From Spirosoma pollinicola (GTDB taxonomy: Bacteria > Bacteroidota > Bacteroidia > Cytophagales > Spirosomataceae): 64,000 nt of DNA. The notes beneath the pieces are model-generated. The model made no database searches. It was not told the DNA's origin and saw only the letters and a list, made by a program, of their open reading frames with translations. Positions 1 to 64,000 of this stretch are shown piece by piece. Each line of letters opens with the position of its first letter. Position 1 is the stretch's first letter. The position numbers were made by a program, and so were the translations under genes. The stretch spans positions 1,612,001 through 1,676,000 of the forward strand of contig NZ_CP025096.1 in assembly GCF_002831565.1 (NCBI RefSeq), read 5' to 3'.

Positions 1-1431
1 AAACACTGGCCGGGTGGCGGATCGGGCGAGGGTGGTCGTGATGCACACTATGGTTATGGGAAATATGCGGTGTATCCGGGAAAAAATTTCCAGACACACT
101 TTCTCCCATTTCTCGATGGTGCGTTCAAATTGAAAGGAAAAACAGGCTCGGCTTCGGCAGTGATGCCCTATTACACCATCTCATTCGATCAGGATAAAAA
201 GTATGGCGAGAATGTGGGTAATAGCTACAACAAGTACATTATCAACGACTTACTACGAACAAAGTACAAGTATGAGGGCGTTGTTTGTACCGATTGGCTG
301 ATTACGGCTGATGAAACAGCGGTCGACGTGTTTCTGACGGGTAAATCATGGGGTGTTGAAAAACTGACCCTTGCAGAGCGGCACTACAAAATCCTGATGA
401 ATGGCGTTGATCAGTTTGGTGGCAATAATGAAGCCAAACCCGTTACCGATGCGTACCAGATGGGTGTTAAAGAACATGGCGAAACCTTCATGCGCGCTCG
501 TTTCGAGCAGTCGGCGGTTCGGTTGCTGAAAAATATTTTCCGGGTTGGTCTGTTCGAAAATCCATATCTGGACCCGCAGGTGTCGCAGAAAGCAGTAGGT
601 ACGTCCGAGTTCATGAAAGCTGGTTATCAGGCGCAACTGGAATCGGTCGTGATGCTGAAAAACAAAGCCAAGGCATTACCCTTAACCAAAGGGAAGACGG
701 TTTATATCCCGAAACGATTTGTACCGGCTGGTCGTAATTTTCTGGGTATGCAAACCCCCGAAAAGTTGGATTATCCCGTCAATCTGGCGATTGTCAAAAA
801 ATATTTTACCGTAACCGACAATCCGGATGAGGCCGATTATGCGCTGGTGTTCATTCAAAGTCCAAATTCGGGAGGAGGGTATGATTCAGAAGAGGCCAAA
901 GCGGGCGGCACGGGTTATGTCCCGGTTAGTTTGCAGTATGGGAACTACACTGCGCAGGGTACTCGTGACCCAAGTATTGCCGGTGGCGACCCAATGGAGA
1001 AATTTACGAATCGAACGTACAATGGCAAAACCGCCAAAACTATAAACAACACCGATCTGACGATGGTAACGGAAACCTTCACTAAAATGAAAGGGAAACC
1101 CGTAATTGTATCGTTGCAAGTGTCGAACCCAACGGTTGTCCGCGAATTTGAAAAGGAGTCAAATGCTATTCTGGCTCATTTTGGCGTGCAGGACCAGGCA
1201 TTGCTCGATATAGTAACCGGCTTGAATGAGCCATCGGCACTGTTGCCCATGCAATTTCCTGCAGACATGAAAACAGTAGAAGCACAGGCCGAAGACGTTC
1301 CCCGTGATATGGCACCCTATGTTGATTCGGCTGGAAATAGCTACGATTTTGGCTTTGGTTTGAATTGGAAAGGCGTTATTAATGATGCGCGAACGGCGGT
1401 TTATAAAAAATCTGTTTTAAGTAGCCGATAG
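1..1431 (+). CDS. Glycoside hydrolase family 3 protein, 5' truncated by window edge
   Basis: The reading frame is open from base 1, so the gene begins outside the window; the GTG near 70 is only an internal codon. The first codons give KHWPGGG, the Lys-His motif of the GH3 barrel. VCTDW (Asp codon 292-294) matches the catalytic nucleophile motif, usually SDW. After it come a second domain containing ESVVMLKNK, which is the typical GH3 C-terminal alpha/beta sandwich start, and a closing FGFGLNW typical of beta-glucosidase or xylosidase members. The enzyme should hydrolyse terminal beta-glycosides in the periplasm or outside the cell; exact substrate cannot be read. The next gene, a sugar-type dehydrogenase, starts 27 bases downstream on the same strand, suggesting one transcript for carbohydrate use. 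Confidence 0.9.
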   Translation, partial: KHWPGGGSGEGGRDAHYGYGKYAVYPGKNFQTHFLPFLDGAFKLKGKTGSASAVMPYYTISFDQDKKYGENVGNSYNKYIINDLLRTKYKYEGVVCTDWLITADETAVDVFLTGKSWGVEKLTLAERHYKILMNGVDQFGGNNEAKPVTDAYQMGVKEHGETFMRARFEQSAVRLLKNIFRVGLFENPYLDPQVSQKAVGTSEFMKAGYQAQLESVVMLKNKAKALPLTKGKTVYIPKRFVPAGRNFLGMQTPEKLDYPVNLAIVKKYFTVTDNPDEADYALVFIQSPNSGGGYDSEEAKAGGTGYVPVSLQYGNYTAQGTRDPSIAGGDPMEKFTNRTYNGKTAKTINNTDLTMVTETFTKMKGKPVIVSLQVSNPTVVREFEKESNAILAHFGVQDQALLDIVTGLNEPSALLPMQFPADMKTVEAQAEDVPRDMAPYVDSAGNSYDFGFGLNWKGVINDARTAVYKKSVLSSR

Positions 1432-1458
1432 TGAAATCTTTGTTAGAAATACATCAAT

Positions 1459-2475
1459 ATGGAGTCGTTAGTGTGTGTTACCCCACGAAAGTTTACGTAC
1501 CAGCAAGCCGTAAAGCCAGTTCTTACACCCGGTCAGGCTATCCTGAAAATCCGGCGCATTGGTATTTGCGGGACAGACTTACACGCGTTTGAAGGCACAC
1601 AGCCATTTTTCAATTACCCTCGTATTCTAGGCCATGAGTTAGCCGCCGATCTGGTCGAAGCGGATGGCGCCCCCGATTTCGTGCCCGGTGAGGCTGTTAC
1701 CTTCATTCCCTACTTCAACTGTGGACACTGCATTGCCTGCCGGTCTGGCAAACCCAATTGCTGCTCTCAACTTAAGACCCTGGGTGTTCATATTGATGGC
1801 GGCATGGTCGAATACCTGTCTGTACCGTCTTATTCACTGGTTCATGGTAATGGGCTCAGTCACGACGAACTGGCGTTGGTAGAACCCCTTGCCATTGGTG
1901 CTCATGGCGTTCGACGGGCAGCTATCCAACCGGGCGAACATGTGCTGGTTGTGGGAGCAGGTCCTATTGGGTTGGGTACGATGGAGTTTGCCCGCATTGA
2001 TGGGGGCATCGTTATTGCGCTGGATATCAACGAAGAAAGGCTCGATTTTTGTCGCAATCGGCTAGGTGTTCATTACACAATAAATGCTCAGTCGCCGGAT
2101 GTTTTCGAGCGACTTGCGGCAATTACCAACGGCGATATGCCAACTGTGATCATTGATGCTACAGGAAGCCTGCGTGCCATCAACACCGCTTTTTCGTACA
2201 TGGCCCACGGCGGCCGCTATGTACTGGTAGGTTTACAAAAGAGTGAAATCAGCGTTAGCCACCCCGAATTTCATAAGCGGGAGGCTACCCTGATGAGCAG
2301 CCGGAATGCCACGCGGGCTGACTTCGAGCATGTGATTGCCAGTATGAAAGCCGGGCTGGTTGAGCCAACAAACTACATTACGCACCGGGTCCGATTCGAT
2401 CAAATAGAAGCTGATTTCGAAAGCTGGCTAAATCCCGATACGGGAGTTATCAAAGCAATGGCGTCTCTGGGCTAA
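1459..2475 (+). CDS. Zinc-dependent MDR-family dehydrogenase, sorbitol/L-galactonate dehydrogenase type
   Basis: A 338-residue medium-chain dehydrogenase/reductase. The GroES-like half carries the catalytic zinc residues Cys37 (GICGTD) and His59-Glu60 (LGHE), and a four-cysteine structural zinc lobe (Cys88, 91, 94, 102). The Rossmann half starts with VLVVGAGPIGLG near residue 163. Members of this group oxidise polyols or sugar acids with NAD(P)+; the sequence most resembles the L-galactonate/sorbitol/threonine dehydrogenase-like branch, but the substrate is not determinable. ATG start at 1459. It follows the GH3 gene closely and is followed by a strong palindromic terminator, so the pair probably form the end of a carbohydrate catabolic operon that begins outside the window. 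Confidence 0.85.
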   Translation: MESLVCVTPRKFTYQQAVKPVLTPGQAILKIRRIGICGTDLHAFEGTQPFFNYPRILGHELAADLVEADGAPDFVPGEAVTFIPYFNCGHCIACRSGKPNCCSQLKTLGVHIDGGMVEYLSVPSYSLVHGNGLSHDELALVEPLAIGAHGVRRAAIQPGEHVLVVGAGPIGLGTMEFARIDGGIVIALDINEERLDFCRNRLGVHYTINAQSPDVFERLAAITNGDMPTVIIDATGSLRAINTAFSYMAHGGRYVLVGLQKSEISVSHPEFHKREATLMSSRNATRADFEHVIASMKAGLVEPTNYITHRVRFDQIEADFESWLNPDTGVIKAMASLG

Positions 2476-2481
2476 GTTGTT

Positions 2482-2541
2482 AGTGTATAAATAAAAAGGA
2501 TGGCCTGTTCTGGAACAGGCCATCCTTTTTATTTATACACT
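2482..2541. terminator. Bidirectional hairpin terminator between convergent genes
   Basis: Two perfectly complementary 29-base arms (2482-2510 and 2513-2541) with only two unpaired bases. The A/T-rich outer parts supply a U-run in either direction. It sits exactly between the convergent genes ending at 2475 and 2552, as expected for a shared terminator. Confidence 0.9.
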
Positions 2542-2551
2542 GATTATTTGT

Positions 2552-2971
2552 TTACATCAAATTCAGACTCATCATACCTGAAAAAAACTGTAGGCAACCA
2601 TCTTTAACGCGTGAAAAGTCATTCATTAATTTGGCAGCATGTCGTTCAATCGTTGCCGACAGTCCAAACCGGGTGCTGACACAAGCCATATTTTCTGACT
2701 GATGCAGGCACTCGTTGCCTTCGCAAATCATATCCCGGCGTAGTTGTTTGATATCAGATTGCAGGTGATTTAAGGCTCGATAGTAATCGACGGCATCGTA
2801 GCGCAGGCTGCGGCAATTATACTGCTCCATAACATCGTGTAACAAAGAACGGAGTTGAAGGATTTCTTCTTCCTGCCGACGGATTACCTGTTGCCAGTGC
2901 TGATGGTCGTGATGGCAGCTTTCTGTTGTTATGGGTGAAGTGGATAAATTTTTTGCGATTGCCTGATTCAT
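2552..2971 (-). CDS. Uncharacterised Cys/His-containing protein with coiled-coil segment
   Basis: 139 residues; not a family I recognise. The N-terminal part has a His-rich patch (SCHHDHQHW), followed by a heptad-like stretch (EEEILQLRSLLHDVMEQ) and a second helical stretch (LNHLQSDIKQLRRDM). Six cysteines are spread along the chain, including ICEGNECLHQ. No signal peptide, so it is probably cytoplasmic. Its start overlaps the stop of the upstream thioredoxin-like gene by four bases (ATGA), so the two are translationally coupled and may act together, for example in metal or thiol handling; that role is inference from composition and coupling only. Confidence 0.7.
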   Translation of the reverse strand: MNQAIAKNLSTSPITTESCHHDHQHWQQVIRRQEEEILQLRSLLHDVMEQYNCRSLRYDAVDYYRALNHLQSDIKQLRRDMICEGNECLHQSENMACVSTRFGLSATIERHAAKLMNDFSRVKDGCLQFFSGMMSLNLM

Positions 2972-3309
2972 AATGCTATGCTGTTAAGGTTTTTAAGAAG
3001 CGCTTCTTGTATCTGTTTATGTAAATGGCTGAATAAACCGGGCGTGTTGATCGGGCCGGTATGCTGCCATAATTCCTCTCCCTGCTGCAATAGGGCAAAA
3101 GCAGGTAAGGAGGTAAAGTTAAAACTACGAACCACTTCGGGATGAGTCGCTTCATTGACCTGCATGACTTGTAACGTCGAGTCCGAAACGGAGCGAATCA
3201 TTTCCAATAACTGATTCAACTCAGCCTCCAAATTCGAAACGACGGGTGCGCATACAAGCAGAATAGGTAAGGGTGAGGCCGCTGTTAGCGACGCCGAATG
3301 AGATGCCAT
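2968..3309 (-). CDS. Thioredoxin-fold protein lacking the CXXC active site
   Basis: 113 residues with a thioredoxin-like pattern: a first strand PILLVCAPVVSN, a middle EATHPEVVRSFNFTSLPAFALLQQGEELWQ segment, and a SLPAF stretch placed where thioredoxins have their cis-proline, followed by the two-strand turn. The position of the active-site WCGPC is CAPV, so a single Cys remains and dithiol redox chemistry is not expected. Such proteins often act as adaptors or chaperones, or use a lone Cys. ATG at 3309. It is the first gene of a two-gene unit with the Cys/His protein at 2552-2971, and is divergent from the histidine kinase starting at 3450. Confidence 0.65.
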   Translation of the reverse strand: MASHSASLTAASPLPILLVCAPVVSNLEAELNQLLEMIRSVSDSTLQVMQVNEATHPEVVRSFNFTSLPAFALLQQGEELWQHTGPINTPGLFSHLHKQIQEALLKNLNSIAL

Positions 3310-3449
3310 GACAATAAGCCGGTTATTAGCTGTAAAGATGCTATTCTTCTCCTTTTTGGATAGTGAGTTAGATCAGGTTTAAGGCTGATATTACTCAGTT
3401 TCATTAAAATAGGAAACAGTTACTTTGCATACTGAAATGGCGAATTGGT

Positions 3450-4667
3450 ATGACTGGGGACTCCTTTGAAGCGGTTTTTACACACGCTACGATTGCAATC
3501 ATTGTTTCGGATGAGCGGGGGAAAATCAAATCAGCGAATCAGTATGCCCATACATTATTCGGCTATAAGGAGCCGGAGATGACTAATATCAATATTGATA
3601 CCCTTGTTCCTAAGGATGTTAGCCATCGTCATGAACACTTGAGGTCTACGTTTGCGGCAAATCCACAGGTACGTGCAATGGGACATGGTCGTGACCTTTA
3701 TGCCAAACGTAAAGACGAAACGGTGTTTCCGGCCGAAATCAGCCTGAGTTACTTTCGCCAGGCTGGCGACTTGTTTGTAGTAGCTTATATACTCGATATC
3801 ACGTTTAAAAAAGATGCGGAACGAGCACTGCTTGAACAAAAAAGCCGGATCGAGCAACTCAATGCGGAGTTAGAACAGAAGGTTGTCAATCGCACACGGG
3901 CTCTCATGGCCACTTTACATCAACTGGAGCAGTCTAAAGATGAACTGGCAAAAGCCCTGGCTACCGAGCGTGAATTGGGCGAGTTGAAGTCCCGCTTTGT
4001 TGCAATGGCCTCGCATGAGTTCCGGACTCCCCTAAGTGCTGTAATGACTTCCGCATCGCTAATTGAAAAATACCCTGAGTCGGATCAGCAGGATAAGCGG
4101 CTTCGGCATATTCAACGAATCAAATCATCAGTCAATCATCTCAATGATATCCTTGAAGAATTTTTGTCGGTAGGCAAGCTCGAAGAAGGTCGTATTGACG
4201 CTAGATGGTCTTTGGTCGATCTGCCTTCGCTTGTTCAGGAAGCTACGTCGGATTTGCAGGGTATTCTGAAAATGGGCCAACGTATTGAAACAAATTTTGA
4301 CTGCATAAAACCTGTACTTTCCGATCCATCGCTTTTGCGAAAGATTCTGGTCAATATCTTATCGAATTCAATTAAATACTCAGCCGAGAATCAAACTATT
4401 CAACTAGAGGTGTGCTGTCGGGAGTCAACCATGACAATCCTTGTAAAGGACAATGGTATTGGCATTTCGGCCGATGATCAAAAGCACCTGTTTGAGCGAT
4501 TTTTCCGAGCTAAAAATGCGACCAATTTTGAAGGTACAGGACTTGGTTTGCACATTGTCGCTAAGTATATCGAAATATTAAAAGGTAGAATAGACCTCAC
4601 TAGTCAGCTAGGCGAAGGTACTACGATTATCATCCTACTGCCCTATGAAAACCATTCTATTAATTGA
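3450..4667 (+). CDS. PAS-domain sensor histidine kinase
   Basis: 405 residues without membrane segments, so a soluble sensor. An N-terminal PAS domain (about 8-120; ILDIT at its end) is followed by a coiled coil (about 120-175), the HisKA dimerisation helix with phospho-acceptor His189 in MASHEFRTPLS, and a HATPase_c domain with N-box NILSNSIKYS, G1 box DNGIGI, F box FERFFR and G2 box GTGLGLHI. All catalytic boxes are intact. The stop overlaps the start of the receiver-Crp regulator by 23 bases, which makes that protein its near-certain partner. The PAS ligand is unknown; redox, oxygen or a small molecule are possible. The 140-base gap before it separates it from a divergent gene pair. Confidence 0.92.
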   Translation: MTGDSFEAVFTHATIAIIVSDERGKIKSANQYAHTLFGYKEPEMTNINIDTLVPKDVSHRHEHLRSTFAANPQVRAMGHGRDLYAKRKDETVFPAEISLSYFRQAGDLFVVAYILDITFKKDAERALLEQKSRIEQLNAELEQKVVNRTRALMATLHQLEQSKDELAKALATERELGELKSRFVAMASHEFRTPLSAVMTSASLIEKYPESDQQDKRLRHIQRIKSSVNHLNDILEEFLSVGKLEEGRIDARWSLVDLPSLVQEATSDLQGILKMGQRIETNFDCIKPVLSDPSLLRKILVNILSNSIKYSAENQTIQLEVCCRESTMTILVKDNGIGISADDQKHLFERFFRAKNATNFEGTGLGLHIVAKYIEILKGRIDLTSQLGEGTTIIILLPYENHSIN

Positions 4668-5691
4668 GGACAACACCATTATTCGGGAAAATACGGCAGA
4701 GATTCTGGAGTTGGCAGGTTACCGTGTGCTTACAGCACTGAACGGAAAAATAGGTGTCGAACTAGCTCTGGCAGATCGCCCTGATCTCATTATTTGCGAC
4801 ATCATGATGCCGGTTTTGGATGGCTATGGTGTGCTTCATATCGTTAATAAAAACCCAGCCCTTACGGGTATTCCGTTTATTTTTCTGACGGCAAAATCAG
4901 AACGAATCGACTTCAGGCGCGGTATGGAAATGGGCGCAGACGATTACCTGACAAAACCCTTTGATGATAGTGAACTCCTAAGCGCTGTAGAAGGACGATT
5001 AAATCGGTTTGTTAATCTACAAACCGGTCAGCCGAAAAGTAAGGAAGACAGTGTAAAGTCTGGAGATGATGAAGACGCTGGTCTGCATACACTGCCCGCT
5101 AATCGGAAACTTCATCGGGTTCTAAAAAAGCAATTTGTTTATAGCGAAGGTGATGAGCCTGCGAGGATATACTACCTGAAAAGTGGCCGGGTAAAAACGA
5201 TACGGGCCAATAATGATGGAAAGGAATTGGTTACGGGTTTGTATGGGACCGACGATTTTTTTGGTTATCTGGCCTTGCTGGAAGAAACAAATTACACGGA
5301 TTCGGCTCTAACGCTCGAAGACTCCGAACTTGTCTATATTCCTAAGGAAGATTTTCTGAACTATCTGGCCACTAAACCCGGAGCGGGGCGACATTTTGTA
5401 AGCTTATTGGCGGGAAATGTCAGTGAAAAGGAAAATCAGTTATTGAGCATGGCCTACGGGTCATTACGTAGACGAGTGGGAGACACATTGCTGCGATTGA
5501 GCCTGTCGCCAACTGGTGAGCCAACAATGCCCATCAAGCTTTCGCGTGATGATCTGGCGGCTGTGATTGGTACTGCTACCGAGTCCCTGATTCGTATTTT
5601 GACCGAATTTAAACAGGATAACCTTATCGAAATAAGTAACGCAGGAATACGAATCCTGGAACCCAATAAATTGAGAACGGCCAATTGGTAG
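4645..5691 (+). CDS. Response regulator fused to a Crp/Fnr-type transcription factor
   Basis: 348 residues. Residues 1-125 form a receiver domain with the acidic pair (IEDN), phospho-acceptor Asp52 (ICDIMMP) and the conserved Lys in DDYLTKPF. A linker is followed by a cyclic-nucleotide-binding fold (about 160-275: FVYSEGDEPARIYYLKSGRVK, ELVTGLYGTDDFFGY) and a Crp-type winged helix (about 280-345: LSRDDLAAVIGTATESLIRIL). No Fnr-style cysteine cluster is visible. A cognate kinase overlaps it upstream, so phosphorylation is probably one input and a ligand of the Crp fold could be a second. The DNA targets are unknown; dinB lies 27 bases downstream and may share the transcript. Confidence 0.9.
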   Translation: MKTILLIEDNTIIRENTAEILELAGYRVLTALNGKIGVELALADRPDLIICDIMMPVLDGYGVLHIVNKNPALTGIPFIFLTAKSERIDFRRGMEMGADDYLTKPFDDSELLSAVEGRLNRFVNLQTGQPKSKEDSVKSGDDEDAGLHTLPANRKLHRVLKKQFVYSEGDEPARIYYLKSGRVKTIRANNDGKELVTGLYGTDDFFGYLALLEETNYTDSALTLEDSELVYIPKEDFLNYLATKPGAGRHFVSLLAGNVSEKENQLLSMAYGSLRRRVGDTLLRLSLSPTGEPTMPIKLSRDDLAAVIGTATESLIRILTEFKQDNLIEISNAGIRILEPNKLRTANW

Positions 5692-5718
5692 GACGAGTTT
5701 TTACTATTTCTGGTTAAC

Positions 5719-6852
5719 TTGTATGACGTATCAGGTAGATATGTGTCAACAGTTGAATCGGAGAACTGGGTCGTGGATCAGCCAGCTACTAGAAAGATAA
5801 TTCACATTGATATGGATGCTTTTTATGCATCCGTTGAACAGCGGGATAATCCGGAATTAAGAAATAAGCCACTTGCCGTGGGTGGCTCCCGCGAACGGGG
5901 CGTGGTAGCGGCAGCCAGCTATGAGGCCCGCCAATTCGGTGTCCGTTCAGCAATGGCCTCTTCCATTGCCCTGCGCAAATGCCCTGATTTGCTTTTCGTT
6001 AAACCCCGTTTTGACGTTTACAAAGCCGTTTCCAGCCAGATAAAGTCAATTTTTGCGCAGTATACCGACCTGATCGAGCCTCTCTCACTAGACGAAGCTT
6101 ATCTGGACGTGACAGATAGCTTGTTGAGTAACACCTCAGCCACACAAATTGCCCAAACGATTAAGGAGCAAATTAAACGAGAAACCCAGTTAACGGCTTC
6201 GGCGGGGGTATCCTACAATAAATTTCTGGCTAAACTGGCTTCCGATCATCGTAAACCTGACGGTCTCTTTGTGATTAAGCCACATCAGGGGCTTGCCTTT
6301 GTTGAGGGGTTGCGCATAGAGCAGTTTCATGGCGTTGGCAGTGTAACCGCTGCCAAAATGAATCAACTTGGCATCTTTACCGGTCTGGATTTACGCCAGC
6401 AAACAGAGGCCTTTTTGACCCGTCATTTTGGTAAAGTAGGCCATCACTATTTTTGTATTGCCCGAGCAATAGACTACCGGCCTGTAACGGCCAATCGAGT
6501 GCGAAAGTCGGTGGGTTCAGAAACGACCTTCGCACAGGATTTAATCGAAGAATCAGCGTTAGCCGAAGCGCTGCAACCGTTGATTGATAGTGTGTGGGGG
6601 CATTGTGAGCGAACGGGTATTCGAGGCCGAACCGTTACCCTAAAAGTGAAGTACACTGATTTTGCACAAATTACCCGTAGCCGCACTACGCTGAGTCTAA
6701 TGACAGAGACTACACAATTCAGGCAAATTGCACTGGAATTGCTGGAGTCTATCCATCCACTGCAAAAGGGGGTTCGCCTGCTGGGCGTGTCTTTGTCAAA
6801 TTTGCAAACAGGCACTACGTTAGAGAGTGGCCAATTAACCCTCGACTTATAA
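5719..6852 (+). CDS. dinB: DNA polymerase IV (Y-family translesion polymerase)
   Basis: Y-family polymerase with the IDMDAFYASVEQRD motif that holds the first metal Asp and the steric region, the SLDEAYLDVT motif with the catalytic Asp-Glu, helix-hairpin-helix residues around GVGSVTAAKM, and a little-finger domain. The C-terminus ends in QLTLDL, which fits a sliding-clamp binding peptide. It copies past DNA lesions and lacks proofreading. The start is uncertain: the frame opens with TTG at 5719, with GTG codons at 5743 and 5773; the GTG at 5773 gives a start (VDQPATRKIIHIDMD) most like other family members. The gene follows the two-component pair on the same strand and is ended by a hairpin; no LexA-type box is obvious. 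Confidence 0.93.
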   Translation: MYDVSGRYVSTVESENWVVDQPATRKIIHIDMDAFYASVEQRDNPELRNKPLAVGGSRERGVVAAASYEARQFGVRSAMASSIALRKCPDLLFVKPRFDVYKAVSSQIKSIFAQYTDLIEPLSLDEAYLDVTDSLLSNTSATQIAQTIKEQIKRETQLTASAGVSYNKFLAKLASDHRKPDGLFVIKPHQGLAFVEGLRIEQFHGVGSVTAAKMNQLGIFTGLDLRQQTEAFLTRHFGKVGHHYFCIARAIDYRPVTANRVRKSVGSETTFAQDLIEESALAEALQPLIDSVWGHCERTGIRGRTVTLKVKYTDFAQITRSRTTLSLMTETTQFRQIALELLESIHPLQKGVRLLGVSLSNLQTGTTLESGQLTLDL

Positions 6853-6853
6853 T

Positions 6854-6892
6854 ACAAAAAAAGTCCATGCTTTTTGCATAGACCTTTTTTGT
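6854..6892. terminator. Hairpin terminator after dinB
   Basis: Two 17-base arms (6854-6870 and 6876-6892) pair with two mismatches; each arm carries a run of six or seven A or T so it can end transcription in both directions. It lies two bases after the dinB stop and faces the small minus-strand gene at 6919-7095. Confidence 0.75.
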
Positions 6893-6918
6893 AGAACAAC
6901 ATGTATCGACCCTATAAC

Positions 6919-7095
6919 TCAAAAACTATCTGCATAAAGCTTTGATAATGAGTTAGAGGGGATGAGGGTAGGCGCTATTTTTTGTTCCCATACTAGTTTT
7001 TTATAATGACCTAACAATTGCTCGAAAGCCAGTATAGTCAACGGATTACTAGCGTCAGATTTCTGTTTGTTGAAGAGTTGTTTTTTCTTGTCCAT
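6919..7095 (-). CDS. Small hypothetical protein, 58 residues
   Basis: A 59-codon frame from ATG at 7095 to TGA at 6919. The protein begins MDKKKQLFNKQKSD and contains LTILAFEQLLGHYKKLVWEQ, a plausible amphipathic helix; no signal peptide or known motif. Just upstream on the minus strand is TACCTTTG (7124-7131), which matches the Bacteroidota -7 promoter box TAnnTTTG; no convincing -33 box accompanies it. It sits in an otherwise gene-poor 690-base gap and runs towards the dinB terminator. The gene is only moderately supported because it is short and without recognised relatives. Confidence 0.5.
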   Translation of the reverse strand: MDKKKQLFNKQKSDASNPLTILAFEQLLGHYKKLVWEQKIAPTLIPSNSLSKLYADSF

Positions 7096-7376
7096 CAGTC
7101 AGCATATGGATCGCTTTAATTATCTCAAAGGTAAAGTTTAAATCAATTAAGTATTGGCAATACGCTTAGAAAATGATTATATGGTAAAAGTAGTGTAGTT
7201 TAATTTACTGATATATGCATTAGCAAACTGATAAGTTCCTTTAGTCAACTATTCGTTAAACTAGTGGAGAGTAGTGTTTTTACTAAATGGTTTGCCGTTT
7301 ATACTAAAAGTTCAAGGTTGCCTTAGCTTATACTATACCTTTAACCAGTCCCTATTTATTTGTGTCGGTTTTCTTC

Positions 7377-7523
7377 ATGCGTAAATCATTGTTGATAACT
7401 CTTCTGGTAGCTGCGATTATGATGCCTCTCTGTCTGTTAGGCTACCTCGATTCGTTTATACTGGTTCCTATATGCCTGATAGTCCTTTTGTATATGATGG
7501 GAAGAGATGCACGCAAAAAGTAA
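7377..7523 (+). CDS. Small membrane protein, 48 residues, two predicted TM segments
   Basis: ATG at 7377, TAA at 7521-7523. The product starts MRKSLLITLLVAAIMMPLCL and contains a second hydrophobic stretch (FILVPICLIVLLYMM) before a basic tail GRDARKK. This gives two short membrane helices joined by LGYLDS with a positively charged cytoplasmic end. No family recognised. The stretch TATACTATACCTTT about 50 bases upstream resembles a weak promoter. The next gene (7547) begins 23 bases later on the same strand and may be co-transcribed. The rest of the gap 7096-7376 is AT-rich and shows no further structure that I can support. Confidence 0.5.
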   Translation: MRKSLLITLLVAAIMMPLCLLGYLDSFILVPICLIVLLYMMGRDARKK

Positions 7524-7546
7524 AACATTTTAATTCGTAAAACGGT

Positions 7547-7984
7547 ATGATTTGTTGGGTAAATGTATCAGGCCTTTCAATCAGCATGAATAACTCAATA
7601 GAAAAAATTTATGAGTGGCTGCTTCTCCATATGGGTAGTGAAGCTAACTATTACACCATCCTGAATTGCCATCGTGCTGCCACAGCTGAAGGAGTTCCTT
7701 ACTTGCGTATAATGGGTCGGCTACACGAATTTAAGGTGGTCAACCTGCTCATTTATTCTGGACAAGTCCCTGATTTATCAGCATTCGGGAAAGTTGATGA
7801 ACTAAACAACGAACAGACACAGCAACTAAGCTTTGCCAGTCAGCAACAAGTGATCGAGTATCTGACAACCGGAGTGATGACCAATATGGCCTCCCAAACC
7901 GGCGTAGACTCGTTTCGTGTTTTAATTTTGGCCCCAACTGGTGATGCTGGCGAAATTACATTTCCGCCAGAACATACGACCTAG
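7547..7984 (+). CDS. Hypothetical protein
   Basis: 145 residues from ATG 7547; a second Met at 7586 (MNNSIEKIYEWLLLHMG) may be the true start, giving 132 residues. No signal peptide or membrane helix. The sequence looks like a compact alpha/beta protein (YYTILNCHRAATAEGVPYLRIMGRLHEFKVVNLLIY, then a Gln-rich helix SFASQQQVIEYLTTG) but I do not recognise the family. It ends 13 bases before the convergent DUF885 gene. Function unknown. Confidence 0.65.
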   Translation: MICWVNVSGLSISMNNSIEKIYEWLLLHMGSEANYYTILNCHRAATAEGVPYLRIMGRLHEFKVVNLLIYSGQVPDLSAFGKVDELNNEQTQQLSFASQQQVIEYLTTGVMTNMASQTGVDSFRVLILAPTGDAGEITFPPEHTT

Positions 7985-7997
7985 TATGTTGTAGGGA

Positions 7998-9776
7998 CTA
8001 CTTCTGCCGGGTTGCCCAGGCATCCATTTTGTGTTCCAGCACATCCAGGGGCATACAGCCATCTTTGAGAAACTCCTCGTGGAAAGCGGCCAGGCTAAAT
8101 TTGTCGCCGAGTTGCTTTTCATACTTACTGCGGAGTTCTCTGATTTTCAACGCCCCAATTTTATACGACAATGCCTGTCCTGGAATAGCCATATACCGCT
8201 CAATTTCGGCAGTAGCTCCCTGTTCCGAAATTGGCTCATTGGCCATCATATACTTGATCGCTTCTTCGCGGGTCATTTGTTTGGTATGCAAACCCACATC
8301 AACGACCAGCCGGATTGCCCGGTGTATCTCATCACCCAGCGCACCCATATACTGATAGGGATCGGTATACAACCCTAACTCTTTACCCAGCGATTCGCAA
8401 TACAACGCCCAGCCTTCTCCATAGGCACCGTACCAGGCAAATCGCCGAAATTTGGGCAAACTGGTGTTCTCCTGCTGCAACGATACCTGATAATGGTGAC
8501 CTGGAATGGCTTCGTGTAGAAACAACGATTCCATTCCCGACGTGATATTGAACTTGGTTGCATCGGGAATGGGAACGTAGAAAATGCCCGGCCGACTGCC
8601 ATCCGCTGAAGCTTGGTTGTACTCCGCACTGGCCGAGGCTTCGCGGAATTTCTCGGTTTGCCGAATCTCGAATTTTGATTTGGGTGTGCTAATGAAGTCT
8701 TTTTTCAGGTTCGGCTCGATCTTCGCTAAAATCGTCTGGAAGGCATCCAGCACGTCTTTTGGCTTTTTGTAGGGATAAAATTTCCTGTCCGTTTTTAGAT
8801 GGGTGAAAAACTGATCCAGACTGCCATTAAAGCCAACCTGCGTTTTTACTTTCTCCATTTCAGACCGAATTCGAGCTACTTCTGTTAACCCGATCTGATG
8901 GATCTGGTCTGGCGTATCATTTGTTGTAGTCCAGGTTCTGACCAGATACCGGTATAATTCCGGGCCTTGCGGTAATACGTTGATGCCGGATGTGGTACGG
9001 GCTTTAGGTAAATAGTCGTCTTTCAGAAAAGTACCAAGCTTTCGGTAGGTAGGGACAATTTGTTCGCTGATAGCTTTTTTGTAGGATGCCGTCAGGCGGT
9101 CTTTGTCGGCAGCACTAAACGTTTTGGGAAGTTTTTGGATGGGGCCGTAAAAAAGGCTTTTTGTGGGATCGCTAACCACCAGATCGGTCATTTGCGGAAT
9201 CATCTTCACAACCAGGCTTTTAGGCAACACCCGCCCGCTAACCATGCCTTTCCGAAAGGCTGCAATGGCGGTATCGCCCCAAACGGCAAAGGCAGAAGCG
9301 CGCTTTATCCAATCGTCATAATCTTTTACCGTTTTGAAGGGTTGTGCGCCTTCGCCACTGCCTAACTGACCGAAGGTAAGCGTTAGCCCCGTAAACTGGT
9401 TAAATGGAATTTCTTCCTGGTGGAATGCGTATTGCTCCAGTTGTAGCGCCAGTTCACGTTTTAGAATATCATAGGAAATCTTGTCTTCGTCTGATAGTTT
9501 CGCCCGGTCAAAGGTGTTGAGTTTTTCCTGCGTACCTGTGTAAAATGACTTTGTTTCGGTTATAAATGCCTGCGAGATGTCGTTGGGCAATTGGTCATTA
9601 TAGCGATTGTCTCCCTGTTGTGTGGCCTCAACGGGGAAAAGTTTTAATCGTTGCTCAAAATAATTGTCCAGTACAGTGGCGAACTCGGTGTTGGCCGCTG
9701 TTGTCTGTTCATTTTTGGGAGAGTTGCACCCGATCATTGTAGCCAGAAGTAGGGATAGTAGAAAGCGCTGTTTCAT
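7998..9776 (-). CDS. DUF885-family lipoprotein, putative zinc-dependent hydrolase
   Basis: 592 residues with a lipoprotein signal (LLSLLLATMIGC, lipid-anchored Cys17). The family signature HEAIPGHHYQ is at about residues 421-430; DUF885 proteins are mostly alpha-helical and this motif resembles the zinc site of M32/M2-like metallopeptidases, though activity of the family is poorly defined. Length fits the usual 550-600. Probably anchored in the envelope, facing the periplasm. It is transcribed alone: the downstream neighbour is convergent and the upstream FHA gene ends 52 bases before its start, so it could also be read from the long FHA/kinase cluster; no function in that cluster is implied. 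Confidence 0.85.
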   Translation of the reverse strand: MKQRFLLSLLLATMIGCNSPKNEQTTAANTEFATVLDNYFEQRLKLFPVEATQQGDNRYNDQLPNDISQAFITETKSFYTGTQEKLNTFDRAKLSDEDKISYDILKRELALQLEQYAFHQEEIPFNQFTGLTLTFGQLGSGEGAQPFKTVKDYDDWIKRASAFAVWGDTAIAAFRKGMVSGRVLPKSLVVKMIPQMTDLVVSDPTKSLFYGPIQKLPKTFSAADKDRLTASYKKAISEQIVPTYRKLGTFLKDDYLPKARTTSGINVLPQGPELYRYLVRTWTTTNDTPDQIHQIGLTEVARIRSEMEKVKTQVGFNGSLDQFFTHLKTDRKFYPYKKPKDVLDAFQTILAKIEPNLKKDFISTPKSKFEIRQTEKFREASASAEYNQASADGSRPGIFYVPIPDATKFNITSGMESLFLHEAIPGHHYQVSLQQENTSLPKFRRFAWYGAYGEGWALYCESLGKELGLYTDPYQYMGALGDEIHRAIRLVVDVGLHTKQMTREEAIKYMMANEPISEQGATAEIERYMAIPGQALSYKIGALKIRELRSKYEKQLGDKFSLAAFHEEFLKDGCMPLDVLEHKMDAWATRQK

Positions 9777-9828
9777 ATGTACTGGTTTATAAAAGGCTAA
9801 GGTAAGTACTTATAGAAAGGGAACCAGA

Positions 9829-10725
9829 CTAAACAAGCTCGAACAGAAGCGTAACTTCCCCACCCAATTCAATCTGGTCGCCGTGCTGAAGGGGGTAGCC
9901 CATGCCGGGAATATCGGCCCGCTCTATACGTTCATCGGGATGAAAGAGTTTTGTTTTGTTCCCGCTCGCCGGGAGGCCGCCCGGATCAACCTGGAGAGAG
10001 TATGTCCGACGGGCTGCATCGTATTGTATATGAGCGTGAGCACGGCTAACGGCACTATTGCCCGCCCCACGTTTTGCCTCATAAGCCGGATCATCTTCAT
10101 TAAGAATAACGATGTCGTTTGTCCGGATACGACCAGAAGCTGTTTGTGTCGAATGCCCACGGCCAATGCAAAAACTGGTTTTTTTTGCCGGATCAAGTAT
10201 ATAGTCAACCTGTTCTGTCTGGCCGGTCAACGCGACGATGCGAGCCAATAAAGGCGAGCTGTCTGGTTGGTTTTTATTCTGCACAATCATCCCCAGGTTA
10301 CCATTCTGGTAGGTGCAATCCGGCAGCTCGTCGGCATAAAACCCATAGTCGAATCGCCAGTCGTTGGGGAGCTTAACATAGTTATCGGCCAGTTGCCGAC
10401 TTAGTTCGCGTTGAAATTTACCGGGCTGACTCTCCCATAACGCCACCCGGTACACGGCCTCTTCTTCGGCATCTGTACAAAGAATGCACAGTTTTAAGCC
10501 GACAGGTGCCGTTTCGGGTTCATTTTGGTAGGGACGAAGCTTTTCTACTATAAACCGAAGCAGCCGGTCCCGTTGCTGTCCGGCAGGTGGTGGCCCTTGC
10601 GAAACAGGTTTGGGGATGTCGGTAATTGGCTCTTGAGGCCGATTTGAATTAACCGGTTCAACCGGTTGCCGGGCCTGAATGGGGGTGAACCCGAATAAGT
10701 TTTTAAGGCTATCTAAAAGGCTCAT
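9829..10725 (-). CDS. FHA-domain protein, last gene of the kinase/SEDS-PBP cluster
   Basis: 298 residues, no signal peptide. A short N-terminal amphipathic segment (MSLLDSLKNLFGF) leads to a Pro/Gln-rich linker (20-50), a central uncharacterised domain (about 52-165) and a C-terminal FHA domain with the canonical FCIGRG (187-190), VSRAHAHI (226-233), GNKT (255-258) and HGDQIELG residues. FHA domains bind phosphothreonine peptides, so this protein probably reads the phosphorylation made by the two kinases upstream. The last gene upstream, the SEDS-PBP fusion, ends 141 bases away on the same strand. Its placement corresponds to one of the two FHA proteins of the actinobacterial kinase operon; direct orthology is not claimed. 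Confidence 0.88.
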   Translation of the reverse strand: MSLLDSLKNLFGFTPIQARQPVEPVNSNRPQEPITDIPKPVSQGPPPAGQQRDRLLRFIVEKLRPYQNEPETAPVGLKLCILCTDAEEEAVYRVALWESQPGKFQRELSRQLADNYVKLPNDWRFDYGFYADELPDCTYQNGNLGMIVQNKNQPDSSPLLARIVALTGQTEQVDYILDPAKKTSFCIGRGHSTQTASGRIRTNDIVILNEDDPAYEAKRGAGNSAVSRAHAHIQYDAARRTYSLQVDPGGLPASGNKTKLFHPDERIERADIPGMGYPLQHGDQIELGGEVTLLFELV

Positions 10726-10732
10726 TACGTAA

Positions 10733-10775
10733 ATGGATAATTAATAATGTAAAATGAATGATGGATAGCGAGTGG
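10733..10775. repeat. Copy of the AATGGATAATG intergenic repeat family
   Basis: AT-rich sequence containing AATGGATAAT, TAATGTAAAATGAATGAT and GGATA, matching the units found at 14839-14972, 38266-38338 and 59927-59996. It lies in the gap between the FHA gene and the SEDS-PBP gene and here has no inverted partner, so it does not form a strong hairpin. Confidence 0.6.
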
Positions 10776-10866
10776 CAATTTGCTGATAGTCAGTATTTTG
10801 AAGTTTTACGTCGTCAATTTTATGTTATTCGTTTGCTGAATTAGGTGGCGAATTGAAAACGAACAA

Positions 10867-13800
10867 TTAAAAACTTCCTAAATAACTCCGCTGTTTTAAG
10901 ATCGGAGCGACAACGGTGTTTGCCAGTTGGACAGCCTCAGCCGACGATTCGCCCAATTCGATGCGTACGCTAACAACCGTATGGGACCGACCGTCGGGTG
11001 TGGGTGCGAAAAATACGAACCAGCCATCATTCTGCTGAACGCCCTGTACGATGCGTTCGGGCGTACCGGTTTTACCCGCTACCCGCGCTACACTGATCTT
11101 GCTTCGTCCTTCGGATGGGTTCGACTGGTTAATCATGAACGACTCCAATTGGTCGGCATAGTCGGCCTGACGCGCTATTTGCTTTCCGGAGGATATAGGC
11201 TGTGCCTGCCCCGCCCGACTCAAGACGTATCGTGACGGTTGCAACACGCCTTTATTAGCAATGGCACCCGCCATTCTGGCCAGGGCTACCGGTGTTGAGG
11301 TCAATTGCCCCTGCCCCCAGGCTAATCCCGAAAACTCACTTCTATACCGTTTTGGATACTGGTTGCTTTTATACAGATTCCGTCGGACAACAAACGACGA
11401 GTCGCGCCAATGCCGCCGAATCAGCGTACGTTCGGGATCGGTACGGGTATCCGAAAAAGAATAGCCTCCCACATAATCGACGTTCATGCCCGTGGCTAAA
11501 TACAGGTCGGCCAGTTCGTTATCCAGGTTGTTGTCGTTTGCCGTTCTAATAAAATAGACGTTACTGGAACGAACAATGGCCTTTCGCATATCGACCGATT
11601 CATTGCAGGGTTCCGACTCCCGCGTGCCGCGACGAATAATTTCTTCGCACGAAATCCGGTAACTGATATCCGAAGCCGATGAACCAAGTTTGTTGAACGC
11701 GGCCATTGCTGTCAGTATCTTGGCCGTTGAGCCGGGGGCGGTGGGATAGGTCATGCCCAGATCTCGTTCAGTGACCAGATACGGCAGTTTTTGCCGGTCG
11801 CGGTCGGCCAAAAGCATGGCGTCGGGCGTCTGTAAATTAGGTAGCGGGTGCATGGCTGAGGCCAGTATATCGCCCGAGCCAGCATCCAGTACCACGACCG
11901 AAACGCGCTTTGTTCGGTAGTCGGATGTAGCAAGGGCGTTCTGAATCGCCACTTGTAAATCGGCATTTACACTTAGATGCACATCCCGATTTTTTGCTTT
12001 TCGCTCGGCAACTTCGCGACTATCGATACCCGCCCGAAGTGCCGGAGCCAGTTCGCTGTAGTCATATACCGACAAGCTGCGTGTTTGCTGTACCGACGGA
12101 CTAAAACGGTCGGCGCGGTAGTCGGTAGTAACGAGGTCTGTTTTGCGTGGGCGACTGTTGAAGCCGCGCAACTCGCTCAGGTGCGTAGCTTCGGCATAAT
12201 AGCCGTTGCTTTGTCCCCAGAAAAGCTGCGTGTTCAAATCGCCCAGCCAAAAGAACAACTGATTGCCAAAGGGATAATACCGCTCCAGGCGTTTTTTTGT
12301 CAGCCGCTCGACTTCATCGGCTTTGAGGCCACTTTGCTGAAGCTTACGCAGTTGCTGCGAAACGAGCGTTGGCGAACTTGATGCCAGAATCAATCCGTTT
12401 CGGTCGTAGATCGTGCCAGCCGCCAGCGCTCGGGTGAGCCGATTGATACGCGGATTGTAGCTATATACAGGGTCGCCGTTGCGGGTGACCACGCGCGCTG
12501 GCCGAACGATGTAATTGTTGCCCTTCCAGCCCACAATGGGCAGTAGATGAGCAATCAGAACGCCAATGCCGACCAGAAAACCGGTGATCCCAGCCATCAG
12601 CACAAGGTCATAATGCGTGGCGAGGTATTCGCGTTGAGTCGTTTCTCCCGGTCGGTGGGCCACACTGAAAACGGCCCCCATAGCCATGAGGTTGATGATC
12701 AGCGATATTTTGCCGTAACTCAAAAAAGGAACGCTGATGCCCGTGAGCGGTAACAAACCAATCGAACCGCCGGCAATAATCAGAAACTGTATCCCGGTAG
12801 CAATGGCAATCCCGGCTATCAGGAAAAAACTAAACGGCTGCCCCGCCCGACGGGCATGTAAAAACAAACGGTGCAGCAGGATGCCAAACAGCAGGAACAC
12901 GCACACGACACCCAGACCACCCAGCTCTTCGCCCAGGCTCGGTAAAATCATATCGGTGTGAGCCGCTGGTATGGAATTGGCAAATCCCTTTCCCAGACCC
13001 TGCCCCGACCAGCCTCCCGACGCCAGTGCCCAATAGCCGTGCGCAAGATGATCGCCCCCATACACGTCGTTGTTCCAGGGGTTGAGCCACATAGCTTTGC
13101 GGTCGGCCAGCCGATCCCCCACAAACGGTAACATATCGCCAAACGCAAACATGGCCATTACCAGCAGAAGCAACACGGGTGCTTCGGCTAGTAAGGCCAT
13201 CCAGCCTGCACCAGTTTTCGAGCGAGCGTCCCCTTTCCAGTACATGTAGCCCGTAACGATAGCCAGACAAAGTGCCGTAGCTATCCAGCCCGGCAGAAGC
13301 CATAGCGCTAGGCCATAGCCAACGCCCGTTGCCAGCGTTAGCGGAAGATTGCCGCGCGCAATGCTGTAGAAAAGTAGAAATGTGAAGCATACCACCAGGG
13401 CAGGCCCCATGTCGCCGAGCAGCAGGTACAATAACATAAGTAGTCCGGCACCGGCCAGGGCACCGAAACTCACCGTAAAACGCCAGCGCAAATCGGGGAG
13501 TTGGCGGAGTTGCTGTTCGTTGGCCGCAAAGAAACCCGCGAAGAAAAGCAGCAGCAGGTATTTAGTGATTTCGCTCGGCTGAAACGTAAGGCCCAGAAAC
13601 GATAAATTCACGCGCACCCCACTGCCTTCAGGTCCGGAACCGACGAGCAGCGTCAAAGCCGCCAGTCCAGCCGCCAATAGTAGCCACGTCCAGCCCGATT
13701 GGCGCACCGCCGTACGTTTCTGAAACGAAAATAGCCAGTCATACTGCCAGTTAGCGTAAAATCGACCTATGTTTAGCTGCGATAAAATGGTCATGCCCAC

Positions 13801-14838
13801 CAACCCAATAGCAATACCCTGAACCGTTTGTCCGGCGAACAGTGTATCCTGCAAGGGGTCCTGAATAGCCAGCAGGATCAATACAGAAAAGCCGGTAAGC
13901 AGCATCAGAATGGGTAATAGCAACGGGTCGGGCTGAAAACGGCGAAGGGACCAAAATCCGTTTACGGCCCAGAAAGCGAGCAGGAATCCAAACACAATTC
14001 CCCAGAATTGCCAGAAAAAGGTGGCCGGTGTGCGAACGGTAAGGGCGTGATCTATTTTAAGCTGCCCATAAACCGTTGACCCGATCAGGCGCAGTTGGTG
14101 TGGCTGGGCGGAAAAGTCAAAACTCTGATCGTTTGTCAGGCGAGCCGTTCCGCGTCGGCTGCCAAACTCGAAGCCAGGTTTCAGGGGCACAACGCTATAG
14201 CCCGAGCCGGAGGTGAGGCCCCTGAACGCAAATCGGCCATCAGTATCCGTCCGGGCATAGACGAATCGGTCCTGCAAGGTGTCGGGTTGGGCGGTTGCCG
14301 GGTGGCGTTTTAACTGTACCAGCACGCCCGACATGGGTTGTTCCCCGCGCACGACGCGACCCGTTAACGAAACCGTTCCGCTTCCGGTATTGACGCTGGT
14401 TGGGTATGTTTTTGGACTGATCAATTCCCGGTTGTACAATACCGAGTCGAATCCCATTTGCTGGCGTGAAAATCGCAGTCGGCTTTGAAAATCTGCCCCG
14501 CCAATCCGACTACGCCAGCTTACCGGAGCCATAACCGAAAACTGTCGCTTATTTAACGCTCCCAGGTTATCCAGCGTCCCGTTTTGCCTGAATTTCGCGG
14601 ACAGTGAATCGGCTACTAAATTGATGTCATTTGAATCCGTGTAATAATTGCCGCTTGACAGTAGCCGTTGAATGGCTCCCGACTTAAGCCCTTTATCCAG
14701 ATTAAGAGCCTGTCCGGTAGAATACGCTTGTTTCGCCTGATCGAGCGACGGTAACAGGTTGCCATAGAGCCGGACGAACAGCACTAAGAGCATGACCGAT
14801 GCCGCAGGTAAATACAATCGTTCAAGAGGGGATTTCAT
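10867..14838 (-). CDS. SEDS glycosyltransferase (RodA/FtsW type) fused to class B penicillin-binding transpeptidase
   Basis: 1323 residues in one open frame. An N-terminal membrane helix (10-30) is followed by a 230-residue periplasmic region with a beta-sandwich like carboxypeptidase regulatory domains (about 153-245: GTVSLTGRVVRG, TDTDGRFAFRGL). Then come about a dozen membrane helices (270-730) with SEDS motifs: PSEITKY (421-427), GDMGPALV (475-482), and HTDMILPSLGEELG (627-640), whose Asp629 sits where SEDS enzymes have their catalytic Asp. A further helix (744-766) leads into the PBP: GTIYDRNG, SxxK (Ser1037-Lys1040), SSN (1091-1093) and KTG (1256-1258). Thus both glycan polymerisation and cross-linking residues are present. 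RodA and PBP2 normally are two proteins that form one complex. Neighbours are kinases, a phosphatase and FHA proteins. Confidence 0.95.
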   Translation of the reverse strand: MKSPLERLYLPAASVMLLVLFVRLYGNLLPSLDQAKQAYSTGQALNLDKGLKSGAIQRLLSSGNYYTDSNDINLVADSLSAKFRQNGTLDNLGALNKRQFSVMAPVSWRSRIGGADFQSRLRFSRQQMGFDSVLYNRELISPKTYPTSVNTGSGTVSLTGRVVRGEQPMSGVLVQLKRHPATAQPDTLQDRFVYARTDTDGRFAFRGLTSGSGYSVVPLKPGFEFGSRRGTARLTNDQSFDFSAQPHQLRLIGSTVYGQLKIDHALTVRTPATFFWQFWGIVFGFLLAFWAVNGFWSLRRFQPDPLLLPILMLLTGFSVLILLAIQDPLQDTLFAGQTVQGIAIGLVGMTILSQLNIGRFYANWQYDWLFSFQKRTAVRQSGWTWLLLAAGLAALTLLVGSGPEGSGVRVNLSFLGLTFQPSEITKYLLLLFFAGFFAANEQQLRQLPDLRWRFTVSFGALAGAGLLMLLYLLLGDMGPALVVCFTFLLFYSIARGNLPLTLATGVGYGLALWLLPGWIATALCLAIVTGYMYWKGDARSKTGAGWMALLAEAPVLLLLVMAMFAFGDMLPFVGDRLADRKAMWLNPWNNDVYGGDHLAHGYWALASGGWSGQGLGKGFANSIPAAHTDMILPSLGEELGGLGVVCVFLLFGILLHRLFLHARRAGQPFSFFLIAGIAIATGIQFLIIAGGSIGLLPLTGISVPFLSYGKISLIINLMAMGAVFSVAHRPGETTQREYLATHYDLVLMAGITGFLVGIGVLIAHLLPIVGWKGNNYIVRPARVVTRNGDPVYSYNPRINRLTRALAAGTIYDRNGLILASSSPTLVSQQLRKLQQSGLKADEVERLTKKRLERYYPFGNQLFFWLGDLNTQLFWGQSNGYYAEATHLSELRGFNSRPRKTDLVTTDYRADRFSPSVQQTRSLSVYDYSELAPALRAGIDSREVAERKAKNRDVHLSVNADLQVAIQNALATSDYRTKRVSVVVLDAGSGDILASAMHPLPNLQTPDAMLLADRDRQKLPYLVTERDLGMTYPTAPGSTAKILTAMAAFNKLGSSASDISYRISCEEIIRRGTRESEPCNESVDMRKAIVRSSNVYFIRTANDNNLDNELADLYLATGMNVDYVGGYSFSDTRTDPERTLIRRHWRDSSFVVRRNLYKSNQYPKRYRSEFSGLAWGQGQLTSTPVALARMAGAIANKGVLQPSRYVLSRAGQAQPISSGKQIARQADYADQLESFMINQSNPSEGRSKISVARVAGKTGTPERIVQGVQQNDGWFVFFAPTPDGRSHTVVSVRIELGESSAEAVQLANTVVAPILKQRSYLGSF

Positions 14839-14972
14839 TTGTAAATGAAGTGATGGATAAGAGGGAATGGATAATGTGAAATGTACAATGGGTAATCAGA
14901 ATAAACTGTAAATCAGAGATTTGTCATTATTTTGTGTGCGTGGCCCTATATTATTCATTCTACATTCTTCAT
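14839..14972. repeat. Intergenic repeat pair of the AATGGATAATG family
   Basis: The gap between kinase and SEDS-PBP genes has GATGGATAAG and AATGGATAATG units followed by GTGAAATGTACAATGGG (about 14852-14893), and, near 14948-14976, the same family in inverse orientation (ATTATTCATTCTACATTC). The two halves can fold back on each other around a 50-base spacer. It may reduce read-through between the kinases and the large synthase gene; that is inference. Confidence 0.55.
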
Positions 14973-16271
14973 TTAATTAGGGTTTCCTGTCGAATCGGGG
15001 GTGGCTGTTGAATCGGATGGTGTTGTTGGTGTCGCAGTTGTTGTATTGGCCGGAGGTATGGGGGCAGGGCTTGTCGCGACAGAATCGGTAGTGGTTTCTT
15101 CGTCAGATTCGGGGAACGTAACCGTTGCTGAGTCGGCGTTTGGCACCAGTTCATCTGAGGCCAGTGAATCAGTGTCGGTAACCGTCGAGTCGGGCAAAAA
15201 GCTGGCTGGCTTGTCTTTATGACGGATAGAGTACATAATCGCCAGACCGATCAGCAACGTAATGACAAATGCCGATAAGGCTATTTTCCAGCTACCCGAA
15301 CTGCCGGATGGCTCGTCGTCATGAAGTGGTTCATACGCATCAACCGATTGAGGCACTGCTGGTGCCGCCATCGTTTGAGCGCGTGGCAAGCTGGGTGCCT
15401 GACGATTCCCGGAGCGGTTGGCCTGCAACAGCTCCACGTTGGCCTGTCCGAGTAATAAAGCCAGTTCTGTTACATCGCTAAGGCGGTCGGCAGGGTTCTT
15501 TACCAACGTCCAGTTCAATAATACGTTGAGGCTTGGGGGCAGAAACTGACCCGAAGGCAGCGATAGCGCGGGCGGGGGCGTACGCAGAACATGACCCATA
15601 AAAGTGGCCATGCCTGCCGTATCGGCCATAGCAAACGGTACTTTTCCGGCAAGGCACTCGTAGAATACAACGCCCAGCGAGTAATAATCGGTGGCCAGAT
15701 CCACACCCTTAGGATTGTCGAATTGCTCGGGCGAGGCATATTCATAGGTCATCAAGGATTGCCCAGTCATCGTCTGCGATTGTTCGCGCAGGCGGGCCAC
15801 GCCAAAGTCGGTTAGTAGAAAATGCAGTTCGCCACTTGGTAGAAATCGATAGAGGATGTTTTCCGGTTTAATATCGCGGTGGATAATTCCCTGCGGATGA
15901 ATGGCGTGGAATGCCTCCGACATTTGCAGGCCCAGCCGGATGGTTGCTGCCACGCTCAACTGCCCCTGTTCGTCGATCAGTGAGCGTAGATTACCACCTT
16001 CCACCCATTCCATCACGATGAAGGGCATGGGCATATCCAATTGAACTTCCCGCACCCGCACCACATTAGGATGCCGGATGCTGGTCATGATTTCTGATTC
16101 GATCCGAAATCGCCGTAGTGTATCAGCATCGGTGTTCAGCGTAAAGTGCTTGATGGCCACCAGATTGCCCGATGCCAGATGGCGGGCTTTCAGCACACGG
16201 GCGTTGGAGCGACCTAGTTCGCCTATAATTTCATAACCCGGAAAGTGGGTATTGACGCTTACGGTTGGCAT
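14973..16271 (-). CDS. Transmembrane Ser/Thr protein kinase (kinase 1 of tandem pair)
   Basis: 432 residues. Kinase domain 10-275: ATP lysine in VAIK (Lys41), alpha-C Glu in the IESE stretch, HRDIKPEN (131-138), DFG (155-157), SPEQF and a conserved late Arg. The glycine-rich loop is unusual: ELGRSNARV keeps only the first glycine. A linker leads to one membrane helix (about 329-349), then a low-complexity tail rich in Thr, Ser, Pro and Asp that would lie in the periplasm; there are no PASTA repeats. It is paralogous to the kinase upstream, aligned without gaps over the first 220 residues, so arose by tandem duplication. The upstream kinase stop is 6 bases from its start. Probable targets are the FHA proteins and the SEDS-PBP partner system. 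Confidence 0.93.
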   Translation of the reverse strand: MPTVSVNTHFPGYEIIGELGRSNARVLKARHLASGNLVAIKHFTLNTDADTLRRFRIESEIMTSIRHPNVVRVREVQLDMPMPFIVMEWVEGGNLRSLIDEQGQLSVAATIRLGLQMSEAFHAIHPQGIIHRDIKPENILYRFLPSGELHFLLTDFGVARLREQSQTMTGQSLMTYEYASPEQFDNPKGVDLATDYYSLGVVFYECLAGKVPFAMADTAGMATFMGHVLRTPPPALSLPSGQFLPPSLNVLLNWTLVKNPADRLSDVTELALLLGQANVELLQANRSGNRQAPSLPRAQTMAAPAVPQSVDAYEPLHDDEPSGSSGSWKIALSAFVITLLIGLAIMYSIRHKDKPASFLPDSTVTDTDSLASDELVPNADSATVTFPESDEETTTDSVATSPAPIPPANTTTATPTTPSDSTATPDSTGNPN

Positions 16272-16277
16272 CGGTCC

Positions 16278-17828
16278 TTAGTTTAAGGGCTCTGTTGATG
16301 ACGTGAGTGAGTCGGCAGGTTGGGGAATATCCAGCGACTCGTAGCTTATAATTTTACAGGTGACCCGGGTTCCCCGATCGCTATCGGGAGCTGATTTTAT
16401 GGGCGATGAGTTTGGCTCTATGTTGTTAAAAAAGACTTTCTCCGTTTTATAAAGACCGCCCCCATCTTTGTAATAGTTCACCTGAACCACCACGTAGGTA
16501 AACGATAAACGAGTAGGATTATTCAATTGAAGCTGTAAATGCTTGATGCCCCCAAATAGGCCAACTTTAAAATTTGTCGCTTTTACCTTAACGCTTTTTA
16601 CCGCCATCAACGCTTCTTGTCGAAGTCGCTCCAGCCGTTTGATTTCGGCCAGTTGTTGAATCCGGGCTGCTTCGGTGTCAGGCGGAGTGGCGGCTCTTAC
16701 CGAATCGCTGATGGTTGATGGATTGGTAGAAGTTGGCTTACTGATTTGCCCAGACTTATCCCTGACGGTTATGTAATAAACACCGGCGAGAATGAGTATG
16801 ACAAAGGCGCCCAAAGCAACCATTTTTCCAGCACTATTGCTTTTTGGTGGCTTGGTCTCCCGGTTTGGCAGAACAGGCGCTGCTTGCACGGTCGTTAACG
16901 GCCTGGCGTTAGTTGTTACTCTCTGTTCCGGGACGACAGTAGGCAAAGTTTTTGGTTCAGAACGAGTTACTCTGCTGGCCTGCAAATAGTCGAGTTCGGT
17001 TTGTTTGAGTAGCCAGGTCAACTCATCGGGGTCATTCAGTCGGTCGCCCGGTTTCTTTTTCAACAAACTGTCGAGCAGCGTAGTAAAGGGGCCTAGTGAC
17101 TGCCCGCTGGCCGAGATAGTTAGTGGGGGCGGGGTATCGGCGAGTACCTTATTCATAAAGGTAACGATGCCTGAATGGTCGCCCATAGCAAAGGGCACTT
17201 TGCCAGTCAAACATTCGTACAACACCACACCTAATGAATAATAATCGGTGGCTGTACCTACCCCTTTTGGGTCGTTAAACTGCTCGGGCGAGGCATATTC
17301 GTAGGTCATTAACGATTGTCCGGTCATGGTATTCGACTGGTCGTGCAGTCGAGCTACCCCGAAATCGGTCAACAGAAAATGCAGTTCACCACTCGGCAGG
17401 GGGCGGTACAGAATGTTATCGGGCTTAATATCGCGGTGGATAATTCCCTGTGAATGAATCGCCTTGAAGGCACTTGCCATTTGCAGACCTAACCGAATGG
17501 TAGTCGGCACATCCAGATGGCCATTCGCTTTAAGAAGGTCACACACACTGCCGCCTTCGATCAACTCCATAACAATATAGGGCAATTCGGCCTCCAGCTG
17601 CACCTCGCGAATTTTAACGATATTGGGGTGGGCGATGCTGGTCATTATGGCCGATTCCCGCTGAAACCGCCGAAGGGTCTCTGCATCGGTATTGAGCGCA
17701 AAGTGTTTAATAGCAACAAGGTCGCCCGTGTCCAGATGGCGTGCTTTGAGAATACGGGCATTACTACGGCCCAACTCACTCAGTATTTCGTATCCGGGAA
17801 ACTGGGTGTTAAATCGAACGGTAGCCAT
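16278..17828 (-). CDS. Transmembrane Ser/Thr protein kinase with FxLYD-like ectodomain (kinase 2)
   Basis: 516 residues from the ATG at 17828, which overlaps the PP2C stop as TAATG; a longer frame to 17897 exists but would run inside the phosphatase gene. Kinase residues: Lys41 in VAIK, HRDIKPDN (131-138), DFG (155-157), SPEQF. The same degenerate glycine loop ELGRSNARI as kinase 1. A membrane helix at about 336-354 is followed by a short coiled coil (about 385-412, AEIKRLERLRQEAL) and a beta-rich domain (about 412-500; LQLNNPTRLSFTYVVVQVNY, GLYKTEKVFFNNIEPNS) that resembles FxLYD domains, facing the periplasm. This is a plausible sensor in place of PASTA. Translational coupling with the phosphatase suggests balanced production of the two opposing enzymes. 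Confidence 0.93.
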   Translation of the reverse strand: MATVRFNTQFPGYEILSELGRSNARILKARHLDTGDLVAIKHFALNTDAETLRRFQRESAIMTSIAHPNIVKIREVQLEAELPYIVMELIEGGSVCDLLKANGHLDVPTTIRLGLQMASAFKAIHSQGIIHRDIKPDNILYRPLPSGELHFLLTDFGVARLHDQSNTMTGQSLMTYEYASPEQFNDPKGVGTATDYYSLGVVLYECLTGKVPFAMGDHSGIVTFMNKVLADTPPPLTISASGQSLGPFTTLLDSLLKKKPGDRLNDPDELTWLLKQTELDYLQASRVTRSEPKTLPTVVPEQRVTTNARPLTTVQAAPVLPNRETKPPKSNSAGKMVALGAFVILILAGVYYITVRDKSGQISKPTSTNPSTISDSVRAATPPDTEAARIQQLAEIKRLERLRQEALMAVKSVKVKATNFKVGLFGGIKHLQLQLNNPTRLSFTYVVVQVNYYKDGGGLYKTEKVFFNNIEPNSSPIKSAPDSDRGTRVTCKIISYESLDIPQPADSLTSSTEPLN

Positions 17829-19285
17829 TAGGGGTGGATCGGTTTGGTCGGAACAGATTGTTTCTGTACAGCAATAGAAATAATAGTATTGAGGCACGTA
17901 TCCTGCCGGATTGCGGCCCGAACCGGTAGGTCTACACGCTTGAAATATACTTTATTTAAGACTAGCCGGGCTTCACCCGTTGTTTCGATACCGGTTTTAA
18001 ATCCGCTGATGATCAGATTGTTCAACTGAATTGTGCCCCTACGCTCAACGCGCATCGCGAGCATTGAATTGGCCGAATCGCGTGGAGCGATAACGGTTAA
18101 CTGATTCCGGCCTATAATGGCCAGTAAGGAATCGGTCAGGGATACCGGCTTATCAATTCTCAACGTATCATCGGTCAACACAAGTTGATGATCGGCGCTT
18201 CGATGAGCGGTTTGCAGAAGCGAGTCCAGTCGCAGGGAAGGCACAGGCAGGGCGGCAACTGTGTCGGGCAGAGAATGTGCCACATTCAGGCTGTCAACAA
18301 TCGACGCAGTCGTTGCCGATGGCCAGGATTGATACCACACAATACCCGCAATACCGCAAATGGCGACAAGGCCCATTAATACCCATCTGCCTGTTGAGGA
18401 ACGTTTGACCGGCTCCGGCTTAATTGGTTGCTCTACAGCGGGTACCAATGGGGCGACGGGAACAACCGGCGGTTTTCTCGACCGGGCCGATTTCGGATTT
18501 GGCAAGTTTACGGGCGCTGCTGGTTCGCTGGTTCGGACATCATTTCGGGCCAGAACAACCGTAATGTTATCGTTGCCTCCCTGATGATTGGCTACCCTGA
18601 CCAATTCGGAAAGTTGCTTGTCGAGGGAAATCGGTCGGTTCAAAACAGCTTTTATCTGGGCCTGGGTTATCATATCGGTCAGGCCATCGCTGCATAACAG
18701 CAGTTGATCGCCGGGTTGAAAATCCGTTTCGCCGGAATCCAGAAAATTTGGATCATCCACACGATGGGGGCTTGAGCCAACATCGCGCAGAATTTCGTTT
18801 CGGCGGGGGTGCGCCATTGCTTCGGCTTCGGTCAATTCATTGGCATCTTCCCGAACGCCTACCAGCGAATGATCCTGGGTCAACTTCGTGAGTTCGCCCT
18901 GTCGATAGCGGTACAGGCGCGTATCGCCTACATGAACAAAGTATAATTTGCTGGTGCTGACATCGGCCAGAGCGGCTGTCAGTACACAGCACATCTGGCC
19001 CAGCCGAAGGTCCTGCTCGCGTTGCTCATTGATCTGGTTATTGGCAAATACGACGGATTCGCGCAACATCGAAAGCGGGTCGCCGTTGGGCGTTGCCATG
19101 TAGCGTTCAATAGACTCTTTTGCAATTGCAGCAGCCCGGTCACCACCCGCATAACCGCCTACGCCATCAATGACCGTTAATAAGGCGCTCGACTCCGACC
19201 AGAGCGGAGTACAGATAAACGTGTCCTGATTATCTTTCCGACGCTGGCCAACATCGGTCAACCCGGCGATAAGTAATTCATTCAT
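17828..19285 (-). CDS. PP2C-type Ser/Thr phosphatase with membrane anchor and ectodomain
   Basis: 485 residues. Catalytic PP2C domain 1-248 with RKDNQD (16-21), VIDGVGGY (Asp40, Gly41), FVHVGDTRLY (117-125), LLLCSDGLTD (196-204) and GGNDNITVV (237-244); these hold the metal-binding aspartates. A Pro-rich linker leads to one membrane helix (301-320) and a 165-residue periplasmic part whose second half (RGTIQLNNLIISGFKTGIET and what follows) reads like short beta-helix rungs. It should remove phosphates from Ser/Thr kinase targets, comparable to PstP in actinobacteria, which also has a membrane helix. Start and stop touch neighbours: the stop overlaps the kinase ATG. The ectodomain function is unknown. 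Confidence 0.93.
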   Translation of the reverse strand: MNELLIAGLTDVGQRRKDNQDTFICTPLWSESSALLTVIDGVGGYAGGDRAAAIAKESIERYMATPNGDPLSMLRESVVFANNQINEQREQDLRLGQMCCVLTAALADVSTSKLYFVHVGDTRLYRYRQGELTKLTQDHSLVGVREDANELTEAEAMAHPRRNEILRDVGSSPHRVDDPNFLDSGETDFQPGDQLLLCSDGLTDMITQAQIKAVLNRPISLDKQLSELVRVANHQGGNDNITVVLARNDVRTSEPAAPVNLPNPKSARSRKPPVVPVAPLVPAVEQPIKPEPVKRSSTGRWVLMGLVAICGIAGIVWYQSWPSATTASIVDSLNVAHSLPDTVAALPVPSLRLDSLLQTAHRSADHQLVLTDDTLRIDKPVSLTDSLLAIIGRNQLTVIAPRDSANSMLAMRVERRGTIQLNNLIISGFKTGIETTGEARLVLNKVYFKRVDLPVRAAIRQDTCLNTIISIAVQKQSVPTKPIHP

Positions 19286-19348
19286 TCGAAACAGGAAAAG
19301 TGGATACGATCTGATTAAACAACTCGTCTGAAACCCGTTGGTTTGACC

Positions 19349-19432
19349 TTATCGGGGTAAGTTCTGAAAATGCCTGACCACCAGAAAAAGGACAAACAAG
19401 AAGAGAAGCAGCACAAGCAAAAAGTCGATCAT
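19349..19432 (-). CDS. Possible 27-residue single-pass membrane peptide
   Basis: ATG at 19432, TAA at 19349-19351. The peptide starts MIDFLLVLLLFLFVLF and ends VVRHFQNLPR: one continuous membrane helix with a basic end. Its ATG comes only four bases after the stop of the upstream FHA gene, a spacing typical of coupled genes, and the gap between FHA and PP2C has no other use. Such peptides often regulate membrane enzymes. The frame is short enough that chance cannot be excluded. Confidence 0.4.
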   Translation of the reverse strand: MIDFLLVLLLFLFVLFLVVRHFQNLPR

Positions 19433-19436
19433 TGGG

Positions 19437-20447
19437 TTAAGCGTTGCGTTGGAAGTGAAGCGTAACCATACTATTGAGCAGGATTTGTGCTTTATCGGAC
19501 AGGTCAAACCATTGAGGGCTAGCCGGTTCGCTACGCGGAATCAGTTGCTCATTCACACGCGTTTCGTTGCGGCTAAAGGAGGCTATCTGGAACGAGTGCG
19601 TCGAATCGTTGTAACGAATTCGGGCGTGTGGATTCGATACATAGGCCGATTCGAGAAGTAAATAATTTGGAAAATGCTGGTTGTCGCTTTCTTTCCGGGC
19701 AATGATAATTTCCCGATCACGCATCAGATAGGTGTCCTCTTTATTCAGTTCGGCAATGTAATAGCTAACGTGCGCCAGGCCAGCGTCGAGGCTGCGCGGC
19801 AGGGCAGCTGGCGCAATTTTAGTTGCTCCCGGTGCTGCGGACGTTTGCCCATTTGACGGGGCGGCTGCATTGAAATTGAATTTTACGACAAAGGCACCCG
19901 GCTCGCGAAAGTCGATATGCTGGAACGTGCTCAGGTCGACATCTACCTTTTCATAGCGGTTCGTTTGCTTAACCCGCCGGGTTACGTTTACTCGCTCGGG
20001 GGCGGAATTAGCCTGCACATTCCCCGGCAAAATACCTGTTAACGCACCAATTACTTTCACGTCGGTCGGGCTCACCGTTTCTCCGCCAAACTCGCGACCG
20101 GCACCAAATTTAAAAAACCAGCTTGATGCCACTGGCGACACCCGCCCGTATTCACTTTTATGCATGTCAATCACCGCATTGAACGCCTGAACGGCTTCGT
20201 TCACCACGACAGGAAATGCATTTTGGCGATTTTCGTAGGTGTCGGGATGCAGAACAATCAGAAAGTGCGCGTTGAATAGCATACTCGACCCAACAGACTC
20301 GCGCTGGATAGAATCGTCGAAACTGGCTACCAGTTCGTCCAGTATACGTTTGTTTGTGACGGTAGTAGCCGGGCTGGTATCCGTTTGGCTGGATGGAATA
20401 ATCAGGTTACTCAATTTTCCGAGCCAACCACCGGGTTGATTTGCCAT
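19437..20447 (-). CDS. FHA-like protein, first gene of the kinase/SEDS-PBP cluster
   Basis: 336 residues without signal peptide. The start is a Trp/Leu amphipathic segment (GGWLGKLSNLIIPSS) comparable with the first residues of the other FHA protein at the end of the cluster. A central alpha/beta domain of unknown family (about 35-200; FNAHFLIVLHPDTYENRQ) is followed by an Ala/Pro-rich linker and a C-terminal FHA fold (about 240-333) with REIIIARKE in place of the IGR strand, SNPHARIRY (271-279) in place of SRxHA, NETRVNE and the closing LHF strand. The FHA pocket is divergent, the Gly of GR being Ala, so phosphothreonine binding needs testing. It opens the operon; 200 bases upstream are non-coding and must hold its promoter, which I cannot define. 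Confidence 0.8.
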   Translation of the reverse strand: MANQPGGWLGKLSNLIIPSSQTDTSPATTVTNKRILDELVASFDDSIQRESVGSSMLFNAHFLIVLHPDTYENRQNAFPVVVNEAVQAFNAVIDMHKSEYGRVSPVASSWFFKFGAGREFGGETVSPTDVKVIGALTGILPGNVQANSAPERVNVTRRVKQTNRYEKVDVDLSTFQHIDFREPGAFVVKFNFNAAAPSNGQTSAAPGATKIAPAALPRSLDAGLAHVSYYIAELNKEDTYLMRDREIIIARKESDNQHFPNYLLLESAYVSNPHARIRYNDSTHSFQIASFSRNETRVNEQLIPRSEPASPQWFDLSDKAQILLNSMVTLHFQRNA

Positions 20448-20651
20448 GTATAGACGAGTTAGGGAGGAGTTTTATTCTTATAAACGTCAACAATATCGTC
20501 TTTCTTTGGTTTGGTTCGGGGTATTTTTAATTTAAAAGGTTTTGCCCCTATTCAATGTAATTCAGTATCATTACCAATCTGCTTGCCCGTGTGGTGGCGG
20601 CTCCCTTGCCCTCCGGTGTTATCCGGCAAGACTAAATTCCGGAGCTGAATG

Positions 20652-20924
20652 TCAGGTTGGGCGAGGCAACCGCGGGATGAATTGACGATTGAAGTGAGCT
20701 AGTGAATTCGAATCGGTTGGGCCATGAAAAAATGTGTTCATGTTGGTGTGTCTGCGCTCCTTTTTGATCCGATTGAACAAGGCATTAATTGCTTCCTTTT
20801 CTTCGTCCAGTATCTGAATAATACGCCCGCTAAGGCAAAGCAAAGTTGCCGGAATAATGCCAAAACAGGCATCGTCCCGGCGACTTTGCAGAAGAAGAGT
20901 AGCCAGTTCGATCTCCAGGAGCAA
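20652..20924 (-). CDS. Doubtful hypothetical protein, 90 residues
   Basis: The frame needs a TTG start at 20924; no ATG or GTG lies upstream before a stop. The product has an acidic-basic helical run (EEKEAINALFNRIKKERR) that looks protein-like, but nothing is recognised, and an ATG-started frame exists on the other strand (20724-20933). The surrounding gap 20448-20972 also shows a GC-rich stretch (20588-20650) with short complementary blocks, and otherwise nothing I can support. Confidence 0.25.
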   Translation of the reverse strand: MLLEIELATLLLQSRRDDACFGIIPATLLCLSGRIIQILDEEKEAINALFNRIKKERRHTNMNTFFHGPTDSNSLAHFNRQFIPRLPRPT

Positions 20925-20972
20925 CTCGATTGAGGTACTTACGTAAACAACACAATAATCCAGTAATCTGTA

Positions 20973-23513
20973 TCAGTACTTGCCTATTACCACGGTTTGG
21001 CCATACCGACCGTTGGCATTGAATGCTTTAAATTTAATTGTGCCGGTGCTGGAAACGGGTTCCTTGTAGACTGGGCTGGTTTGGGTAGGCTCTGTACCGT
21101 CTGTTGTGTAGCGTATCGTTAAACCCGGGAATTGCACATTGGCAGCCACTTTTCCGTTAATGACCTTTGCGCCAACGGCAGGAATACGATACTGGTAACC
21201 GCCAGCATACGAATCTAGGCGGGGAAGCTCCCGTTTACCTACCGTATTGATAAACGCAGACCAGGCCTGGTTGTATAACGGTTCACTTTTTGCCTCGTCT
21301 TTCTCCAGTGCCCAGGTGGGGTCTTTAGCCCAGGCTCGCTCGGCCACGGCCAACAACTTTGGAAATAGTTTGTACTCAAATTGCTGGGGTGACCTGTTTG
21401 TCTCCGACCAAAGAGGGGCTTCTATACCAACAATGTTCGCCTTGCCTTTTTCTGTCAACGCTTCCCGGCTTTTGATCATGGAGGAGCTGATTCGATTACC
21501 GGTATTATCGTCTTTCAGGTTTCTGAGGTAGTCGTATGGAATAAAGTAAAAAGGCTTGTCGATGTCTACGTAGCCGCCCCAATATTGGCCTGGCTCTTCG
21601 GATGATTGGTTGTAGGCGAGGTCTAGATACAAGTGCGTGACAGGTGTTAAAATCACTTTGTAACCAGCATTGGCCATTCGGTAGGCAAGGTCTTCTGCCC
21701 CTGAGCCGGGACTATTTTTCCAGACATTCACCCGAAAATTCTGAGAGACAAATGTTGGGTTTGGCACCCAGATCGACCGACCATTTTGCTTCACTTTTTT
21801 AAGACCAATTTCCTCCCAGCCAGAGAGAAACAAGCCACGGGTTTTGAGGAGTTGATTTACTTTACCGAAGTAATAATACCACAGGTCGTCGGCGTCTTTA
21901 ACAGATGGGTTTTTGGCAATCAGTTGTTGTACCGAGGGTGATTTTTCCCAAACGCCCCCCGGCACCTCATCACCCCCAAAATGAATCGTTTGTAAAGGGG
22001 CACCCGCTTCTTTATACATAGCCCGTAAATCATCGACAACCCGTTCCAGAAAGGCATAGGTCGACGGCAGCGATACGTCGATTACATTGTCGTTCCAACC
22101 CTGCACTGACCGATAGACCGATTTGTCGTTCAGGTCGTGAAGAAGGTAGCGTTCGGCTTCAGTTTTATTACCCGCTTTCATAAACCGCTCGTAGCGGGCA
22201 TCCATTGCTTTTATGGCGGCCCGGGCGTGTCCCGGCGATTCAATCTCCGGAATTACGACAATGTGTCGGTCGTGGGCGTATTTCAGGATGTCTACGAAAT
22301 CGGCTTTGCTGAAGAAGCCCGTACCCGCTGTATTCGCTGAGCTGGGGCCGGAACCATAAGATGGAATAAGCTTCTTGTTCGGATCTGTTGTATGGGCCCG
22401 TACAGCACCAACCGATGTTAATTCGGGCAGAGACGGCATCTCAATCCGCCAGCCTTCATCTTCGCTAAAGTGAAAATGGAATGTATTCAGCTTGTATAAA
22501 GCCATGGCGTCCAGCACTTTGATCACTTCTGATTTTGGCTGGAAGTTCCGGGCCATATCCATCATCAGGGCCCGATACGCAAAACGGGGAGCGTCGTTTA
22601 CCATCATTCCCGGCAGGCTAATTGAACTTGCCTTACCCGCAAAAGCAGACGCTGGGAGTAACGATTGCAGGGACTGAATGCCGTAGAAGATACCTGCGCC
22701 GGTAGATGCCGATATAACGATTCCCGATGCGCTCACCTGTAGCTCATACCCCTCAGCAGCAAGCGACGCTTTTTTTCGGAGAGCAATGGTTTTGCCCGTA
22801 GCCTGCGCCTGAATAGCGGGCTTTTTTCCTAACGCTGTTTTCAGGCTGTTGGCCAGAAAGTCAGCTTCGTTACTAAACGCCTTATCAGTCACAATAACCA
22901 CCTGATTATCCAGCGCAAACGGGGCTCCTTTTTCAGCGTAGAAAACGGGCGTCGGAAATACTCTGGGAAGCTTATCGTCGGAGATTGCCTTTATTTTTTC
23001 GTTTTGGTCGAAGATTTTTTCGGCCAGCGCACGGTCAGATTTCTCATAGATCGTGCCTGACTTTATGGCTACGTCAACAGGGTAAGCCTGTTCCGGGTTT
23101 TTGTCCAACACCAAATAAAAACCAACTGGAAAATCGGTTTTGTTACGAATTTTTCCGGCCAGAACCTCTATCGTTGTCGATTGGCCGGGAGCCAGTTTTG
23201 AGAATTTTGGTCCCGGACTTATATAATGTAAATCGCCATTAAAGAGCTTTACCTGAGCTTTGGATGCATCGAAACTGCTGGGGTTGCCACCGTTGAAAAA
23301 CAGTTTCCAGCCACTGGCGGGCAGGTCTTCATTGCCAGTGTTTGTAAGTGTTAAAACCGAGTGAGAACGACCCTTGTTCTGGTAGTTGTTATCGACCAGT
23401 TCCAGCGAGATGGTCAGTGGTTTGGATGGACCTTCCGAAACTGTGGCAGGTAATGGATAGCTGATGAAAAATGACAGGCAAAAAAGGATTAACCCCAGGG
23501 TGTACGTTCTCAT
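20973..23513 (-). CDS. Beta-N-acetylhexosaminidase, GH20, secreted
   Basis: 846 residues with an N-terminal signal peptide (TLGLILFCLSFFISYPLPA). An N-terminal carbohydrate-binding CHB_HEX-like domain (about 30-170), a GH20b alpha/beta domain (about 185-305) and the catalytic barrel (about 308-730) with the paired catalytic acids Asp515-Glu516 in HFGGDEVPGG. The C-terminus has a chitobiase-type Ig-like domain (VNGKVAANVQFPGLTIRYTTDGTEPTQ). It releases terminal GlcNAc/GalNAc from chitin oligomers or glycoproteins in the periplasm or outside. Stands alone: no SusC/D pair or transporter adjacent. A 12-base inverted repeat with a 36-base spacer is placed 40 bases upstream of its start. Confidence 0.93.
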   Translation of the reverse strand: MRTYTLGLILFCLSFFISYPLPATVSEGPSKPLTISLELVDNNYQNKGRSHSVLTLTNTGNEDLPASGWKLFFNGGNPSSFDASKAQVKLFNGDLHYISPGPKFSKLAPGQSTTIEVLAGKIRNKTDFPVGFYLVLDKNPEQAYPVDVAIKSGTIYEKSDRALAEKIFDQNEKIKAISDDKLPRVFPTPVFYAEKGAPFALDNQVVIVTDKAFSNEADFLANSLKTALGKKPAIQAQATGKTIALRKKASLAAEGYELQVSASGIVISASTGAGIFYGIQSLQSLLPASAFAGKASSISLPGMMVNDAPRFAYRALMMDMARNFQPKSEVIKVLDAMALYKLNTFHFHFSEDEGWRIEMPSLPELTSVGAVRAHTTDPNKKLIPSYGSGPSSANTAGTGFFSKADFVDILKYAHDRHIVVIPEIESPGHARAAIKAMDARYERFMKAGNKTEAERYLLHDLNDKSVYRSVQGWNDNVIDVSLPSTYAFLERVVDDLRAMYKEAGAPLQTIHFGGDEVPGGVWEKSPSVQQLIAKNPSVKDADDLWYYYFGKVNQLLKTRGLFLSGWEEIGLKKVKQNGRSIWVPNPTFVSQNFRVNVWKNSPGSGAEDLAYRMANAGYKVILTPVTHLYLDLAYNQSSEEPGQYWGGYVDIDKPFYFIPYDYLRNLKDDNTGNRISSSMIKSREALTEKGKANIVGIEAPLWSETNRSPQQFEYKLFPKLLAVAERAWAKDPTWALEKDEAKSEPLYNQAWSAFINTVGKRELPRLDSYAGGYQYRIPAVGAKVINGKVAANVQFPGLTIRYTTDGTEPTQTSPVYKEPVSSTGTIKFKAFNANGRYGQTVVIGKY

Positions 23514-23552
23514 TCTATTGAAAATAAACTTAAAGACAAGCCTGATAAGTAG

Positions 23553-23612
23553 CCCATCGGGTAGGGCAATGCCTTAGCAGAACGCTAGTGTGGCATCACG
23601 CTACCCGATGGG
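23553..23612. repeat. Inverted repeat upstream of the hexosaminidase gene
   Basis: CCCATCGGGTAG (23553-23564) and CTACCCGATGGG (23601-23612) are exact reverse complements separated by 36 bases, and the spacer itself can pair partly (GGCAATGCC, GGCAT). It could be an operator, a 5' leader hairpin or a stray terminator. The remaining gap 23613-23837 holds no gene I can support. Confidence 0.55.
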
Positions 23613-23837
23613 AAGACAAACTAAATAAAATTTTACGACAACATGCCTCTCCGCAATTCTTTCACGGTATAGTTGGCAGTCCGGGCGGTGATGGCCATGA
23701 ACGTGAGCGATGGATATTGTGTAGAGGTCATGCATGTGCCATTGCACTTCTGTGTTCACAGTGCCGCACAGCGGACCGTCTGTGTGGTAAAAAAAAATGC
23801 TCAGGTACTTATCTGAAAAATTCAGGGATATCTGGAT

Positions 23838-24278
23838 TTACTCTTCTTTATAATGCCTGATATCCAATAACGTAACTGTTTCATACCAGTACGTTTTCAA
23901 ATTAGCTAAATACTGCTTCCAGTCAGCATAGCTAAACGGTTTAGTCGTAAACGAAGAGGCTCCGTAGGTATATGCACGTTCAACCAGGGTGGGTGTTTTA
24001 TTTGCCGATAGCATGACCACAGGTAATACACGCCCTTTGGGATGAGCCCGAAGCAGCGCCAGAAAGTCTAATCCATCAACTTTATCCTGCAAATCAATAT
24101 CCAGCAAAACTATTTTTGGCCCTTTACCTTCCAGGTGCTCAATGTAATTTTTAGCTTCATCAAAACTGCTCACATGGATGAACGAGGCTTCTGGGAAACT
24201 ACTTACAGAAGCCCGTTGTAAAACATCAGCAATTAATGGGTCGTCGTCTACTAGCAAAATCGGAAATTGCTGCGGCAT
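23838..24278 (-). CDS. Single-domain response regulator (receiver only)
   Basis: 146 residues forming one receiver domain: acidic pair in VDDDP (residues 10-12), phospho-acceptor Asp in LLDIDLQ (about residue 58), Ser in VVMLSAN and Lys in FTTKPF. All pocket residues are present. After the receiver there is only a short tail (KTYWYETVTLLDIRHYKEE) and no DNA-binding domain, so it works by protein contacts, like CheY or Spo0F. No kinase gene is adjacent; the partner must lie elsewhere. Monocistronic, with an AT-rich upstream gap. Confidence 0.9.
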   Translation of the reverse strand: MPQQFPILLVDDDPLIADVLQRASVSSFPEASFIHVSSFDEAKNYIEHLEGKGPKIVLLDIDLQDKVDGLDFLALLRAHPKGRVLPVVMLSANKTPTLVERAYTYGASSFTTKPFSYADWKQYLANLKTYWYETVTLLDIRHYKEE

Positions 24279-24489
24279 AAGAGGTTTATAAGGCAGTTTT
24301 GAGGCTAAACTTACGATAGGAAAATGTATTTAGAGTAAAGCCCCGGTTAAAATAGTGCGTAAGAATGGATGGTAGTAGAAAAACTTAACCTGAAATTTCT
24401 ACTATATCTTACTTGATTTTCCTAAGGTCGGGCCAGGTGTTGACAACTGTATGTCAGCAGAGATTACCGCCTGGCCATAAACAAGGCTG

Positions 24490-25458
24490 TCAGGGCAGCT
24501 CGTCAACGGCCTGTTCGGCGTAATGAGCCTGGATTTCTTCCACGAGTTCCAGTACCCGATTTCGGATCATATCGGGTTGTTCAACGGTTGCCGAGCGGCC
24601 ATACATGAGCAACCAGCGGGCCAGGCCCTCCGCATAAGGCGTTTGAAAATGCATACGGACAGAATCACCTAAATCATCTTCATGCTGGAAACCGTAGGCG
24701 TGTTTTTGCTCCTGTAAATAGCGGGCTGTACTTTTATTAAAGACAACCGTTACGGCTACCGTTGGCATGTCGGTAGTACCCATTCTGTCCAGGTATTCCT
24801 GTAAGGTTAGTCGATTTCGACGCGAATAGGACTCTCCGGTATCGGTAAGCTGGCGAATACGATCAACGCGGAAATCGCGGTAGTCCTGGCGTTTACGGCA
24901 GAAAGCGATCAGATGCCAGCCCAGTCGATAGTGATACAAGCCAACTGGCTCTACTTCACGCTGGGTTTCGGCATCGTTGTACTGCGAATGATACTGAAGG
25001 GCAAGAACATGATGCCGGGCAATGGCCTGTTGAATATCATTGAGCAGATCGTTGGAATAGGGGGTTCGGTTAACGGGTTTGGCGACATCGATATGGGCAT
25101 CAAGATCATCGAGGTGCTCCTGATCCGTGCGTTTGAGAACGGATTTTATTTTGTACAAGGCCGACTCAAATCTTGTCCGTACCGATTCATCGGCCCATTT
25201 TTCGATTAATTTTCCACCCAGCAACAACGCACTGGCTTCGGCGGTTGTGAACATAACGGGCGGCAGGTGGTAATCGGTAAGAAAATAGCCTACGCCTGCC
25301 TCGGCCCCAATTGGAACACCCGCTTCTTCAAGCGACCGGACATCGCGATAAACCGTTCGTAGGCTGATATGGAATCGGTCAGCCAGCTCCTGAGCGCGAA
25401 CAACGCGCTTGGTTTGCAGATGAATCAGGATGGCAGTCAGGCGGTCAAGACGGTTCAT
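24490..25458 (-). CDS. WYL-domain transcriptional regulator
   Basis: 322 residues from the ATG at 25458 (MNRLDRLTAILIHLQTKR); the frame extends upstream to 25509 but the conserved N-terminus of the family begins here. Helix-turn-helix of the HTH_11 type (5-60: LADRFHISLRTVYRDVRSLEEAGVPI) and a WYL domain (about 140-230; ALQYHSQYND, HLIAFCRKRQDYRDFRVDRI) followed by the WCX extension (about 240-315). These proteins (YafY type) bind nucleic acid or nucleotide ligands through WYL and usually regulate neighbouring genes. The GNAT-fold gene starts 87 bases away on the opposite strand and shares the control region, so is the likeliest target. Confidence 0.92.
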   Translation of the reverse strand: MNRLDRLTAILIHLQTKRVVRAQELADRFHISLRTVYRDVRSLEEAGVPIGAEAGVGYFLTDYHLPPVMFTTAEASALLLGGKLIEKWADESVRTRFESALYKIKSVLKRTDQEHLDDLDAHIDVAKPVNRTPYSNDLLNDIQQAIARHHVLALQYHSQYNDAETQREVEPVGLYHYRLGWHLIAFCRKRQDYRDFRVDRIRQLTDTGESYSRRNRLTLQEYLDRMGTTDMPTVAVTVVFNKSTARYLQEQKHAYGFQHEDDLGDSVRMHFQTPYAEGLARWLLMYGRSATVEQPDMIRNRVLELVEEIQAHYAEQAVDELP

Positions 25459-25545
25459 AGCGGAGTTGAAGAGAAGTCGTTTGCAAATTACAGCCCATCG
25501 GTTGAACAAGCAGCCCTTTTTTTATGTAGAAGGACTAACAAACGT

Positions 25546-25860
25546 ATGAAGAACATGAACGAAACGAACATCAAAAATAACACGCACCGGCATCAGTTCG
25601 AATTAGATACAGACGGTAAATTATCCATCGTTGTTTATCAAAAAGTAGACGATGAAACCCTGGCCCTTACACATACCGAAGTTGATCCCAGCCTCGAAGG
25701 ACACGGTGTTGGGTCAAAACTGGTTGAGGGTGTATTGCAGTATATTGAGCAGCATGACCTTAAAATTGTACCGCTTTGCCCATTTGTCAGTGTCTATCTG
25801 AAACGTCATCCCGACTGGCAGCGGGTCGTGTCAACGGGGTATAATGCCAGCGATTTCTAA
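25546..25860 (+). CDS. GNAT-fold N-acetyltransferase-like protein (COG2388 type)
   Basis: 104 residues from ATG 25546 (MKNMNETN; ATG 25555 also possible). The core is GKLSIVVYQKVDDETLALTHTEVDPSLEGHGVGSKLVEGVL with the acetyl-CoA loop GHGVGSKL, then PLCPFVSVYLKRHPDW. This is the small YidJ/Gtn family with the PxCPF-x-Y-x-H pattern, of uncertain substrate. Divergent from the WYL regulator and 9 bases ahead of a deacetylase-like gene on the same strand, so the two probably are one transcript. Confidence 0.88.
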   Translation: MKNMNETNIKNNTHRHQFELDTDGKLSIVVYQKVDDETLALTHTEVDPSLEGHGVGSKLVEGVLQYIEQHDLKIVPLCPFVSVYLKRHPDWQRVVSTGYNASDF

Positions 25861-25869
25861 GTATTTAAA

Positions 25870-26829
25870 ATGCCCCGTTTACTGATTACGTGTAGTCTAT
25901 ATTTTTGGGTTAGTGCCGGAGTATATGCCCAGTTAGCGGGTTACCGTGTCTTTTTTGGCATGACGAACCAGAAGCCACAACAGGTTATTCTCCGCCAATG
26001 GCATCAAAATAACCGATCCATTTACCTGGCTCTGAACCCGCAAACGCTCGAAACGACAGTAGAAAACATCCCGGCGAATCAGGTACAGATAATGGCGTGG
26101 TCGGATATTATGCGGCACGTAAACCAGACGCCCTATGGGCGGGCGTTGCAGGTTGAACAGCAGCGGGATACCCATTTGCAGGATGCCGGTATCGAACGCA
26201 CCGACACCACCGAGCGGGGTTTCAGCCTGACAATAGACCTTTGCCCGTCAAGTAAGCCATTGATCAGGTCAGTATTTGAGGATTTGATAAAGGCCTTTGA
26301 GCCGGAAGAAAAGCCCATTCCGATAACCATCACCATTACGGGTTTGTGGATGCAGAACCACGCCCAGGATCTAGCTTATCTGAAAAGTCTCGTTAAGCGG
26401 GGTGATCTTGCTATAACGTGGGTCAACCATTCGTTTCATCACCGCTATAATCCGCAGTTATCGTTGCCCATAAATTTTATGCTCGAAGCCGGTACAAACC
26501 TCAACGACGAGGTTTTGCTGAACGAGCAGGCTATGCTTCAACGTGGCCTAACGCCCTCTATTTTCTTCCGGTTTCCGGGTCTGGTTTCTGATAAAGGGGT
26601 GTTCGACAGGATTCTTGCCTTTGGGTTGTTACCTATTGGCAGTGATGCCTGGTTAGCCAAAAATCAACAGCCTAAACAGGGAAGTCTGGTGTTGATTCAT
26701 GCCAATGGCAATGAGCCGCTGGGCATTTCGGATTTCATCAGCCTGATTCAAAAAAAGTCGCAGTTCATTCGCAACAAAACTTGGCTTTTGTATGATCTGC
26801 CCACGAGTGTAACAAAGGAAAAGGACTGA
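25870..26829 (+). CDS. Polysaccharide deacetylase-like secreted protein
   Basis: 319 residues with signal peptide (LLITCSLYFWVSAGVYAQ). The NodB-type motifs are recognisable: motif 1 is SLTIDLCPSSKP (the usual TFDDGP; catalytic Asp kept but the second, metal-binding Asp is Leu), motif 2 NHSFHH supplies both histidines, motif 3 FFRFPG has the Arg, motif 4 IGSDAW and motif 5 SLVLIHANG follow in order. The family removes acetyl groups from chitin, peptidoglycan or other glycans; activity here is uncertain because of the altered motif 1. Located 9 bases after the GNAT-like gene. Confidence 0.75.
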   Translation: MPRLLITCSLYFWVSAGVYAQLAGYRVFFGMTNQKPQQVILRQWHQNNRSIYLALNPQTLETTVENIPANQVQIMAWSDIMRHVNQTPYGRALQVEQQRDTHLQDAGIERTDTTERGFSLTIDLCPSSKPLIRSVFEDLIKAFEPEEKPIPITITITGLWMQNHAQDLAYLKSLVKRGDLAITWVNHSFHHRYNPQLSLPINFMLEAGTNLNDEVLLNEQAMLQRGLTPSIFFRFPGLVSDKGVFDRILAFGLLPIGSDAWLAKNQQPKQGSLVLIHANGNEPLGISDFISLIQKKSQFIRNKTWLLYDLPTSVTKEKD

Positions 26830-26891
26830 ATTTTATGTCAAGGGGATGGGAGCCGTGTCGTTCCTGTCTATAGTAAATGCGCAGCCGGGTG

Positions 26892-27623
26892 CTACAACTT
26901 CTTTTCCATGTCTTCAATTTTTTGCCGAAGCTGCCGCACCTCGCCAATCAGGATTTGCATATCGCTGTCTGATTGTTCCTGTTCATCGACAACGAAAAAA
27001 TTAGCGACATATCCAGTAAATGTGCCAAACAGGCCCACCCCGGCAACCATCAATACGGCAGCAATGAGTCGACCGGCGGTTGTTATGGGGAAACGATCCC
27101 CATACCCAACGGTGGTGATGGTCACGAACGCCCACCAGAGTGCATCCGATGGGGTTTTGATATTGGCTTCCGGCACACGCTCGACGTAGAGAATGGCAAT
27201 GGCACCAAAAATCATGAGTAGTACAGAACTGAGCAAAACAACTGCCAGCGTACCGTTGGCCCTATCACGGAAGAGATAATGGATAAAGTCGCGGATCGAT
27301 CGAAACGACCGAACCATCCGTAAAATTCGAAATACCCGGACTAATTGCCCAAGCCTGAACCAGTCTAAAGCGGGAATACTAGCCAGTAGATCAATCCAGC
27401 CCCAACGCAAAAACTCCCACTTGTTGGGAGCCTGATAAAGTCTTAGAAAAAAGTCGTATAAAAAATAGAAGCAGATGCCCGTATCAATCTGGTCGAGCAA
27501 CTGCCGACTCTGTTCATTCATGGGTACTAATTCCCGAATCAGTAAGGCTATGACAACATAAACAGACATCACCAGCATAATAAGCTGATGTAGTGTAAGT
27601 TTTGGCGGGGTAGTTGAGTTCAT
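26892..27623 (-). CDS. Voltage-gated-type potassium channel
   Basis: 243 residues. Six membrane segments in the Kv arrangement: an arginine-rich S4-like helix (about 89-113; RLGQLVRVFRILRMVRSFRSIR), S5, the pore loop with selectivity filter TTVGYGD (170-176), S6, and a C-terminal coiled coil (DMQILIGEVRQLRQKIEDMEKKL) that may hold the tetramer. Selective K+ conductance across the inner membrane is expected; whether it is truly voltage-gated is not proven by sequence. Its ATG overlaps the stop of the upstream beta-barrel gene by four bases, so the two are co-translated. Confidence 0.92.
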   Translation of the reverse strand: MNSTTPPKLTLHQLIMLVMSVYVVIALLIRELVPMNEQSRQLLDQIDTGICFYFLYDFFLRLYQAPNKWEFLRWGWIDLLASIPALDWFRLGQLVRVFRILRMVRSFRSIRDFIHYLFRDRANGTLAVVLLSSVLLMIFGAIAILYVERVPEANIKTPSDALWWAFVTITTVGYGDRFPITTAGRLIAAVLMVAGVGLFGTFTGYVANFFVVDEQEQSDSDMQILIGEVRQLRQKIEDMEKKL

Positions 27624-28330
27624 TTTTTATCCGACGACTGAGGTTGTGGCGGGTGTAGTGGCGAAATTTTATCACCAGTTTTTACCCATCGCCAGATGTC
27701 GGTGAGTAGTGCCGGGTAAATCGATATACCAATACTGTAGTAACTCCCGTTGAAATTCTGGTCAATATCGGTCTGAAAAATGGAAATACGGTAACCCACC
27801 TGCGCTGTGAGGCCTGCCCAGCGTGACGCTTTCCACTGGGCATAGCCTCCCACCTGCAAGGGCACAAAAAAACTTTTACGCGTGCGATCAATGGGGTTGT
27901 TTTGGGTTAGATTGAGTGGAAGTGCATAAGCTACCCCTCCGCCCAGTTCGGCCGGAAAGCTGACCATCCATCGTTTGTTGTTAATTAGATTCCACCAGTA
28001 TTGTGTGCTCACAAACCACAAATCGGTGCGGGTATAATAATTGAGGTTAATGCGCCGGGCTGCATCGCGTCGCCAGTCAATCAGGTGCAAATACGTTGCG
28101 TAATTAATCCAGTAATAGCCTATGGTAAGCTGGTGACGCCTGGGACCAAACTCAATCCCGGCATTTATACCCCAAACATTCACATGCTGTTTTTCCAGAA
28201 ACGAATCCCGGAAGTCAAGGTTAAAGGCAGGTCGAATGTGAAACCGGACAGGACGAGTGGTATCGGCCGGAGCAAGTGAATCGGGCCGGACGGTAAGAAG
28301 CGAAAGCGAAAGCAGGTAAACAGCAAGCAT
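27620..28330 (-). CDS. Putative outer-membrane beta-barrel protein
   Basis: 236 residues with an N-terminal signal (MLAVYLLSLSLLTVRPDS). The rest is alternating hydrophobic strands with aromatic girdles (GINAGIEFGPRRHQLTIGYYWINYAT, WFVSTQYWWNLI, AGLTAQVGYRISIF, GSYYSIGISIYPAL) as in small porin-like barrels of Bacteroidota. No named family. Gene overlap with the potassium channel (ATGA) suggests they belong to one function, possibly ion passage through both membranes, which is inference. Confidence 0.7.
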   Translation of the reverse strand: MLAVYLLSLSLLTVRPDSLAPADTTRPVRFHIRPAFNLDFRDSFLEKQHVNVWGINAGIEFGPRRHQLTIGYYWINYATYLHLIDWRRDAARRINLNYYTRTDLWFVSTQYWWNLINNKRWMVSFPAELGGGVAYALPLNLTQNNPIDRTRKSFFVPLQVGGYAQWKASRWAGLTAQVGYRISIFQTDIDQNFNGSYYSIGISIYPALLTDIWRWVKTGDKISPLHPPQPQSSDKK

Positions 28331-28435
28331 GATGTTTAACTAACCTAAAATCCGCTAAGAGGTTAGAAAAGAGATATATGATGTATAATTTTACACTACA
28401 TCATACGGCGTACATACTATATCATACATCGTCGC

Positions 28436-29116
28436 CTATGTTCCTGAGCGGAGTAAATATCCCACGCCCATAGCTGTATGAATCAGTTTTTGATCGAAAT
28501 CACGGTCAATTTTCTTTCGTAAAAAGTTTATGTAAACCTCTACTTTGTTCGTACTGCTAATCGGTGTATTATCCCACACTTTTTCGAGAATCTGCGCTTT
28601 CGTAACAACCCGTCCGGCATTTTTAATTAAAAATTCGAGCAGTTGAAATTCACGCGCGGTCAATTTAATGCGTTGGTTGGCGCGGTAAGCTACTTTTTCG
28701 GCAACATTGAGTTCGAGGTTATCGATGCTTAGAATCGAGGGCGCGTTGAAGCCGCCTGTGCGTCGGCGATGCAGGGCATAAATACGGGCCAGCAACTCGT
28801 CTGAATCGCACGGTCTGGCCATATAGTCGTCTGCGCCAGCATAGAGCCCTTTGGCTTTATCGGCCGAATCACCAAAATCAGACAGCAGTAAAACGGGTGT
28901 TGAGTCGTTCTCCTGCCGCAATCGACGAATGATATCCAGCCCATTCATGCGAAGTAAATTCGTATCGAGCACAATTAAATCGAAGCGGGCATGTAAGCCC
29001 ATGGCAAGTCCGGTATACCCATCGGCTGCTACTTCGAGCGTATACTGACGTTCAGCTAGTATTCGGTAGAGAAAGTCGAGATAATCCGGATCGCTTTGAA
29101 CAAGAAGAATTTTCAT
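28436..29116 (-). CDS. OmpR-type response regulator with degenerate receiver
   Basis: 226 residues: receiver (1-118) and winged-helix DNA-binding domain (about 128-224; RIKLTAREFQLLEFLIKNAGRVVTKAQILEKVW). The phospho-acceptor Asp51 (VLDTN) and the Ser in LLLSD are kept, but the acidic pair that binds Mg2+ is Gln7-Ser8 (LLVQSDPD, usually E/D-D) and the conserved Lys is Arg101 (MARPCD). This suggests weak or absent phosphorylation and an atypical mode of control. No histidine kinase is adjacent. It is divergent from the TolC-like gene across a 248-base control region, so may regulate it. CACCTTTG about 40 bases upstream of its start resembles a -7 promoter box. Confidence 0.9.
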   Translation of the reverse strand: MKILLVQSDPDYLDFLYRILAERQYTLEVAADGYTGLAMGLHARFDLIVLDTNLLRMNGLDIIRRLRQENDSTPVLLLSDFGDSADKAKGLYAGADDYMARPCDSDELLARIYALHRRRTGGFNAPSILSIDNLELNVAEKVAYRANQRIKLTAREFQLLEFLIKNAGRVVTKAQILEKVWDNTPISSTNKVEVYINFLRKKIDRDFDQKLIHTAMGVGYLLRSGT

Positions 29117-29364
29117 TCGCCGATATGCAGTTTATTGGAATGCTACGACAAAGGTGCCGGGGCGACCTTAAAGGGCTTTTAAATAAGCATTAAAACTTCT
29201 TTAAAATTTCATTGAAAATATGATTAGTACCATCCTGACGTATTTGGATAGGCAAGATTAAATTTTTTAAGAATTAATTAATAGGGCTTTAACCACACCT
29301 TAACAACCAGATTGCTATTTGCTGCCGAAATAAGACGGCCTTAATTCCGTGCAGTATTTTCTCT

Positions 29365-30687
29365 ATGAATTGGTTTCGCCCACTACAAAAATCTATTCTT
29401 TTGCTGCTTATAGGGTGGCTTGTTACCGCGTCCTCCTTACTGGCTCAACAACCGACGACGGTACCCGATACGATCCGGCAAAGCCTTCCGCAACTGGAAC
29501 AACAGTTCGTTGAACGCAACTTTCAGCTACTGGCTCAGCGCTATCAACTAGATATTGCCGATGCCGCCATCACGCAGGCTGGGTTGCGCCCAAATCCTAA
29601 CCTGTGGTTTCAGGGGAATCTATATAACCCGAATACAAAGAGGGTTTTGCCCTTCGGGCGACCATCACAAGCCGATATGAACGCGGGTGTGTACAATAGC
29701 GGCTATTATGCGGTGCAGTTGCAGCAGGTAATTTTGCTGGCTGGTAAGCGGAGTAAACTGGTTGCGCTGGCCGAAAGTAATAAGTCACTGACCCGGCTGG
29801 CGTTTCGCGATATTATGCGGACGCTTCATTACCAGCTCTATACTACCTATGCCAACTTGTATTACGATATACAGGCACTTCGGTTGTTTGATGAGGAGCT
29901 GGGTCGGCAGCAGCGGCTGGTCGAATCGTACCGAATCGCGCTTCGGTCGGGCGGGGTAGCCCCCTATGAGATTACCCGGCTTGAGGTCGCCATCCGGGAT
30001 CTGCAGGCCAATAGCGCCAATTACCGAACTCAAATTGCCGACGATCAGGCAACGCTTCGGGTGCTGTTACGCCAGCCTGCCGGAACGTTCATTTTGCCAA
30101 CCGAATTACCACCGCTGAAAACGACACTCCCGGCCCTGGCAACCGCGCTGGATTCTGCCCAAACCAACCGCCCCGATATTGGGCTTTCGCAGGAACAGAT
30201 CAATAATGCCCAGCGTAATGTGGCGTTGGAAAAATCCCGACGGACACCCGATTTAACGACGGGCGTGTTATTTGAGAAGTATGGAAATGCCTACAATAAT
30301 TTCACCGGTTTTCAACTGGCTATGGATTTGCCGGTTCGAAATCGAAATCAAGGCGCTATCCGGTCGGCGGAGACGACGCTGAAAAGCGTGACGGGCGGAC
30401 TTGAAAACCAGCAGGTTGTTGTGCAGAGTGATGTGTTGAATGCCTACGACAAACTGAACACCTACTATGAGCAGTATAATGATCGGCCAGAGGGGTACGT
30501 GGATCGTATCCAGAATATTTCCGTCGAAGCGACCAAAGCCTATAACGCCCGCACCATTGGACTACTGGATTATCTGGACAAAATCAGGACATATCAGCAG
30601 GCACAACTGAACAATATCAACCTGATGAATAATCTGTTCAATACCCAGCAGTTAGTAAACTTCACGACCAATACCCGCTTCTTTTAG
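29365..30687 (+). CDS. TolC-family outer-membrane efflux protein
   Basis: 440 residues with a signal peptide (ILLLLIGWLVTASSLLAQ). Two OEP repeats are visible: a first coiled-coil/strand unit (about 40-225) and a second (about 245-430), with long helices such as LVESYRIALRSGGVAPYEITRLEVAIRDL and GYVDRIQNISVEATKAYNARTIGLLDYL. It forms trimeric outer-membrane ducts for RND or ABC pumps, most like the CusC/CzcC group. Unusually, no RND or adaptor gene is next to it; a bidirectional terminator follows immediately. The atypical OmpR regulator lies divergently upstream. Confidence 0.9.
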   Translation: MNWFRPLQKSILLLLIGWLVTASSLLAQQPTTVPDTIRQSLPQLEQQFVERNFQLLAQRYQLDIADAAITQAGLRPNPNLWFQGNLYNPNTKRVLPFGRPSQADMNAGVYNSGYYAVQLQQVILLAGKRSKLVALAESNKSLTRLAFRDIMRTLHYQLYTTYANLYYDIQALRLFDEELGRQQRLVESYRIALRSGGVAPYEITRLEVAIRDLQANSANYRTQIADDQATLRVLLRQPAGTFILPTELPPLKTTLPALATALDSAQTNRPDIGLSQEQINNAQRNVALEKSRRTPDLTTGVLFEKYGNAYNNFTGFQLAMDLPVRNRNQGAIRSAETTLKSVTGGLENQQVVVQSDVLNAYDKLNTYYEQYNDRPEGYVDRIQNISVEATKAYNARTIGLLDYLDKIRTYQQAQLNNINLMNNLFNTQQLVNFTTNTRFF

Positions 30688-30690
30688 CGT

Positions 30691-30752
30691 AAGAAGTAGG
30701 TTTTCAGTGGTGGCAGGTTTTAGAACCTGTCACCACTGAAAACCTACTTCTT
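30691..30752. terminator. Long bidirectional hairpin terminator
   Basis: 29-base arms (30691-30719 and 30724-30752) with a single G-T mismatch and a four-base loop. The right arm runs over the stop of the ThuA gene (30744-30746), so the two convergent transcripts share it. Confidence 0.85.
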
Positions 30753-31583
30753 GCCGCTTCCTAACCACAAAAGACTATCGAGGATGAGTTTATTCTGCGT
30801 TTTGTTGTTGAAAGTAAACGACAGCTCTTTATCGGTTTTGTTCTCGTAATCAATGTCATTATGCCCCATGTTGGCATAAATCATTCTATACTTTTTATTA
30901 GTCCAGACAACGGGATAATAGCCACTATGCCATATTTCGTGCGCTTTAGGTCCCGTGCCAAGCGGAAAGCTTGTTGAGTCAATTGACAATAGAATTTTTA
31001 TGTTTGGGTTAGTCCGCAAATCGTAGCTCCAGCGATACCACTCATTCGGGGCCGATTTAAACGTTTTGGGTAGATGCTTCGTAGCCGGATGTGTTCGATC
31101 TTCGACACGTAGAATTGCCGACGTTGGTCGCCAGGTATTGCTGGCATATGAGCCGGAACCTAAAAACTCGTTGTGATACCATTCCCAATTTTGAGGATAT
31201 GCAGACGGTGTAAGAGCGAATCCGGCAAAGTGAAACCCCATCCAGGCACCTCCATTTTCCATGTATTTCTGGAAAGCTGCGCGTTGGTCGGGTGCATCTG
31301 GCCGGGTATCCAGGAAAAGAACAACCTGATAATGTGATAAAAACTCGCTGTTGAGTTTAGTCCAATCGCTTGTTGAATCGTAAGTGAAGTTATTCGCTAC
31401 TGCCTGTTGAGCGAACCATCTATTGGCTTCATGCACAAAACTGATGTGCGCTTTGTCGTTCTTCGCCGTGTAAAAAGCAATTACCTTAAATGATGATGGC
31501 TTACTGTACAATGAACTGATTGAGCCGAAAAAAAACAGGAAACAGAGTATAAAGAGAACACCCTTCTTTGTAAAAAGAAACAT
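30744..31583 (-). CDS. ThuA-domain secreted protein
   Basis: 279 residues with a signal peptide (VLFILCFLFFFGSISSLYS). A glutamine-amidotransferase-like ThuA fold fills the rest: KVIAFYTAKNDKAHISFVHEANRW, YQVVLFLDTRPDAPDQRAAFQKYMENGGAWMGFHFAGF, NEWYRWSYDL and RMIYANMGHND. The family was named for trehalose utilisation and is common in secreted sugar-related proteins of Bacteroidota, often as putative glycan hydrolases or sensors; its activity is not settled. The adjacent upstream gene is a membrane hydroxylase 42 bases away on the same strand, without an obvious link. Confidence 0.85.
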   Translation of the reverse strand: MFLFTKKGVLFILCFLFFFGSISSLYSKPSSFKVIAFYTAKNDKAHISFVHEANRWFAQQAVANNFTYDSTSDWTKLNSEFLSHYQVVLFLDTRPDAPDQRAAFQKYMENGGAWMGFHFAGFALTPSAYPQNWEWYHNEFLGSGSYASNTWRPTSAILRVEDRTHPATKHLPKTFKSAPNEWYRWSYDLRTNPNIKILLSIDSTSFPLGTGPKAHEIWHSGYYPVVWTNKKYRMIYANMGHNDIDYENKTDKELSFTFNNKTQNKLILDSLLWLGSGKK

Positions 31584-31625
31584 AACTTAATGATTAAGCG
31601 AGTCTAAAACTACGCTAAAATGGTA

Positions 31626-32507
31626 TCAAACAGGCTCTACAACGGTATCCTGTTTTTCCCGTAGTTGCTTGGTGGTTTTCCGGGAACCATCGTGACTCCA
31701 GCCCGGCGGGCCAAATATATAGCCTAATGCTGCTCGCACTGATGGGGCGCGACGAATGTCCTGCCCAATTGAAACCCATTCGTGAAAGGCAATGCGTACG
31801 GGATTGTGTGAATTGATATTGGTCGTGAGCCCGTAGGTAGGCCGCTCTTTTTCCAGTGTAAACGTGCCGAACATTCGGTCCCAAATGATAAGGATACCGG
31901 CATGGTTGGTATCTAAATAAGCAAGGTCGGAGCCATGATGCACCCTGTGATGGGATGGGGTGTTGAAAATGTATTCGATAGGCGCAGGAAACTTATTGAT
32001 GTGTTCGGTATGAATCCAGAACTGATATAACAAGCTGATTGACTGCATGGTCATAACCGCCACCGGCGAAAATCCGATAAGTGGTAACCAAAGCCAGAAT
32101 ATGAAACCACCCGAAATGTTGCCCGTCCAGGTCTGGCGAAGTGCCGTGCCCAGATTATACTTCATGGAGGAGTGATGGACAACATGCGAGGCCCAGAAAT
32201 ACCGGCTGCTGTGGCTAATCCGGTGAAACCAGTAGTAGCTGAAGTCGTCGGCAAAAAACAGGATCGCCCAAGCCCACCACTGCGTCATATCAATCGTGAA
32301 CAGCCTGAATTGATAGACAAGTGAAAGTGCACCGAATACAATAGCCTTGCCCACAAATCCGACAATGACATTGCCGATACCCATACTCAGGCTGCTCACC
32401 GTGTCTTTGGTATCGTAATAATCTTTGTGTTGGATGGCGGTCACGATCACTTCGGCAACCAGCAGAAGGATAAAACCGGGAATGGCATATTGAATTAGAT
32501 CACGCAT
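31626..32507 (-). CDS. Sterol desaturase/fatty acid hydroxylase family membrane protein
   Basis: 293 residues with several membrane helices in the first two thirds. The di-iron histidine clusters of the superfamily are in order: HRISHSSRYFWASHVVHHSS (HxxxH then HxxHH) and, after further helices, HRVHHG with later HAGI. These enzymes use O2 and electrons to hydroxylate or desaturate lipids; substrate (fatty acid, sphingolipid or carotenoid) cannot be assigned. A perfect 42-base palindrome lies directly upstream, between this gene and rho. Confidence 0.9.
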   Translation of the reverse strand: MRDLIQYAIPGFILLLVAEVIVTAIQHKDYYDTKDTVSSLSMGIGNVIVGFVGKAIVFGALSLVYQFRLFTIDMTQWWAWAILFFADDFSYYWFHRISHSSRYFWASHVVHHSSMKYNLGTALRQTWTGNISGGFIFWLWLPLIGFSPVAVMTMQSISLLYQFWIHTEHINKFPAPIEYIFNTPSHHRVHHGSDLAYLDTNHAGILIIWDRMFGTFTLEKERPTYGLTTNINSHNPVRIAFHEWVSIGQDIRRAPSVRAALGYIFGPPGWSHDGSRKTTKQLREKQDTVVEPV

Positions 32508-32539
32508 AATATTTCTGTCTATTATGCAAGTTACTATCT

Positions 32540-32630
32540 TTTAAACACAGAGCGCACAGCGTTTGGCGGAGAACACACAGATTTTATTTCTGTGTGTTCT
32601 CCGCCAAACGCTGTGCGCTCTGTGTTTAAA
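32540..32630. repeat. Perfect 42-bp inverted repeat (long palindrome)
   Basis: Arms 32540-32581 and 32589-32630 are exact reverse complements with a 7-base loop. It ends 10 bases beyond the rho stop, and the arms start with TTTAAACACAGAG, giving an A/T tail usable as a terminator. Much longer than an ordinary terminator. A second element with nearly the same outer ends is at 53567-53643. Confidence 0.9.
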
Positions 32631-32640
32631 AAAACTAAAT

Positions 32641-34923
32641 CTATCGGTTCATTGAGATCAGAAACTCCTCATTGCTCCGGGTTCCTTTCATGTGCCCAAG
32701 CAGGAAGTCCATGCTTTCCATAGGATTCATGTCGGCCATGTGTTTCCGCAGAATCCAGACACGTTGCAGGGTTTCTTTGTCTAACAACAAATCTTCCCGA
32801 CGCGTACCGGAGGCCATAACGTCAATAGCCGGATACACACGTTTGTTGGCCAGTTTGCGGTCGAGCTGAAGTTCCATGTTACCCGTACCTTTGAATTCTT
32901 CGAAGATAACCTCGTCCATTTTGGAACCGGTATCAATCAGCGCCGTAGCGATGATTGTTAACGAACCGCCGTTTTCTACATTACGGGCCGCACCGAAGAA
33001 ACGCTTCGGCCGGTGCAGGGCATTCGCATCCACACCACCCGACAGAATCTTACCTGATGAAGGAACAACCGTGTTGTAAGCCCGAGCCAAACGCGTAATT
33101 GAATCCAGCAGAATTACGACATCGTGTCCGCATTCGACCATTCGTTTCGCTTTTTCGAGCACCATACTCGACACTTTTACGTGACGATCTGCCTGTTCAT
33201 CAAACGTTGACGAAATGACCTCAGCGTTCACACTGCGGGCCATATCTGTTACCTCTTCAGGGCGTTCGTCGATCAGCAACACAATCAGATACACCTCCGG
33301 GTGGTTCTTGGTAATAGCGTTGGCAATTTCCTTAAGCAGTACCGTTTTACCCGTTTTGGGCTGGGCGACGATCATGCCACGCTGGCCTTTACCAATAGGG
33401 GCAAACAAGTCCAGTACCCGCGACGAATAGTTGTCGGGACGGTTGCTCAAATGAAGTTGTTCTTCCGGGAAAAGAGGAGTGAGGTATTCAAATGGAATCC
33501 GATCCCGTATTTCTTCCGTTGTTTTACCGTTAACCGTCGAAACCCGCAGCAAGGCGAAGTATTTCTCGCCTTCTTTGGGTGGACGAATAGCACCGCGTAC
33601 CGTATCGCCGGTTTTCAGACCAAATAATTTAATCTGCGAAGGCGACACATAAATATCGTCGGGGCTGGCTAAGTAGTTATAGTCGGCTGAGCGCAGGAAG
33701 CCATACCCACCATCCTGCATAATTTCCAGAACACCTTCATTGTCGATGATGCCATCGAACTCGCGGATGTGTTGGTTATACTGACGGCGAATACGATTCT
33801 GGTACTCCTGCGCTTCACGCGATGCCTGTGTCTGTGGTGGTTGCGCCGGTTGTTCAGGTTGGCCGGATTCCGACTGGGGTTGCTGCTGCTGGCCTTCCTG
33901 CGTTTCGGTAGATGTCTCCGATGGTTCGACTGTCGTAGCCGAATCTGCCGTTGCAGGCTGGCCCGTCGTTCGCATGTTGGCCGCGTTGTCTTCCGTTACA
34001 ACGGTTGGCGTCATGAATTCCTCGTCGGCCTGACCACCGTAGTTCAAGCCCGTTTCATCGGTAACAACCCGTTGTGTACGAGGCCGTTGGTCACGTCGTT
34101 GGTTAGAATCACGCGATCCCTCAGTACGGTCGCGATTGGCGTCAAAACGGGGACGTTGATCGCGTGGTCCCTGTGAAGTTCCGTCTGGACGTGGATTTCG
34201 TTGCTGATTTAAATCCGGACGACCGTTTCGATCATTACGCGGATTATTGGTTCGGAAGTTACGATCGTTTGGTGTTGAGTTACCATCACCATCGTTGCGG
34301 TTCCGAACAGGTTGTCCAAACGGGCTATTACGCTGATTTGGATTTGGTGTACGTTCGCGGTTTTCGCGGGGCAGACGCGGGGCCTGCGAATCCGTTTGTG
34401 GTGTTTCACTAGCAGTCTCAACGGGCGCATTTTCGTTACTTACGGGCTCGGCTATCGGTTCGGCGACAGGTGTAGTGCTTTCGGCTACTGGCGCAACCGG
34501 GCTGCTATCGGCAACAACGGCTGGTTCAGTAGCAGTAGTCGGTTGAGCGACCACCTCCCGACCACGGCGGGCACGCTGAACCGGCTTGGCCGCTTCTGGT
34601 GCTTCGGTTTCGGTATATGTAGGGGTACTAGGGGCACTCTCAACAGGCTCAACAGGCTGGCTGGCTACGCTATCGGCTGCCTGAGCTTGGGCCTCATCCG
34701 TAACTGGTGCAGGAACCGCTTTAGTGCGTTTACCACGTCGGGGGGCTTCCTCAGCAGGAGCGGCCTCTTCGGGAGCCGGACCTGGGCGTTCGGATTCCTG
34801 TTTTATGATTTCGTAAACGAGTTTTTCTTTCGTGAATTTGCTGATATTACGAATGCCAAATTGCTCGGCAATGGGGTGAAGCTCCGAGAGAAGCTTCATG
34901 TCTAATTCTTCTTTCTTTAACAT
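32641..34923 (-). CDS. rho: Transcription termination factor Rho with long disordered insert
   Basis: 760 residues, versus about 420 in E. coli. The first 45 are the Rho N-terminal helical domain ([29 protein letters not shown]). Residues about 50-370 are low-complexity: first Ala/Pro/Glu/Val-rich, then Asn/Arg/Asp/Gln-rich. Next come the RNA-binding cold-shock-like fold (about 385-460; [30 protein letters not shown]) and the hexameric ATPase with Walker A QPKTGKT (521-527), Walker [17 protein letters not shown] and the Q/R loops. It ends transcription by pulling RNA out of polymerase. Long disordered inserts occur in Rho of other Bacteroidota; in Bacteroides thetaiotaomicron this region is reported to drive condensate formation. 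A structured RNA candidate lies in its upstream gap. Confidence 0.97.
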
Positions 34924-35094
34924 AAAGGTCAGGTTAGCAATAAACCTTAAAAGGACCGCCTAAGCGGTAAGAATGAAAGTTGGGAGTTGTTGAATGAACG
35001 TAATGTCCGTTTTGACGGGCAAACTGGCTGACTTATAGAGGCCTATATACGTGAGGAACTGACTTGTTTGATCAAATTAACCTCAACAGATTCA

Positions 35095-35266
35095 AATAAT
35101 TACGTGATAAAAAATCAAAAATATAAATTGGGATGATTTGCTTAATCCAAACACAACCGCCTGGTGGGGCCAGACGCGGAGGTTGTTAAAACGTTTGGAA
35201 AACGGAGGTCTGCCGTAGCTATGAGTTGCTGCTTTGGTAGAGGCACTACTTGCCGACCATATTGAT
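35095..35266 (-). ncRNA. Candidate structured non-coding RNA or rho leader
   Basis: Downstream of a good promoter on the minus strand lies a sequence with a strong nested hairpin at 35147-35198: stems CCAAAC/GTTTGG, ACAACC/GGTTGT and GTCTGG/CCAGGC stack, the right side continuous and the left side broken by six- and five-base bulges, closing on a CCCCA loop. A T-rich stretch (35100-35132) follows on the minus strand and may end it. Two explanations: a free RNA of about 170 bases (6S-Flavo type is one possibility) or the start of a 340-base 5' leader of rho. The minus-strand open frame at 35092-35274 starts upstream of the expected RNA start and is therefore not believed. Confidence 0.4.
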
Positions 35267-35271
35267 GGTGA

Positions 35272-35302
35272 CAAAGGTAGTATTTTGTTCCGGTTTTATC
35301 AA
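35272..35302 (-). promoter_or_regulatory. Bacteroidota-type promoter (-33/-7) for the RNA candidate or rho
   Basis: On the minus strand TTG (35302-35300) and TACCTTTG (35279-35272) are 20 bases apart, matching the -33 TTTG and -7 TAnnTTTG boxes known from Bacteroides sigma-ABfr promoters. Expected start of transcription is near 35265. Confidence 0.6.
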
Positions 35303-35486
35303 CATAACGTTACGGAGAGATAAATGTTTCCAAGCAGTAGATTTTATTCTAAATCAATAAAAATTTATAGTGCCGTTAAAAATCGTTAAAACAACGAAGA
35401 ATGACAAATTTTGTACTCAGAAACAACGTTGACTTTATCAAACGCGGATGAGAGAAAATAGTTACCCTGCCAATCCTGCACCGGTA

Positions 35487-36254
35487 ATGAACCTGGTTAT
35501 TGATTGGGGAAATTCAAGCTTAAAAACGGGTTGGTTTTTAGGTTCGGAACTTGTTGAAGTGGGTAAGTATGAGTCGCCCCAGTCGTTACTAACTGATTTT
35601 GCCCGTCGACAACCAGCGCAGGTATTGATTTCCTCTACGAGCCGTCCGGGTAGTGATATTCGGGAAGAGTTAGCAGAGGTAAGTGCCAATTTCTTGGTGC
35701 TGGATGGTCAAACGCCTGTACCCATACGTAAGGCATACGATACGCCCGCTACACTTGGTGCCGACAGGGTGGCGGCTGCGGTAGGTGCTACAACGCTTTT
35801 TCCGGATCAGGATTGTCTGATTCTCGATCTGGGTACTTGCCTGACCGCCGACCTTGTTGATCGGGAGACCGTATTTCAGGGAGGTCTGATCTCACCGGGA
35901 GTACGGATGCGGTTTCGGGCTATGCATGAGCAAACAGCCCGGCTGCCGTTGATTGCGAATTTTGCCGATCTGGAGCAAGACTGGCCTGTACTTACGGCTA
36001 AGAATACAAAACAGGCAATGCTGAGTGGTGTGCTGAATGGATTGGCATTTGAAATGAATGGCATTATCGAAAACTATCGCCGGGAACGGCCCGGGATCGT
36101 GGTATTGCTATGCGGGGGTGATGCATCTTCCTTTGAAAGTCGTCTTAAACCCCCGATATTTGTGGTTCCTGAATTAGTGCTGATTGGACTGAATCGAATT
36201 TTAAGCTATAATGTTGAGAATTTACAAGCGAATACGCCAGACGTTAACGCATAG
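35487..36254 (+). CDS. coaX: Type III pantothenate kinase
   Basis: 255 residues from ATG 35487, which starts the family's first strand (MNLVIDWGNSSLKTG); the frame extends to 35448 but those residues are not conserved. Further motifs: TLGADRVAAAVGA (the GxDR region), LILDLGTCLTADLV (second phosphate motif) and FQGGLISPGVRMRFRAMHEQTARLP. It phosphorylates pantothenate, the first step of coenzyme A synthesis, is insensitive to CoA feedback and needs a monovalent cation. The last 44 bases overlap the next outer-membrane protein gene. Confidence 0.95.
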   Translation: MNLVIDWGNSSLKTGWFLGSELVEVGKYESPQSLLTDFARRQPAQVLISSTSRPGSDIREELAEVSANFLVLDGQTPVPIRKAYDTPATLGADRVAAAVGATTLFPDQDCLILDLGTCLTADLVDRETVFQGGLISPGVRMRFRAMHEQTARLPLIANFADLEQDWPVLTAKNTKQAMLSGVLNGLAFEMNGIIENYRRERPGIVVLLCGGDASSFESRLKPPIFVVPELVLIGLNRILSYNVENLQANTPDVNA

Positions 36255-37515
36255 TTTGCTGGCTGTTGCCGCGACATCGCCGATGGTATTGGCGCAGGGA
36301 TTGGGCAATTCACCCTATTCAGCGCAGGGCGTCGGAGAGTTATATAGCCCCGGAAATATTACCAATATGGGTATGGGCGATGTAGGTATCAGTAACAGTA
36401 ACCCTTTCTATCTGAACTTGCAAAATCCCGCTCTGCTGGCTCGCCGAACACGGTTTACTGTATTTGAGGTAGGGCTGGTTGGGCAATCGAAAACCATTAG
36501 TCAGAACATAAGTAATGATCTGAAGAGCCAGAGCAATTTTGCCGGTAACCTGGGGTATCTGGCTTTGTCTTTTCCGGCCAATTCGCGTTGGAACATTTCA
36601 TTGAGCCTGAAGCCTTACACCTACGTAAATTATAATATTCAGCGAGTTGAAGCTGTACCCGGCACGCCCTATTACGCAGAATATAACTATACGGGTAAGG
36701 GCGGATTGAATAAGGCTACGTTTGCCAATGGTTTTCGGGTAACCAAAAATATTTACCTAGGTGCAGAAGCTTCCTTTCTATTCGGAAATATCACGAACTC
36801 GTCCGATGCAAGAGCTATTGTCAGCACAAGTGATATTCGTGTAACGCACCTGAACAGAGCTAACTATAGCGATATTGTTGCGAAAGTGGGTGCTGCCTGG
36901 CGGCCGAAACTAAATGACACATGGACACTCAATTTCGGGGCGACTTATGACCCTAAAATTCGCATAAAGGCTACCCAGACGGATATTTATCAGAAAACGT
37001 CTTTATCTGGTCAAGCCATTGCAACGCCAGATACGCTACGACTTAATTCAAATGCCCAGGCAACCTTGCCTCAGCAAATGCACTTTGGTGCCAGTATCGA
37101 ACGAGGCAACACCCTTTTGTTTGGCGTTGATGTAGGTTTTCAAAAATGGAGTGAGTATCGCACCGCCGATAATAAAGCCGGTAACCTGGTCGATGCCATG
37201 ACCGCGGCCGCCGGGCTTGAATATACGCCTAAGCCAACATCGAACCGGTATCGGGATCTTATTACCTATAGGGCTGGTTTTCAGTACAATAACCTGCCGT
37301 ATGTAGCCGCTAATGGGGTACAGTTGAGGGATATTAATGGTAGCCTGGGTATATCGGTTCCGTTAGGGGCGTACTATGTTAACCACGTAACGCTCTCGAT
37401 TGCAGCCGGTCAACGGGGTGTATTGAGTGGCACACAAATTAAAGAGCAGTACGTGCGCTTTGGGCTTGGTTTCTCGTTGAATGACTTGTGGTTCCGGAAA
37501 TCGGTAATTGATTAA
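36211..37515 (+). CDS. Outer-membrane beta-barrel protein (FadL/OmpP1-like)
   Basis: 434 residues with signal peptide (HSLLAVAATSPMVLAQG). The first mature residues GLGNSPYSAQGVGELYSPGNITNMGMGDVGIS followed by NPFYLNLQNPALLARR are typical of the FadL-like proteins of Bacteroidota (N-A-L of the plug region), and about 14 amphipathic strands follow (FGASIERGNTLLFGVDVGFQKW, RYRDLITYRAGFQYNN). Probable transport of a hydrophobic compound or structural role in the outer membrane. Translation starts within the end of coaX, a 44-base overlap, and a terminator follows. Confidence 0.8.
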   Translation: MLRIYKRIRQTLTHSLLAVAATSPMVLAQGLGNSPYSAQGVGELYSPGNITNMGMGDVGISNSNPFYLNLQNPALLARRTRFTVFEVGLVGQSKTISQNISNDLKSQSNFAGNLGYLALSFPANSRWNISLSLKPYTYVNYNIQRVEAVPGTPYYAEYNYTGKGGLNKATFANGFRVTKNIYLGAEASFLFGNITNSSDARAIVSTSDIRVTHLNRANYSDIVAKVGAAWRPKLNDTWTLNFGATYDPKIRIKATQTDIYQKTSLSGQAIATPDTLRLNSNAQATLPQQMHFGASIERGNTLLFGVDVGFQKWSEYRTADNKAGNLVDAMTAAAGLEYTPKPTSNRYRDLITYRAGFQYNNLPYVAANGVQLRDINGSLGISVPLGAYYVNHVTLSIAAGQRGVLSGTQIKEQYVRFGLGFSLNDLWFRKSVID

Positions 37516-37572
37516 TAACTCGAATGATCGTTGCGAGCTAGCGCTTTTCTCGCCAATGTTCACCAATAACGG

Positions 37573-37615
37573 GCAGATGTACGCAGCAATTTATTTGTGC
37601 GTACATCTGCTTTTT
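37573..37615 (+). terminator. Hairpin terminator after the FadL-like gene
   Basis: Arms GCAGATGTACGCA (37573-37585) and TGCGTACATCTGC (37598-37610) are exact complements, closed by a 12-base loop and followed by TTTTT. It ends the coaX transcript 57 bases past the stop. Confidence 0.85.
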
Positions 37616-37671
37616 CTGTGAGCATCGATGAGAAATTTTGTTTAGTAACCAGCTTATCATTACCTACTTAA

Positions 37672-38265
37672 ATGAAAAAAGAAGACTTTATTAAATGCCG
37701 TAAAAGAACAACCTGGTTAAGAACTGGCTTCTATTCTTCATTCATCATTCTAAATTTATCATTTCTTCTACTGGCCTGTGAAGAGAAAAAACAGGTTAAG
37801 AATGTAAATCCCTACTCGGGGCCCATTGAGGAAATCAATGATGTAAAGTTGTTTTATAGCGAAGCGGCTAAACTGAAAGTCAAGCTAATTACGGCTAAAC
37901 AGTTTCGATATCTGAACGATAATCGACGCTATCCTAAACCCGTCAATATTTCTTTTTACAGCCCAACAGGGGAGGAGATAACCACCATTCGGTCTGACTC
38001 TGGCCGCTATGATAAAGCCAAAGATCTTTATACGGTGATGGGCAATGTTGTTGTGATCAATAAGCAAAAGCAGGAGAAGCTGCTCACGCCCGAGTTAAAC
38101 TGGAAGCCGACTACAAAAAAGGTATTCACTGACAAACGTGTAACCGTTCTTAGCCAGCTAACGGGCGAGAAACTCTATGGTATTGGCCTGGATGCGAATC
38201 AGGATTTTTCGCAATATTCTATTCGTAAGCCTACCGGCGTCTTTAATGTTGAGGGCGGGATTTAG
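37672..38265 (+). CDS. lptC: LPS export periplasmic protein LptC
   Basis: 197 residues. N-terminal hydrophobic segment (SSFIILNLSFLLLAC) ends in a lipobox Cys near residue 36, as in Bacteroidota LptC. The LptC/OstA-like beta-jellyroll is clear: NDVKLFYSEAAKLKVKLITAKQFRYLN, PVNISFYSPTGEEITTIRSDSGRYDKAKDLYTVMGNVVV and LLTPELNWKPTTKKVFTDKRV. It should receive LPS or lipooligosaccharide from the LptBFG extractor and pass it to LptA. The OstA-like gene at 46183 is its likely partner. A perfect palindromic repeat follows the stop directly. Confidence 0.88.
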   Translation: MKKEDFIKCRKRTTWLRTGFYSSFIILNLSFLLLACEEKKQVKNVNPYSGPIEEINDVKLFYSEAAKLKVKLITAKQFRYLNDNRRYPKPVNISFYSPTGEEITTIRSDSGRYDKAKDLYTVMGNVVVINKQKQEKLLTPELNWKPTTKKVFTDKRVTVLSQLTGEKLYGIGLDANQDFSQYSIRKPTGVFNVEGGI

Positions 38266-38338
38266 GTAAAATGAATAATGGATAATGTACAATGAATAGG
38301 GGCATTATTCATTGTACATTATCCATTATTCATTTTAC
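38266..38338. repeat. Perfect palindromic copy of the AATGGATAATG repeat family
   Basis: Arms 38266-38298 and 38306-38338, 33 bases each, are exact reverse complements around a 7-base loop. They contain AATGAATAATGGATAATG. Lies between convergent lptC and the cytochrome c gene and probably serves as their terminator. Confidence 0.85.
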
Positions 38339-38366
38339 CCTGTCTATTTACTCGCCAAGGTATAGT

Positions 38367-38789
38367 TTACCTTTTGCATTCGTTTAAAACGGGCGTAACC
38401 TCTTTAACACCAGTTAATTTAGTTTCGTTGCCCCACTGGTTATACATATAGGTAATTACTTCGGCTATTTCCAGATCGCTTAACTGCGGCTGGCCGGGCA
38501 TAGGTCGGTTGTAAGGCTTGCCATTCACAACGATTGGCCCGCTCTGGCCGTATCGGATTAAGCAGATTACGCTCTTCTTATTGGCTAAATAATCAGATCC
38601 TGCAATTGGGGGATAAAGGGCTGCCAGGCCTTCACCCTTATTCTGGTGGCAGTTAGCACAGTTGTTCTTAAAAACCAGAATGCCTTCTGTAATGTACTTC
38701 TGCCGCTTTATCTCTTCATCGGTCTGGCAGGATACAAAGCTAATCAAGGCAAATAGGAAACAGGAAATTCCCGTCAGGCGTATCATCAT
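38367..38789 (-). CDS. Class I c-type cytochrome lipoprotein
   Basis: 140 residues with a lipoprotein signal (LTGISCFLFALISFVSC, Cys21). One haem site CANCH (44-48) and a distal Met in NRPMPGQPQLSD, which serves as the axial ligand; LSDLEIAEVITYMYNQW is the usual C-terminal helix. A small electron carrier of the periplasmic side of the inner membrane or of the outer membrane. Its ATG overlaps the stop of the SCO gene by four bases, so it is made with a copper-insertion protein, suggesting a link to a copper-containing oxidase or reductase. Confidence 0.93.
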   Translation of the reverse strand: MMIRLTGISCFLFALISFVSCQTDEEIKRQKYITEGILVFKNNCANCHQNKGEGLAALYPPIAGSDYLANKKSVICLIRYGQSGPIVVNGKPYNRPMPGQPQLSDLEIAEVITYMYNQWGNETKLTGVKEVTPVLNECKR

Positions 38790-39481
38790 AATTTGTACTC
38801 GGCCAGAAGCCGGTCAATATCATTCATTAATTTGTCGACACCCGCTTCAGTGGTGCCATCGTAAATGCCGCGAATATGCTTTGCCTTGTCGACCAGAATA
38901 AACGCACCGCTATGCACAACGCCCCCCGGCGCTGTTGAATCAGCCTGAGCCGTGACCATGTAGCTATTCTGGCCAATGTCATAAATTTTATCGCGGTCGC
39001 CCGTTACGAACAGCCACTGACGGCCCGTAACGCCAAGATTTTGCGCAAATTCTTTTAACACGGCTACCGAATCGTGAGCAGGGTCGATGGTATGCGAAAG
39101 CATCATTACGTCCGGGTTGCCCTTGAAACGCTCATAAACCCGTTTCAACTGCACCTTCATTTTGGGGCAAATAGTCGGGCAACTGGTGAAGAAAAAATCG
39201 GCTACGTAGATTTTGTTGTCGAGCGTTTTTGCTGTGACCGTGTCACCATATTGACTAACAAACTTAAAATCAGGTATGGATTGGTAGACAGAATCAGTGA
39301 CCGTTTTACCATCAACCGTTTTTGTAACGGCTTCCCGTTGGCCTAGTATGGGAAGCTTACCACTGGAAGCGTTGCAACCTGATAAAATGGCAACCGTGGT
39401 AATTAAGAATAAGAAGGCATTATTTTTTGCCCAAAAACTGGCGAGCCTGTTCAATGCTGGAATTAACTTTTGTTTTGACAT
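38786..39481 (-). CDS. SCO1/SenC-family copper chaperone lipoprotein
   Basis: 231 residues from ATG 39481 (MSKQKLIPALN; an ATG at 39505 would add eight). Lipobox ILSGC precedes the mature part. Thioredoxin-like SCO fold with the copper motif FTSCPTICPKM and the later His in MMLSHTIDPAHDSV. It delivers copper to the CuA site of cytochrome oxidase or protects from thiol stress. Oddity: the first 62 bases overlap the end of the upstream lipoprotein gene in another frame. It is coupled downstream to the cytochrome c gene. Confidence 0.92.
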   Translation of the reverse strand: MSKQKLIPALNRLASFWAKNNAFLFLITTVAILSGCNASSGKLPILGQREAVTKTVDGKTVTDSVYQSIPDFKFVSQYGDTVTAKTLDNKIYVADFFFTSCPTICPKMKVQLKRVYERFKGNPDVMMLSHTIDPAHDSVAVLKEFAQNLGVTGRQWLFVTGDRDKIYDIGQNSYMVTAQADSTAPGGVVHSGAFILVDKAKHIRGIYDGTTEAGVDKLMNDIDRLLAEYKL

Positions 39482-39875
39482 CGGTAATTTGGTCTTTTTG
39501 CCCATTTAAATAACGAAGGGCTTCGTCTGACGAGAGTTTAGCGAGCGTGTCGCCATTGTAGCGGCTCATCCAGTCCATCATGAGGCTATCGGCAACGTCC
39601 AGATTACGGTGTAGCCGATTGGCTTGTTCCTTTTCTTCATCGGTGCGTAGAGTGACTGCGGCAGAACCACTCGCTTTCAAACTGTCGAGCGAGGTGATGC
39701 GTTGCTTCAGCCCCTTCCGTAGTTTCATAATGTCATCAATCTTTGGCATTACCTCATCATGAATGGCAAAGACCTCATTTTCTGTTTCTTTCACCGTTTC
39801 CTCGCCTGAGTTACAAGCCCAGAAAGTTCCGGAAATGAGGAATAGTCCGGCAATCGAAAATATACATTTACGCAT
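39420..39875 (-). CDS. Hypothetical lipoprotein with helical domain
   Basis: 151 residues with a lipoprotein signal (IAGLFLISGTFWAC, Cys21). The mature part is charged and mostly helical (NEVFAIHDEVMPKIDDIMKLRKGLKQRITSLDSL, then SMMDWM-like LMMDWMSRYNGD and QITDVKTKVNSSIEQARQFL), a pattern seen in small periplasmic proteins of Bacteroidota beside SCO genes. I know no function. It is first in a three-gene unit with SCO and cytochrome c, its end overlapping the SCO start. Confidence 0.75.
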   Translation of the reverse strand: MRKCIFSIAGLFLISGTFWACNSGEETVKETENEVFAIHDEVMPKIDDIMKLRKGLKQRITSLDSLKASGSAAVTLRTDEEKEQANRLHRNLDVADSLMMDWMSRYNGDTLAKLSSDEALRYLNGQKDQITDVKTKVNSSIEQARQFLGKK

Positions 39876-39911
39876 AGAAAAATAAGTAGTTTAGGTGAGC
39901 TAAGAAATGGA

Positions 39912-39941
39912 ATGTATGGTGGTTGTGTAACCACCATACAT
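39912..39941. terminator. Hairpin at the recN stop
   Basis: Arms ATGTATGGTGGTT (39912-39924) and AACCACCATACAT (39929-39941) are exact complements with a four-base loop. It begins at the last base of the recN stop codon and is a candidate terminator without a long U-run. Confidence 0.7.
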
Positions 39942-41614
39942 CATTTGACGGTCGAAGCTGCCCGTTGTCTCAGGATTTCGCGGGCATTCTTTAATGCACT
40001 TGGTGATGGATTTTTACCTCCAATCATTTGCGCAATTTCGTTGACTCGTTCGTCAAGGGTTAATTTTTTCATACGGCTAACCGTTTTAGCCGCTGAATGA
40101 TCTTTGTAGACAAAGTAATGTGCTGTTCCCTGACCGGCTATCTGATGAAGGTGCGTGATGGCAATAATCTGGTGACTATGCGCCATGTCGCGCATCATGT
40201 TGCCCATTTTAATAGCAATCTCGCCCGATACGCCCGCGTCAATTTCGTCGAAGACAATGGTCGGTAATGATCGTTTGCTGGCAAGTATATATTTTATAGC
40301 CATCATCAGGCGCGAAAACTCACCACCCGATGCTACATTCTTGAGTTGTTGCGGCTTTACACCTTTGTTGGCACTAAACAAAAACGAAATCGTATCAACG
40401 CCCGATGCGGTTGGCTTACCTGTCTCGGCATTAATCTTCAGCGATGCGTTTGGCATACCAAGATCATTGAGCAAGTGGCCAATTTCGGCTTCGATGGGTT
40501 GCAACACCTGTTTGCGCGAAGATGACAAGGCATCGGCACTGGTTTGAAGTTGCGCACGGGCTGCATCGGCCTGTGCTCTGGCATCGGTCAGGGCGTCGTC
40601 CAGGTTTAGCACTTTGCTCACCTTCTGACCAAGTTCGTCCCGGAGCTCAATAAGCGCGGCCACGTTTTTTGCCTGGTGTTTGGTTTGCAGTTGATAGATC
40701 AGGTTAAGTCGCTCCCGAATGGTTTCAGCGCGTGTATCGTCAATCTCGACACGATCCTGCTCAAGGCTGATTTCGTCGGCTAAATCACGCAATTCGATCA
40801 GGCTGCTTTGAGCCCGTTGTTGTAGTTGCTCGTACTGGTCCGACAGTTTGCTTATGTACGCCAAATTGCTGACCGTACCTTTCAAAAAGTCAATAACAGA
40901 CTGTTCGGTATTGTCTAAATACTCGTAGGCAACTTGTAAGCGCTCCTTAATATCTTCGGCATTTTCGAGAATTGTCAACTCTTGCTCAAGTGATTCCTGC
41001 TCGTCGGGTACCAATTGGGCTTTGACTAATTCCTCATAGAGGAAATTGTTGTAGTCGAACTCTTTACGCATGGCCGAAGCTTCGGTCTGTAACTGATCCA
41101 GATGAGCCTTTTTTGCCCGATAGGTTTGATAGTCAGATCGATAATGGCGAAGGAACCCTTCGTTTTGAGCGTATGTGTCGACAATTTCCAACTGGTATTC
41201 ATTTGATCCAAGCAAAACCGAATCGTGTTGCGAGTGGATATCCATCATCTCGCTGGTAATGCGTCGAAGCGTTTCCAGATTGACGGGTGTGTCGTTGACA
41301 AACGCGCGGGATTTACCGCTCACGCTAATTTCACGACGAACAATGCAGATATCAGAATAATCCAGTTCTTCTTCTTCAAAAATTTGTTCGATACGGTAAC
41401 CAGATACCCCAAATGTACCTTCTATAATACATTTCTGTTCGGGGTTGTACAAAACGCGCGTGTCGGCCCGATTGCCCAGAAGCAACCCGATGGCCCCTAA
41501 TATAATTGACTTCCCTGCGCCAGTTTCGCCCGTTACAATGTTGAGTTCACGGTCGGGCGATAGCTCGAGTTCGTCAATTAGCGCATAGTTTTTTATGAGT
41601 AAATGCGAAAGCAA
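39941..41614 (-). CDS. recN: DNA repair ATPase RecN (SMC-like)
   Basis: 557 residues, full length for the family. N-terminal half-site with Walker A GETGAGKS (30-37), long coiled coils in the middle (about 150-370), and the C-terminal half with the ABC signature ASGGEFSRLMMAIKYIL and Walker B PTIVFDEIDAGVSG. It binds and joins DNA ends at double-strand breaks in recombination repair. Translation starts at TTG (41614): the following MLSHLLIKNYALIDEL matches the conserved start and no ATG or GTG is suitable. Stands 67 bases downstream of porD, on the same strand, the usual Bacteroidota order. Confidence 0.96.
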   Translation of the reverse strand: MLSHLLIKNYALIDELELSPDRELNIVTGETGAGKSIILGAIGLLLGNRADTRVLYNPEQKCIIEGTFGVSGYRIEQIFEEEELDYSDICIVRREISVSGKSRAFVNDTPVNLETLRRITSEMMDIHSQHDSVLLGSNEYQLEIVDTYAQNEGFLRHYRSDYQTYRAKKAHLDQLQTEASAMRKEFDYNNFLYEELVKAQLVPDEQESLEQELTILENAEDIKERLQVAYEYLDNTEQSVIDFLKGTVSNLAYISKLSDQYEQLQQRAQSSLIELRDLADEISLEQDRVEIDDTRAETIRERLNLIYQLQTKHQAKNVAALIELRDELGQKVSKVLNLDDALTDARAQADAARAQLQTSADALSSSRKQVLQPIEAEIGHLLNDLGMPNASLKINAETGKPTASGVDTISFLFSANKGVKPQQLKNVASGGEFSRLMMAIKYILASKRSLPTIVFDEIDAGVSGEIAIKMGNMMRDMAHSHQIIAITHLHQIAGQGTAHYFVYKDHSAAKTVSRMKKLTLDERVNEIAQMIGGKNPSPSALKNAREILRQRAASTVK

Positions 41615-41680
41615 AATCAGTGATAGTTAGCAGTACACAGGTAACAGCGAATAAAGACAAAATTACTCACAGATACCGGC

Positions 41681-42586
41681 TTACTGTATTAATTTCCGGT
41701 AGTTTTCGGTTTTGGCCGGATCTAAAAATGAAAGTAGGTCAAACGCCTGTTTCCGTTCGGCGGCTGTCCCTTCAAAGAGGATATTGAATAACTCCTGCGA
41801 CTTGGCGTCGAAGAATGAGTTGATCAATACTGAGTTTGGCTGTTGCTGACCAATGGTGCGGATAGTTGTCAGAAAATTAAGCGTTTGCTTACGGGCTTGC
41901 ACGGGGTTGCCTGCAAAAACATCCAATCCCAGCCGATGGTAGGTATATAAACCTTCCCGAAAGGGGGTCAACTGTTGGTTTTGCATGTTCTCGATAAGCC
42001 AGAACCGGTTTCGTCTGTCTCCCCCATTTTGCCAGGCACCGTTGGGCGATCCCTGTTGCGCCAGATTCGTGATGTTATAAGCGCGTAACACATAAGGATT
42101 GCCCCCCTGCTTGCTGAAGGTGTCATAGTCAGCGGCAAGAATCACATTGGCATAAAATGCCAGCAGGGAAGTAAGATCGTCTGTAAACTGATTTTCCCGG
42201 TAATAAACGGGCGTTGTTGGCAGGTAAACAAAGTTAAAAGCCCGGTCAACGAAGCTAAAGGTCGTCGTTTCGTAATTGGTACCATAAACGGGTCTCGACA
42301 CCGTAATCTGAGCTGTTGCCTCGAAGGCTCCCTGCGTCAGGGATTTGAGCAGGTTAATACTGATCGAACAGTTAATACGTTCGGCCATGCTAAACTGGTC
42401 GTTACTCCAGCGTCTGTTATTCATAAACTCGGTAATAACACCCTTGAGCTGATTTACGTAGGAGAAATCAGTTTTCTGCTGCGCAAATAACTGATCGGAG
42501 TTAACGGTCACCTGGCAATTCAACTCCTGAGCCTGCACTGAGCCAATCAGCAAACTTAAGAGCAGAAATATTCGGATTGCTTTCAT
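41681..42586 (-). CDS. porD: Type IX secretion system protein PorD (DUF4835 family)
   Basis: 301 residues from ATG 42586 (MKAIRIFLLLSLLIGSVQAQ, a clear signal peptide; the frame extends to 42613). The mature part ELNCQVTVNSDQLF starts the DUF4835 family, with FMNNRRWSNDQF, INCSISINL, QITVSRPVYGTNYETT and FVYLPTTPVYYRENQFTDDLTSLLAFYANVILAADYDTF as conserved blocks. PorD is needed for type IX secretion in several Bacteroidota but its exact role is unclear. Located 27 bases downstream of coaBC, a conserved neighbour. Confidence 0.9.
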   Translation of the reverse strand: MKAIRIFLLLSLLIGSVQAQELNCQVTVNSDQLFAQQKTDFSYVNQLKGVITEFMNNRRWSNDQFSMAERINCSISINLLKSLTQGAFEATAQITVSRPVYGTNYETTTFSFVDRAFNFVYLPTTPVYYRENQFTDDLTSLLAFYANVILAADYDTFSKQGGNPYVLRAYNITNLAQQGSPNGAWQNGGDRRNRFWLIENMQNQQLTPFREGLYTYHRLGLDVFAGNPVQARKQTLNFLTTIRTIGQQQPNSVLINSFFDAKSQELFNILFEGTAAERKQAFDLLSFLDPAKTENYRKLIQ

Positions 42587-42613
42587 TATACGGACCTTAT
42601 TTGTTACGCTCAA

Positions 42614-43846
42614 TTAAAGCGACTTTATAACTAAACTCACCAAATCCTGTGCCACTTCGTCTTTTGATTTAAGGGCAAATTCATAGGTTTGTTCTTCTTT
42701 ATCAATAACGGTAATCTTGTTGGTGTCGTGCCCAAAACCGGCTCCTGAATCACGAAGTGAATTTAACACAATCCAGTCTAAGTTTTTAGCGTAAAGTTTC
42801 TTAAGGGCATTCTCCCGTTCATTATCCGTTTCCAGGGCAAAGCCCATCATCAGCTGACCGGGCTGTTTCTGAGCACCCAGCGTAGCGGCAATGTCGGTCG
42901 TTTTGGTCAACTCCAGCGAAAAGGAAGTTTCTTTCTTTTTTATTTTTCGATCAGCCGGGTGAGCGGGGGTGTAATCGGCCACGGCGGCACTCAATACAAT
43001 GATATCGGCGTTGGCAAAGGCTTCCTGCGTAGCCCCGAACATTTCCTGTGCTGTGCGAACATTGATGCGGGTAACAGCGGGAGCGGGTAGGGGCAAAGCG
43101 GTTGGCCCACTTACCAATGTAACGTTGGCACCCGCCTGTACAAAGGCTCTGGCAATGGCGTATCCCATTTTCCCTGTAGAGTGATTGCTTATATATCGAA
43201 CCGGATCAATAGGCTCCTGAGTTGGTCCCGCTGTTATCAAAACGCGTTTTCCCGACAGAGCCTGAACCGCTTCAGTTGATTCTTGCTTTGCCCAAAAATC
43301 ATAGAGAGTTTGCAAAATAGTTTCCGGCTCGGCCAGTCGGCCCTCGCCAATTAAACCACTGGCCAGTTCACCGTGTTCGGCCCGGATAATATGATTGCCA
43401 AACGAGTTGAGCCGACGCAGGTTTTCGACTGTTGACGGATGCTGGTACATGTCGACATCCATAGCCGGGGCAAAGAAAACTGGGCAACGTGCCGACAGAT
43501 AAACGGCTGCCAGTAAGTCGCTACAAAGGCCTGCTGCGCAACGTGCCAGCGTGTGTGCAGACGCAGGTGCAATCACAAAAGCATCGGCCCACAAACCAAG
43601 CTCAACGTGGTTGTTCCAACTTCCATCGCCAGACCGATCACTGTTGGTATTGACAAACGTAGAAAGTACGGGTCGTTTTGATAGAGTCGCCAGCGTAAGG
43701 GGCGTAATAAACTGTTGAGCCGATTCGGTCATAACAACCTGCACGTCGGCACCGGCCTTTACCAAAAGCCGAACCAGTAAGGCTGATTTATAGGCCGAGA
43801 TACTGCCCGTAACTCCCAGTAGAATTCGTTTGCCCTCTATTGACAT
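42614..43846 (-). CDS. coaBC: Bifunctional phosphopantothenoylcysteine decarboxylase/synthetase
   Basis: 410 residues. CoaC flavoprotein part (1-190): GVTGSISAYKSALLVRLL, NNHVELGLWAD with the active His, and FFAPAMDVDMY in place of PAMNxxM, plus the flexible Cys in GLCSD. CoaB part (200-405): ITAGPTQEPIDPVRYISNHSTGKMGYAIA, then AAVADYTP and LNSLRDSGAGFGHDTNKITV. It joins cysteine to phosphopantothenate and decarboxylates the product in coenzyme A synthesis; coaX at 35487 does an earlier step. ATG at 43846, a terminator hairpin lies between it and rpoZ. Confidence 0.96.
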   Translation of the reverse strand: MSIEGKRILLGVTGSISAYKSALLVRLLVKAGADVQVVMTESAQQFITPLTLATLSKRPVLSTFVNTNSDRSGDGSWNNHVELGLWADAFVIAPASAHTLARCAAGLCSDLLAAVYLSARCPVFFAPAMDVDMYQHPSTVENLRRLNSFGNHIIRAEHGELASGLIGEGRLAEPETILQTLYDFWAKQESTEAVQALSGKRVLITAGPTQEPIDPVRYISNHSTGKMGYAIARAFVQAGANVTLVSGPTALPLPAPAVTRINVRTAQEMFGATQEAFANADIIVLSAAVADYTPAHPADRKIKKKETSFSLELTKTTDIAATLGAQKQPGQLMMGFALETDNERENALKKLYAKNLDWIVLNSLRDSGAGFGHDTNKITVIDKEEQTYEFALKSKDEVAQDLVSLVIKSL

Positions 43847-43952
43847 TGGTTGTCAGTTAATGAGTAAAACAGCGGAGTAAGTTATTGGTAAAATAAATGG
43901 TTGACCACTCCACTAATAGACTACTTCACCAATAACTAATTCACAAAAACAC

Positions 43953-43987
43953 CAATGACCGCACGGTGCTCTACCGTGCGGTCATTG
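43953..43987. terminator. Hairpin between rpoZ and coaBC
   Basis: Arms CAATGACCGCACGGT (43953-43967) and ACCGTGCGGTCATTG (43973-43987) are exact complements with a five-base loop, followed leftwards on the minus strand by GTGTTTTTGTG. It probably ends or attenuates the bamD-rpoZ transcript. Confidence 0.8.
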
Positions 43988-44006
43988 AAAAGCTATGCAG
44001 TTTGGC

Positions 44007-44321
44007 TTACTGCTGAGCGTCTTCTTCGTTATAACGCCAGTAGACCTTACCTTCCAGAAATTCATCAATTGCAATAGACGTTGGTTTTGGCATCCGTTCG
44101 TAGAACTTCGAAATTTCGATTTGTTCACGGTTTTCAAAAACTTCTTCGAGGTTGTCAACGGCCGAAACGAATTCCGATAATTTGTTGCTTAATTCCTCTT
44201 TGTTTTTTGTGGCAATCTGACGGGCACGTTTCGAGATAATCGAAACCGATTCGTACAGATTTCCGGTTTGAATCGCAATCTTGTCGCTATTGCGGGTGAT
44301 GATCGATGGATTTGTTGCCAT
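44007..44321 (-). CDS. rpoZ: RNA polymerase omega subunit (Bacteroidota type)
   Basis: 104 residues from ATG 44321 (MATNPSIITRNSDKIAIQ); the upstream extension to 44381 is unlikely. Core segments: NLYESVSIISKRARQIATKNKEEL, the omega helix that clamps the beta-prime subunit, then SEFVSAVDNLEEVFENREQIEISKFYERMPKPTSIAIDEFL. Omega promotes assembly of RNA polymerase and, in many bacteria, takes part in ppGpp sensing. It lies 86 bases after bamD, and is followed by a hairpin. Confidence 0.9.
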   Translation of the reverse strand: MATNPSIITRNSDKIAIQTGNLYESVSIISKRARQIATKNKEELSNKLSEFVSAVDNLEEVFENREQIEISKFYERMPKPTSIAIDEFLEGKVYWRYNEEDAQQ

Positions 44322-44407
44322 AATGGTTGGTTCTCTGTAATTGGTTATGGTTTTCGATTGGCAGTTGCTTAAGTTACTCAATCGAAAATGGTAGACCGTA
44401 AACTGGT

Positions 44408-45307
44408 TTAATTGGATGCCGTCACCTTTGCCGGACGATTGGCATCTTTTAATCGTGCTTTTTCTTTTTCGCGTTCCTGTTCCAGTTTGTCCAGACGGTC
44501 AATTTCTTTCTGACTGGTTTCAAACATCTTTTCCGACTGCTTCAGAAATGCGCTGTTCGGGTACTTGTCTACAAACGCCTGATGATAACTGATCGCTTCC
44601 TGATAACGTTCCTTTTGCTTGGTTTCCAAACTGTTCTGAGCCAGACTGAATTCGGCATCAACTTTTAGATACGCTAACTCTTCATTGTATTGAGAATCAG
44701 GAAACTCTCTCTGAAAATTATTGATCGCAATAACCGATGATTTATAAGAAGCAATGTTAAAGCCACTGGTTTTATAATACAGCTTAGCTTTTTCGTAGGC
44801 TTTGCGCTCCAACTTTCCGCGTAATTCAAGAATCAACTTAGTCGATTCTTCTTTATACTTACTATCGGGATACGCATTAATGAAATCCTGAAGAGCCGAT
44901 GTTGCCGTTAGTGTATTTGACTGATCCAGATTAAAGGACGGAGTATCTTTATACAGCGAGTAGGCGTACATATACATGGCTTCCTGTGCGTAATCTGACC
45001 GGGCAAATGTCTCGTAGAATTTCTTGAACAGGGTAGCACTGAGCAAATACTGTTGCTGTTGGTACTGCGTATAGGCATAATAGAACTGAGCCATTTCCGA
45101 CTCTGTACTGCCTTTCAAAACCGGGATTAACTCTTCAAAAAGTAGGCCCGCTTTATACCATTCGCCCTTTTTATAATATTCGACGGCACCTTTATACTTC
45201 GCGTCATCGCTCCCACTTTTCTGCAATTTTGAAAACGGGCTACATGAGCTAAGCAAAAACGCTACCCAAATCCCCAACAGAACCTTACCTATAAGACGGT
45301 GTTGCAT
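44408..45307 (-). CDS. bamD: Outer-membrane assembly lipoprotein BamD
   Basis: 299 residues from ATG 45307 (MQHRLIGKVLLGIWVAFLLSSC, lipobox LSSC); the alternative ATG at 45325 lies upstream of the apparent promoter box. Mature part with five TPR-like helical pairs: AVEYYKKGEWYKAGLLFEEL, MAQFYYAYTQYQQQQYLLSATLFKKF, ALQDFINAYPDSKYKEES, AINNFQREFPDSQYNEELAYLK, AISYHQAFVDKYPNSAFL. It belongs to the BAM complex that folds beta-barrel proteins into the outer membrane. The tail after residue 270 is charged and coiled. First gene of the bamD-rpoZ unit. Confidence 0.93.
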   Translation of the reverse strand: MQHRLIGKVLLGIWVAFLLSSCSPFSKLQKSGSDDAKYKGAVEYYKKGEWYKAGLLFEELIPVLKGSTESEMAQFYYAYTQYQQQQYLLSATLFKKFYETFARSDYAQEAMYMYAYSLYKDTPSFNLDQSNTLTATSALQDFINAYPDSKYKEESTKLILELRGKLERKAYEKAKLYYKTSGFNIASYKSSVIAINNFQREFPDSQYNEELAYLKVDAEFSLAQNSLETKQKERYQEAISYHQAFVDKYPNSAFLKQSEKMFETSQKEIDRLDKLEQEREKEKARLKDANRPAKVTASN

Positions 45308-45314
45308 ATGTTTG

Positions 45315-45322
45315 CAAAGATA
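45315..45322 (-). promoter_or_regulatory. -7 promoter box for bamD
   Basis: TATCTTTG on the minus strand fits TAnnTTTG exactly and lies only seven bases before the bamD ATG at 45307, so the message would have almost no leader. No good -33 box accompanies it. Confidence 0.4.
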
Positions 45323-45366
45323 CAAAAAAAATAAAGGCTACACCGTTAAAACGACGATGTAGCCCG
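45323..45366 (-). terminator. Intrinsic terminator of the sorting-domain protein gene
   Basis: On the minus strand GGCTACA (45364-45358 side) pairs with TGTAGCC across a 15-base internal part that can form three more pairs (CGT/ACG), then comes TTTATTTTTTTT. A standard intrinsic terminator, directly before the bamD -7 box. Confidence 0.75.
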
Positions 45367-45430
45367 TATAGTACCGAAAATGATAGTCCAGTTAACCTGT
45401 TTATAGTATTTTAACAAAAAGAGTCGGCTC

Positions 45431-46087
45431 TTACTGATGACGAACAAGTAACCGTTTTGTCGCTACTTTTTTGCCATCGACCGTTAATTGGTAGAGGTAA
45501 TAACCAGTATCCAGCAAACGGGTTCCAATTCGAACTTTGGTTGCATTTCGTTCGAGTTCATACTCCGAAACGGGGGCACCCAACACATTTAATAATACCA
45601 ATTTTGCGTCACCTGCGCCGGTAAACTGATAGTCTATTTCGGCAACGTCGTCGGCAGGGTTTGGATATGCATTAGACACCCATAATTTTTCGTTCGTGAA
45701 GAGTCTATTTTCCGTTTTTCCTTCCTGAGCAGAAGCCGTAGGGCGAGGAGCGCTTTCGACTGCCTGGGCATTATCAGTTGCTGATGCATGGCTAGCAACT
45801 TTAGTGCCCGAACGAGTCATTAACAGAGACCGATAATGCTCATTGATCGCGCTATTTTTATGCAAAGCCATTGACCGATCAAGACCAGACAACGTTGGAC
45901 TTGGCGCGATAGCAAAACGCTGATTCGGCAAGCCAGCAGTTGATGTTTTTTGTGCTGATGAGCTACGACCCAATTCGAGTCGACTTCCTTTTCGCGCATC
46001 CGAATCTCGCTGGGCGACTTGCGCCTGAAGCGGGATCGTTGCCGTAAGCAAGCCCATCAATACACCAATAAGTATAGTTTGTTTCAT
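45431..46087 (-). CDS. Small secreted protein with type IX sorting domain
   Basis: 218 residues with a signal peptide (LIGVLMGLLTATIPLQAQ). Residues 20-130 are low-complexity, rich in Ser, Ala and Arg. The C-terminal 75 residues are a type A sorting domain: VSNAYPNPADDVAEIDYQF, the two middle strands with LLNVLGAPV, and DTGYYLYQLTVDGKKVATKRLLVRH. This directs the protein to the type IX machine, after which the domain is normally cut off; what then remains is only a short disordered segment with no enzyme domain. Function unknown. Terminated by the hairpin at 45323-45366. Confidence 0.85.
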   Translation of the reverse strand: MKQTILIGVLMGLLTATIPLQAQVAQRDSDARKGSRLELGRSSSAQKTSTAGLPNQRFAIAPSPTLSGLDRSMALHKNSAINEHYRSLLMTRSGTKVASHASATDNAQAVESAPRPTASAQEGKTENRLFTNEKLWVSNAYPNPADDVAEIDYQFTGAGDAKLVLLNVLGAPVSEYELERNATKVRIGTRLLDTGYYLYQLTVDGKKVATKRLLVRHQ

Positions 46088-46182
46088 GTAAGTCTACTTC
46101 ATGTACACAGGTATTCAACACAAACGTATTCATCTTAAAAGACAAAGTCAACGGGACATTGTCTAAAAAATTGTTAAAAGAG

Positions 46183-48012
46183 TCAATTATTACCCTTTAG
46201 AACCGTTTTTCGGGGCAAAGGTTTAATTATTCCTTTCTTTTTTAATGGTTTTCTAATTATCGGTTGCTCCGTTGGTGGCGTTTCGAGCCATAAAACCTGT
46301 CGTTTCGTTGGTTTTTCTACTTCGCGCCAACGGAAACCATCAAGCTGCTGTGCGTCAGGTGTCAACTCTTTTGGCGGAATAAGCTGCGAATCGGGGTGGC
46401 CATAAAATCGAATCCGACCAACTTTATTATCTGTAAATTCAATATTCATCCGGCTGGATTCAACGTGATTCAATCCAATCAATTTATTTTTTTCGTCAAC
46501 GGCATAATAAATACTTTGCCCGTTTCCTTCTACCAAAACCCGGTCAATAACTGTTTGTTCCTGCGTCTGGACGGTGGTTGAAACTGGTGATCCGATTTTT
46601 TGAGACAGTACGCGTTTGACCGGTAGATTCGTTGCAACTGCTGAGACAGATCGTGATGCGCTAGCCATTTTGGGCGCTTGCGAATCGGGAGAATTCAGTT
46701 CGGCAACAGTTGTCGATACAACTTTTGTGACGAAAAAAGCGGTTATGGTCCGGCCTTTTATCTGGTTATAATTTTTGAGTGTATCCAGGGAAATAACGAA
46801 TGATTTTGATTTCAAAAACATCGTATTTATTCGGTTATTTTTCATCACAGCCCGCATTGAATCGGCTTCCATCTGGTATTTATTCTGACTCCAGACGATA
46901 GGCTTTTTGAAAAAGTAAATAGTCGAATCTGCCGTATCGTAAATCAGTGAATCACATTTGCTTTGCAGGTCAGATTTATAAAGAAATACGTTTTTTTGAC
47001 CAAGTAACTTACGAGTGTTCGTTAACTTATTATCGAAAGAAAAGAGCGTGTCAGCTCGAAGATAAAGCGTGTCTTTTGTGGTTTCGTTGGCCAGACTCTT
47101 TGCCACCGGGTGGCCCGTTACCCGCGAAATGCCAGCTTTCCCATTATATCGGACATGATCGCCGGTGATCACTGCCTGCCGATCTTTCGCAACCATAATG
47201 ACGTTACCTTTGGCAATACCCAACTCCGTGACGTTATCATAATACAATGAATCGCCCGTCAACCGATATTTTGGGGTTTCGACGGTTGCCCGGCGCTGGA
47301 AATTCGATATACCTGTCGTTGTATTATACTGCCCTTCTATCGCTGTCAGAATCCCATCCTTATTCGTAATGCGGGTTGGCCCCTGAAATATAGCAAGCCG
47401 GGTTAAGGAATTATACAGCAGCGAATCGGCTGTGAGCGTACCTTTGGGATTTACGAGCCGAACGTTTTGGCGGAACGTAAACAGTTTGGACCGGGTATCA
47501 TAATAGCCTTCACGGCTAGTCAGCACGTTTTCTTTGTCTACAATGCGGCCAGGGGTAGGGTAGTGAGCAATTCCCGACAGCATGTCGTAGTCGAGCTGGG
47601 CGGTTGTCAGGGTCATCTTGCGGTCGCGCATAACAACATGACCGCGTAAGTTTGCCTGACGAACGTTGCCGTAATAAAACATGGTGTCGCCCTGAACGGT
47701 AATTGTATCGCCCTGAATGATCTTTACATGACCGTAGGCTTCAATGATGTTGGTGGTAGCATTCTGAACGGCAAGGTCGCAAAACAGCAGCACGCCCTTT
47801 TGTCGAAACCGTACATTATTGTATATTTTTCGAACAACCTGACCGGGCGTGTTTACCCCAACCAGACTGTCGGCGTGCAACAAATCAACTTTGTCCGTTG
47901 CCGCACTACCGGGAGCACTCGGGCGACCAGACAATGGAGACCCAACCTGGGCCAGCGATATGGTGGACACAAGGAAAGAACAAAGAAGAAAAGCGGCAAG
48001 CAAACGAATCAT
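46183..48012 (-). CDS. OstA/LptA-like lipopolysaccharide transport protein
   Basis: 609 residues with signal peptide (LLAAFLLCSFLVSTISLAQ). The mature chain has repeated OstA-like jellyroll strands: VRFRQKGVLLFCDLAVQNATTNIIEAYGHVKIIQGDTITVQGDTMFYYGNVRQANLRGHVVMRD in the first domain and two or more further copies (NVRLVNPKGTLTADSLLYNSL; KYRLTGDSLYYDNVTELGIAKGNVIMV). The last 150 residues (Pro/Lys-rich at the end, KPLKKKGIIKPLPRK) are less conserved. It should form part of the periplasmic bridge that carries LPS from LptC to LptDE. Much longer than E. coli LptA, as is usual in Bacteroidota. Divergent from tilS, 33 bases away. Confidence 0.88.
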   Translation of the reverse strand: MIRLLAAFLLCSFLVSTISLAQVGSPLSGRPSAPGSAATDKVDLLHADSLVGVNTPGQVVRKIYNNVRFRQKGVLLFCDLAVQNATTNIIEAYGHVKIIQGDTITVQGDTMFYYGNVRQANLRGHVVMRDRKMTLTTAQLDYDMLSGIAHYPTPGRIVDKENVLTSREGYYDTRSKLFTFRQNVRLVNPKGTLTADSLLYNSLTRLAIFQGPTRITNKDGILTAIEGQYNTTTGISNFQRRATVETPKYRLTGDSLYYDNVTELGIAKGNVIMVAKDRQAVITGDHVRYNGKAGISRVTGHPVAKSLANETTKDTLYLRADTLFSFDNKLTNTRKLLGQKNVFLYKSDLQSKCDSLIYDTADSTIYFFKKPIVWSQNKYQMEADSMRAVMKNNRINTMFLKSKSFVISLDTLKNYNQIKGRTITAFFVTKVVSTTVAELNSPDSQAPKMASASRSVSAVATNLPVKRVLSQKIGSPVSTTVQTQEQTVIDRVLVEGNGQSIYYAVDEKNKLIGLNHVESSRMNIEFTDNKVGRIRFYGHPDSQLIPPKELTPDAQQLDGFRWREVEKPTKRQVLWLETPPTEQPIIRKPLKKKGIIKPLPRKTVLKGNN

Positions 48013-48045
48013 AGTGACAAAACTACGGCTTAGAGCCGACTCCAG

Positions 48046-49380
48046 ATGGTTGGTAACGATTTTTTAGGATTTATTAACGATAATCGCCTTTTCGAAACAA
48101 CAGACCGGGTGTTACTGGCCGTTAGTGGTGGACTGGATTCTGTAGCCATGGCGGAGCTTTTTCAGCAAGCCAACCAACCCTTTGCTATTGCTCACGTTAA
48201 CTTTAGCTTGCGTGCCGAAGAGTCCGATGCCGATGCAATTTTTGTTGAAAACATGGCAAAAGGCTACGGGGTTCCGTTTCATCTAATCCGTTTCGATACC
48301 GCGACTGTTGCTCGCGAACGGGGTGTTTCCATTCAAATGGCCGCTCGTGAACTTCGGTATACCTGGTTCGATCAGCTACTTCAGGACTATTCCTACGCCT
48401 GTGTTGCTACGGCTCATCATCAAAACGACCTGCTCGAAACACTATTATTAAACCTTACTCGAGGCACTGGACTTGCTGGCTTACATGGAATTTCGGCTCG
48501 TCAAAACCAGCTTGTTCGTCCCTTGTTATTCGCCACTCGCGACCAACTGGCGGCTTATATAGATGAACACAACTTACAGTATCGGGAGGACAGTTCGAAT
48601 AGTAACGATAAGTATGCCCGGAATCGAATTCGCCATCATGTGGTGCCCGTACTGAACGATCTGAATCCGGGCTTATGGCAAACGCTGCCTCGTACAGTCG
48701 AGCGTTTGCGAGCAGCTGAAACCCTGATGCGAACCGAACTTGACCGTTCCTGGCATGCCGTAGCCGAGCCAATGGGGGATACCGTGTTGCTCCCAACGGC
48801 AAAATTAGTAGCGCTGCCTGAGGTTGCCTTTCGACTGATGGAATGGCTCAAACCTATGGGCTTTTCGCCCGAACAGGCCCGGCAGTTAGCAAGTCTCCTT
48901 TCGCAACCTGCCGGGCAGATCATTCAGTCTACCACGCATAGGGTTGTGCATGAGCGAGCCGGTCTGTTGCTCGAACCTTTACCCATACAACGCGATTTTA
49001 ACTTAAGGTTTATTGAGTGGCCCTCTAATCCAGTCGATGTGAAGGGTTATTTTGAGTTGATTATAGATTTTTTTGACAAACCTGTTGACTTTCGTCCAGC
49101 CAACAGTCTAAACAGTGCCTGTTTGGATGCCGACCGACTTACCCTTCCACTCACCATTCGCCCTTGGAGACAGGGCGACAAACTGCATCCACTCGGATTA
49201 AACGGGCACAAATTGGTTAGTGACTTACTGAATGACCTCAAACTAAGCCGAACTGAGCGTGAACAAACGGTTGTGCTACTCTCGGGTAATGAGATTGCCT
49301 GGGTTATTGGCCGCCGGATTGATCATCGCTTTCGGGTAACTGCACAAACCAAACACATTGTGAGGTTTGAGTGCAGGTAA
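48046..49380 (+). CDS. tilS: tRNA(Ile)-lysidine synthase
   Basis: 444 residues. PP-loop ATP pyrophosphatase motif LLAVSGGLDSVAMAELF, HVNFSLRAEESDADA, the family signature ATAHHQNDLLETLLLNLTRGTGLAGLHGI, and the RYREDSSN-type YREDSSNSNDKYARNRIRHHVVPVL; then TilS substrate-binding and C-terminal domains (PWRQGDKLHPLGLNGHKLVSDLLNDLKL). It converts cytidine 34 of the AUA-decoding isoleucine tRNA to lysidine, an essential change. ATG at 48046. Transcribed alone, divergent from the OstA-like gene. Confidence 0.96.
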   Translation: MVGNDFLGFINDNRLFETTDRVLLAVSGGLDSVAMAELFQQANQPFAIAHVNFSLRAEESDADAIFVENMAKGYGVPFHLIRFDTATVARERGVSIQMAARELRYTWFDQLLQDYSYACVATAHHQNDLLETLLLNLTRGTGLAGLHGISARQNQLVRPLLFATRDQLAAYIDEHNLQYREDSSNSNDKYARNRIRHHVVPVLNDLNPGLWQTLPRTVERLRAAETLMRTELDRSWHAVAEPMGDTVLLPTAKLVALPEVAFRLMEWLKPMGFSPEQARQLASLLSQPAGQIIQSTTHRVVHERAGLLLEPLPIQRDFNLRFIEWPSNPVDVKGYFELIIDFFDKPVDFRPANSLNSACLDADRLTLPLTIRPWRQGDKLHPLGLNGHKLVSDLLNDLKLSRTEREQTVVLLSGNEIAWVIGRRIDHRFRVTAQTKHIVRFECR

Positions 49381-49521
49381 GACTAGCGATAATAGCACTA
49401 TTAGGGTAATAAGGGTTACCCATTCAGTCTTTCAAGCTTGTTGAGCATGGATTTTAAAAAGTTGGCATCTTATTTGATATGGTTTGAACAAGCCCAAAAA
49501 TTATTTAACTCATTAAAATCC

Positions 49522-51804
49522 ATGAACCGAATTGTACGTGTCTTGCTACTTGCAGGACTAGCCTTCTGGAGCCTGACTGCTCAGGCACAAAGTGCGCGGC
49601 TACGAGCGGCTAACAAACAATTTGATAACCTTAGCTACGTAAGTGCAGTACGCGCTTATGAGGAGTTTTTACGAACCGACAAGAAGAAGGATCCCGCCGA
49701 AACTCGTGACGCGATGATTAAACTCGGGTATAGCTATCGCAAGTTGGAAGATACCCGAAATGCCGAGCGTGTTTATGGCGAACTGGTAAAAAGTAATACT
49801 GACCTGGATAGCGAGGTATATCTGTACTATGCGCAGTCGCTGGCCCAGAATGGCAAATACCGTGAGTCGCAGAAAATGTATAGTCAGTATGGCGAAAAAC
49901 AGAAAGAAGACTTACGTGGACGCCGTTTTACGGTTTCATACATGGATATGAGTCGTTTCTATCAGGATTCGTCGTCATACCGCTTGTCTAGTTTGCCAAT
50001 CAACTCGCGTCAGGCCGATTTCAGTCCTATGTATTACAAAGGCGGGTTGGTATTTGTATCAGCACGCGACGAATCGGGAGCAGTGAAGCGGGTCTTTAAC
50101 TGGAACCAAACGCCCTTTTTAGACCTGTATTTTCATCCCGATACCAACCAATTACGGGTTCCTGGAACAGACCTGGCTCGTGGGGTTAATTCGGCGGTGT
50201 TAGGGGGGGGCAGCGAGACCAAACCAGACGGCTCTGAGGCTCAATCAGAAACAACACCGTTGACGAAAGCTGAAATTTTCAGCCGAACGCTCAATACAAA
50301 ATACCATGAAGGGCCAATGACGTTCACCAAAGATCAGAACTTTATTGTCTTCACCCGCAACAACTCCAGCAAGGGTAAATCGGGCAAGAGTTCGGATGGT
50401 ATACGAAAATTGAAATTGTACTCTTCCGTGAACAAAAACGGGAAATGGGTGGAAATTCAGGAAGTACCCTTTAACAGTAATGAATACTCAGTAGGACACC
50501 CTGCCTTCTCGGCTGACAATACAAGAATGTATTTCGCATCGGATATGCCGGGTGGATATGGGGGAACGGACCTGTATGTTGTCGAGTTTACCAACGGCCA
50601 GTGGGGAACACCCGTTAATATGGGAAAAGAGATCAATACCGAAGGCAATGAGATGTTTCCGTTTGCTGCTGAAGGCGATAATCTGTATTTCTCTTCGGAT
50701 GGACACGAAGGCTTAGGTGGCCTGGATGTTTTTGTTGCCGAACTTAAAGACGGTATCGCCTACAAAGGCGTGCAAAACGCAGGTGCCCCTATCAACTCTG
50801 AAAAAGATGATTTTGGGTTCATCACTGACAAAAACCGCACCAGTGGTTATTTCAGTAGCAACCGCAAAAAAGGGGTAAGTGATGATGATATTTATTCGTT
50901 CCGCCATACATGCAAGCAACTGAACATTCTGGTGTATGATGCTAAAACGGGTACACCGCTTGAGAATGCTGATGTGCGTATTCTGCGGAACGGAACGAAT
51001 CAGGACTTACGTGTAACGAACGAGAAAGGTCGGACTGATTTGTGTGTGGACTCTAACACCGAGTATGAGTTTAGAGCCATTAAAGAAGGGTATGCTCTGA
51101 ATAGCGTTCGGTTTTCAACCCTTACTCAATCGCCAAAGCCTGTGCTCAACGTCTCTATTTACCTGGAGCGGTCAGAAAACACGGTTGTGAAAGGTGTCAT
51201 AAAGACAGAAGTAAATCAGCAACCGGCTACAGGGGTGAAGGTGACCTTACGGAATGATAAAGACAAATCGGAACAGACGGTCACGACGGGACCAGACGGA
51301 GGATATGAGTTTGATGTGAAACCAGGTGCCCCCTACACCATTACGGCTCAAAAGGATCGATACGCTACTAAAAAAGCGCAGTACAGTAAAACGAAGAAAA
51401 AAGCGCAGGTCGTTACAGATTCGCTCGGTTTGTATGGCGTTGGTGATGTGTTTCAGTTAAAGAACATTTACTATGATCTGAACAAGTTCTTTATTCGGGC
51501 TGATGCGGCTCAGGAACTCGAACATGTCAAGGCTATTTTAAAAGAATATCCACAAATGCAAATCGAACTGCGTTCGCATACCGATTCCCGCGCTACCGAT
51601 ACCTACAATATTCGCCTATCGGAAAACAGAGCCAGAGCAGCCATGGATTACTTAGTGTCGCGGGGCATTCCGGCAAATCGGTTGGTCGCGCGTGGCTATG
51701 GTGAATCGGAAATCGTTAATGGCTGCGTTGATGGTGTGAATTGTTCTGAAGGTGAACACCAGCAAAATCGCCGGACAGAGTTTAAAATAGTAGCTGTTCA
51801 ATAA
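49522..51804 (+). CDS. OmpA-family protein with TPR, PD40 and regulatory domains (PorE-like)
   Basis: 760 residues from ATG 49522 (MNRIVRVLLLAGLAFWSLTAQAQ, signal peptide); the frame extends to 49438. Order: TPR helices (about 22-130), a PD40/WD40-like beta-propeller (about 155-445; FSPMYYKGGLVFVSARDE, PAFSADNTRMYFASDMPGGYGGTDLY, LYFSSDGHEGLGGLDVF), two carboxypeptidase-regulatory-like domains (about 460-535 and 550-625), and a C-terminal OmpA domain (IYYDLNKFFIRADAA, ELRSHTDSRATDTYNIRLSENRARAAMDYL) that binds peptidoglycan. The same domain order is known for PorE of the type IX secretion system, though PorE is a lipoprotein and this one lacks a lipobox Cys. It likely anchors a secretion component to the cell wall. 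Confidence 0.88.
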   Translation: MNRIVRVLLLAGLAFWSLTAQAQSARLRAANKQFDNLSYVSAVRAYEEFLRTDKKKDPAETRDAMIKLGYSYRKLEDTRNAERVYGELVKSNTDLDSEVYLYYAQSLAQNGKYRESQKMYSQYGEKQKEDLRGRRFTVSYMDMSRFYQDSSSYRLSSLPINSRQADFSPMYYKGGLVFVSARDESGAVKRVFNWNQTPFLDLYFHPDTNQLRVPGTDLARGVNSAVLGGGSETKPDGSEAQSETTPLTKAEIFSRTLNTKYHEGPMTFTKDQNFIVFTRNNSSKGKSGKSSDGIRKLKLYSSVNKNGKWVEIQEVPFNSNEYSVGHPAFSADNTRMYFASDMPGGYGGTDLYVVEFTNGQWGTPVNMGKEINTEGNEMFPFAAEGDNLYFSSDGHEGLGGLDVFVAELKDGIAYKGVQNAGAPINSEKDDFGFITDKNRTSGYFSSNRKKGVSDDDIYSFRHTCKQLNILVYDAKTGTPLENADVRILRNGTNQDLRVTNEKGRTDLCVDSNTEYEFRAIKEGYALNSVRFSTLTQSPKPVLNVSIYLERSENTVVKGVIKTEVNQQPATGVKVTLRNDKDKSEQTVTTGPDGGYEFDVKPGAPYTITAQKDRYATKKAQYSKTKKKAQVVTDSLGLYGVGDVFQLKNIYYDLNKFFIRADAAQELEHVKAILKEYPQMQIELRSHTDSRATDTYNIRLSENRARAAMDYLVSRGIPANRLVARGYGESEIVNGCVDGVNCSEGEHQQNRRTEFKIVAVQ

Positions 51805-51849
51805 ACAGACTATATAGAGTTATAGACAGACACTTAACTACTTGAGGTA

Positions 51850-51884
51850 CAAAAAAAGAGTCGCCTAATAGCGACTCTTTTTTG
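51850..51884. terminator. Hairpin terminator after the PorE-like gene
   Basis: Stem AAAAAAAGAGTCGC / GCGACTCTTTTTT with a six-base loop, 46 bases past the stop; A- and T-runs permit use from both strands. Confidence 0.9.
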
Positions 51885-51951
51885 TTACGATTCAATTTGA
51901 GCCGGCGCTTAAACAGAATGACTGCTTATGAACCGGGTATAAGACTTAATC

Positions 51952-52137
51952 CTACGACGTTTTGACGTGCTTCTTATGTACCGATTTGGTTGAGGACGTA
52001 GTTTTTGTTGGAGTCGATTTTTTTACTGTTGTGGTCATCGTTTTACTCACCGGTTTGTCTTGCGAAGGTGTATTGGCGAAGACGGCACTGCCAGAAAGTA
52101 CGGCTACGCAAAAGGCAGCCAGAATTGAATTTTTCAT
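51952..52137 (-). CDS. Small secreted Thr/Lys-rich protein
   Basis: 61 residues. Signal peptide MKNSILAAFCVAVLSGSAVFA, then a low-complexity mature part of Thr, Ser, Lys and Val ending KKHVKTS. No ordered domain expected; such basic peptides are common in Cytophagales and lack known roles. The signal peptide is convincing, which supports the gene despite its size. Confidence 0.65.
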   Translation of the reverse strand: MKNSILAAFCVAVLSGSAVFANTPSQDKPVSKTMTTTVKKSTPTKTTSSTKSVHKKHVKTS

Positions 52138-52243
52138 ACAATTGAGAATGGTTTAAGGTATTGGCTCGCCACCTTGACAAGCTTTTCGGGTGAAAGATCG
52201 GCTTGTGTTATTAAACACCGATGAATGATAACTTAAAAAAAGG

Positions 52244-52753
52244 TTAAACTGTTATTACCCGTACCGTTACTGATAGCTGGCCCACGTGTCGCATGGTATG
52301 CTCGGCGGCATGCGTCAGTAAACCAATCATTGTTGAGGGCAGTTGCGCGCGCCCAACACCTCGTGCTTCCGTGAGTGTTTTTTCATCCGTAGCTCTCAAC
52401 TGAGCAAGGGCTTGATCAACCTGCTTTGCGAATAGCTGTACCAATTCCTGCACAGTTAACGGGTTCTGTTCAGCTTTCCCCTCCAAGCTTAAAGCCGCCA
52501 ACTGGTCGGAGGAAAGGGCTTTGTTTTGTGCATAAGTGAACAATCGATCAAGCACACCCGTAAGGTGTTGCAAATGAAAACCAACCGAAGCGACACCCGC
52601 CGGACGTTCCCAAAGTAGCCGTTCCGGGAAGTCGTGCATAAGCGCATCGACCTCTTCGCGGGCCTGCATAAGCGCGTGCGCAATGGGTTGTAAAAGCGGA
52701 TGAAACCCAGGTAAAGGACCTCTTAACCAGACTTCAAATGTTTCTGTCGCCAT
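52244..52753 (-). CDS. DinB-like (DinB_2) four-helix protein
   Basis: 169 residues from ATG 52753 (MATETFEVW). A four-helix DinB/YfiT-like fold with the metal-binding histidines: VGFHLQHLTGVLDRLF (first His pair) and THAAEHTMRHVGQLSVTVRV at the C-terminus. Members of this group bind a metal and some are thiol-dependent transferases; not related in function to the DinB polymerase. Co-directed with the SDR gene, which ends 9 bases upstream, so they probably share a transcript. Confidence 0.88.
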   Translation of the reverse strand: MATETFEVWLRGPLPGFHPLLQPIAHALMQAREEVDALMHDFPERLLWERPAGVASVGFHLQHLTGVLDRLFTYAQNKALSSDQLAALSLEGKAEQNPLTVQELVQLFAKQVDQALAQLRATDEKTLTEARGVGRAQLPSTMIGLLTHAAEHTMRHVGQLSVTVRVITV

Positions 52754-52762
52754 AAACAAGTC

Positions 52763-53551
52763 TTAAATTACCGTGCCGCCATCGGCATAAAACAGTCCTC
52801 CCGTGCTATAGGACGACGCGCTTGAAGCAAGGAACAACGCCAGCGGACTTATTTCGTCAGTCGTACCCATTCGGGCAATGGGAATGCGGTTAGTGAAGTG
52901 ATCCAGGATTTTTTCGTTCTGCCAAAGAGCCTGGCTGAACTTGGTTTTTATCAGACCGGGACAGATGGCGTTGACACGAATCCCATCGGGTCCCCACTCT
53001 TTTGCCAGTACTTTGGTGAGCATATTGAGCGAGGCTTTACTGACGCTGTACATACCCAGCCCTGGGTCGGGGGTGTGTCCGGCAATGCTGCTGATCATAA
53101 TGATGCTGCCGCCCCCGCGTGATTTCATGCTGGGATAGCATAGTTTACTCAACTCAAAGGGGGCTTTCACATTGGCCTGCATGATCTTGTCGAAAGCCGC
53201 ACCATCGCAGTCGAGCGAGGGGCCAAAAACGGGATTTGATGCTGCGTTGTTGACGAGAATATCGATGCCTCCGTAGGTTTCGATGCTCTTGCTCACCAGT
53301 TGTTGAAGCTGATCCATATCGCCCACATGAGCGGCTATACCTGTAGCCTCGCCACCCTGTGCTTTAATATCGTTAGCCAGCGCGTCGCAGGCGTCCTGTT
53401 TGCGGCTACTGATAATGACTTTCGCGCCGAAGCGGGCAAATACGCGGGCCATATCTTCGCCAATGCCTTTACTGGCTCCCGTAATAACCGCTACTTTACC
53501 GGTTAGATCAAACATTGCTTTTTCAGCAGTTGCAATCGAATGTGTTTCCAT
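52763..53551 (-). CDS. Short-chain dehydrogenase/reductase
   Basis: 262 residues from ATG 53551; an ATG twelve codons later (MFDLTGKVAVITGA) is an equally good start. Cofactor motif GASKGIGE, NNAAS structural motif, catalytic Ser in MISSIAG, and YSVSKAS with Tyr and Lys four apart. The C-terminal GGLFYADGGTVI is usual. A classical SDR acting on an alcohol or ketone with NAD(P); glucose dehydrogenase or 3-oxoacyl-ACP reductase-like proteins are close in sequence. The long palindrome 53567-53643 lies upstream of its start. Confidence 0.9.
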   Translation of the reverse strand: METHSIATAEKAMFDLTGKVAVITGASKGIGEDMARVFARFGAKVIISSRKQDACDALANDIKAQGGEATGIAAHVGDMDQLQQLVSKSIETYGGIDILVNNAASNPVFGPSLDCDGAAFDKIMQANVKAPFELSKLCYPSMKSRGGGSIIMISSIAGHTPDPGLGMYSVSKASLNMLTKVLAKEWGPDGIRVNAICPGLIKTKFSQALWQNEKILDHFTNRIPIARMGTTDEISPLALFLASSASSYSTGGLFYADGGTVI

Positions 53552-53566
53552 AGTAAAAAAGGTGCT

Positions 53567-53643
53567 TAAACACGGAGAAACGGAGGAATCACAGAGAACA
53601 AAAAATCTGTGAACTCTGTGATTCCTCCGTTTCTCCGTGTTTA
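53567..53643. repeat. Perfect 30-bp inverted repeat
   Basis: Arms 53567-53596 and 53614-53643 are exact reverse complements with a 17-base loop. The outer sequence TAAACACGGAG nearly repeats that of the palindrome at 32540-32630 (TAAACACAGAG). It lies 10 bases past the stop of the ATP-grasp-like gene and 15 bases ahead of the SDR start. Confidence 0.9.
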
Positions 53644-53653
53644 CCTTAAATGT

Positions 53654-54850
53654 TTATTTCTCAAAGAAGCAGACAGTGCCGCCGACCCAGTCTTTGTTTT
53701 TATTGAAATTAACACCGATCATTTCGCCCCGGCTCAACCGACTCAGGTTTGTTACAAGGCTAGGCTTTTTATCACCTTTTGGCCAGATGAACAGCATCCG
53801 AATCTCGCATTTTACCAGACCATCGGGCGATTGAATAACCGGTTCATATTTAACCTTGCGCTGAAGCAGATAGCCATCACGCTGATGAGCCGGAATTGCG
53901 TCAAGATCGGCAGGCGTTATGTTGAGTTTTACACCGCTGCCCGCAAACGAGAACAGTGGTTTCAGAACATAATTTTCCAGATCGGTAGGGTAGGTATTCA
54001 GGTCAGATAGGAAATAGCTGGCCGGAAAATAAGGACTTTTCAACAAGGGCAATGTGTACTTGCTGATACGGAAAAACCAGTTTGGATGGCCAACCCACTC
54101 AACATCAACATCGTCGGTAAGGTGAAAATCTGTTTGAAGGTTGGGGAAGTTTTGCAGGTCGTCGAAAATCAGACGATTATAAATCCGCTTGATGTGAACT
54201 TGTCTGCCGTCTTTCTCATAAAATAAATCCCGGCCTTCTTTCTTTATTTTCGTTATACAAACGGCTGATACACCAAGGTACTTTTGCGTTAACACAAAGT
54301 CGATACGCGTTTTCTGCTTTTCGGGGTAGATTTCCAGCAAAATCACTTCTTCCGGATTACAATCGCCAACGATCATCCGGCGTAGCTGTTCCAGATAATC
54401 TGCGTTGCTGGCAACAGTAAAAAAATGCGAGAGGTTATCCGGAATAGGGTAGAGGCTTCGAAACAGGCTGGCAATGTAAGGCTGAAACCCATAGAGTGAC
54501 GGGAAGCCCTGTAGTTCGATTAACTGTGGCGTTAATTCGCCCTCTTCATTTTTACAGACCGCAAAATCGACTGCCATAAACTGCGTATGTGCATCCTCGT
54601 TCGGAACACGTTGCCCGGCTGGAATGGCCTTATCAGTCAATGCCTGGAAATCATCGCGGGTTATCACGTTAACGATGTCATCACAGGCTTCCAGCAGTTT
54701 ATCTGTCAGAATTTTTGGAACGAAAATAGGCGTTTCGGCTACGCGAAAATCTAACTGACCAGGATAATCGGTATCAACTGTATCCAAAAAAGCCCGGTAG
54801 CTCTCCGGGCTAAAGACTTGGTTGTACGCTTGGCGGACGGATTGGATCAT
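53654..54850 (-). CDS. ATP-grasp-like protein, amidoligase cluster
   Basis: 398 residues from ATG 54850 (MIQSVRQAYNQVF); the frame extends to 54898 with an unlikely hydrophobic start. The part LENYVLKPLFSFAGSGVKL followed by HQRDGYLLQRKVKYEPVI, EIRMLFIWPKG and GEMIGVNFNKNKDWVGG fits an ATP-grasp fold: a nucleotide-binding Lys, the glycine loop, the Gln-bearing strand, the Arg and the metal-binding Asn. N-terminal half is family-specific (AHTQFMAVDFAVCKNEEGELTPQLIELQG). It likely ligates a carboxylate to an amine. It is third in a unit with a GAT-I and a GCS2 ligase, each 50-100 bases apart on the same strand. Product unknown. Confidence 0.7.
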   Translation of the reverse strand: MIQSVRQAYNQVFSPESYRAFLDTVDTDYPGQLDFRVAETPIFVPKILTDKLLEACDDIVNVITRDDFQALTDKAIPAGQRVPNEDAHTQFMAVDFAVCKNEEGELTPQLIELQGFPSLYGFQPYIASLFRSLYPIPDNLSHFFTVASNADYLEQLRRMIVGDCNPEEVILLEIYPEKQKTRIDFVLTQKYLGVSAVCITKIKKEGRDLFYEKDGRQVHIKRIYNRLIFDDLQNFPNLQTDFHLTDDVDVEWVGHPNWFFRISKYTLPLLKSPYFPASYFLSDLNTYPTDLENYVLKPLFSFAGSGVKLNITPADLDAIPAHQRDGYLLQRKVKYEPVIQSPDGLVKCEIRMLFIWPKGDKKPSLVTNLSRLSRGEMIGVNFNKNKDWVGGTVCFFEK

Positions 54851-54949
54851 GAAAATAATAGTTGAAGCTAGTAATAAGACCTGAACAGATACAACCAATT
54901 TTAACCCCTAAAGGCTGACCAATCGGATATATCTGTTCAAGCCATTTTC

Positions 54950-55777
54950 CTATTCCATGATAAGTTCGGGCGACAGATCCCGAATTGCCTGACGCAAAAA
55001 TCCGGGCAAAATAACCGACTCAGTCAAGGCAATCTTGTCCGGGTCCTGCAAATAGGCAACCATGTCGTCGTATTTTTCTTTTCCGAAATTCGAGATGATA
55101 TGATTCCGTTTTTCGGGTTGCAGGAAATAGCGCAACATACCTTCGTTGTCGGCTTCGGGGTGAAACTGGGTGCCAATCACTTCGGGTGAGAATCGCATAG
55201 CCATCACTGCCCGGTCGAGTAGTACATGGGGGCGGATTTTCTCCAGACACAATATTTCTGCGCTGATCTCCTCCATACGCTCTGCGTTTGGACTTGTAAT
55301 TTGGTAATCACGGGAGTCTACTGCGTAGAATGGATCAGGTAACCCTTCCAGTAATGATTCCGTATCTCCTTCGTCGGTTTTATGCACCGGAAAAATACCG
55401 AATGAGGTCGATTTCCGCTTGCTCAGGGTACCTAAATCTAGATGGCGAACAACCAGCTGAAATGAATGGCAGATAAGAAACACGTATTTCTTTCGCTCAT
55501 TCTGAAGATTCCAGGCAAAAATCTTGTCGATGAGGTCAAAGTAATGTGCTTCCCAGGCATCTGTTGAAGCCAGCGGGCTCCCCGGCCCACCCGACGAAAT
55601 GTAAACGTCGTAGTCTAGGTCAGGGATTTCATTATTGGCCCGAACATCGAATACGTCGAATGCCAATTCGGCGTGTTCGTTGCCCTGTATATTTCGTATT
55701 GAGTGTAAAATACAACGCATACCCTCGTTGGCATGGTTGTTATTCATATCAAGAACGGCAATTTTTACTAAGCTCAT
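54950..55777 (-). CDS. Class I glutamine amidotransferase-like protein
   Basis: 275 residues. The triad is complete: Cys103 in LICHSFQ (the usual GxCxG is ICHSF), His206 and Glu208 in GTQFHPE. N-terminal strand KIAVLDMNNNHANEGMRCI and the loop VYISSGGPGSPLAS with the oxyanion region are as in GMP synthase-like domains. It would release ammonia from glutamine, or act as a gamma-glutamyl hydrolase. It lies between a GCS2 ligase and an ATP-grasp protein, matching amidoligase neighbourhoods described for other bacteria. The nucleophile elbow differs from the usual by a His in place of Gly. Confidence 0.88.
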   Translation of the reverse strand: MSLVKIAVLDMNNNHANEGMRCILHSIRNIQGNEHAELAFDVFDVRANNEIPDLDYDVYISSGGPGSPLASTDAWEAHYFDLIDKIFAWNLQNERKKYVFLICHSFQLVVRHLDLGTLSKRKSTSFGIFPVHKTDEGDTESLLEGLPDPFYAVDSRDYQITSPNAERMEEISAEILCLEKIRPHVLLDRAVMAMRFSPEVIGTQFHPEADNEGMLRYFLQPEKRNHIISNFGKEKYDDMVAYLQDPDKIALTESVILPGFLRQAIRDLSPELIME

Positions 55778-55826
55778 AGAGTGTTTGTTACGGCTACCTA
55801 TTTGTTAATAGTGCTTCGGAAAATAA

Positions 55827-56927
55827 CTACACGATACCAAAAGAAGTTTCTTCGACAATGTAATTTACTACCTGTTTAAGGTCGTTTGTCTCCTGAAAGA
55901 CAGCCAATTGACGGTCTGCACCAGTGCCCATTTCGAGGATTTTCAACACATAGTTACACTCTTCCCGGCTGCCCAGTTCATCGACAACATCGTCGATGAA
56001 GGAGAGGAGTTCATGAATAAGTTCGTGTGTAGGCACTTCGATCTGTTTGCCAAAGTCGATCAGTTTCCCCTCGATTCCATAGCGAGCAGCCCGCCACTTG
56101 TTTTCGTTGATCAGGATACGCCGGTAGGGGCGGAAATTAAGATTTTGCTGATGCAGCTTGTAGATTTTGGCAACCAGTGCCTGCATGATTGCCGCCAGAC
56201 AAATGGTTTCGTCTACGCGCATAGGCACATCACAGATGCGGAATTCAATGGTGTCAAAGAATGGGTGCAGTCGAATGTCCCACCATATTTTTTTGCCATT
56301 GTCGATACAGCCGGTTTTTACTAACAGATTAATGTATTCGTCATATTCAGCCGCTGACGAAAAGTAATCTGGTATGCCCGTACGCGGAAATTTATCGAAT
56401 ACTTTTGAGCGATATGACTTAAAACCCGTGTTGCGGCCCCGCCAAAAGGGTGAGTTGGTCGAGAGGGCATAAATGTGAGGCAGAAAATACCGGACGGCAT
56501 TCATAATCTGTACACCCTCATTTCGATCTTCGATACCCACATGGACGTGCAGGCCAAAAATCAGGTTCGAGCGTGCCACATCGCGCAATTCGTCGATAAG
56601 CCGGTCATAGCGTTCATTAGGTGTGATGAGTTGTTCCTGCCAGTCAGAAAATGGATGAGTACCAGCAGCTGCAATTTTAAGTCCCTGATTTTCAGCCAGT
56701 TCTATAATCATCTTTCGGAGGTAAGTCACTTCCTGGCGGGCATCCTGAATATTGTTGCAGATATTCGTTCCTACTTCAACGACTGCCTGGTGCATTTCGG
56801 CTTTAACACGTTCCTGAAGAACTATTTGGCCGCCATCAACAATCTTCGACATGTGTGAACGCAACTCGCCCGTATTAGGGTCAATCGTTTGAAACTCTTC
56901 TTCGATACCGAGGGTGAAAACGGGCAT
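55827..56927 (-). CDS. Carboxylate-amine ligase, GCS2/YbdK family
   Basis: 366 residues, full length for COG2170. Starts with TLGIEEEFQTIDPNTGEL, in which the two Glu are metal ligands, then MHQAVVEVGTNIC, GLHVHVGIEDRNEGV, RNTGFKSYRSKVFDKFPRTGIP, WWDIRLHPFFDTIEFRICDVP (Arg, Glu, Asp) and ENKWRAARYGIEGKLIDFG. Enzymes of this fold join an amino acid to the gamma-carboxylate of glutamate or a related acid using ATP; YbdK of E. coli has weak glutamate-cysteine ligase activity. The first gene of the three-gene cluster. Confidence 0.92.
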   Translation of the reverse strand: MPVFTLGIEEEFQTIDPNTGELRSHMSKIVDGGQIVLQERVKAEMHQAVVEVGTNICNNIQDARQEVTYLRKMIIELAENQGLKIAAAGTHPFSDWQEQLITPNERYDRLIDELRDVARSNLIFGLHVHVGIEDRNEGVQIMNAVRYFLPHIYALSTNSPFWRGRNTGFKSYRSKVFDKFPRTGIPDYFSSAAEYDEYINLLVKTGCIDNGKKIWWDIRLHPFFDTIEFRICDVPMRVDETICLAAIMQALVAKIYKLHQQNLNFRPYRRILINENKWRAARYGIEGKLIDFGKQIEVPTHELIHELLSFIDDVVDELGSREECNYVLKILEMGTGADRQLAVFQETNDLKQVVNYIVEETSFGIV

Positions 56928-57057
56928 AGATGTTAGACGTTAGTGGCCAGACAGGTCAAGGGGCTTGACCTTAACTACGAGGTAAGATACATTTTTTTTG
57001 TAAACCTGTTACAGGACAAATGGTTTTCTGAACAATTGACAATCAAATCAGAAACAT

Positions 57058-57327
57058 ATGAGAACGCAACGTGAAAAAAAACTAATAATGAAGTATTGGC
57101 TCTTTGGTGGCGGTGGCGCCATGCTGCTTGGTAGTGGACTGGCGGTTCTATTACACGGCTCTAAACTTAAAGAAGCTAACGCCGATCCCTGGTTTTGGGT
57201 CAGCACAGGTGGTTTTGCACTAATTATGTCGGGATTGGGTTTCATTGGCGATGCCAACCGTTTCCGTACATTGGCCGACGTATTACGCGAACTGGATAAT
57301 CGCGATAAAATCAAAAACCACCCGTAA
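57058..57327 (+). CDS. Small two-helix membrane protein before an ECF sigma factor
   Basis: 89 residues; ATG 57058. Hydrophobic segments MKYWLFGGGGAMLLGSGLAVLL and FWVSTGGFALIMSGLGFIG separated by a charged loop (HGSKLKEANADP); the C-terminal DANRFRTLADVLRELDNRDKIKNHP is cytoplasmic or periplasmic. No family recognised. Spacing of 26 bases to the sigma factor suggests a joint transcript. Confidence 0.7.
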   Translation: MRTQREKKLIMKYWLFGGGGAMLLGSGLAVLLHGSKLKEANADPWFWVSTGGFALIMSGLGFIGDANRFRTLADVLRELDNRDKIKNHP

Positions 57328-57353
57328 ACAGGCGTTTCTGGGCTCTGAATACT

Positions 57354-57908
57354 ATGGCCGAAACGCCCCAACGAAATATAATTGAGACAGTTAAACAGTA
57401 CGGTAATCGACTGTCTCGATTTATTCGTGGGCAGGTGAAATCAGAAGAGGATGCCGAAGATATTTTGCAGGATGTCTGGTATCAACTGACCAAAGTCGTC
57501 GATCTTGATGCCATTGAGAGCATGAGCGGCTGGCTGTTTCAGGTGGCTAAAAACAGGATTACCGATACCTACCGGAAGAAAAAAGAAGACGCCTTGTCGG
57601 ATTTGATGGGCGAGGGCAGCGATGATGATGATTATCGTTTTAGAGACATTCTGCTGGCCGATGCTGAAACCCCGGAAGATCAGTTTTTTAAAGATATATT
57701 TTGGGAAGAGTTAATGAAGGCACTGAACGAATTGCCCGAAAATCAGCGAACGGTGTTTGTTCAGAATGAATTGGAAGACAGTACATTGCAGGAAATTGCT
57801 GATCAAACCGGCGAGAATTTGAAGACTATTATTTCCCGAAAACGCTACGCCGTTCAGCACCTGCGAAAACGACTCCAGCGTTTATACGACGAACTTGATA
57901 ACCTATAA
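57354..57908 (+). CDS. ECF-type RNA polymerase sigma factor
   Basis: 184 residues. Sigma-2 domain (about 15-80: LSRFIRGQVKSEEDAEDILQDVWYQL, with the -10 recognition helix GWLFQVAKNRITDTYRKKK) and sigma-4 domain (about 118-178: LMKALNELPENQRTVFVQNELEDSTLQEIADQTGENLKTIISRKRYAVQHL). Between them an acidic loop (GEGSDDDDYRF) is longer than usual. Followed 3 bases later by a small membrane protein that may act as its control. No canonical anti-sigma (zinc-anti-sigma or FecR-like) gene is next to it. Confidence 0.93.
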   Translation: MAETPQRNIIETVKQYGNRLSRFIRGQVKSEEDAEDILQDVWYQLTKVVDLDAIESMSGWLFQVAKNRITDTYRKKKEDALSDLMGEGSDDDDYRFRDILLADAETPEDQFFKDIFWEELMKALNELPENQRTVFVQNELEDSTLQEIADQTGENLKTIISRKRYAVQHLRKRLQRLYDELDNL

Positions 57909-57911
57909 ACC

Positions 57912-58265
57912 ATGAAAACGCCTTACAGACGGATACGATTCTTTGTTCCACTATTTATACTTATAGCCTTAGGGGGGCTTTCGTATGTCGTATTCTGGCT
58001 TTGGAATAACGTATTGGTAGCCGTTGTACCGGTGAAAGCCGTTACTTTTTGGCAAGCCGTAGGTTTATTGGCCTTATCCCGAATTCTGTTTGGCGGCTTT
58101 AAGTTCGGTCCGGGAAACGGACGTTTTCGTGGGGGAGAAGGCGCCTTTCGGGGTGGAGAAGGACCACAGCAATGGCGAAGCAAATGGCGTCAAATGACCG
58201 ACGAGGACCGCATGAAGTTCAGGAGTGAATGGAAAAAACGGTGTGGTGATAAATCTGATTTATAA
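57912..58265 (+). CDS. Small membrane protein after an ECF sigma factor
   Basis: 117 residues. Two hydrophobic segments (RFFVPLFILIALGGLSYVVFWLW and FWQAVGLLALSRILFGGF), a Gly/Arg/Phe-rich linker with two copies of FRGGEG, and a basic helical tail (WRSKWRQMTDEDRMKFRSEWKKRCG). Starts 3 bases after the sigma factor stop, so it is almost surely translated with it; an anti-sigma or regulatory role is only inferred. Confidence 0.75.
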   Translation: MKTPYRRIRFFVPLFILIALGGLSYVVFWLWNNVLVAVVPVKAVTFWQAVGLLALSRILFGGFKFGPGNGRFRGGEGAFRGGEGPQQWRSKWRQMTDEDRMKFRSEWKKRCGDKSDL

Positions 58266-58268
58266 ACG

Positions 58269-59912
58269 CTAAATCAATTTTGGCTCTATCCAAAGCGCTG
58301 TAAAACAGCTAACAAGCAAAAAAAGCCATACCCAATTTGGTACCTGAACGGTGGTCGTTCGCGCAATACCTTCACGAACTGGATTGTGTTCAGCATGTGC
58401 TATCATAAACCGATTAACAAGTTGCCGTTCAGCAATTGGGTCGTTCTGGTTTCGGGCGTTGACATACACGGCCAGAGTGTCCTGCACAGTCTGCCAACCC
58501 GTCTGCCTAAACAAAGACTGGCCCGTTGTCAAGCGGTCGTTGATAGGCGATTTGACTAATGATACAGTGTCCTTACCAACTGACAGGCGGGATGATGCGT
58601 TACTGGTGTTGTTAATTGTAATAGCCTGTTGCAGTCCGCTATAGATGGGTTCATCTACCTGAATCACATTCTTATCAGAAGGAGACAGACGCGCCAACAC
58701 GGCTGACCAAACCCGGTTGTAAGTTAGGCTATCGCCACTGAGTGATACCGGGTAGGTTTCACTCAACAAACTTACGCCCACGCGTCCGCTCGTTCGCTGA
58801 ACAGCGATTGGATAGCCAGTTACCGCAAATTGATTCAAATTATCCGTAAAGCGGTAGGGGAGTGAGCTCAAGCCATTGCCTATTGGAACGACGGGCTCAC
58901 TGGCTGTTTTCCGAACCTGCCACTTACTTCCTAAAACCTTATTAATGGTTTGGCAATCGGTTTCCGGATTGGTCAGGTTAATAAATAACACTGCTTTTCC
59001 ATCAGCAACGGCTTTTCGGACGGTTGCGTTTGCCGCATTGCCGGGTTCAGTTATGATAAGGTCTGGTGTCGTTTTTCCAACGGTTTTGCCCACCTTATTG
59101 ATATTGACATTACTTCGAATATTAGTCGAAAGTGTGGTGACCACCTGTACTGTATGTCCCTGTTTACCTAACCAATCGGCCAGGGTTTTGCTCTCGAAAT
59201 CGGGGCTGTTCAGGAGGAATTGCACCGTTAATGGCTCCGTTGTTCGGGTAAAAAAGCGGATCGTATCCAACGTTGTTGTACTTCCCAATACCAACTCGCT
59301 CTGGCTGCGACCCCGAGAGAAAGCTGGAAATCGGAGAAAAAAAGCGTTGTCACCTTCATGGAGCGCGACACTATCTAACGTCTGTTTACCAAATCGAAGC
59401 CGCAGGAGTTGTTTCTCCGATGATAAAATTCGGCCCGCTACCCGCTGCATTTCGCCCTGTCGTACAATACCTTTCCAATGGATATCTGTCAACTGGTTGA
59501 GTTGGTTATAAGGAATCCATTGCAAGGCAGCGTTACTGAGTTGAGTCAATGTTTCGGTTGGAAAACGCTGCCCTGCCAGGGTGATAGAATCGTATTCTGC
59601 TCTGAAATTTCTGCTGGAAAAGCTATCCTGGATGTGCAGGCTATCTTTTAAGTGCCGGGCAAAGGACGTTGGAACATCGTCGCCAATTAACAGGGCATGG
59701 CTTGAGGGACTTTGTCTTTGCCAGTGGGGTTGGAGGAAATAACTGACGATAACCAGCCAGAGTAGCAGATTCAGGCCAGCCCGAATCCATTTTCGGCCTG
59801 ACGCCAGCGACTGGTTACGGGAAATGAGCCAGAGTTGACCCGCCAGTAAGATGAGCAACGCCAGGGCGATAAACCAATTAATCGGATCGGTCCAGTTGAT
59901 ACTAGTTTGCAT
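58269..59912 (-). CDS. Hypothetical membrane protein of the BatA/DUF4175 cluster
   Basis: 547 residues: two N-terminal membrane helices (WFIALALLILLAGQLWLI and AGLNLLLWLVIVSYFL), a long periplasmic portion (about 60-520), and one C-terminal helix (WVWLFLLVSCFTALWI). Middle region PDLIITEPGNAANATVRKAVADGKAVLFINLTNPE reads like the glutamine-amidotransferase-like fold seen in BatA-associated proteins of Bacteroidota. Follows DUF4175 on the same strand after an 87-base gap with a repeat. Probable member of an envelope-stability or aerotolerance complex; no named family. Confidence 0.75.
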   Translation of the reverse strand: MQTSINWTDPINWFIALALLILLAGQLWLISRNQSLASGRKWIRAGLNLLLWLVIVSYFLQPHWQRQSPSSHALLIGDDVPTSFARHLKDSLHIQDSFSSRNFRAEYDSITLAGQRFPTETLTQLSNAALQWIPYNQLNQLTDIHWKGIVRQGEMQRVAGRILSSEKQLLRLRFGKQTLDSVALHEGDNAFFLRFPAFSRGRSQSELVLGSTTTLDTIRFFTRTTEPLTVQFLLNSPDFESKTLADWLGKQGHTVQVVTTLSTNIRSNVNINKVGKTVGKTTPDLIITEPGNAANATVRKAVADGKAVLFINLTNPETDCQTINKVLGSKWQVRKTASEPVVPIGNGLSSLPYRFTDNLNQFAVTGYPIAVQRTSGRVGVSLLSETYPVSLSGDSLTYNRVWSAVLARLSPSDKNVIQVDEPIYSGLQQAITINNTSNASSRLSVGKDTVSLVKSPINDRLTTGQSLFRQTGWQTVQDTLAVYVNARNQNDPIAERQLVNRFMIAHAEHNPVREGIARTTTVQVPNWVWLFLLVSCFTALWIEPKLI

Positions 59913-59926
59913 ATTTAGTTAATGAA

Positions 59927-59996
59927 TAATGGATACTGAAGAATGGATAATGAATACTGCAAGCTTTCTCATTTTACATTATCCATTATTCATTGT
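59927..59996. repeat. Copy of the AATGGATAATG intergenic repeat family, partly palindromic
   Basis: Plus strand carries AATGAATAATGGATACTG and AATGGATAATGAATACTG (about 59930-59960) and then the reverse unit CATTTTACATTATCCATT with ATTCATTG (about 59970-59997). The inverse copies form an imperfect hairpin in the gap between the DUF4175 gene and the next gene. Confidence 0.7.
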
Positions 59997-59999
59997 CCA

Positions 60000-62234
60000 T
60001 TACTTAATATGTCGCCAAAAGGCTTGTTGTAAGGCACGGTCACTGGCATACGATGGACCGGTTCGCTCCGACGTACCCGTTAGGGCGTAGAGTTTTGTTT
60101 TTAACTGCGTTTTCTCAGCGCTGGTAAGCGATTTCCCTCCGGCCAGTTTTTGCAACGAGGCTAATATCGACCAATTCTGAAGCCCACTGTTCACCACGCC
60201 ATTAGCCAGACTATTGCCAAGTAGTTGCAGCGTTTGCCGTTGTTGGGTGTTTAGGGTTAAAAGGTCAAGATAACCGAGCGCTTCCGGAACCAGCAACTCG
60301 ATGCGTTGCTGCGAATACGCACGTTCCTGATTAAAAGCATCGGTTACGTTTTTGAATTCACCCGTTAAGCGGGTTTCCTTTTCTTTTGTCTGTGGTGGAT
60401 CGAAGCCGGTTTTCTTTACATACGACCGGGCTTTTTGCTGCGACAGTTTTAGGTATTTAAGGGCTTCCTGTTCATAGGGGAGGGCTTTTTCTGGTTCGTA
60501 CATCCGCAAATGCAGTTCCGATTGCCACATATTTTCCAGTGCCGTTTTCAGCAATGCCCTAGTTGATTGTTCATGAAACGTATTCGTTTCGGCATCGTCA
60601 TGATTGTGCACGTACTGCTCCATTAAAGCAGCCAGAGGGTCTTTGTTGTCATCAGCGGCCCCACTTCCATGATTGTGATCATGCTCATCATCGTCGTGGT
60701 GAGCTTGAGCAGGCCCGCCATGATCGCCTTCTCCTTCGTCGTGCTTGTGCATGTAGGCATCTACCAGGCCCGCTATGGGTGCCCCGTCGGTATTGGCGGG
60801 TGGGCCACCGCCACCGATTGATTTTTCAAATTCCTCGCCCAAAAACTGGCCGTAACGTAGTCGTAAGGCTTTTTGGTCGAACCCAATTTCATTCGACTGG
60901 CTTTTAAAGGCATGTGTCGGATTGGCCTTGTCGGCCATTTTTTTGCGGGTGGCAATTAGTTTTTCGGTATCGATAATAATTTGCCGCTGACTCCGGAAAT
61001 ACTCCGGCATTATATTTACGGCCATCGTAGCCAGTTCGCTTTCTTCAACCTTGGTTGTGTCTTTGTAAACGACAAAATACGTATCTGACTTCGTGAAATT
61101 TGGCTCGGGCTGGCGGTTGTCGAAGGCAGCCCAATAGTAATAAAGCTCGTCGCCGGGCGTGAAATTCAGCGCCTTTAGATCAATGGCCTTGGTAAATCGT
61201 GCTTCTTTGAAATTGGTCGGGCTGAGCGGGAATTTCATTTCCCGGAATTTCACGTTCTCGCCCGATCCCCGCGCTACGGTTGCCACAATAAACGCCTGAG
61301 TAATACTGAAATCATCAGAAATTTTAGCGGCTATGTTTAACGTTTTGGGGTCTTTGAGGTAATGAAACTGATACAGCACTTTTGAGTCAGGCTCAATTTT
61401 AGGCGCGAGGTCTGGCCTGGCTTCAAGGCGGTAAAAATCTGATTGATAAACAACCGAATCCTTATTGCTTTCCGTCCGCCAATAGGCTTTGATGGCATAA
61501 AGCCCTGAACTAATAAGTCGATCCTGATACGTGTACGCATTACCCGACTGCCGGAAGGCCAGTTCCTGTCCACGACTGCCAACCATTCGAACCGAGAGCT
61601 TCTGATTTGAACTAAACTGCACCCGCCAGCTCAGGTTCGAACCAACCACCGACGAAGCATTTAAATTTGATGAATTCGTTTCGGAAAGGCGTGTATAAGC
61701 AGGCGGCTGAATACGCAAACTGGCCGATTCGAAGGAAGGAGGAACGGGTTTGCTTTCAGGCATGACAGCAGCCATAAAGCCACTCTTTTTCGGCCCTTTC
61801 TCAGGACTTTTTTGTAGTAATGGATAGCCAACATAAACGGCGAGCGCGCCCACTAAAAACAGGCTGTATACACCCGCTTTCGACCAGACAACCACGGGTG
61901 CCTGTACACGTTGAATCTGCTGATTCAGCCGGTCAAGCTGAAGTTGTTCGGCCAGATTGAGCTGGGGTTTAGTCAATAGGGGCAAGCTATACTCAGCATC
62001 GCCAACCGTCTGATGAATGAGTTGAATGGCGAGCGGTTTTTTATCCTGGTACAGTTTATTGAAGATAGCGCCCGCGCCAAATCCTGCCACGCCCAGCAAA
62101 ACTGGCCATAGCGATGGTCCCGTAAACGTAGCAGTCAATAAATAGGCCGAAGCGGCCAGCAGCAGGCAACGCAGAAGGACGTTCGCGTAAAGCTGGTACG
62201 TGACCGACGAAATAAGACGTTTTAGTTCGTTCAT
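60000..62234 (-). CDS. DUF4175-family membrane protein with His-rich insert
   Basis: 744 residues. Two or three membrane helices in the first 150 residues (LLRCLLLAASAYLL; WPVLLGVAGFGAGAIF; VYSLFLVGALAVYVGYPLL), then a large periplasmic portion with Ig-like strands (LRIQPPAYTRLSETN, YYYWAAFDNRQPEPNFTKSD) and C-terminal helices. At about 485-548 is a His/Asp-rich insert in which a short unit is repeated: PIAGLVDAYMHKHDEGE and PLAALMEQYVHNHDDAE, with HHDDDEHDHNHG between them; it may bind metal. ATG overlaps the BatA-like stop by four bases. The family belongs to the DUF58/BatA cluster of Bacteroidota. Confidence 0.85.
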   Translation of the reverse strand: MNELKRLISSVTYQLYANVLLRCLLLAASAYLLTATFTGPSLWPVLLGVAGFGAGAIFNKLYQDKKPLAIQLIHQTVGDAEYSLPLLTKPQLNLAEQLQLDRLNQQIQRVQAPVVVWSKAGVYSLFLVGALAVYVGYPLLQKSPEKGPKKSGFMAAVMPESKPVPPSFESASLRIQPPAYTRLSETNSSNLNASSVVGSNLSWRVQFSSNQKLSVRMVGSRGQELAFRQSGNAYTYQDRLISSGLYAIKAYWRTESNKDSVVYQSDFYRLEARPDLAPKIEPDSKVLYQFHYLKDPKTLNIAAKISDDFSITQAFIVATVARGSGENVKFREMKFPLSPTNFKEARFTKAIDLKALNFTPGDELYYYWAAFDNRQPEPNFTKSDTYFVVYKDTTKVEESELATMAVNIMPEYFRSQRQIIIDTEKLIATRKKMADKANPTHAFKSQSNEIGFDQKALRLRYGQFLGEEFEKSIGGGGPPANTDGAPIAGLVDAYMHKHDEGEGDHGGPAQAHHDDDEHDHNHGSGAADDNKDPLAALMEQYVHNHDDAETNTFHEQSTRALLKTALENMWQSELHLRMYEPEKALPYEQEALKYLKLSQQKARSYVKKTGFDPPQTKEKETRLTGEFKNVTDAFNQERAYSQQRIELLVPEALGYLDLLTLNTQQRQTLQLLGNSLANGVVNSGLQNWSILASLQKLAGGKSLTSAEKTQLKTKLYALTGTSERTGPSYASDRALQQAFWRHIK

Positions 62235-63424
62235 GCGTTTTTTGTCAAGGCGAGCCAGCGTTCAACTACAACTAAAACGATAAATAATAGCAGTAGTGCA
62301 TGTTGCAGGCTCGCATGTTGTACCCTTGTTGGCTTGGTTGAGGGTATAAAAAGACTCTTGATCGCTTGTTGGCCAAGGGGCTGGCTGTTTATTTTCAGAC
62401 CATAATACCGGAGTAACTGTTCGCCCAACCATTCCGGCAATTGCCCGGTTTCGACACGTTCGGAGGTTTGGGGGGTCAGTACGTCGTTCGTATAAATGAC
62501 GTTGGGTAGTGACGTATGTTGCAAATTGCCCGAAACAATCGATAAGGTTTGTGGGGATGGTTTGGCAGGCAAGTGGTCGGTGAGTTGCCAGGTGTATGCC
62601 TGATTCGATGTAGGTTTTTCGTCAATCACCCACTCTATACCGTATACATCGGCTAGGGCGGTCAATGCGGCTGTAACCGTCTTTCGCTCCTGTTCATTTT
62701 TATATTGGACCAGCGTTCGGATAGGTCCCGAATGTACAGGCTCCGACTGGAATTTGAGCGAAGGGTCCAAGGCAGAGCTACTGGTAAGTTTACCGCCCTT
62801 GTTGATAAATAATTTTCGGTTGTCCTTTAAGGATAGATAAGCGCGGGGCTGATTCGTTGAATCGATGAGGGTATGAAGCTGAAAATGAGTTGGTACCGTA
62901 ATGGCGGGAACATCGGCTAAGGCCTCCGTAGGGCTTATGTACAGATGAAGCACATTGTGTTGTGCATCAACCTGATTAATAGCTGTTTGCAAGCGCAATG
63001 GATCGAGTCGGGCTTGGTTCTGGAACGGGTATGGTTTGTCGTCTAGTTTCGTCAGACGATCATCGGCCCAGATAACTCTTTCCCCTTTCTTTAGAGCTTC
63101 GGTTAGTTCAAACTTGAAATTATCCGCAACAGACGAGCTTGGTTGGACCAGATGAATTTTCTGAACAGCTGGTGGCTTCGTCAGCCAGTTAAGCAACGGT
63201 TGGGCGAGTAAGACGGCTAGCAAAATCAAGAGTAAACATCGAATAATCAGCAGCAAAACATTGTCGAGCCGGAACCCCCGGCTTTGTTGCTGTTGCTTTT
63301 CCAAAAGCCATTGTGTAGCCGCCCAGGGCAGCGGTTTCCCCTGCTTCTGGTGCCAGAAGTGAATGATGACCGGAATGATAACGGCCAGCGCCCCCCACAA
63401 TAAAATTGGCTCAACAAATGGCAT
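62231..63424 (-). CDS. BatA N-terminal-domain membrane protein
   Basis: 397 residues. Starts with the BatA/aerotolerance-type N-terminal domain: VEPILLWGALAVIIPVIIHFWHQKQGKPLPWAATQWLL followed by the second helix VLLLIIRCLLLILLAVLLAQPLL. Then a periplasmic part (about 90-370) and a C-terminal helix (HALLLLFIVLVVVERWLAL). Stop overlaps DUF4175 start (ATGA); start is one base after the DUF58 gene stop. It likely builds a membrane complex with them. No von Willebrand domain is seen. Confidence 0.88.
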   Translation of the reverse strand: MPFVEPILLWGALAVIIPVIIHFWHQKQGKPLPWAATQWLLEKQQQQSRGFRLDNVLLLIIRCLLLILLAVLLAQPLLNWLTKPPAVQKIHLVQPSSSVADNFKFELTEALKKGERVIWADDRLTKLDDKPYPFQNQARLDPLRLQTAINQVDAQHNVLHLYISPTEALADVPAITVPTHFQLHTLIDSTNQPRAYLSLKDNRKLFINKGGKLTSSSALDPSLKFQSEPVHSGPIRTLVQYKNEQERKTVTAALTALADVYGIEWVIDEKPTSNQAYTWQLTDHLPAKPSPQTLSIVSGNLQHTSLPNVIYTNDVLTPQTSERVETGQLPEWLGEQLLRYYGLKINSQPLGQQAIKSLFIPSTKPTRVQHASLQHALLLLFIVLVVVERWLALTKNA

Positions 63425-63425
63425 A

Positions 63426-64000
63426 TTAACTTGTCAAATACTGTTTTAGCACCAGGGCAATTGGCTCGCTTAAGCGAACGCGGATCAGCCGAACGTGCGG
63501 AATTCGTAAACTGGTTTCTAATTGGGTCAGGTAGTCGGCAGATCGTTGGCGAACCGTATCCCGAATGGCATCGGCCTGTAATTCGATTTCTTTCCCCGTT
63601 TCCAAATCCTGAAACCGGTAAAAGCCACTCATCGTGAAGTCGATTTCCTGATCGCCCAATAGCTGGAAAATAACAATCTCCCGCCGGGGGCCAGACACTT
63701 TCTGAATCAGGTTCACCCACTCGTCATTTACCTGAAGGAAGTCGGACGCAATAATGAGCATCTCGCTTTGCTTCCGGCTGAATTCCGGGAAGGAGGTAGC
63801 TGTACTGTCCCAGGTACCATTCGCTTTAGCGGCTTCGAGCGTGGCTACGAGTTTCAGGAAAGACTGTTTACCTGCCGGAACCAGCGTTTGTATCGTACCA
63901 TTCTGCAAGCTGTACAAACTGATCTGGTCGCTTTGTCGGTTACTCAGATAGGCGAGTGAAGCCAGCAGGATTTTGGCATATTGTAATCGACTGACATCCG
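63426..64000 (-). CDS. DUF58-domain protein, 5' end outside window
   Basis: The frame is open from the window's right edge; visible are about 190 codons. The first residues SRLQYAKILLASLAYLSNRQSDQISLY are typical of DUF58 (the conserved 'YA..LA' helix followed by GL), and SEMLIIASDFLQVNDEWVNLIQKVSGPRREIVIFQLLGDQEIDF gives the von Willebrand-like Asp-bearing strand and helix. DUF58 proteins work with MoxR AAA ATPases, and the family precedes BatA-type genes here, as is usual. A MoxR gene would be expected further to the right. Confidence 0.88.
   Translation of the reverse strand, partial: DVSRLQYAKILLASLAYLSNRQSDQISLYSLQNGTIQTLVPAGKQSFLKLVATLEAAKANGTWDSTATSFPEFSRKQSEMLIIASDFLQVNDEWVNLIQKVSGPRREIVIFQLLGDQEIDFTMSGFYRFQDLETGKEIELQADAIRDTVRQRSADYLTQLETSLRIPHVRLIRVRLSEPIALVLKQYLTS

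Follow-up and report, generated by a model that had tools for sequence, protein, structure and literature searches.

The window, a 64-kb stretch of the Spirosoma pollinicola genome, carries on its minus strand, between positions 9829 and 20447, six open reading frames for an FHA protein (FHA1), a PP2C phosphatase, two Ser/Thr kinases (A and B), a single protein with fused SEDS and class B PBP parts (SEDS·PBP) and a second FHA protein (FHA2). Six same-strand genes had been placed here by an earlier note on this DNA, and the ORF list and Pfam domains confirm them. FHA1 (19437..20447, minus strand, 336 aa) and FHA2 (9829..10725, minus strand, 298 aa) are without a transmembrane (TM) segment and each has a C-terminal FHA domain, accompanied in FHA1 by an N-terminal region of its own and in FHA2 by an N-terminal domain. 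The phosphatase (17828..19285, minus strand, 485 aa) has an N-terminal catalytic part, presumably cytosolic, a TM segment at about 298-320 and an extracytoplasmic tail. Kinase A is taken from a likely ATG (16278..17828, minus strand), the listed ORF beginning at a GTG at 17897, and has one TM segment with a tail of about 160 aa past it; kinase B (14973..16271, minus strand) has its TM segment at about 325-350 and a Thr/Ser/Pro-rich tail of about 80 aa. All TM segments were placed by a simple hydropathy scan. For none of the six proteins does an NCBIfam model score above its cut-off, and promoter and terminator scans of the locus stayed near chance level.

The fusion (10867..14838, minus strand, 1323 aa) starts, by hydropathy, with one TM segment followed by about 240 residues without any, and then the SEDS segments. 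Between TM segments 1 and 2 lies a CarboxypepD_reg-like stretch (14152..14370, minus strand, residues 157-229), which at 23.1 bits is under the Pfam cut-off of 32.3. The SEDS part (12655..13926, minus strand, residues ~305-728) matches PF01098 with 146.7 bits against a cut-off of 26.4, and HTD, the SEDS Asp motif, is present in all 18 aligned fusions. The transpeptidase domain (10897..11901, minus strand, residues 980-1314) contains STAK, SSN and KTG; among the aligned fusions SxxK and SxN are kept in 18/18 and KTG in 17/18, with KSG in the remaining one. The PBP dimerisation domain PF03717 was not found in the fusion with Pfam. Its best NCBIfam models are FtsW (158 bits), RodA and PBP2/MrdA, all below cut-off, and in a profile comparison with solved SEDS structures FtsW scores best (111 bits), ahead of RodA (68). 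As this ranking of FtsW over RodA disagrees with the preference of the trees considered below, the SEDS part is evidently highly divergent. By its domains and motifs, the protein is predicted to be a class B PBP joined to a SEDS glycosyltransferase and is probably enzymatically active.

In the kinases, Lys, HRD and DFG can be read from the translations, and the glycine loop keeps its first Gly only, these being the motifs that we take to be catalytic. PknB is the best NCBIfam model for both, below cut-off. Pfam finds PASTA repeats in neither window kinase, which bears out the earlier note, nor in 8 kinases of relatives' operons (for one of these, among the best 25 of 63 families). Three Pkinase genes were found in the whole genome, two of them those of the operon. 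At another locus (L138) an operon kinase bears a fused FHA domain. For the phosphatase the best NCBIfam model is Stp1 (192 bits, under its cut-off of 230), and 12 operon PP2Cs from all classes sampled form a clade of their own (100/99), which excludes the remaining Bacteroidota PP2Cs of the set. Kinase and FHA proteins are encoded in type VI secretion (T6SS) clusters as well, and a PP2C is likewise found beside tssM and tagF in Rhodovulum; the operon PP2Cs are a separate clade from it, and no T6SS gene was seen among the neighbours read at the window locus and at a plasmid locus of S. oryzicola.

The two FHA proteins differ in how well the binding site is kept. FHA2 has the IGR, SRAH and NK residues in its FHA domain, and its phosphothreonine-site columns (Arg, Ser-Arg-x-His, Asn-Lys) are invariant in 15/15 near relatives. 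FHA1 is a weak FHA protein, the Pfam model matching 8 of 18; 14/14 sequences of the Spirosoma family retain Arg, Ser and His at the site, where Asn varies, the usual site is absent from the Segetibacter and Mucilaginibacter rows inspected (9 of the 18 rows were inspected), and in the far classes of the phylum FHA1 matches its profile weakly. Homology of the N-terminal domains to FhaA_N (PF12401) was considered and, apart from a possible distant kinship, rejected. Pfam gave no match to it in the S. pollinicola genome at E ≤10 and none among the 18 FHA1 proteins; hhalign of the FHA1 N-domain against four actinobacterial FhaA proteins was collinear and insignificant (probability 1.8%, E 0.027), and still weaker for that of FHA2 (probability 1.0%). 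The predicted structure of the FHA1 N-domain has a mean pLDDT of 52.8, solved structures gave no significant match to the FHA1 profile, and the matches listed in a fold search with FHA2 include no FhaA_N, nearly all rows covering residues 157-298 rather than the N-domain (47-155).

The 8.79-Mb genome has two SEDS genes besides the fusion. A search for separate rodA, ftsW and pbp2, as the earlier note had proposed, found all three, pbp2 and rodA being adjacent, plus ftsI. FtsI carries a PASTA domain and is followed by a Mur ligase and a gene with a MraY-type Pfam domain; PBP2 adjoins a SEDS gene. These RodA-PBP2 and FtsW-FtsI pairs belong to the same enzyme families as the fusion but are separate proteins in different clades, and their PBPs have PF03717. 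With the canonical genes kept separately, the fusion adds a third SEDS/class-B-PBP pair to them. That the locus is just the ordinary Bacteroidota rodA/pbp2 locus is ruled out by these separate pairs together with an approximately unbiased (AU) test (p 1.7e-7), and the idea that kinases were added to such a locus in this strain only is contradicted.

The fusion is patchily but widely distributed. A census of the phylum found it in 15/395 genomes and 8/170 genera, with five carriers in other classes. Within Spirosoma's family a profile search found it in 37/150 genomes and 7/36 genera, one carrier (G724) having a copy truncated by a contig end, and a scan of the order found full-length fusions in 15/291 genomes, that of S. 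pollinicola included, from three genera of the family. The order and phylum scans scored two candidates per genome and the family scan four, so that absences are not proof. Two genomes (G773 and G781) have two copies. A scan of named genomes gave at least 24 loci, at least 23 with the fusion; genera among the matches listed are Spirosoma, Larkinella, Fibrella, Niastella, Segetibacter, Ferruginibacter and Mucilaginibacter (at least 12), and one match bears the name Flavobacterium sp. SUN052. The whole six-gene set is present on a 136.7-kb plasmid of Spirosoma oryzicola, where its genes are generically named, and no paper describing this Bacteroidota operon was found in the open-access literature. 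The set is thus not confined to this strain. As it occurs in several families and beyond the class of Spirosoma, recent transfer from an actinobacterium is unlikely, and the operon is best read as old in the phylum.

Near home, the order FHA1-PP2C-kinase(s)-SEDS·PBP-FHA2 is kept in 13/14 relatives; one of the 14 is without an adjacent FHA1, two have a single kinase, and in one an insertion of other genes takes up about 3.5 kb. The flanks mostly change, the GH20 neighbour of the window being present in 2/14 and the DUF885 neighbour in 1/14. More broadly, 44 distinct loci besides the window were compared (47 fetched, of which 3 were copies). In 43/44 FHA2 follows the fusion and shares its strand, in one case (L055) at a distance of 7.5 kb, and the sole locus without it (L070) is a contig end; PP2C is upstream of, or in frame with, the fusion in 38/44. 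The core FHA1-PP2C-SEDS·PBP-FHA2 is common to Spirosoma, Niastella, Segetibacter and Mucilaginibacter, while the kinases move: in the Spirosoma family and Niastella they come after PP2C and ahead of SEDS·PBP, all three follow FHA2 in Segetibacter (FHA1-PP2C-SEDS·PBP-FHA2-STK-STK-STK), and in Mucilaginibacter they precede FHA1 in 12/12 loci and additionally follow FHA2 in 7. To the extent that this order is common to many genomes, the earlier note's proviso that it might already be widely annotated in the phylum is borne out; the annotation part is not, the one annotated record seen having generic names.

Synthase and phospho-control genes are also inherited together. Among the 150 family genomes 37 have both the fusion and FHA1, 112 have neither, one (an assembly of 350 contigs) has FHA1 only and none the fusion only (Fisher p 2e-34, uncorrected for kinship); the two fusion-less Spirosoma genomes from the order scan are also without FHA1. 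Where the operon is split the parts are kept: in G679 and G680 FHA1-PP2C-kinase(s) is tens of kb off, apparently on the same contig, and in G227 FHA1 is on another contig. In a single genome, G471, one frame of 1384 aa comprises PP2C (11-251), SEDS (460-835) and PBP (1044-1374), though translation from an internal start is possible there. That the phosphatase is in frame with the synthase, together with the co-retention of FHA1, argues that control and synthase belong together.

The closest comparison is with the actinobacterial operon fhaA-fhaB-pstP-rodA-pbpA-pknA-pknB (PMC6554272). PMC6554272 and PMC3989709 tie the pstP locus to wall synthesis, with PstP, PknA/B and FHA proteins involved; PMC6554272 has fhaA and fhaB encoding phosphothreonine readers and calls PknA and PknB essential in actinobacteria, and PMC3989709 reports phosphorylation of PbpA by PknB. 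The earlier note saw in the S. pollinicola locus a repeat of the content and order of this operon. As to content this holds: the two operons that were compared likewise combine two FHA genes with genes for a PP2C, a SEDS protein, a class B PBP and Ser/Thr kinases. That of Actinomyces oris runs FhaA(DUF3662)-FHA-PP2C-RodA-PBP-kinase-PASTA kinase; for that of Tsukamurella the gene table lists no PP2C, which was found as an ORF. As to order it does not: the kinases here stand between PP2C and SEDS·PBP, and the last gene encodes an FHA protein; of 13 order patterns tabulated across Bacteroidota loci none is identical to the actinobacterial one, Segetibacter being closest. What is shared is the gene set, the FHA-PP2C-SEDS-PBP order and the kinship of the SEDS parts. 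The differences are that SEDS and PBP are fused in Bacteroidota and separate proteins in actinobacteria; that the Bacteroidota kinases lie before or around the synthase and are without PASTA where checked; that one FHA gene follows the synthase and FhaA_N was not detected; and that the fusion PBP is not placed with PbpA. Since order, PASTA and FhaA_N fail, the locus is not classed as a member of the actinobacterial operon; the most fitting name for it is a Bacteroidota variant among FHA/PP2C/kinase-linked SEDS-PBP systems. The actinobacterial interpretation as a whole stands in part: content, lack of PASTA, separate canonical genes and SEDS kinship speak for it; gene order and the spread beyond this strain do not.

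For the SEDS part the trees point to actinobacteria. In a 36-row tree, for which 14 of the 15 Bacteroidota loci L021-L035 were used (L028 being left out), the fusions group with two actinobacterial operon RodA proteins and an FHA-linked SEDS of Clostridia (100/97). The latter is from Monoglobus pectinilyticus, where an FHA gene directly precedes a SEDS-PBP pair whose SEDS belongs to the related lineage; unlike in the Bacteroidota operon, no PP2C or kinase is annotated beside it, and SEDS and PBP are separate. The RodA of Tistrella is a long branch in the SEDS tree. AU tests on this first SEDS set reject grouping of the fusion with Bacteroidota RodA (p 0.024), with Bacteroidota FtsW (p 0.024) and with all elongation-type RodA (p 0.004). 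Addition of far-class fusions shortens the stem from 2.11 to 0.99, and in a SEDS-only tree the fusion groups with the operon RodA of A. oris, Nonomuraea and Tsukamurella and the Monoglobus SEDS (100/98). A concatenated SEDS+PBP tree, with 7 of 11 earlier fusions (L038, L046, L069 and L072 left out) and 5 of 9 far-class fusion loci (L135, L139, L140 and L141 left out), splits the fusions and FHA-linked pairs from Rod and Fts pairs (99/96), and AU tests on it reject the fusion with Bacteroidota Rod pairs (p 1.7e-7, the value cited above), with all Rod pairs (0.014) and with Fts pairs (0.026). Arthrobacter RodA, being split into two frames, was left out of the trees, and the Embleya ORFs were not used. 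The sequence comparisons thus support a SEDS part related to that of the actinobacterial operon and not to Bacteroidota RodA or FtsW.

How far this extends to the other genes is less clear-cut. It is quite possible, though somewhat short of persuasive, that the whole set and the pstP operon go back to a single ancestral FHA-PP2C-SEDS-PBP-kinase operon, by a very ancient transfer or by deeper descent, with only the kinase wiring and the fusion being new. The SEDS and concatenated trees, the AU rejections on the concatenated set and the common backbone are consistent with this. Against it, PBP-only trees (14 of the 18 loci L096-L113 used, with L100, L111, L112 and L113 left out) put the fusion on its own branch and not with PbpA, support for the placement of the operon PP2Cs with respect to PstP is low (72/61), and FhaA_N is absent by sequence; in the first SEDS set the fusion with all FtsW is not rejected (p 0.123), and its grouping with actinobacterial RodA without Monoglobus is neither found nor rejected (p 0.108). 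Some of the AU p values are modest given several tests, five concatenated rows have an odd letter make-up, and the actinobacterial rows are few (three in the SEDS-only and concatenated sets), with no Chloroflexota operon. The same PP2C and PBP placements, the varying number and place of the kinases and the lack of PASTA and FhaA_N would fit a more tentative alternative, in which an FHA-linked SEDS lineage was joined within Bacteroidota to PP2C, kinase and PBP of other origin; the single clade of operon PP2Cs across classes and the FHA-PP2C-SEDS-PBP order in common with actinobacteria do not favor it. Of the two origins offered by the earlier note, transfer or independent assembly, a recent transfer is thus countered by the spread through the phylum, and independent assembly, which may apply to PBP, PP2C, kinases and FHA proteins, is disfavoured by the trees for the SEDS part. 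The locus is best read as related to the actinobacterial operon, in a divergent Bacteroidota form.

As to function, the operon is fairly probably a phosphorylation-gated accessory peptidoglycan synthase, and by analogy the set would work like the actinobacterial pstP locus. Activity, signal, phospho-targets and direction of control are what we infer here. The SEDS part would polymerise lipid II and the class B PBP part cross-link the new strand, as a wall machine separate from RodA-PBP2 and FtsW-FtsI. The membrane kinases may sense the state of the envelope through their non-PASTA extracytoplasmic tails and phosphorylate threonines on themselves or on partners; the membrane PP2C would take these marks off; and FHA2, with FHA1 in the Spirosoma family, would act as a phosphothreonine reader, recruiting the synthase or gating it. 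Counted in favor are the catalytic residues, the FHA2 site, the recurrent positions of FHA2 and PP2C around the fusion, co-inheritance, the fused frames, the published roles of the actinobacterial proteins, the presence of canonical pairs and the small number of kinases in the genome. Counted against are the reduced glycine loop of the kinases, the weak or degenerate FHA1 site, the lack of a conserved Thr in the cytoplasmic loop of the fusion ahead of the PBP TM helix, and three loci (L133, L135 and L136) with no PP2C or kinase near the fusion, as judged from the locus. Patchy presence in the phylum, the plasmid copy, the two copies in G773 and G781, retention of the canonical pairs and the fusion's own N-terminal region could instead indicate an accessory synthase used under particular conditions (stress, resting cells or antibiotic exposure) or making a polymer that is not ordinary peptidoglycan, with the kinases acting mainly elsewhere; this is rather doubtful, as the PP2C·SEDS·PBP frame of one genome and the co-retention of FHA1 speak against it.

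Most work on phospho-control of peptidoglycan synthesis has dealt with actinobacteria, whose SEDS and PBP are separate proteins. A wider and on balance improbable proposal is that an ancient phospho-controlled SEDS-PBP module crosses phyla, its backbone being present in ancestors of both operons and rewired in Bacteroidota to a Gram-negative third wall machine. There SEDS would be fused to PBP, and in one lineage to the phosphatase too, with phospho-state directly gating one polymerising and cross-linking polypeptide. If the synthase is phospho-gated as proposed, phospho-control of SEDS-PBP pairs would not be restricted to Gram-positive bacteria, and the PP2C·SEDS·PBP frame would offer an existing example of a phosphatase joined to a wall synthase. 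As the synthase is one polypeptide and the ordinary pairs are kept, the module may be removable without cell death and its control directly testable. A SEDS-PBP fusion as such has precedent: PMC10449877 mentions a natural one, citing the Rhodococcus RHA1 genome paper, and by that description it too has both enzymes in one frame.

A whole copy of the operon is borne by a 136.7-kb plasmid of Spirosoma oryzicola (L074, NZ_CP089545.1). Two of the 150 family genomes searched (G773 and G781) each have two copies of the SEDS-PBP fusion, divergent from one another; the second copy in G781 has an additional FHA1 and a PP2C no more than about 6 kb away. At another locus (L043), kinase B is set apart from the fusion by other ORFs that span about 3.5 kb (9002-12470). 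A record (L055) named Flavobacterium sp. SUN052, with a genome of 8.1 Mb, encodes a fusion that shares 64% identity with that of the window; the organism name on this record may be wrong.

In Monoglobus pectinilyticus (L091), an FHA gene immediately precedes a pair of separate SEDS and PBP genes whose SEDS lineage is related to that of the fusion. Its neighborhood differs from the window operon in being without an annotated PP2C or kinase.

Beyond the window operon, S. pollinicola has another PP2C and kinase pair (C1:6098021-6100445); the search of the genome turned up no Pkinase genes besides this kinase and the two of the operon. In another genome, a kinase fused to WD40 repeats (L137, 604-3117) is encoded upstream of the operon whose PP2C, SEDS and PBP domains are in one frame.

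The window operon has a GH20 hexosaminidase gene (20973-23513) as its immediate upstream neighbor, as do the operons of two close relatives, and a different GH20 gene is upstream of the operon in three Mucilaginibacter loci (L064, L066 and L067). This proximity may be due to chance, or may reflect a link related to the cell wall.
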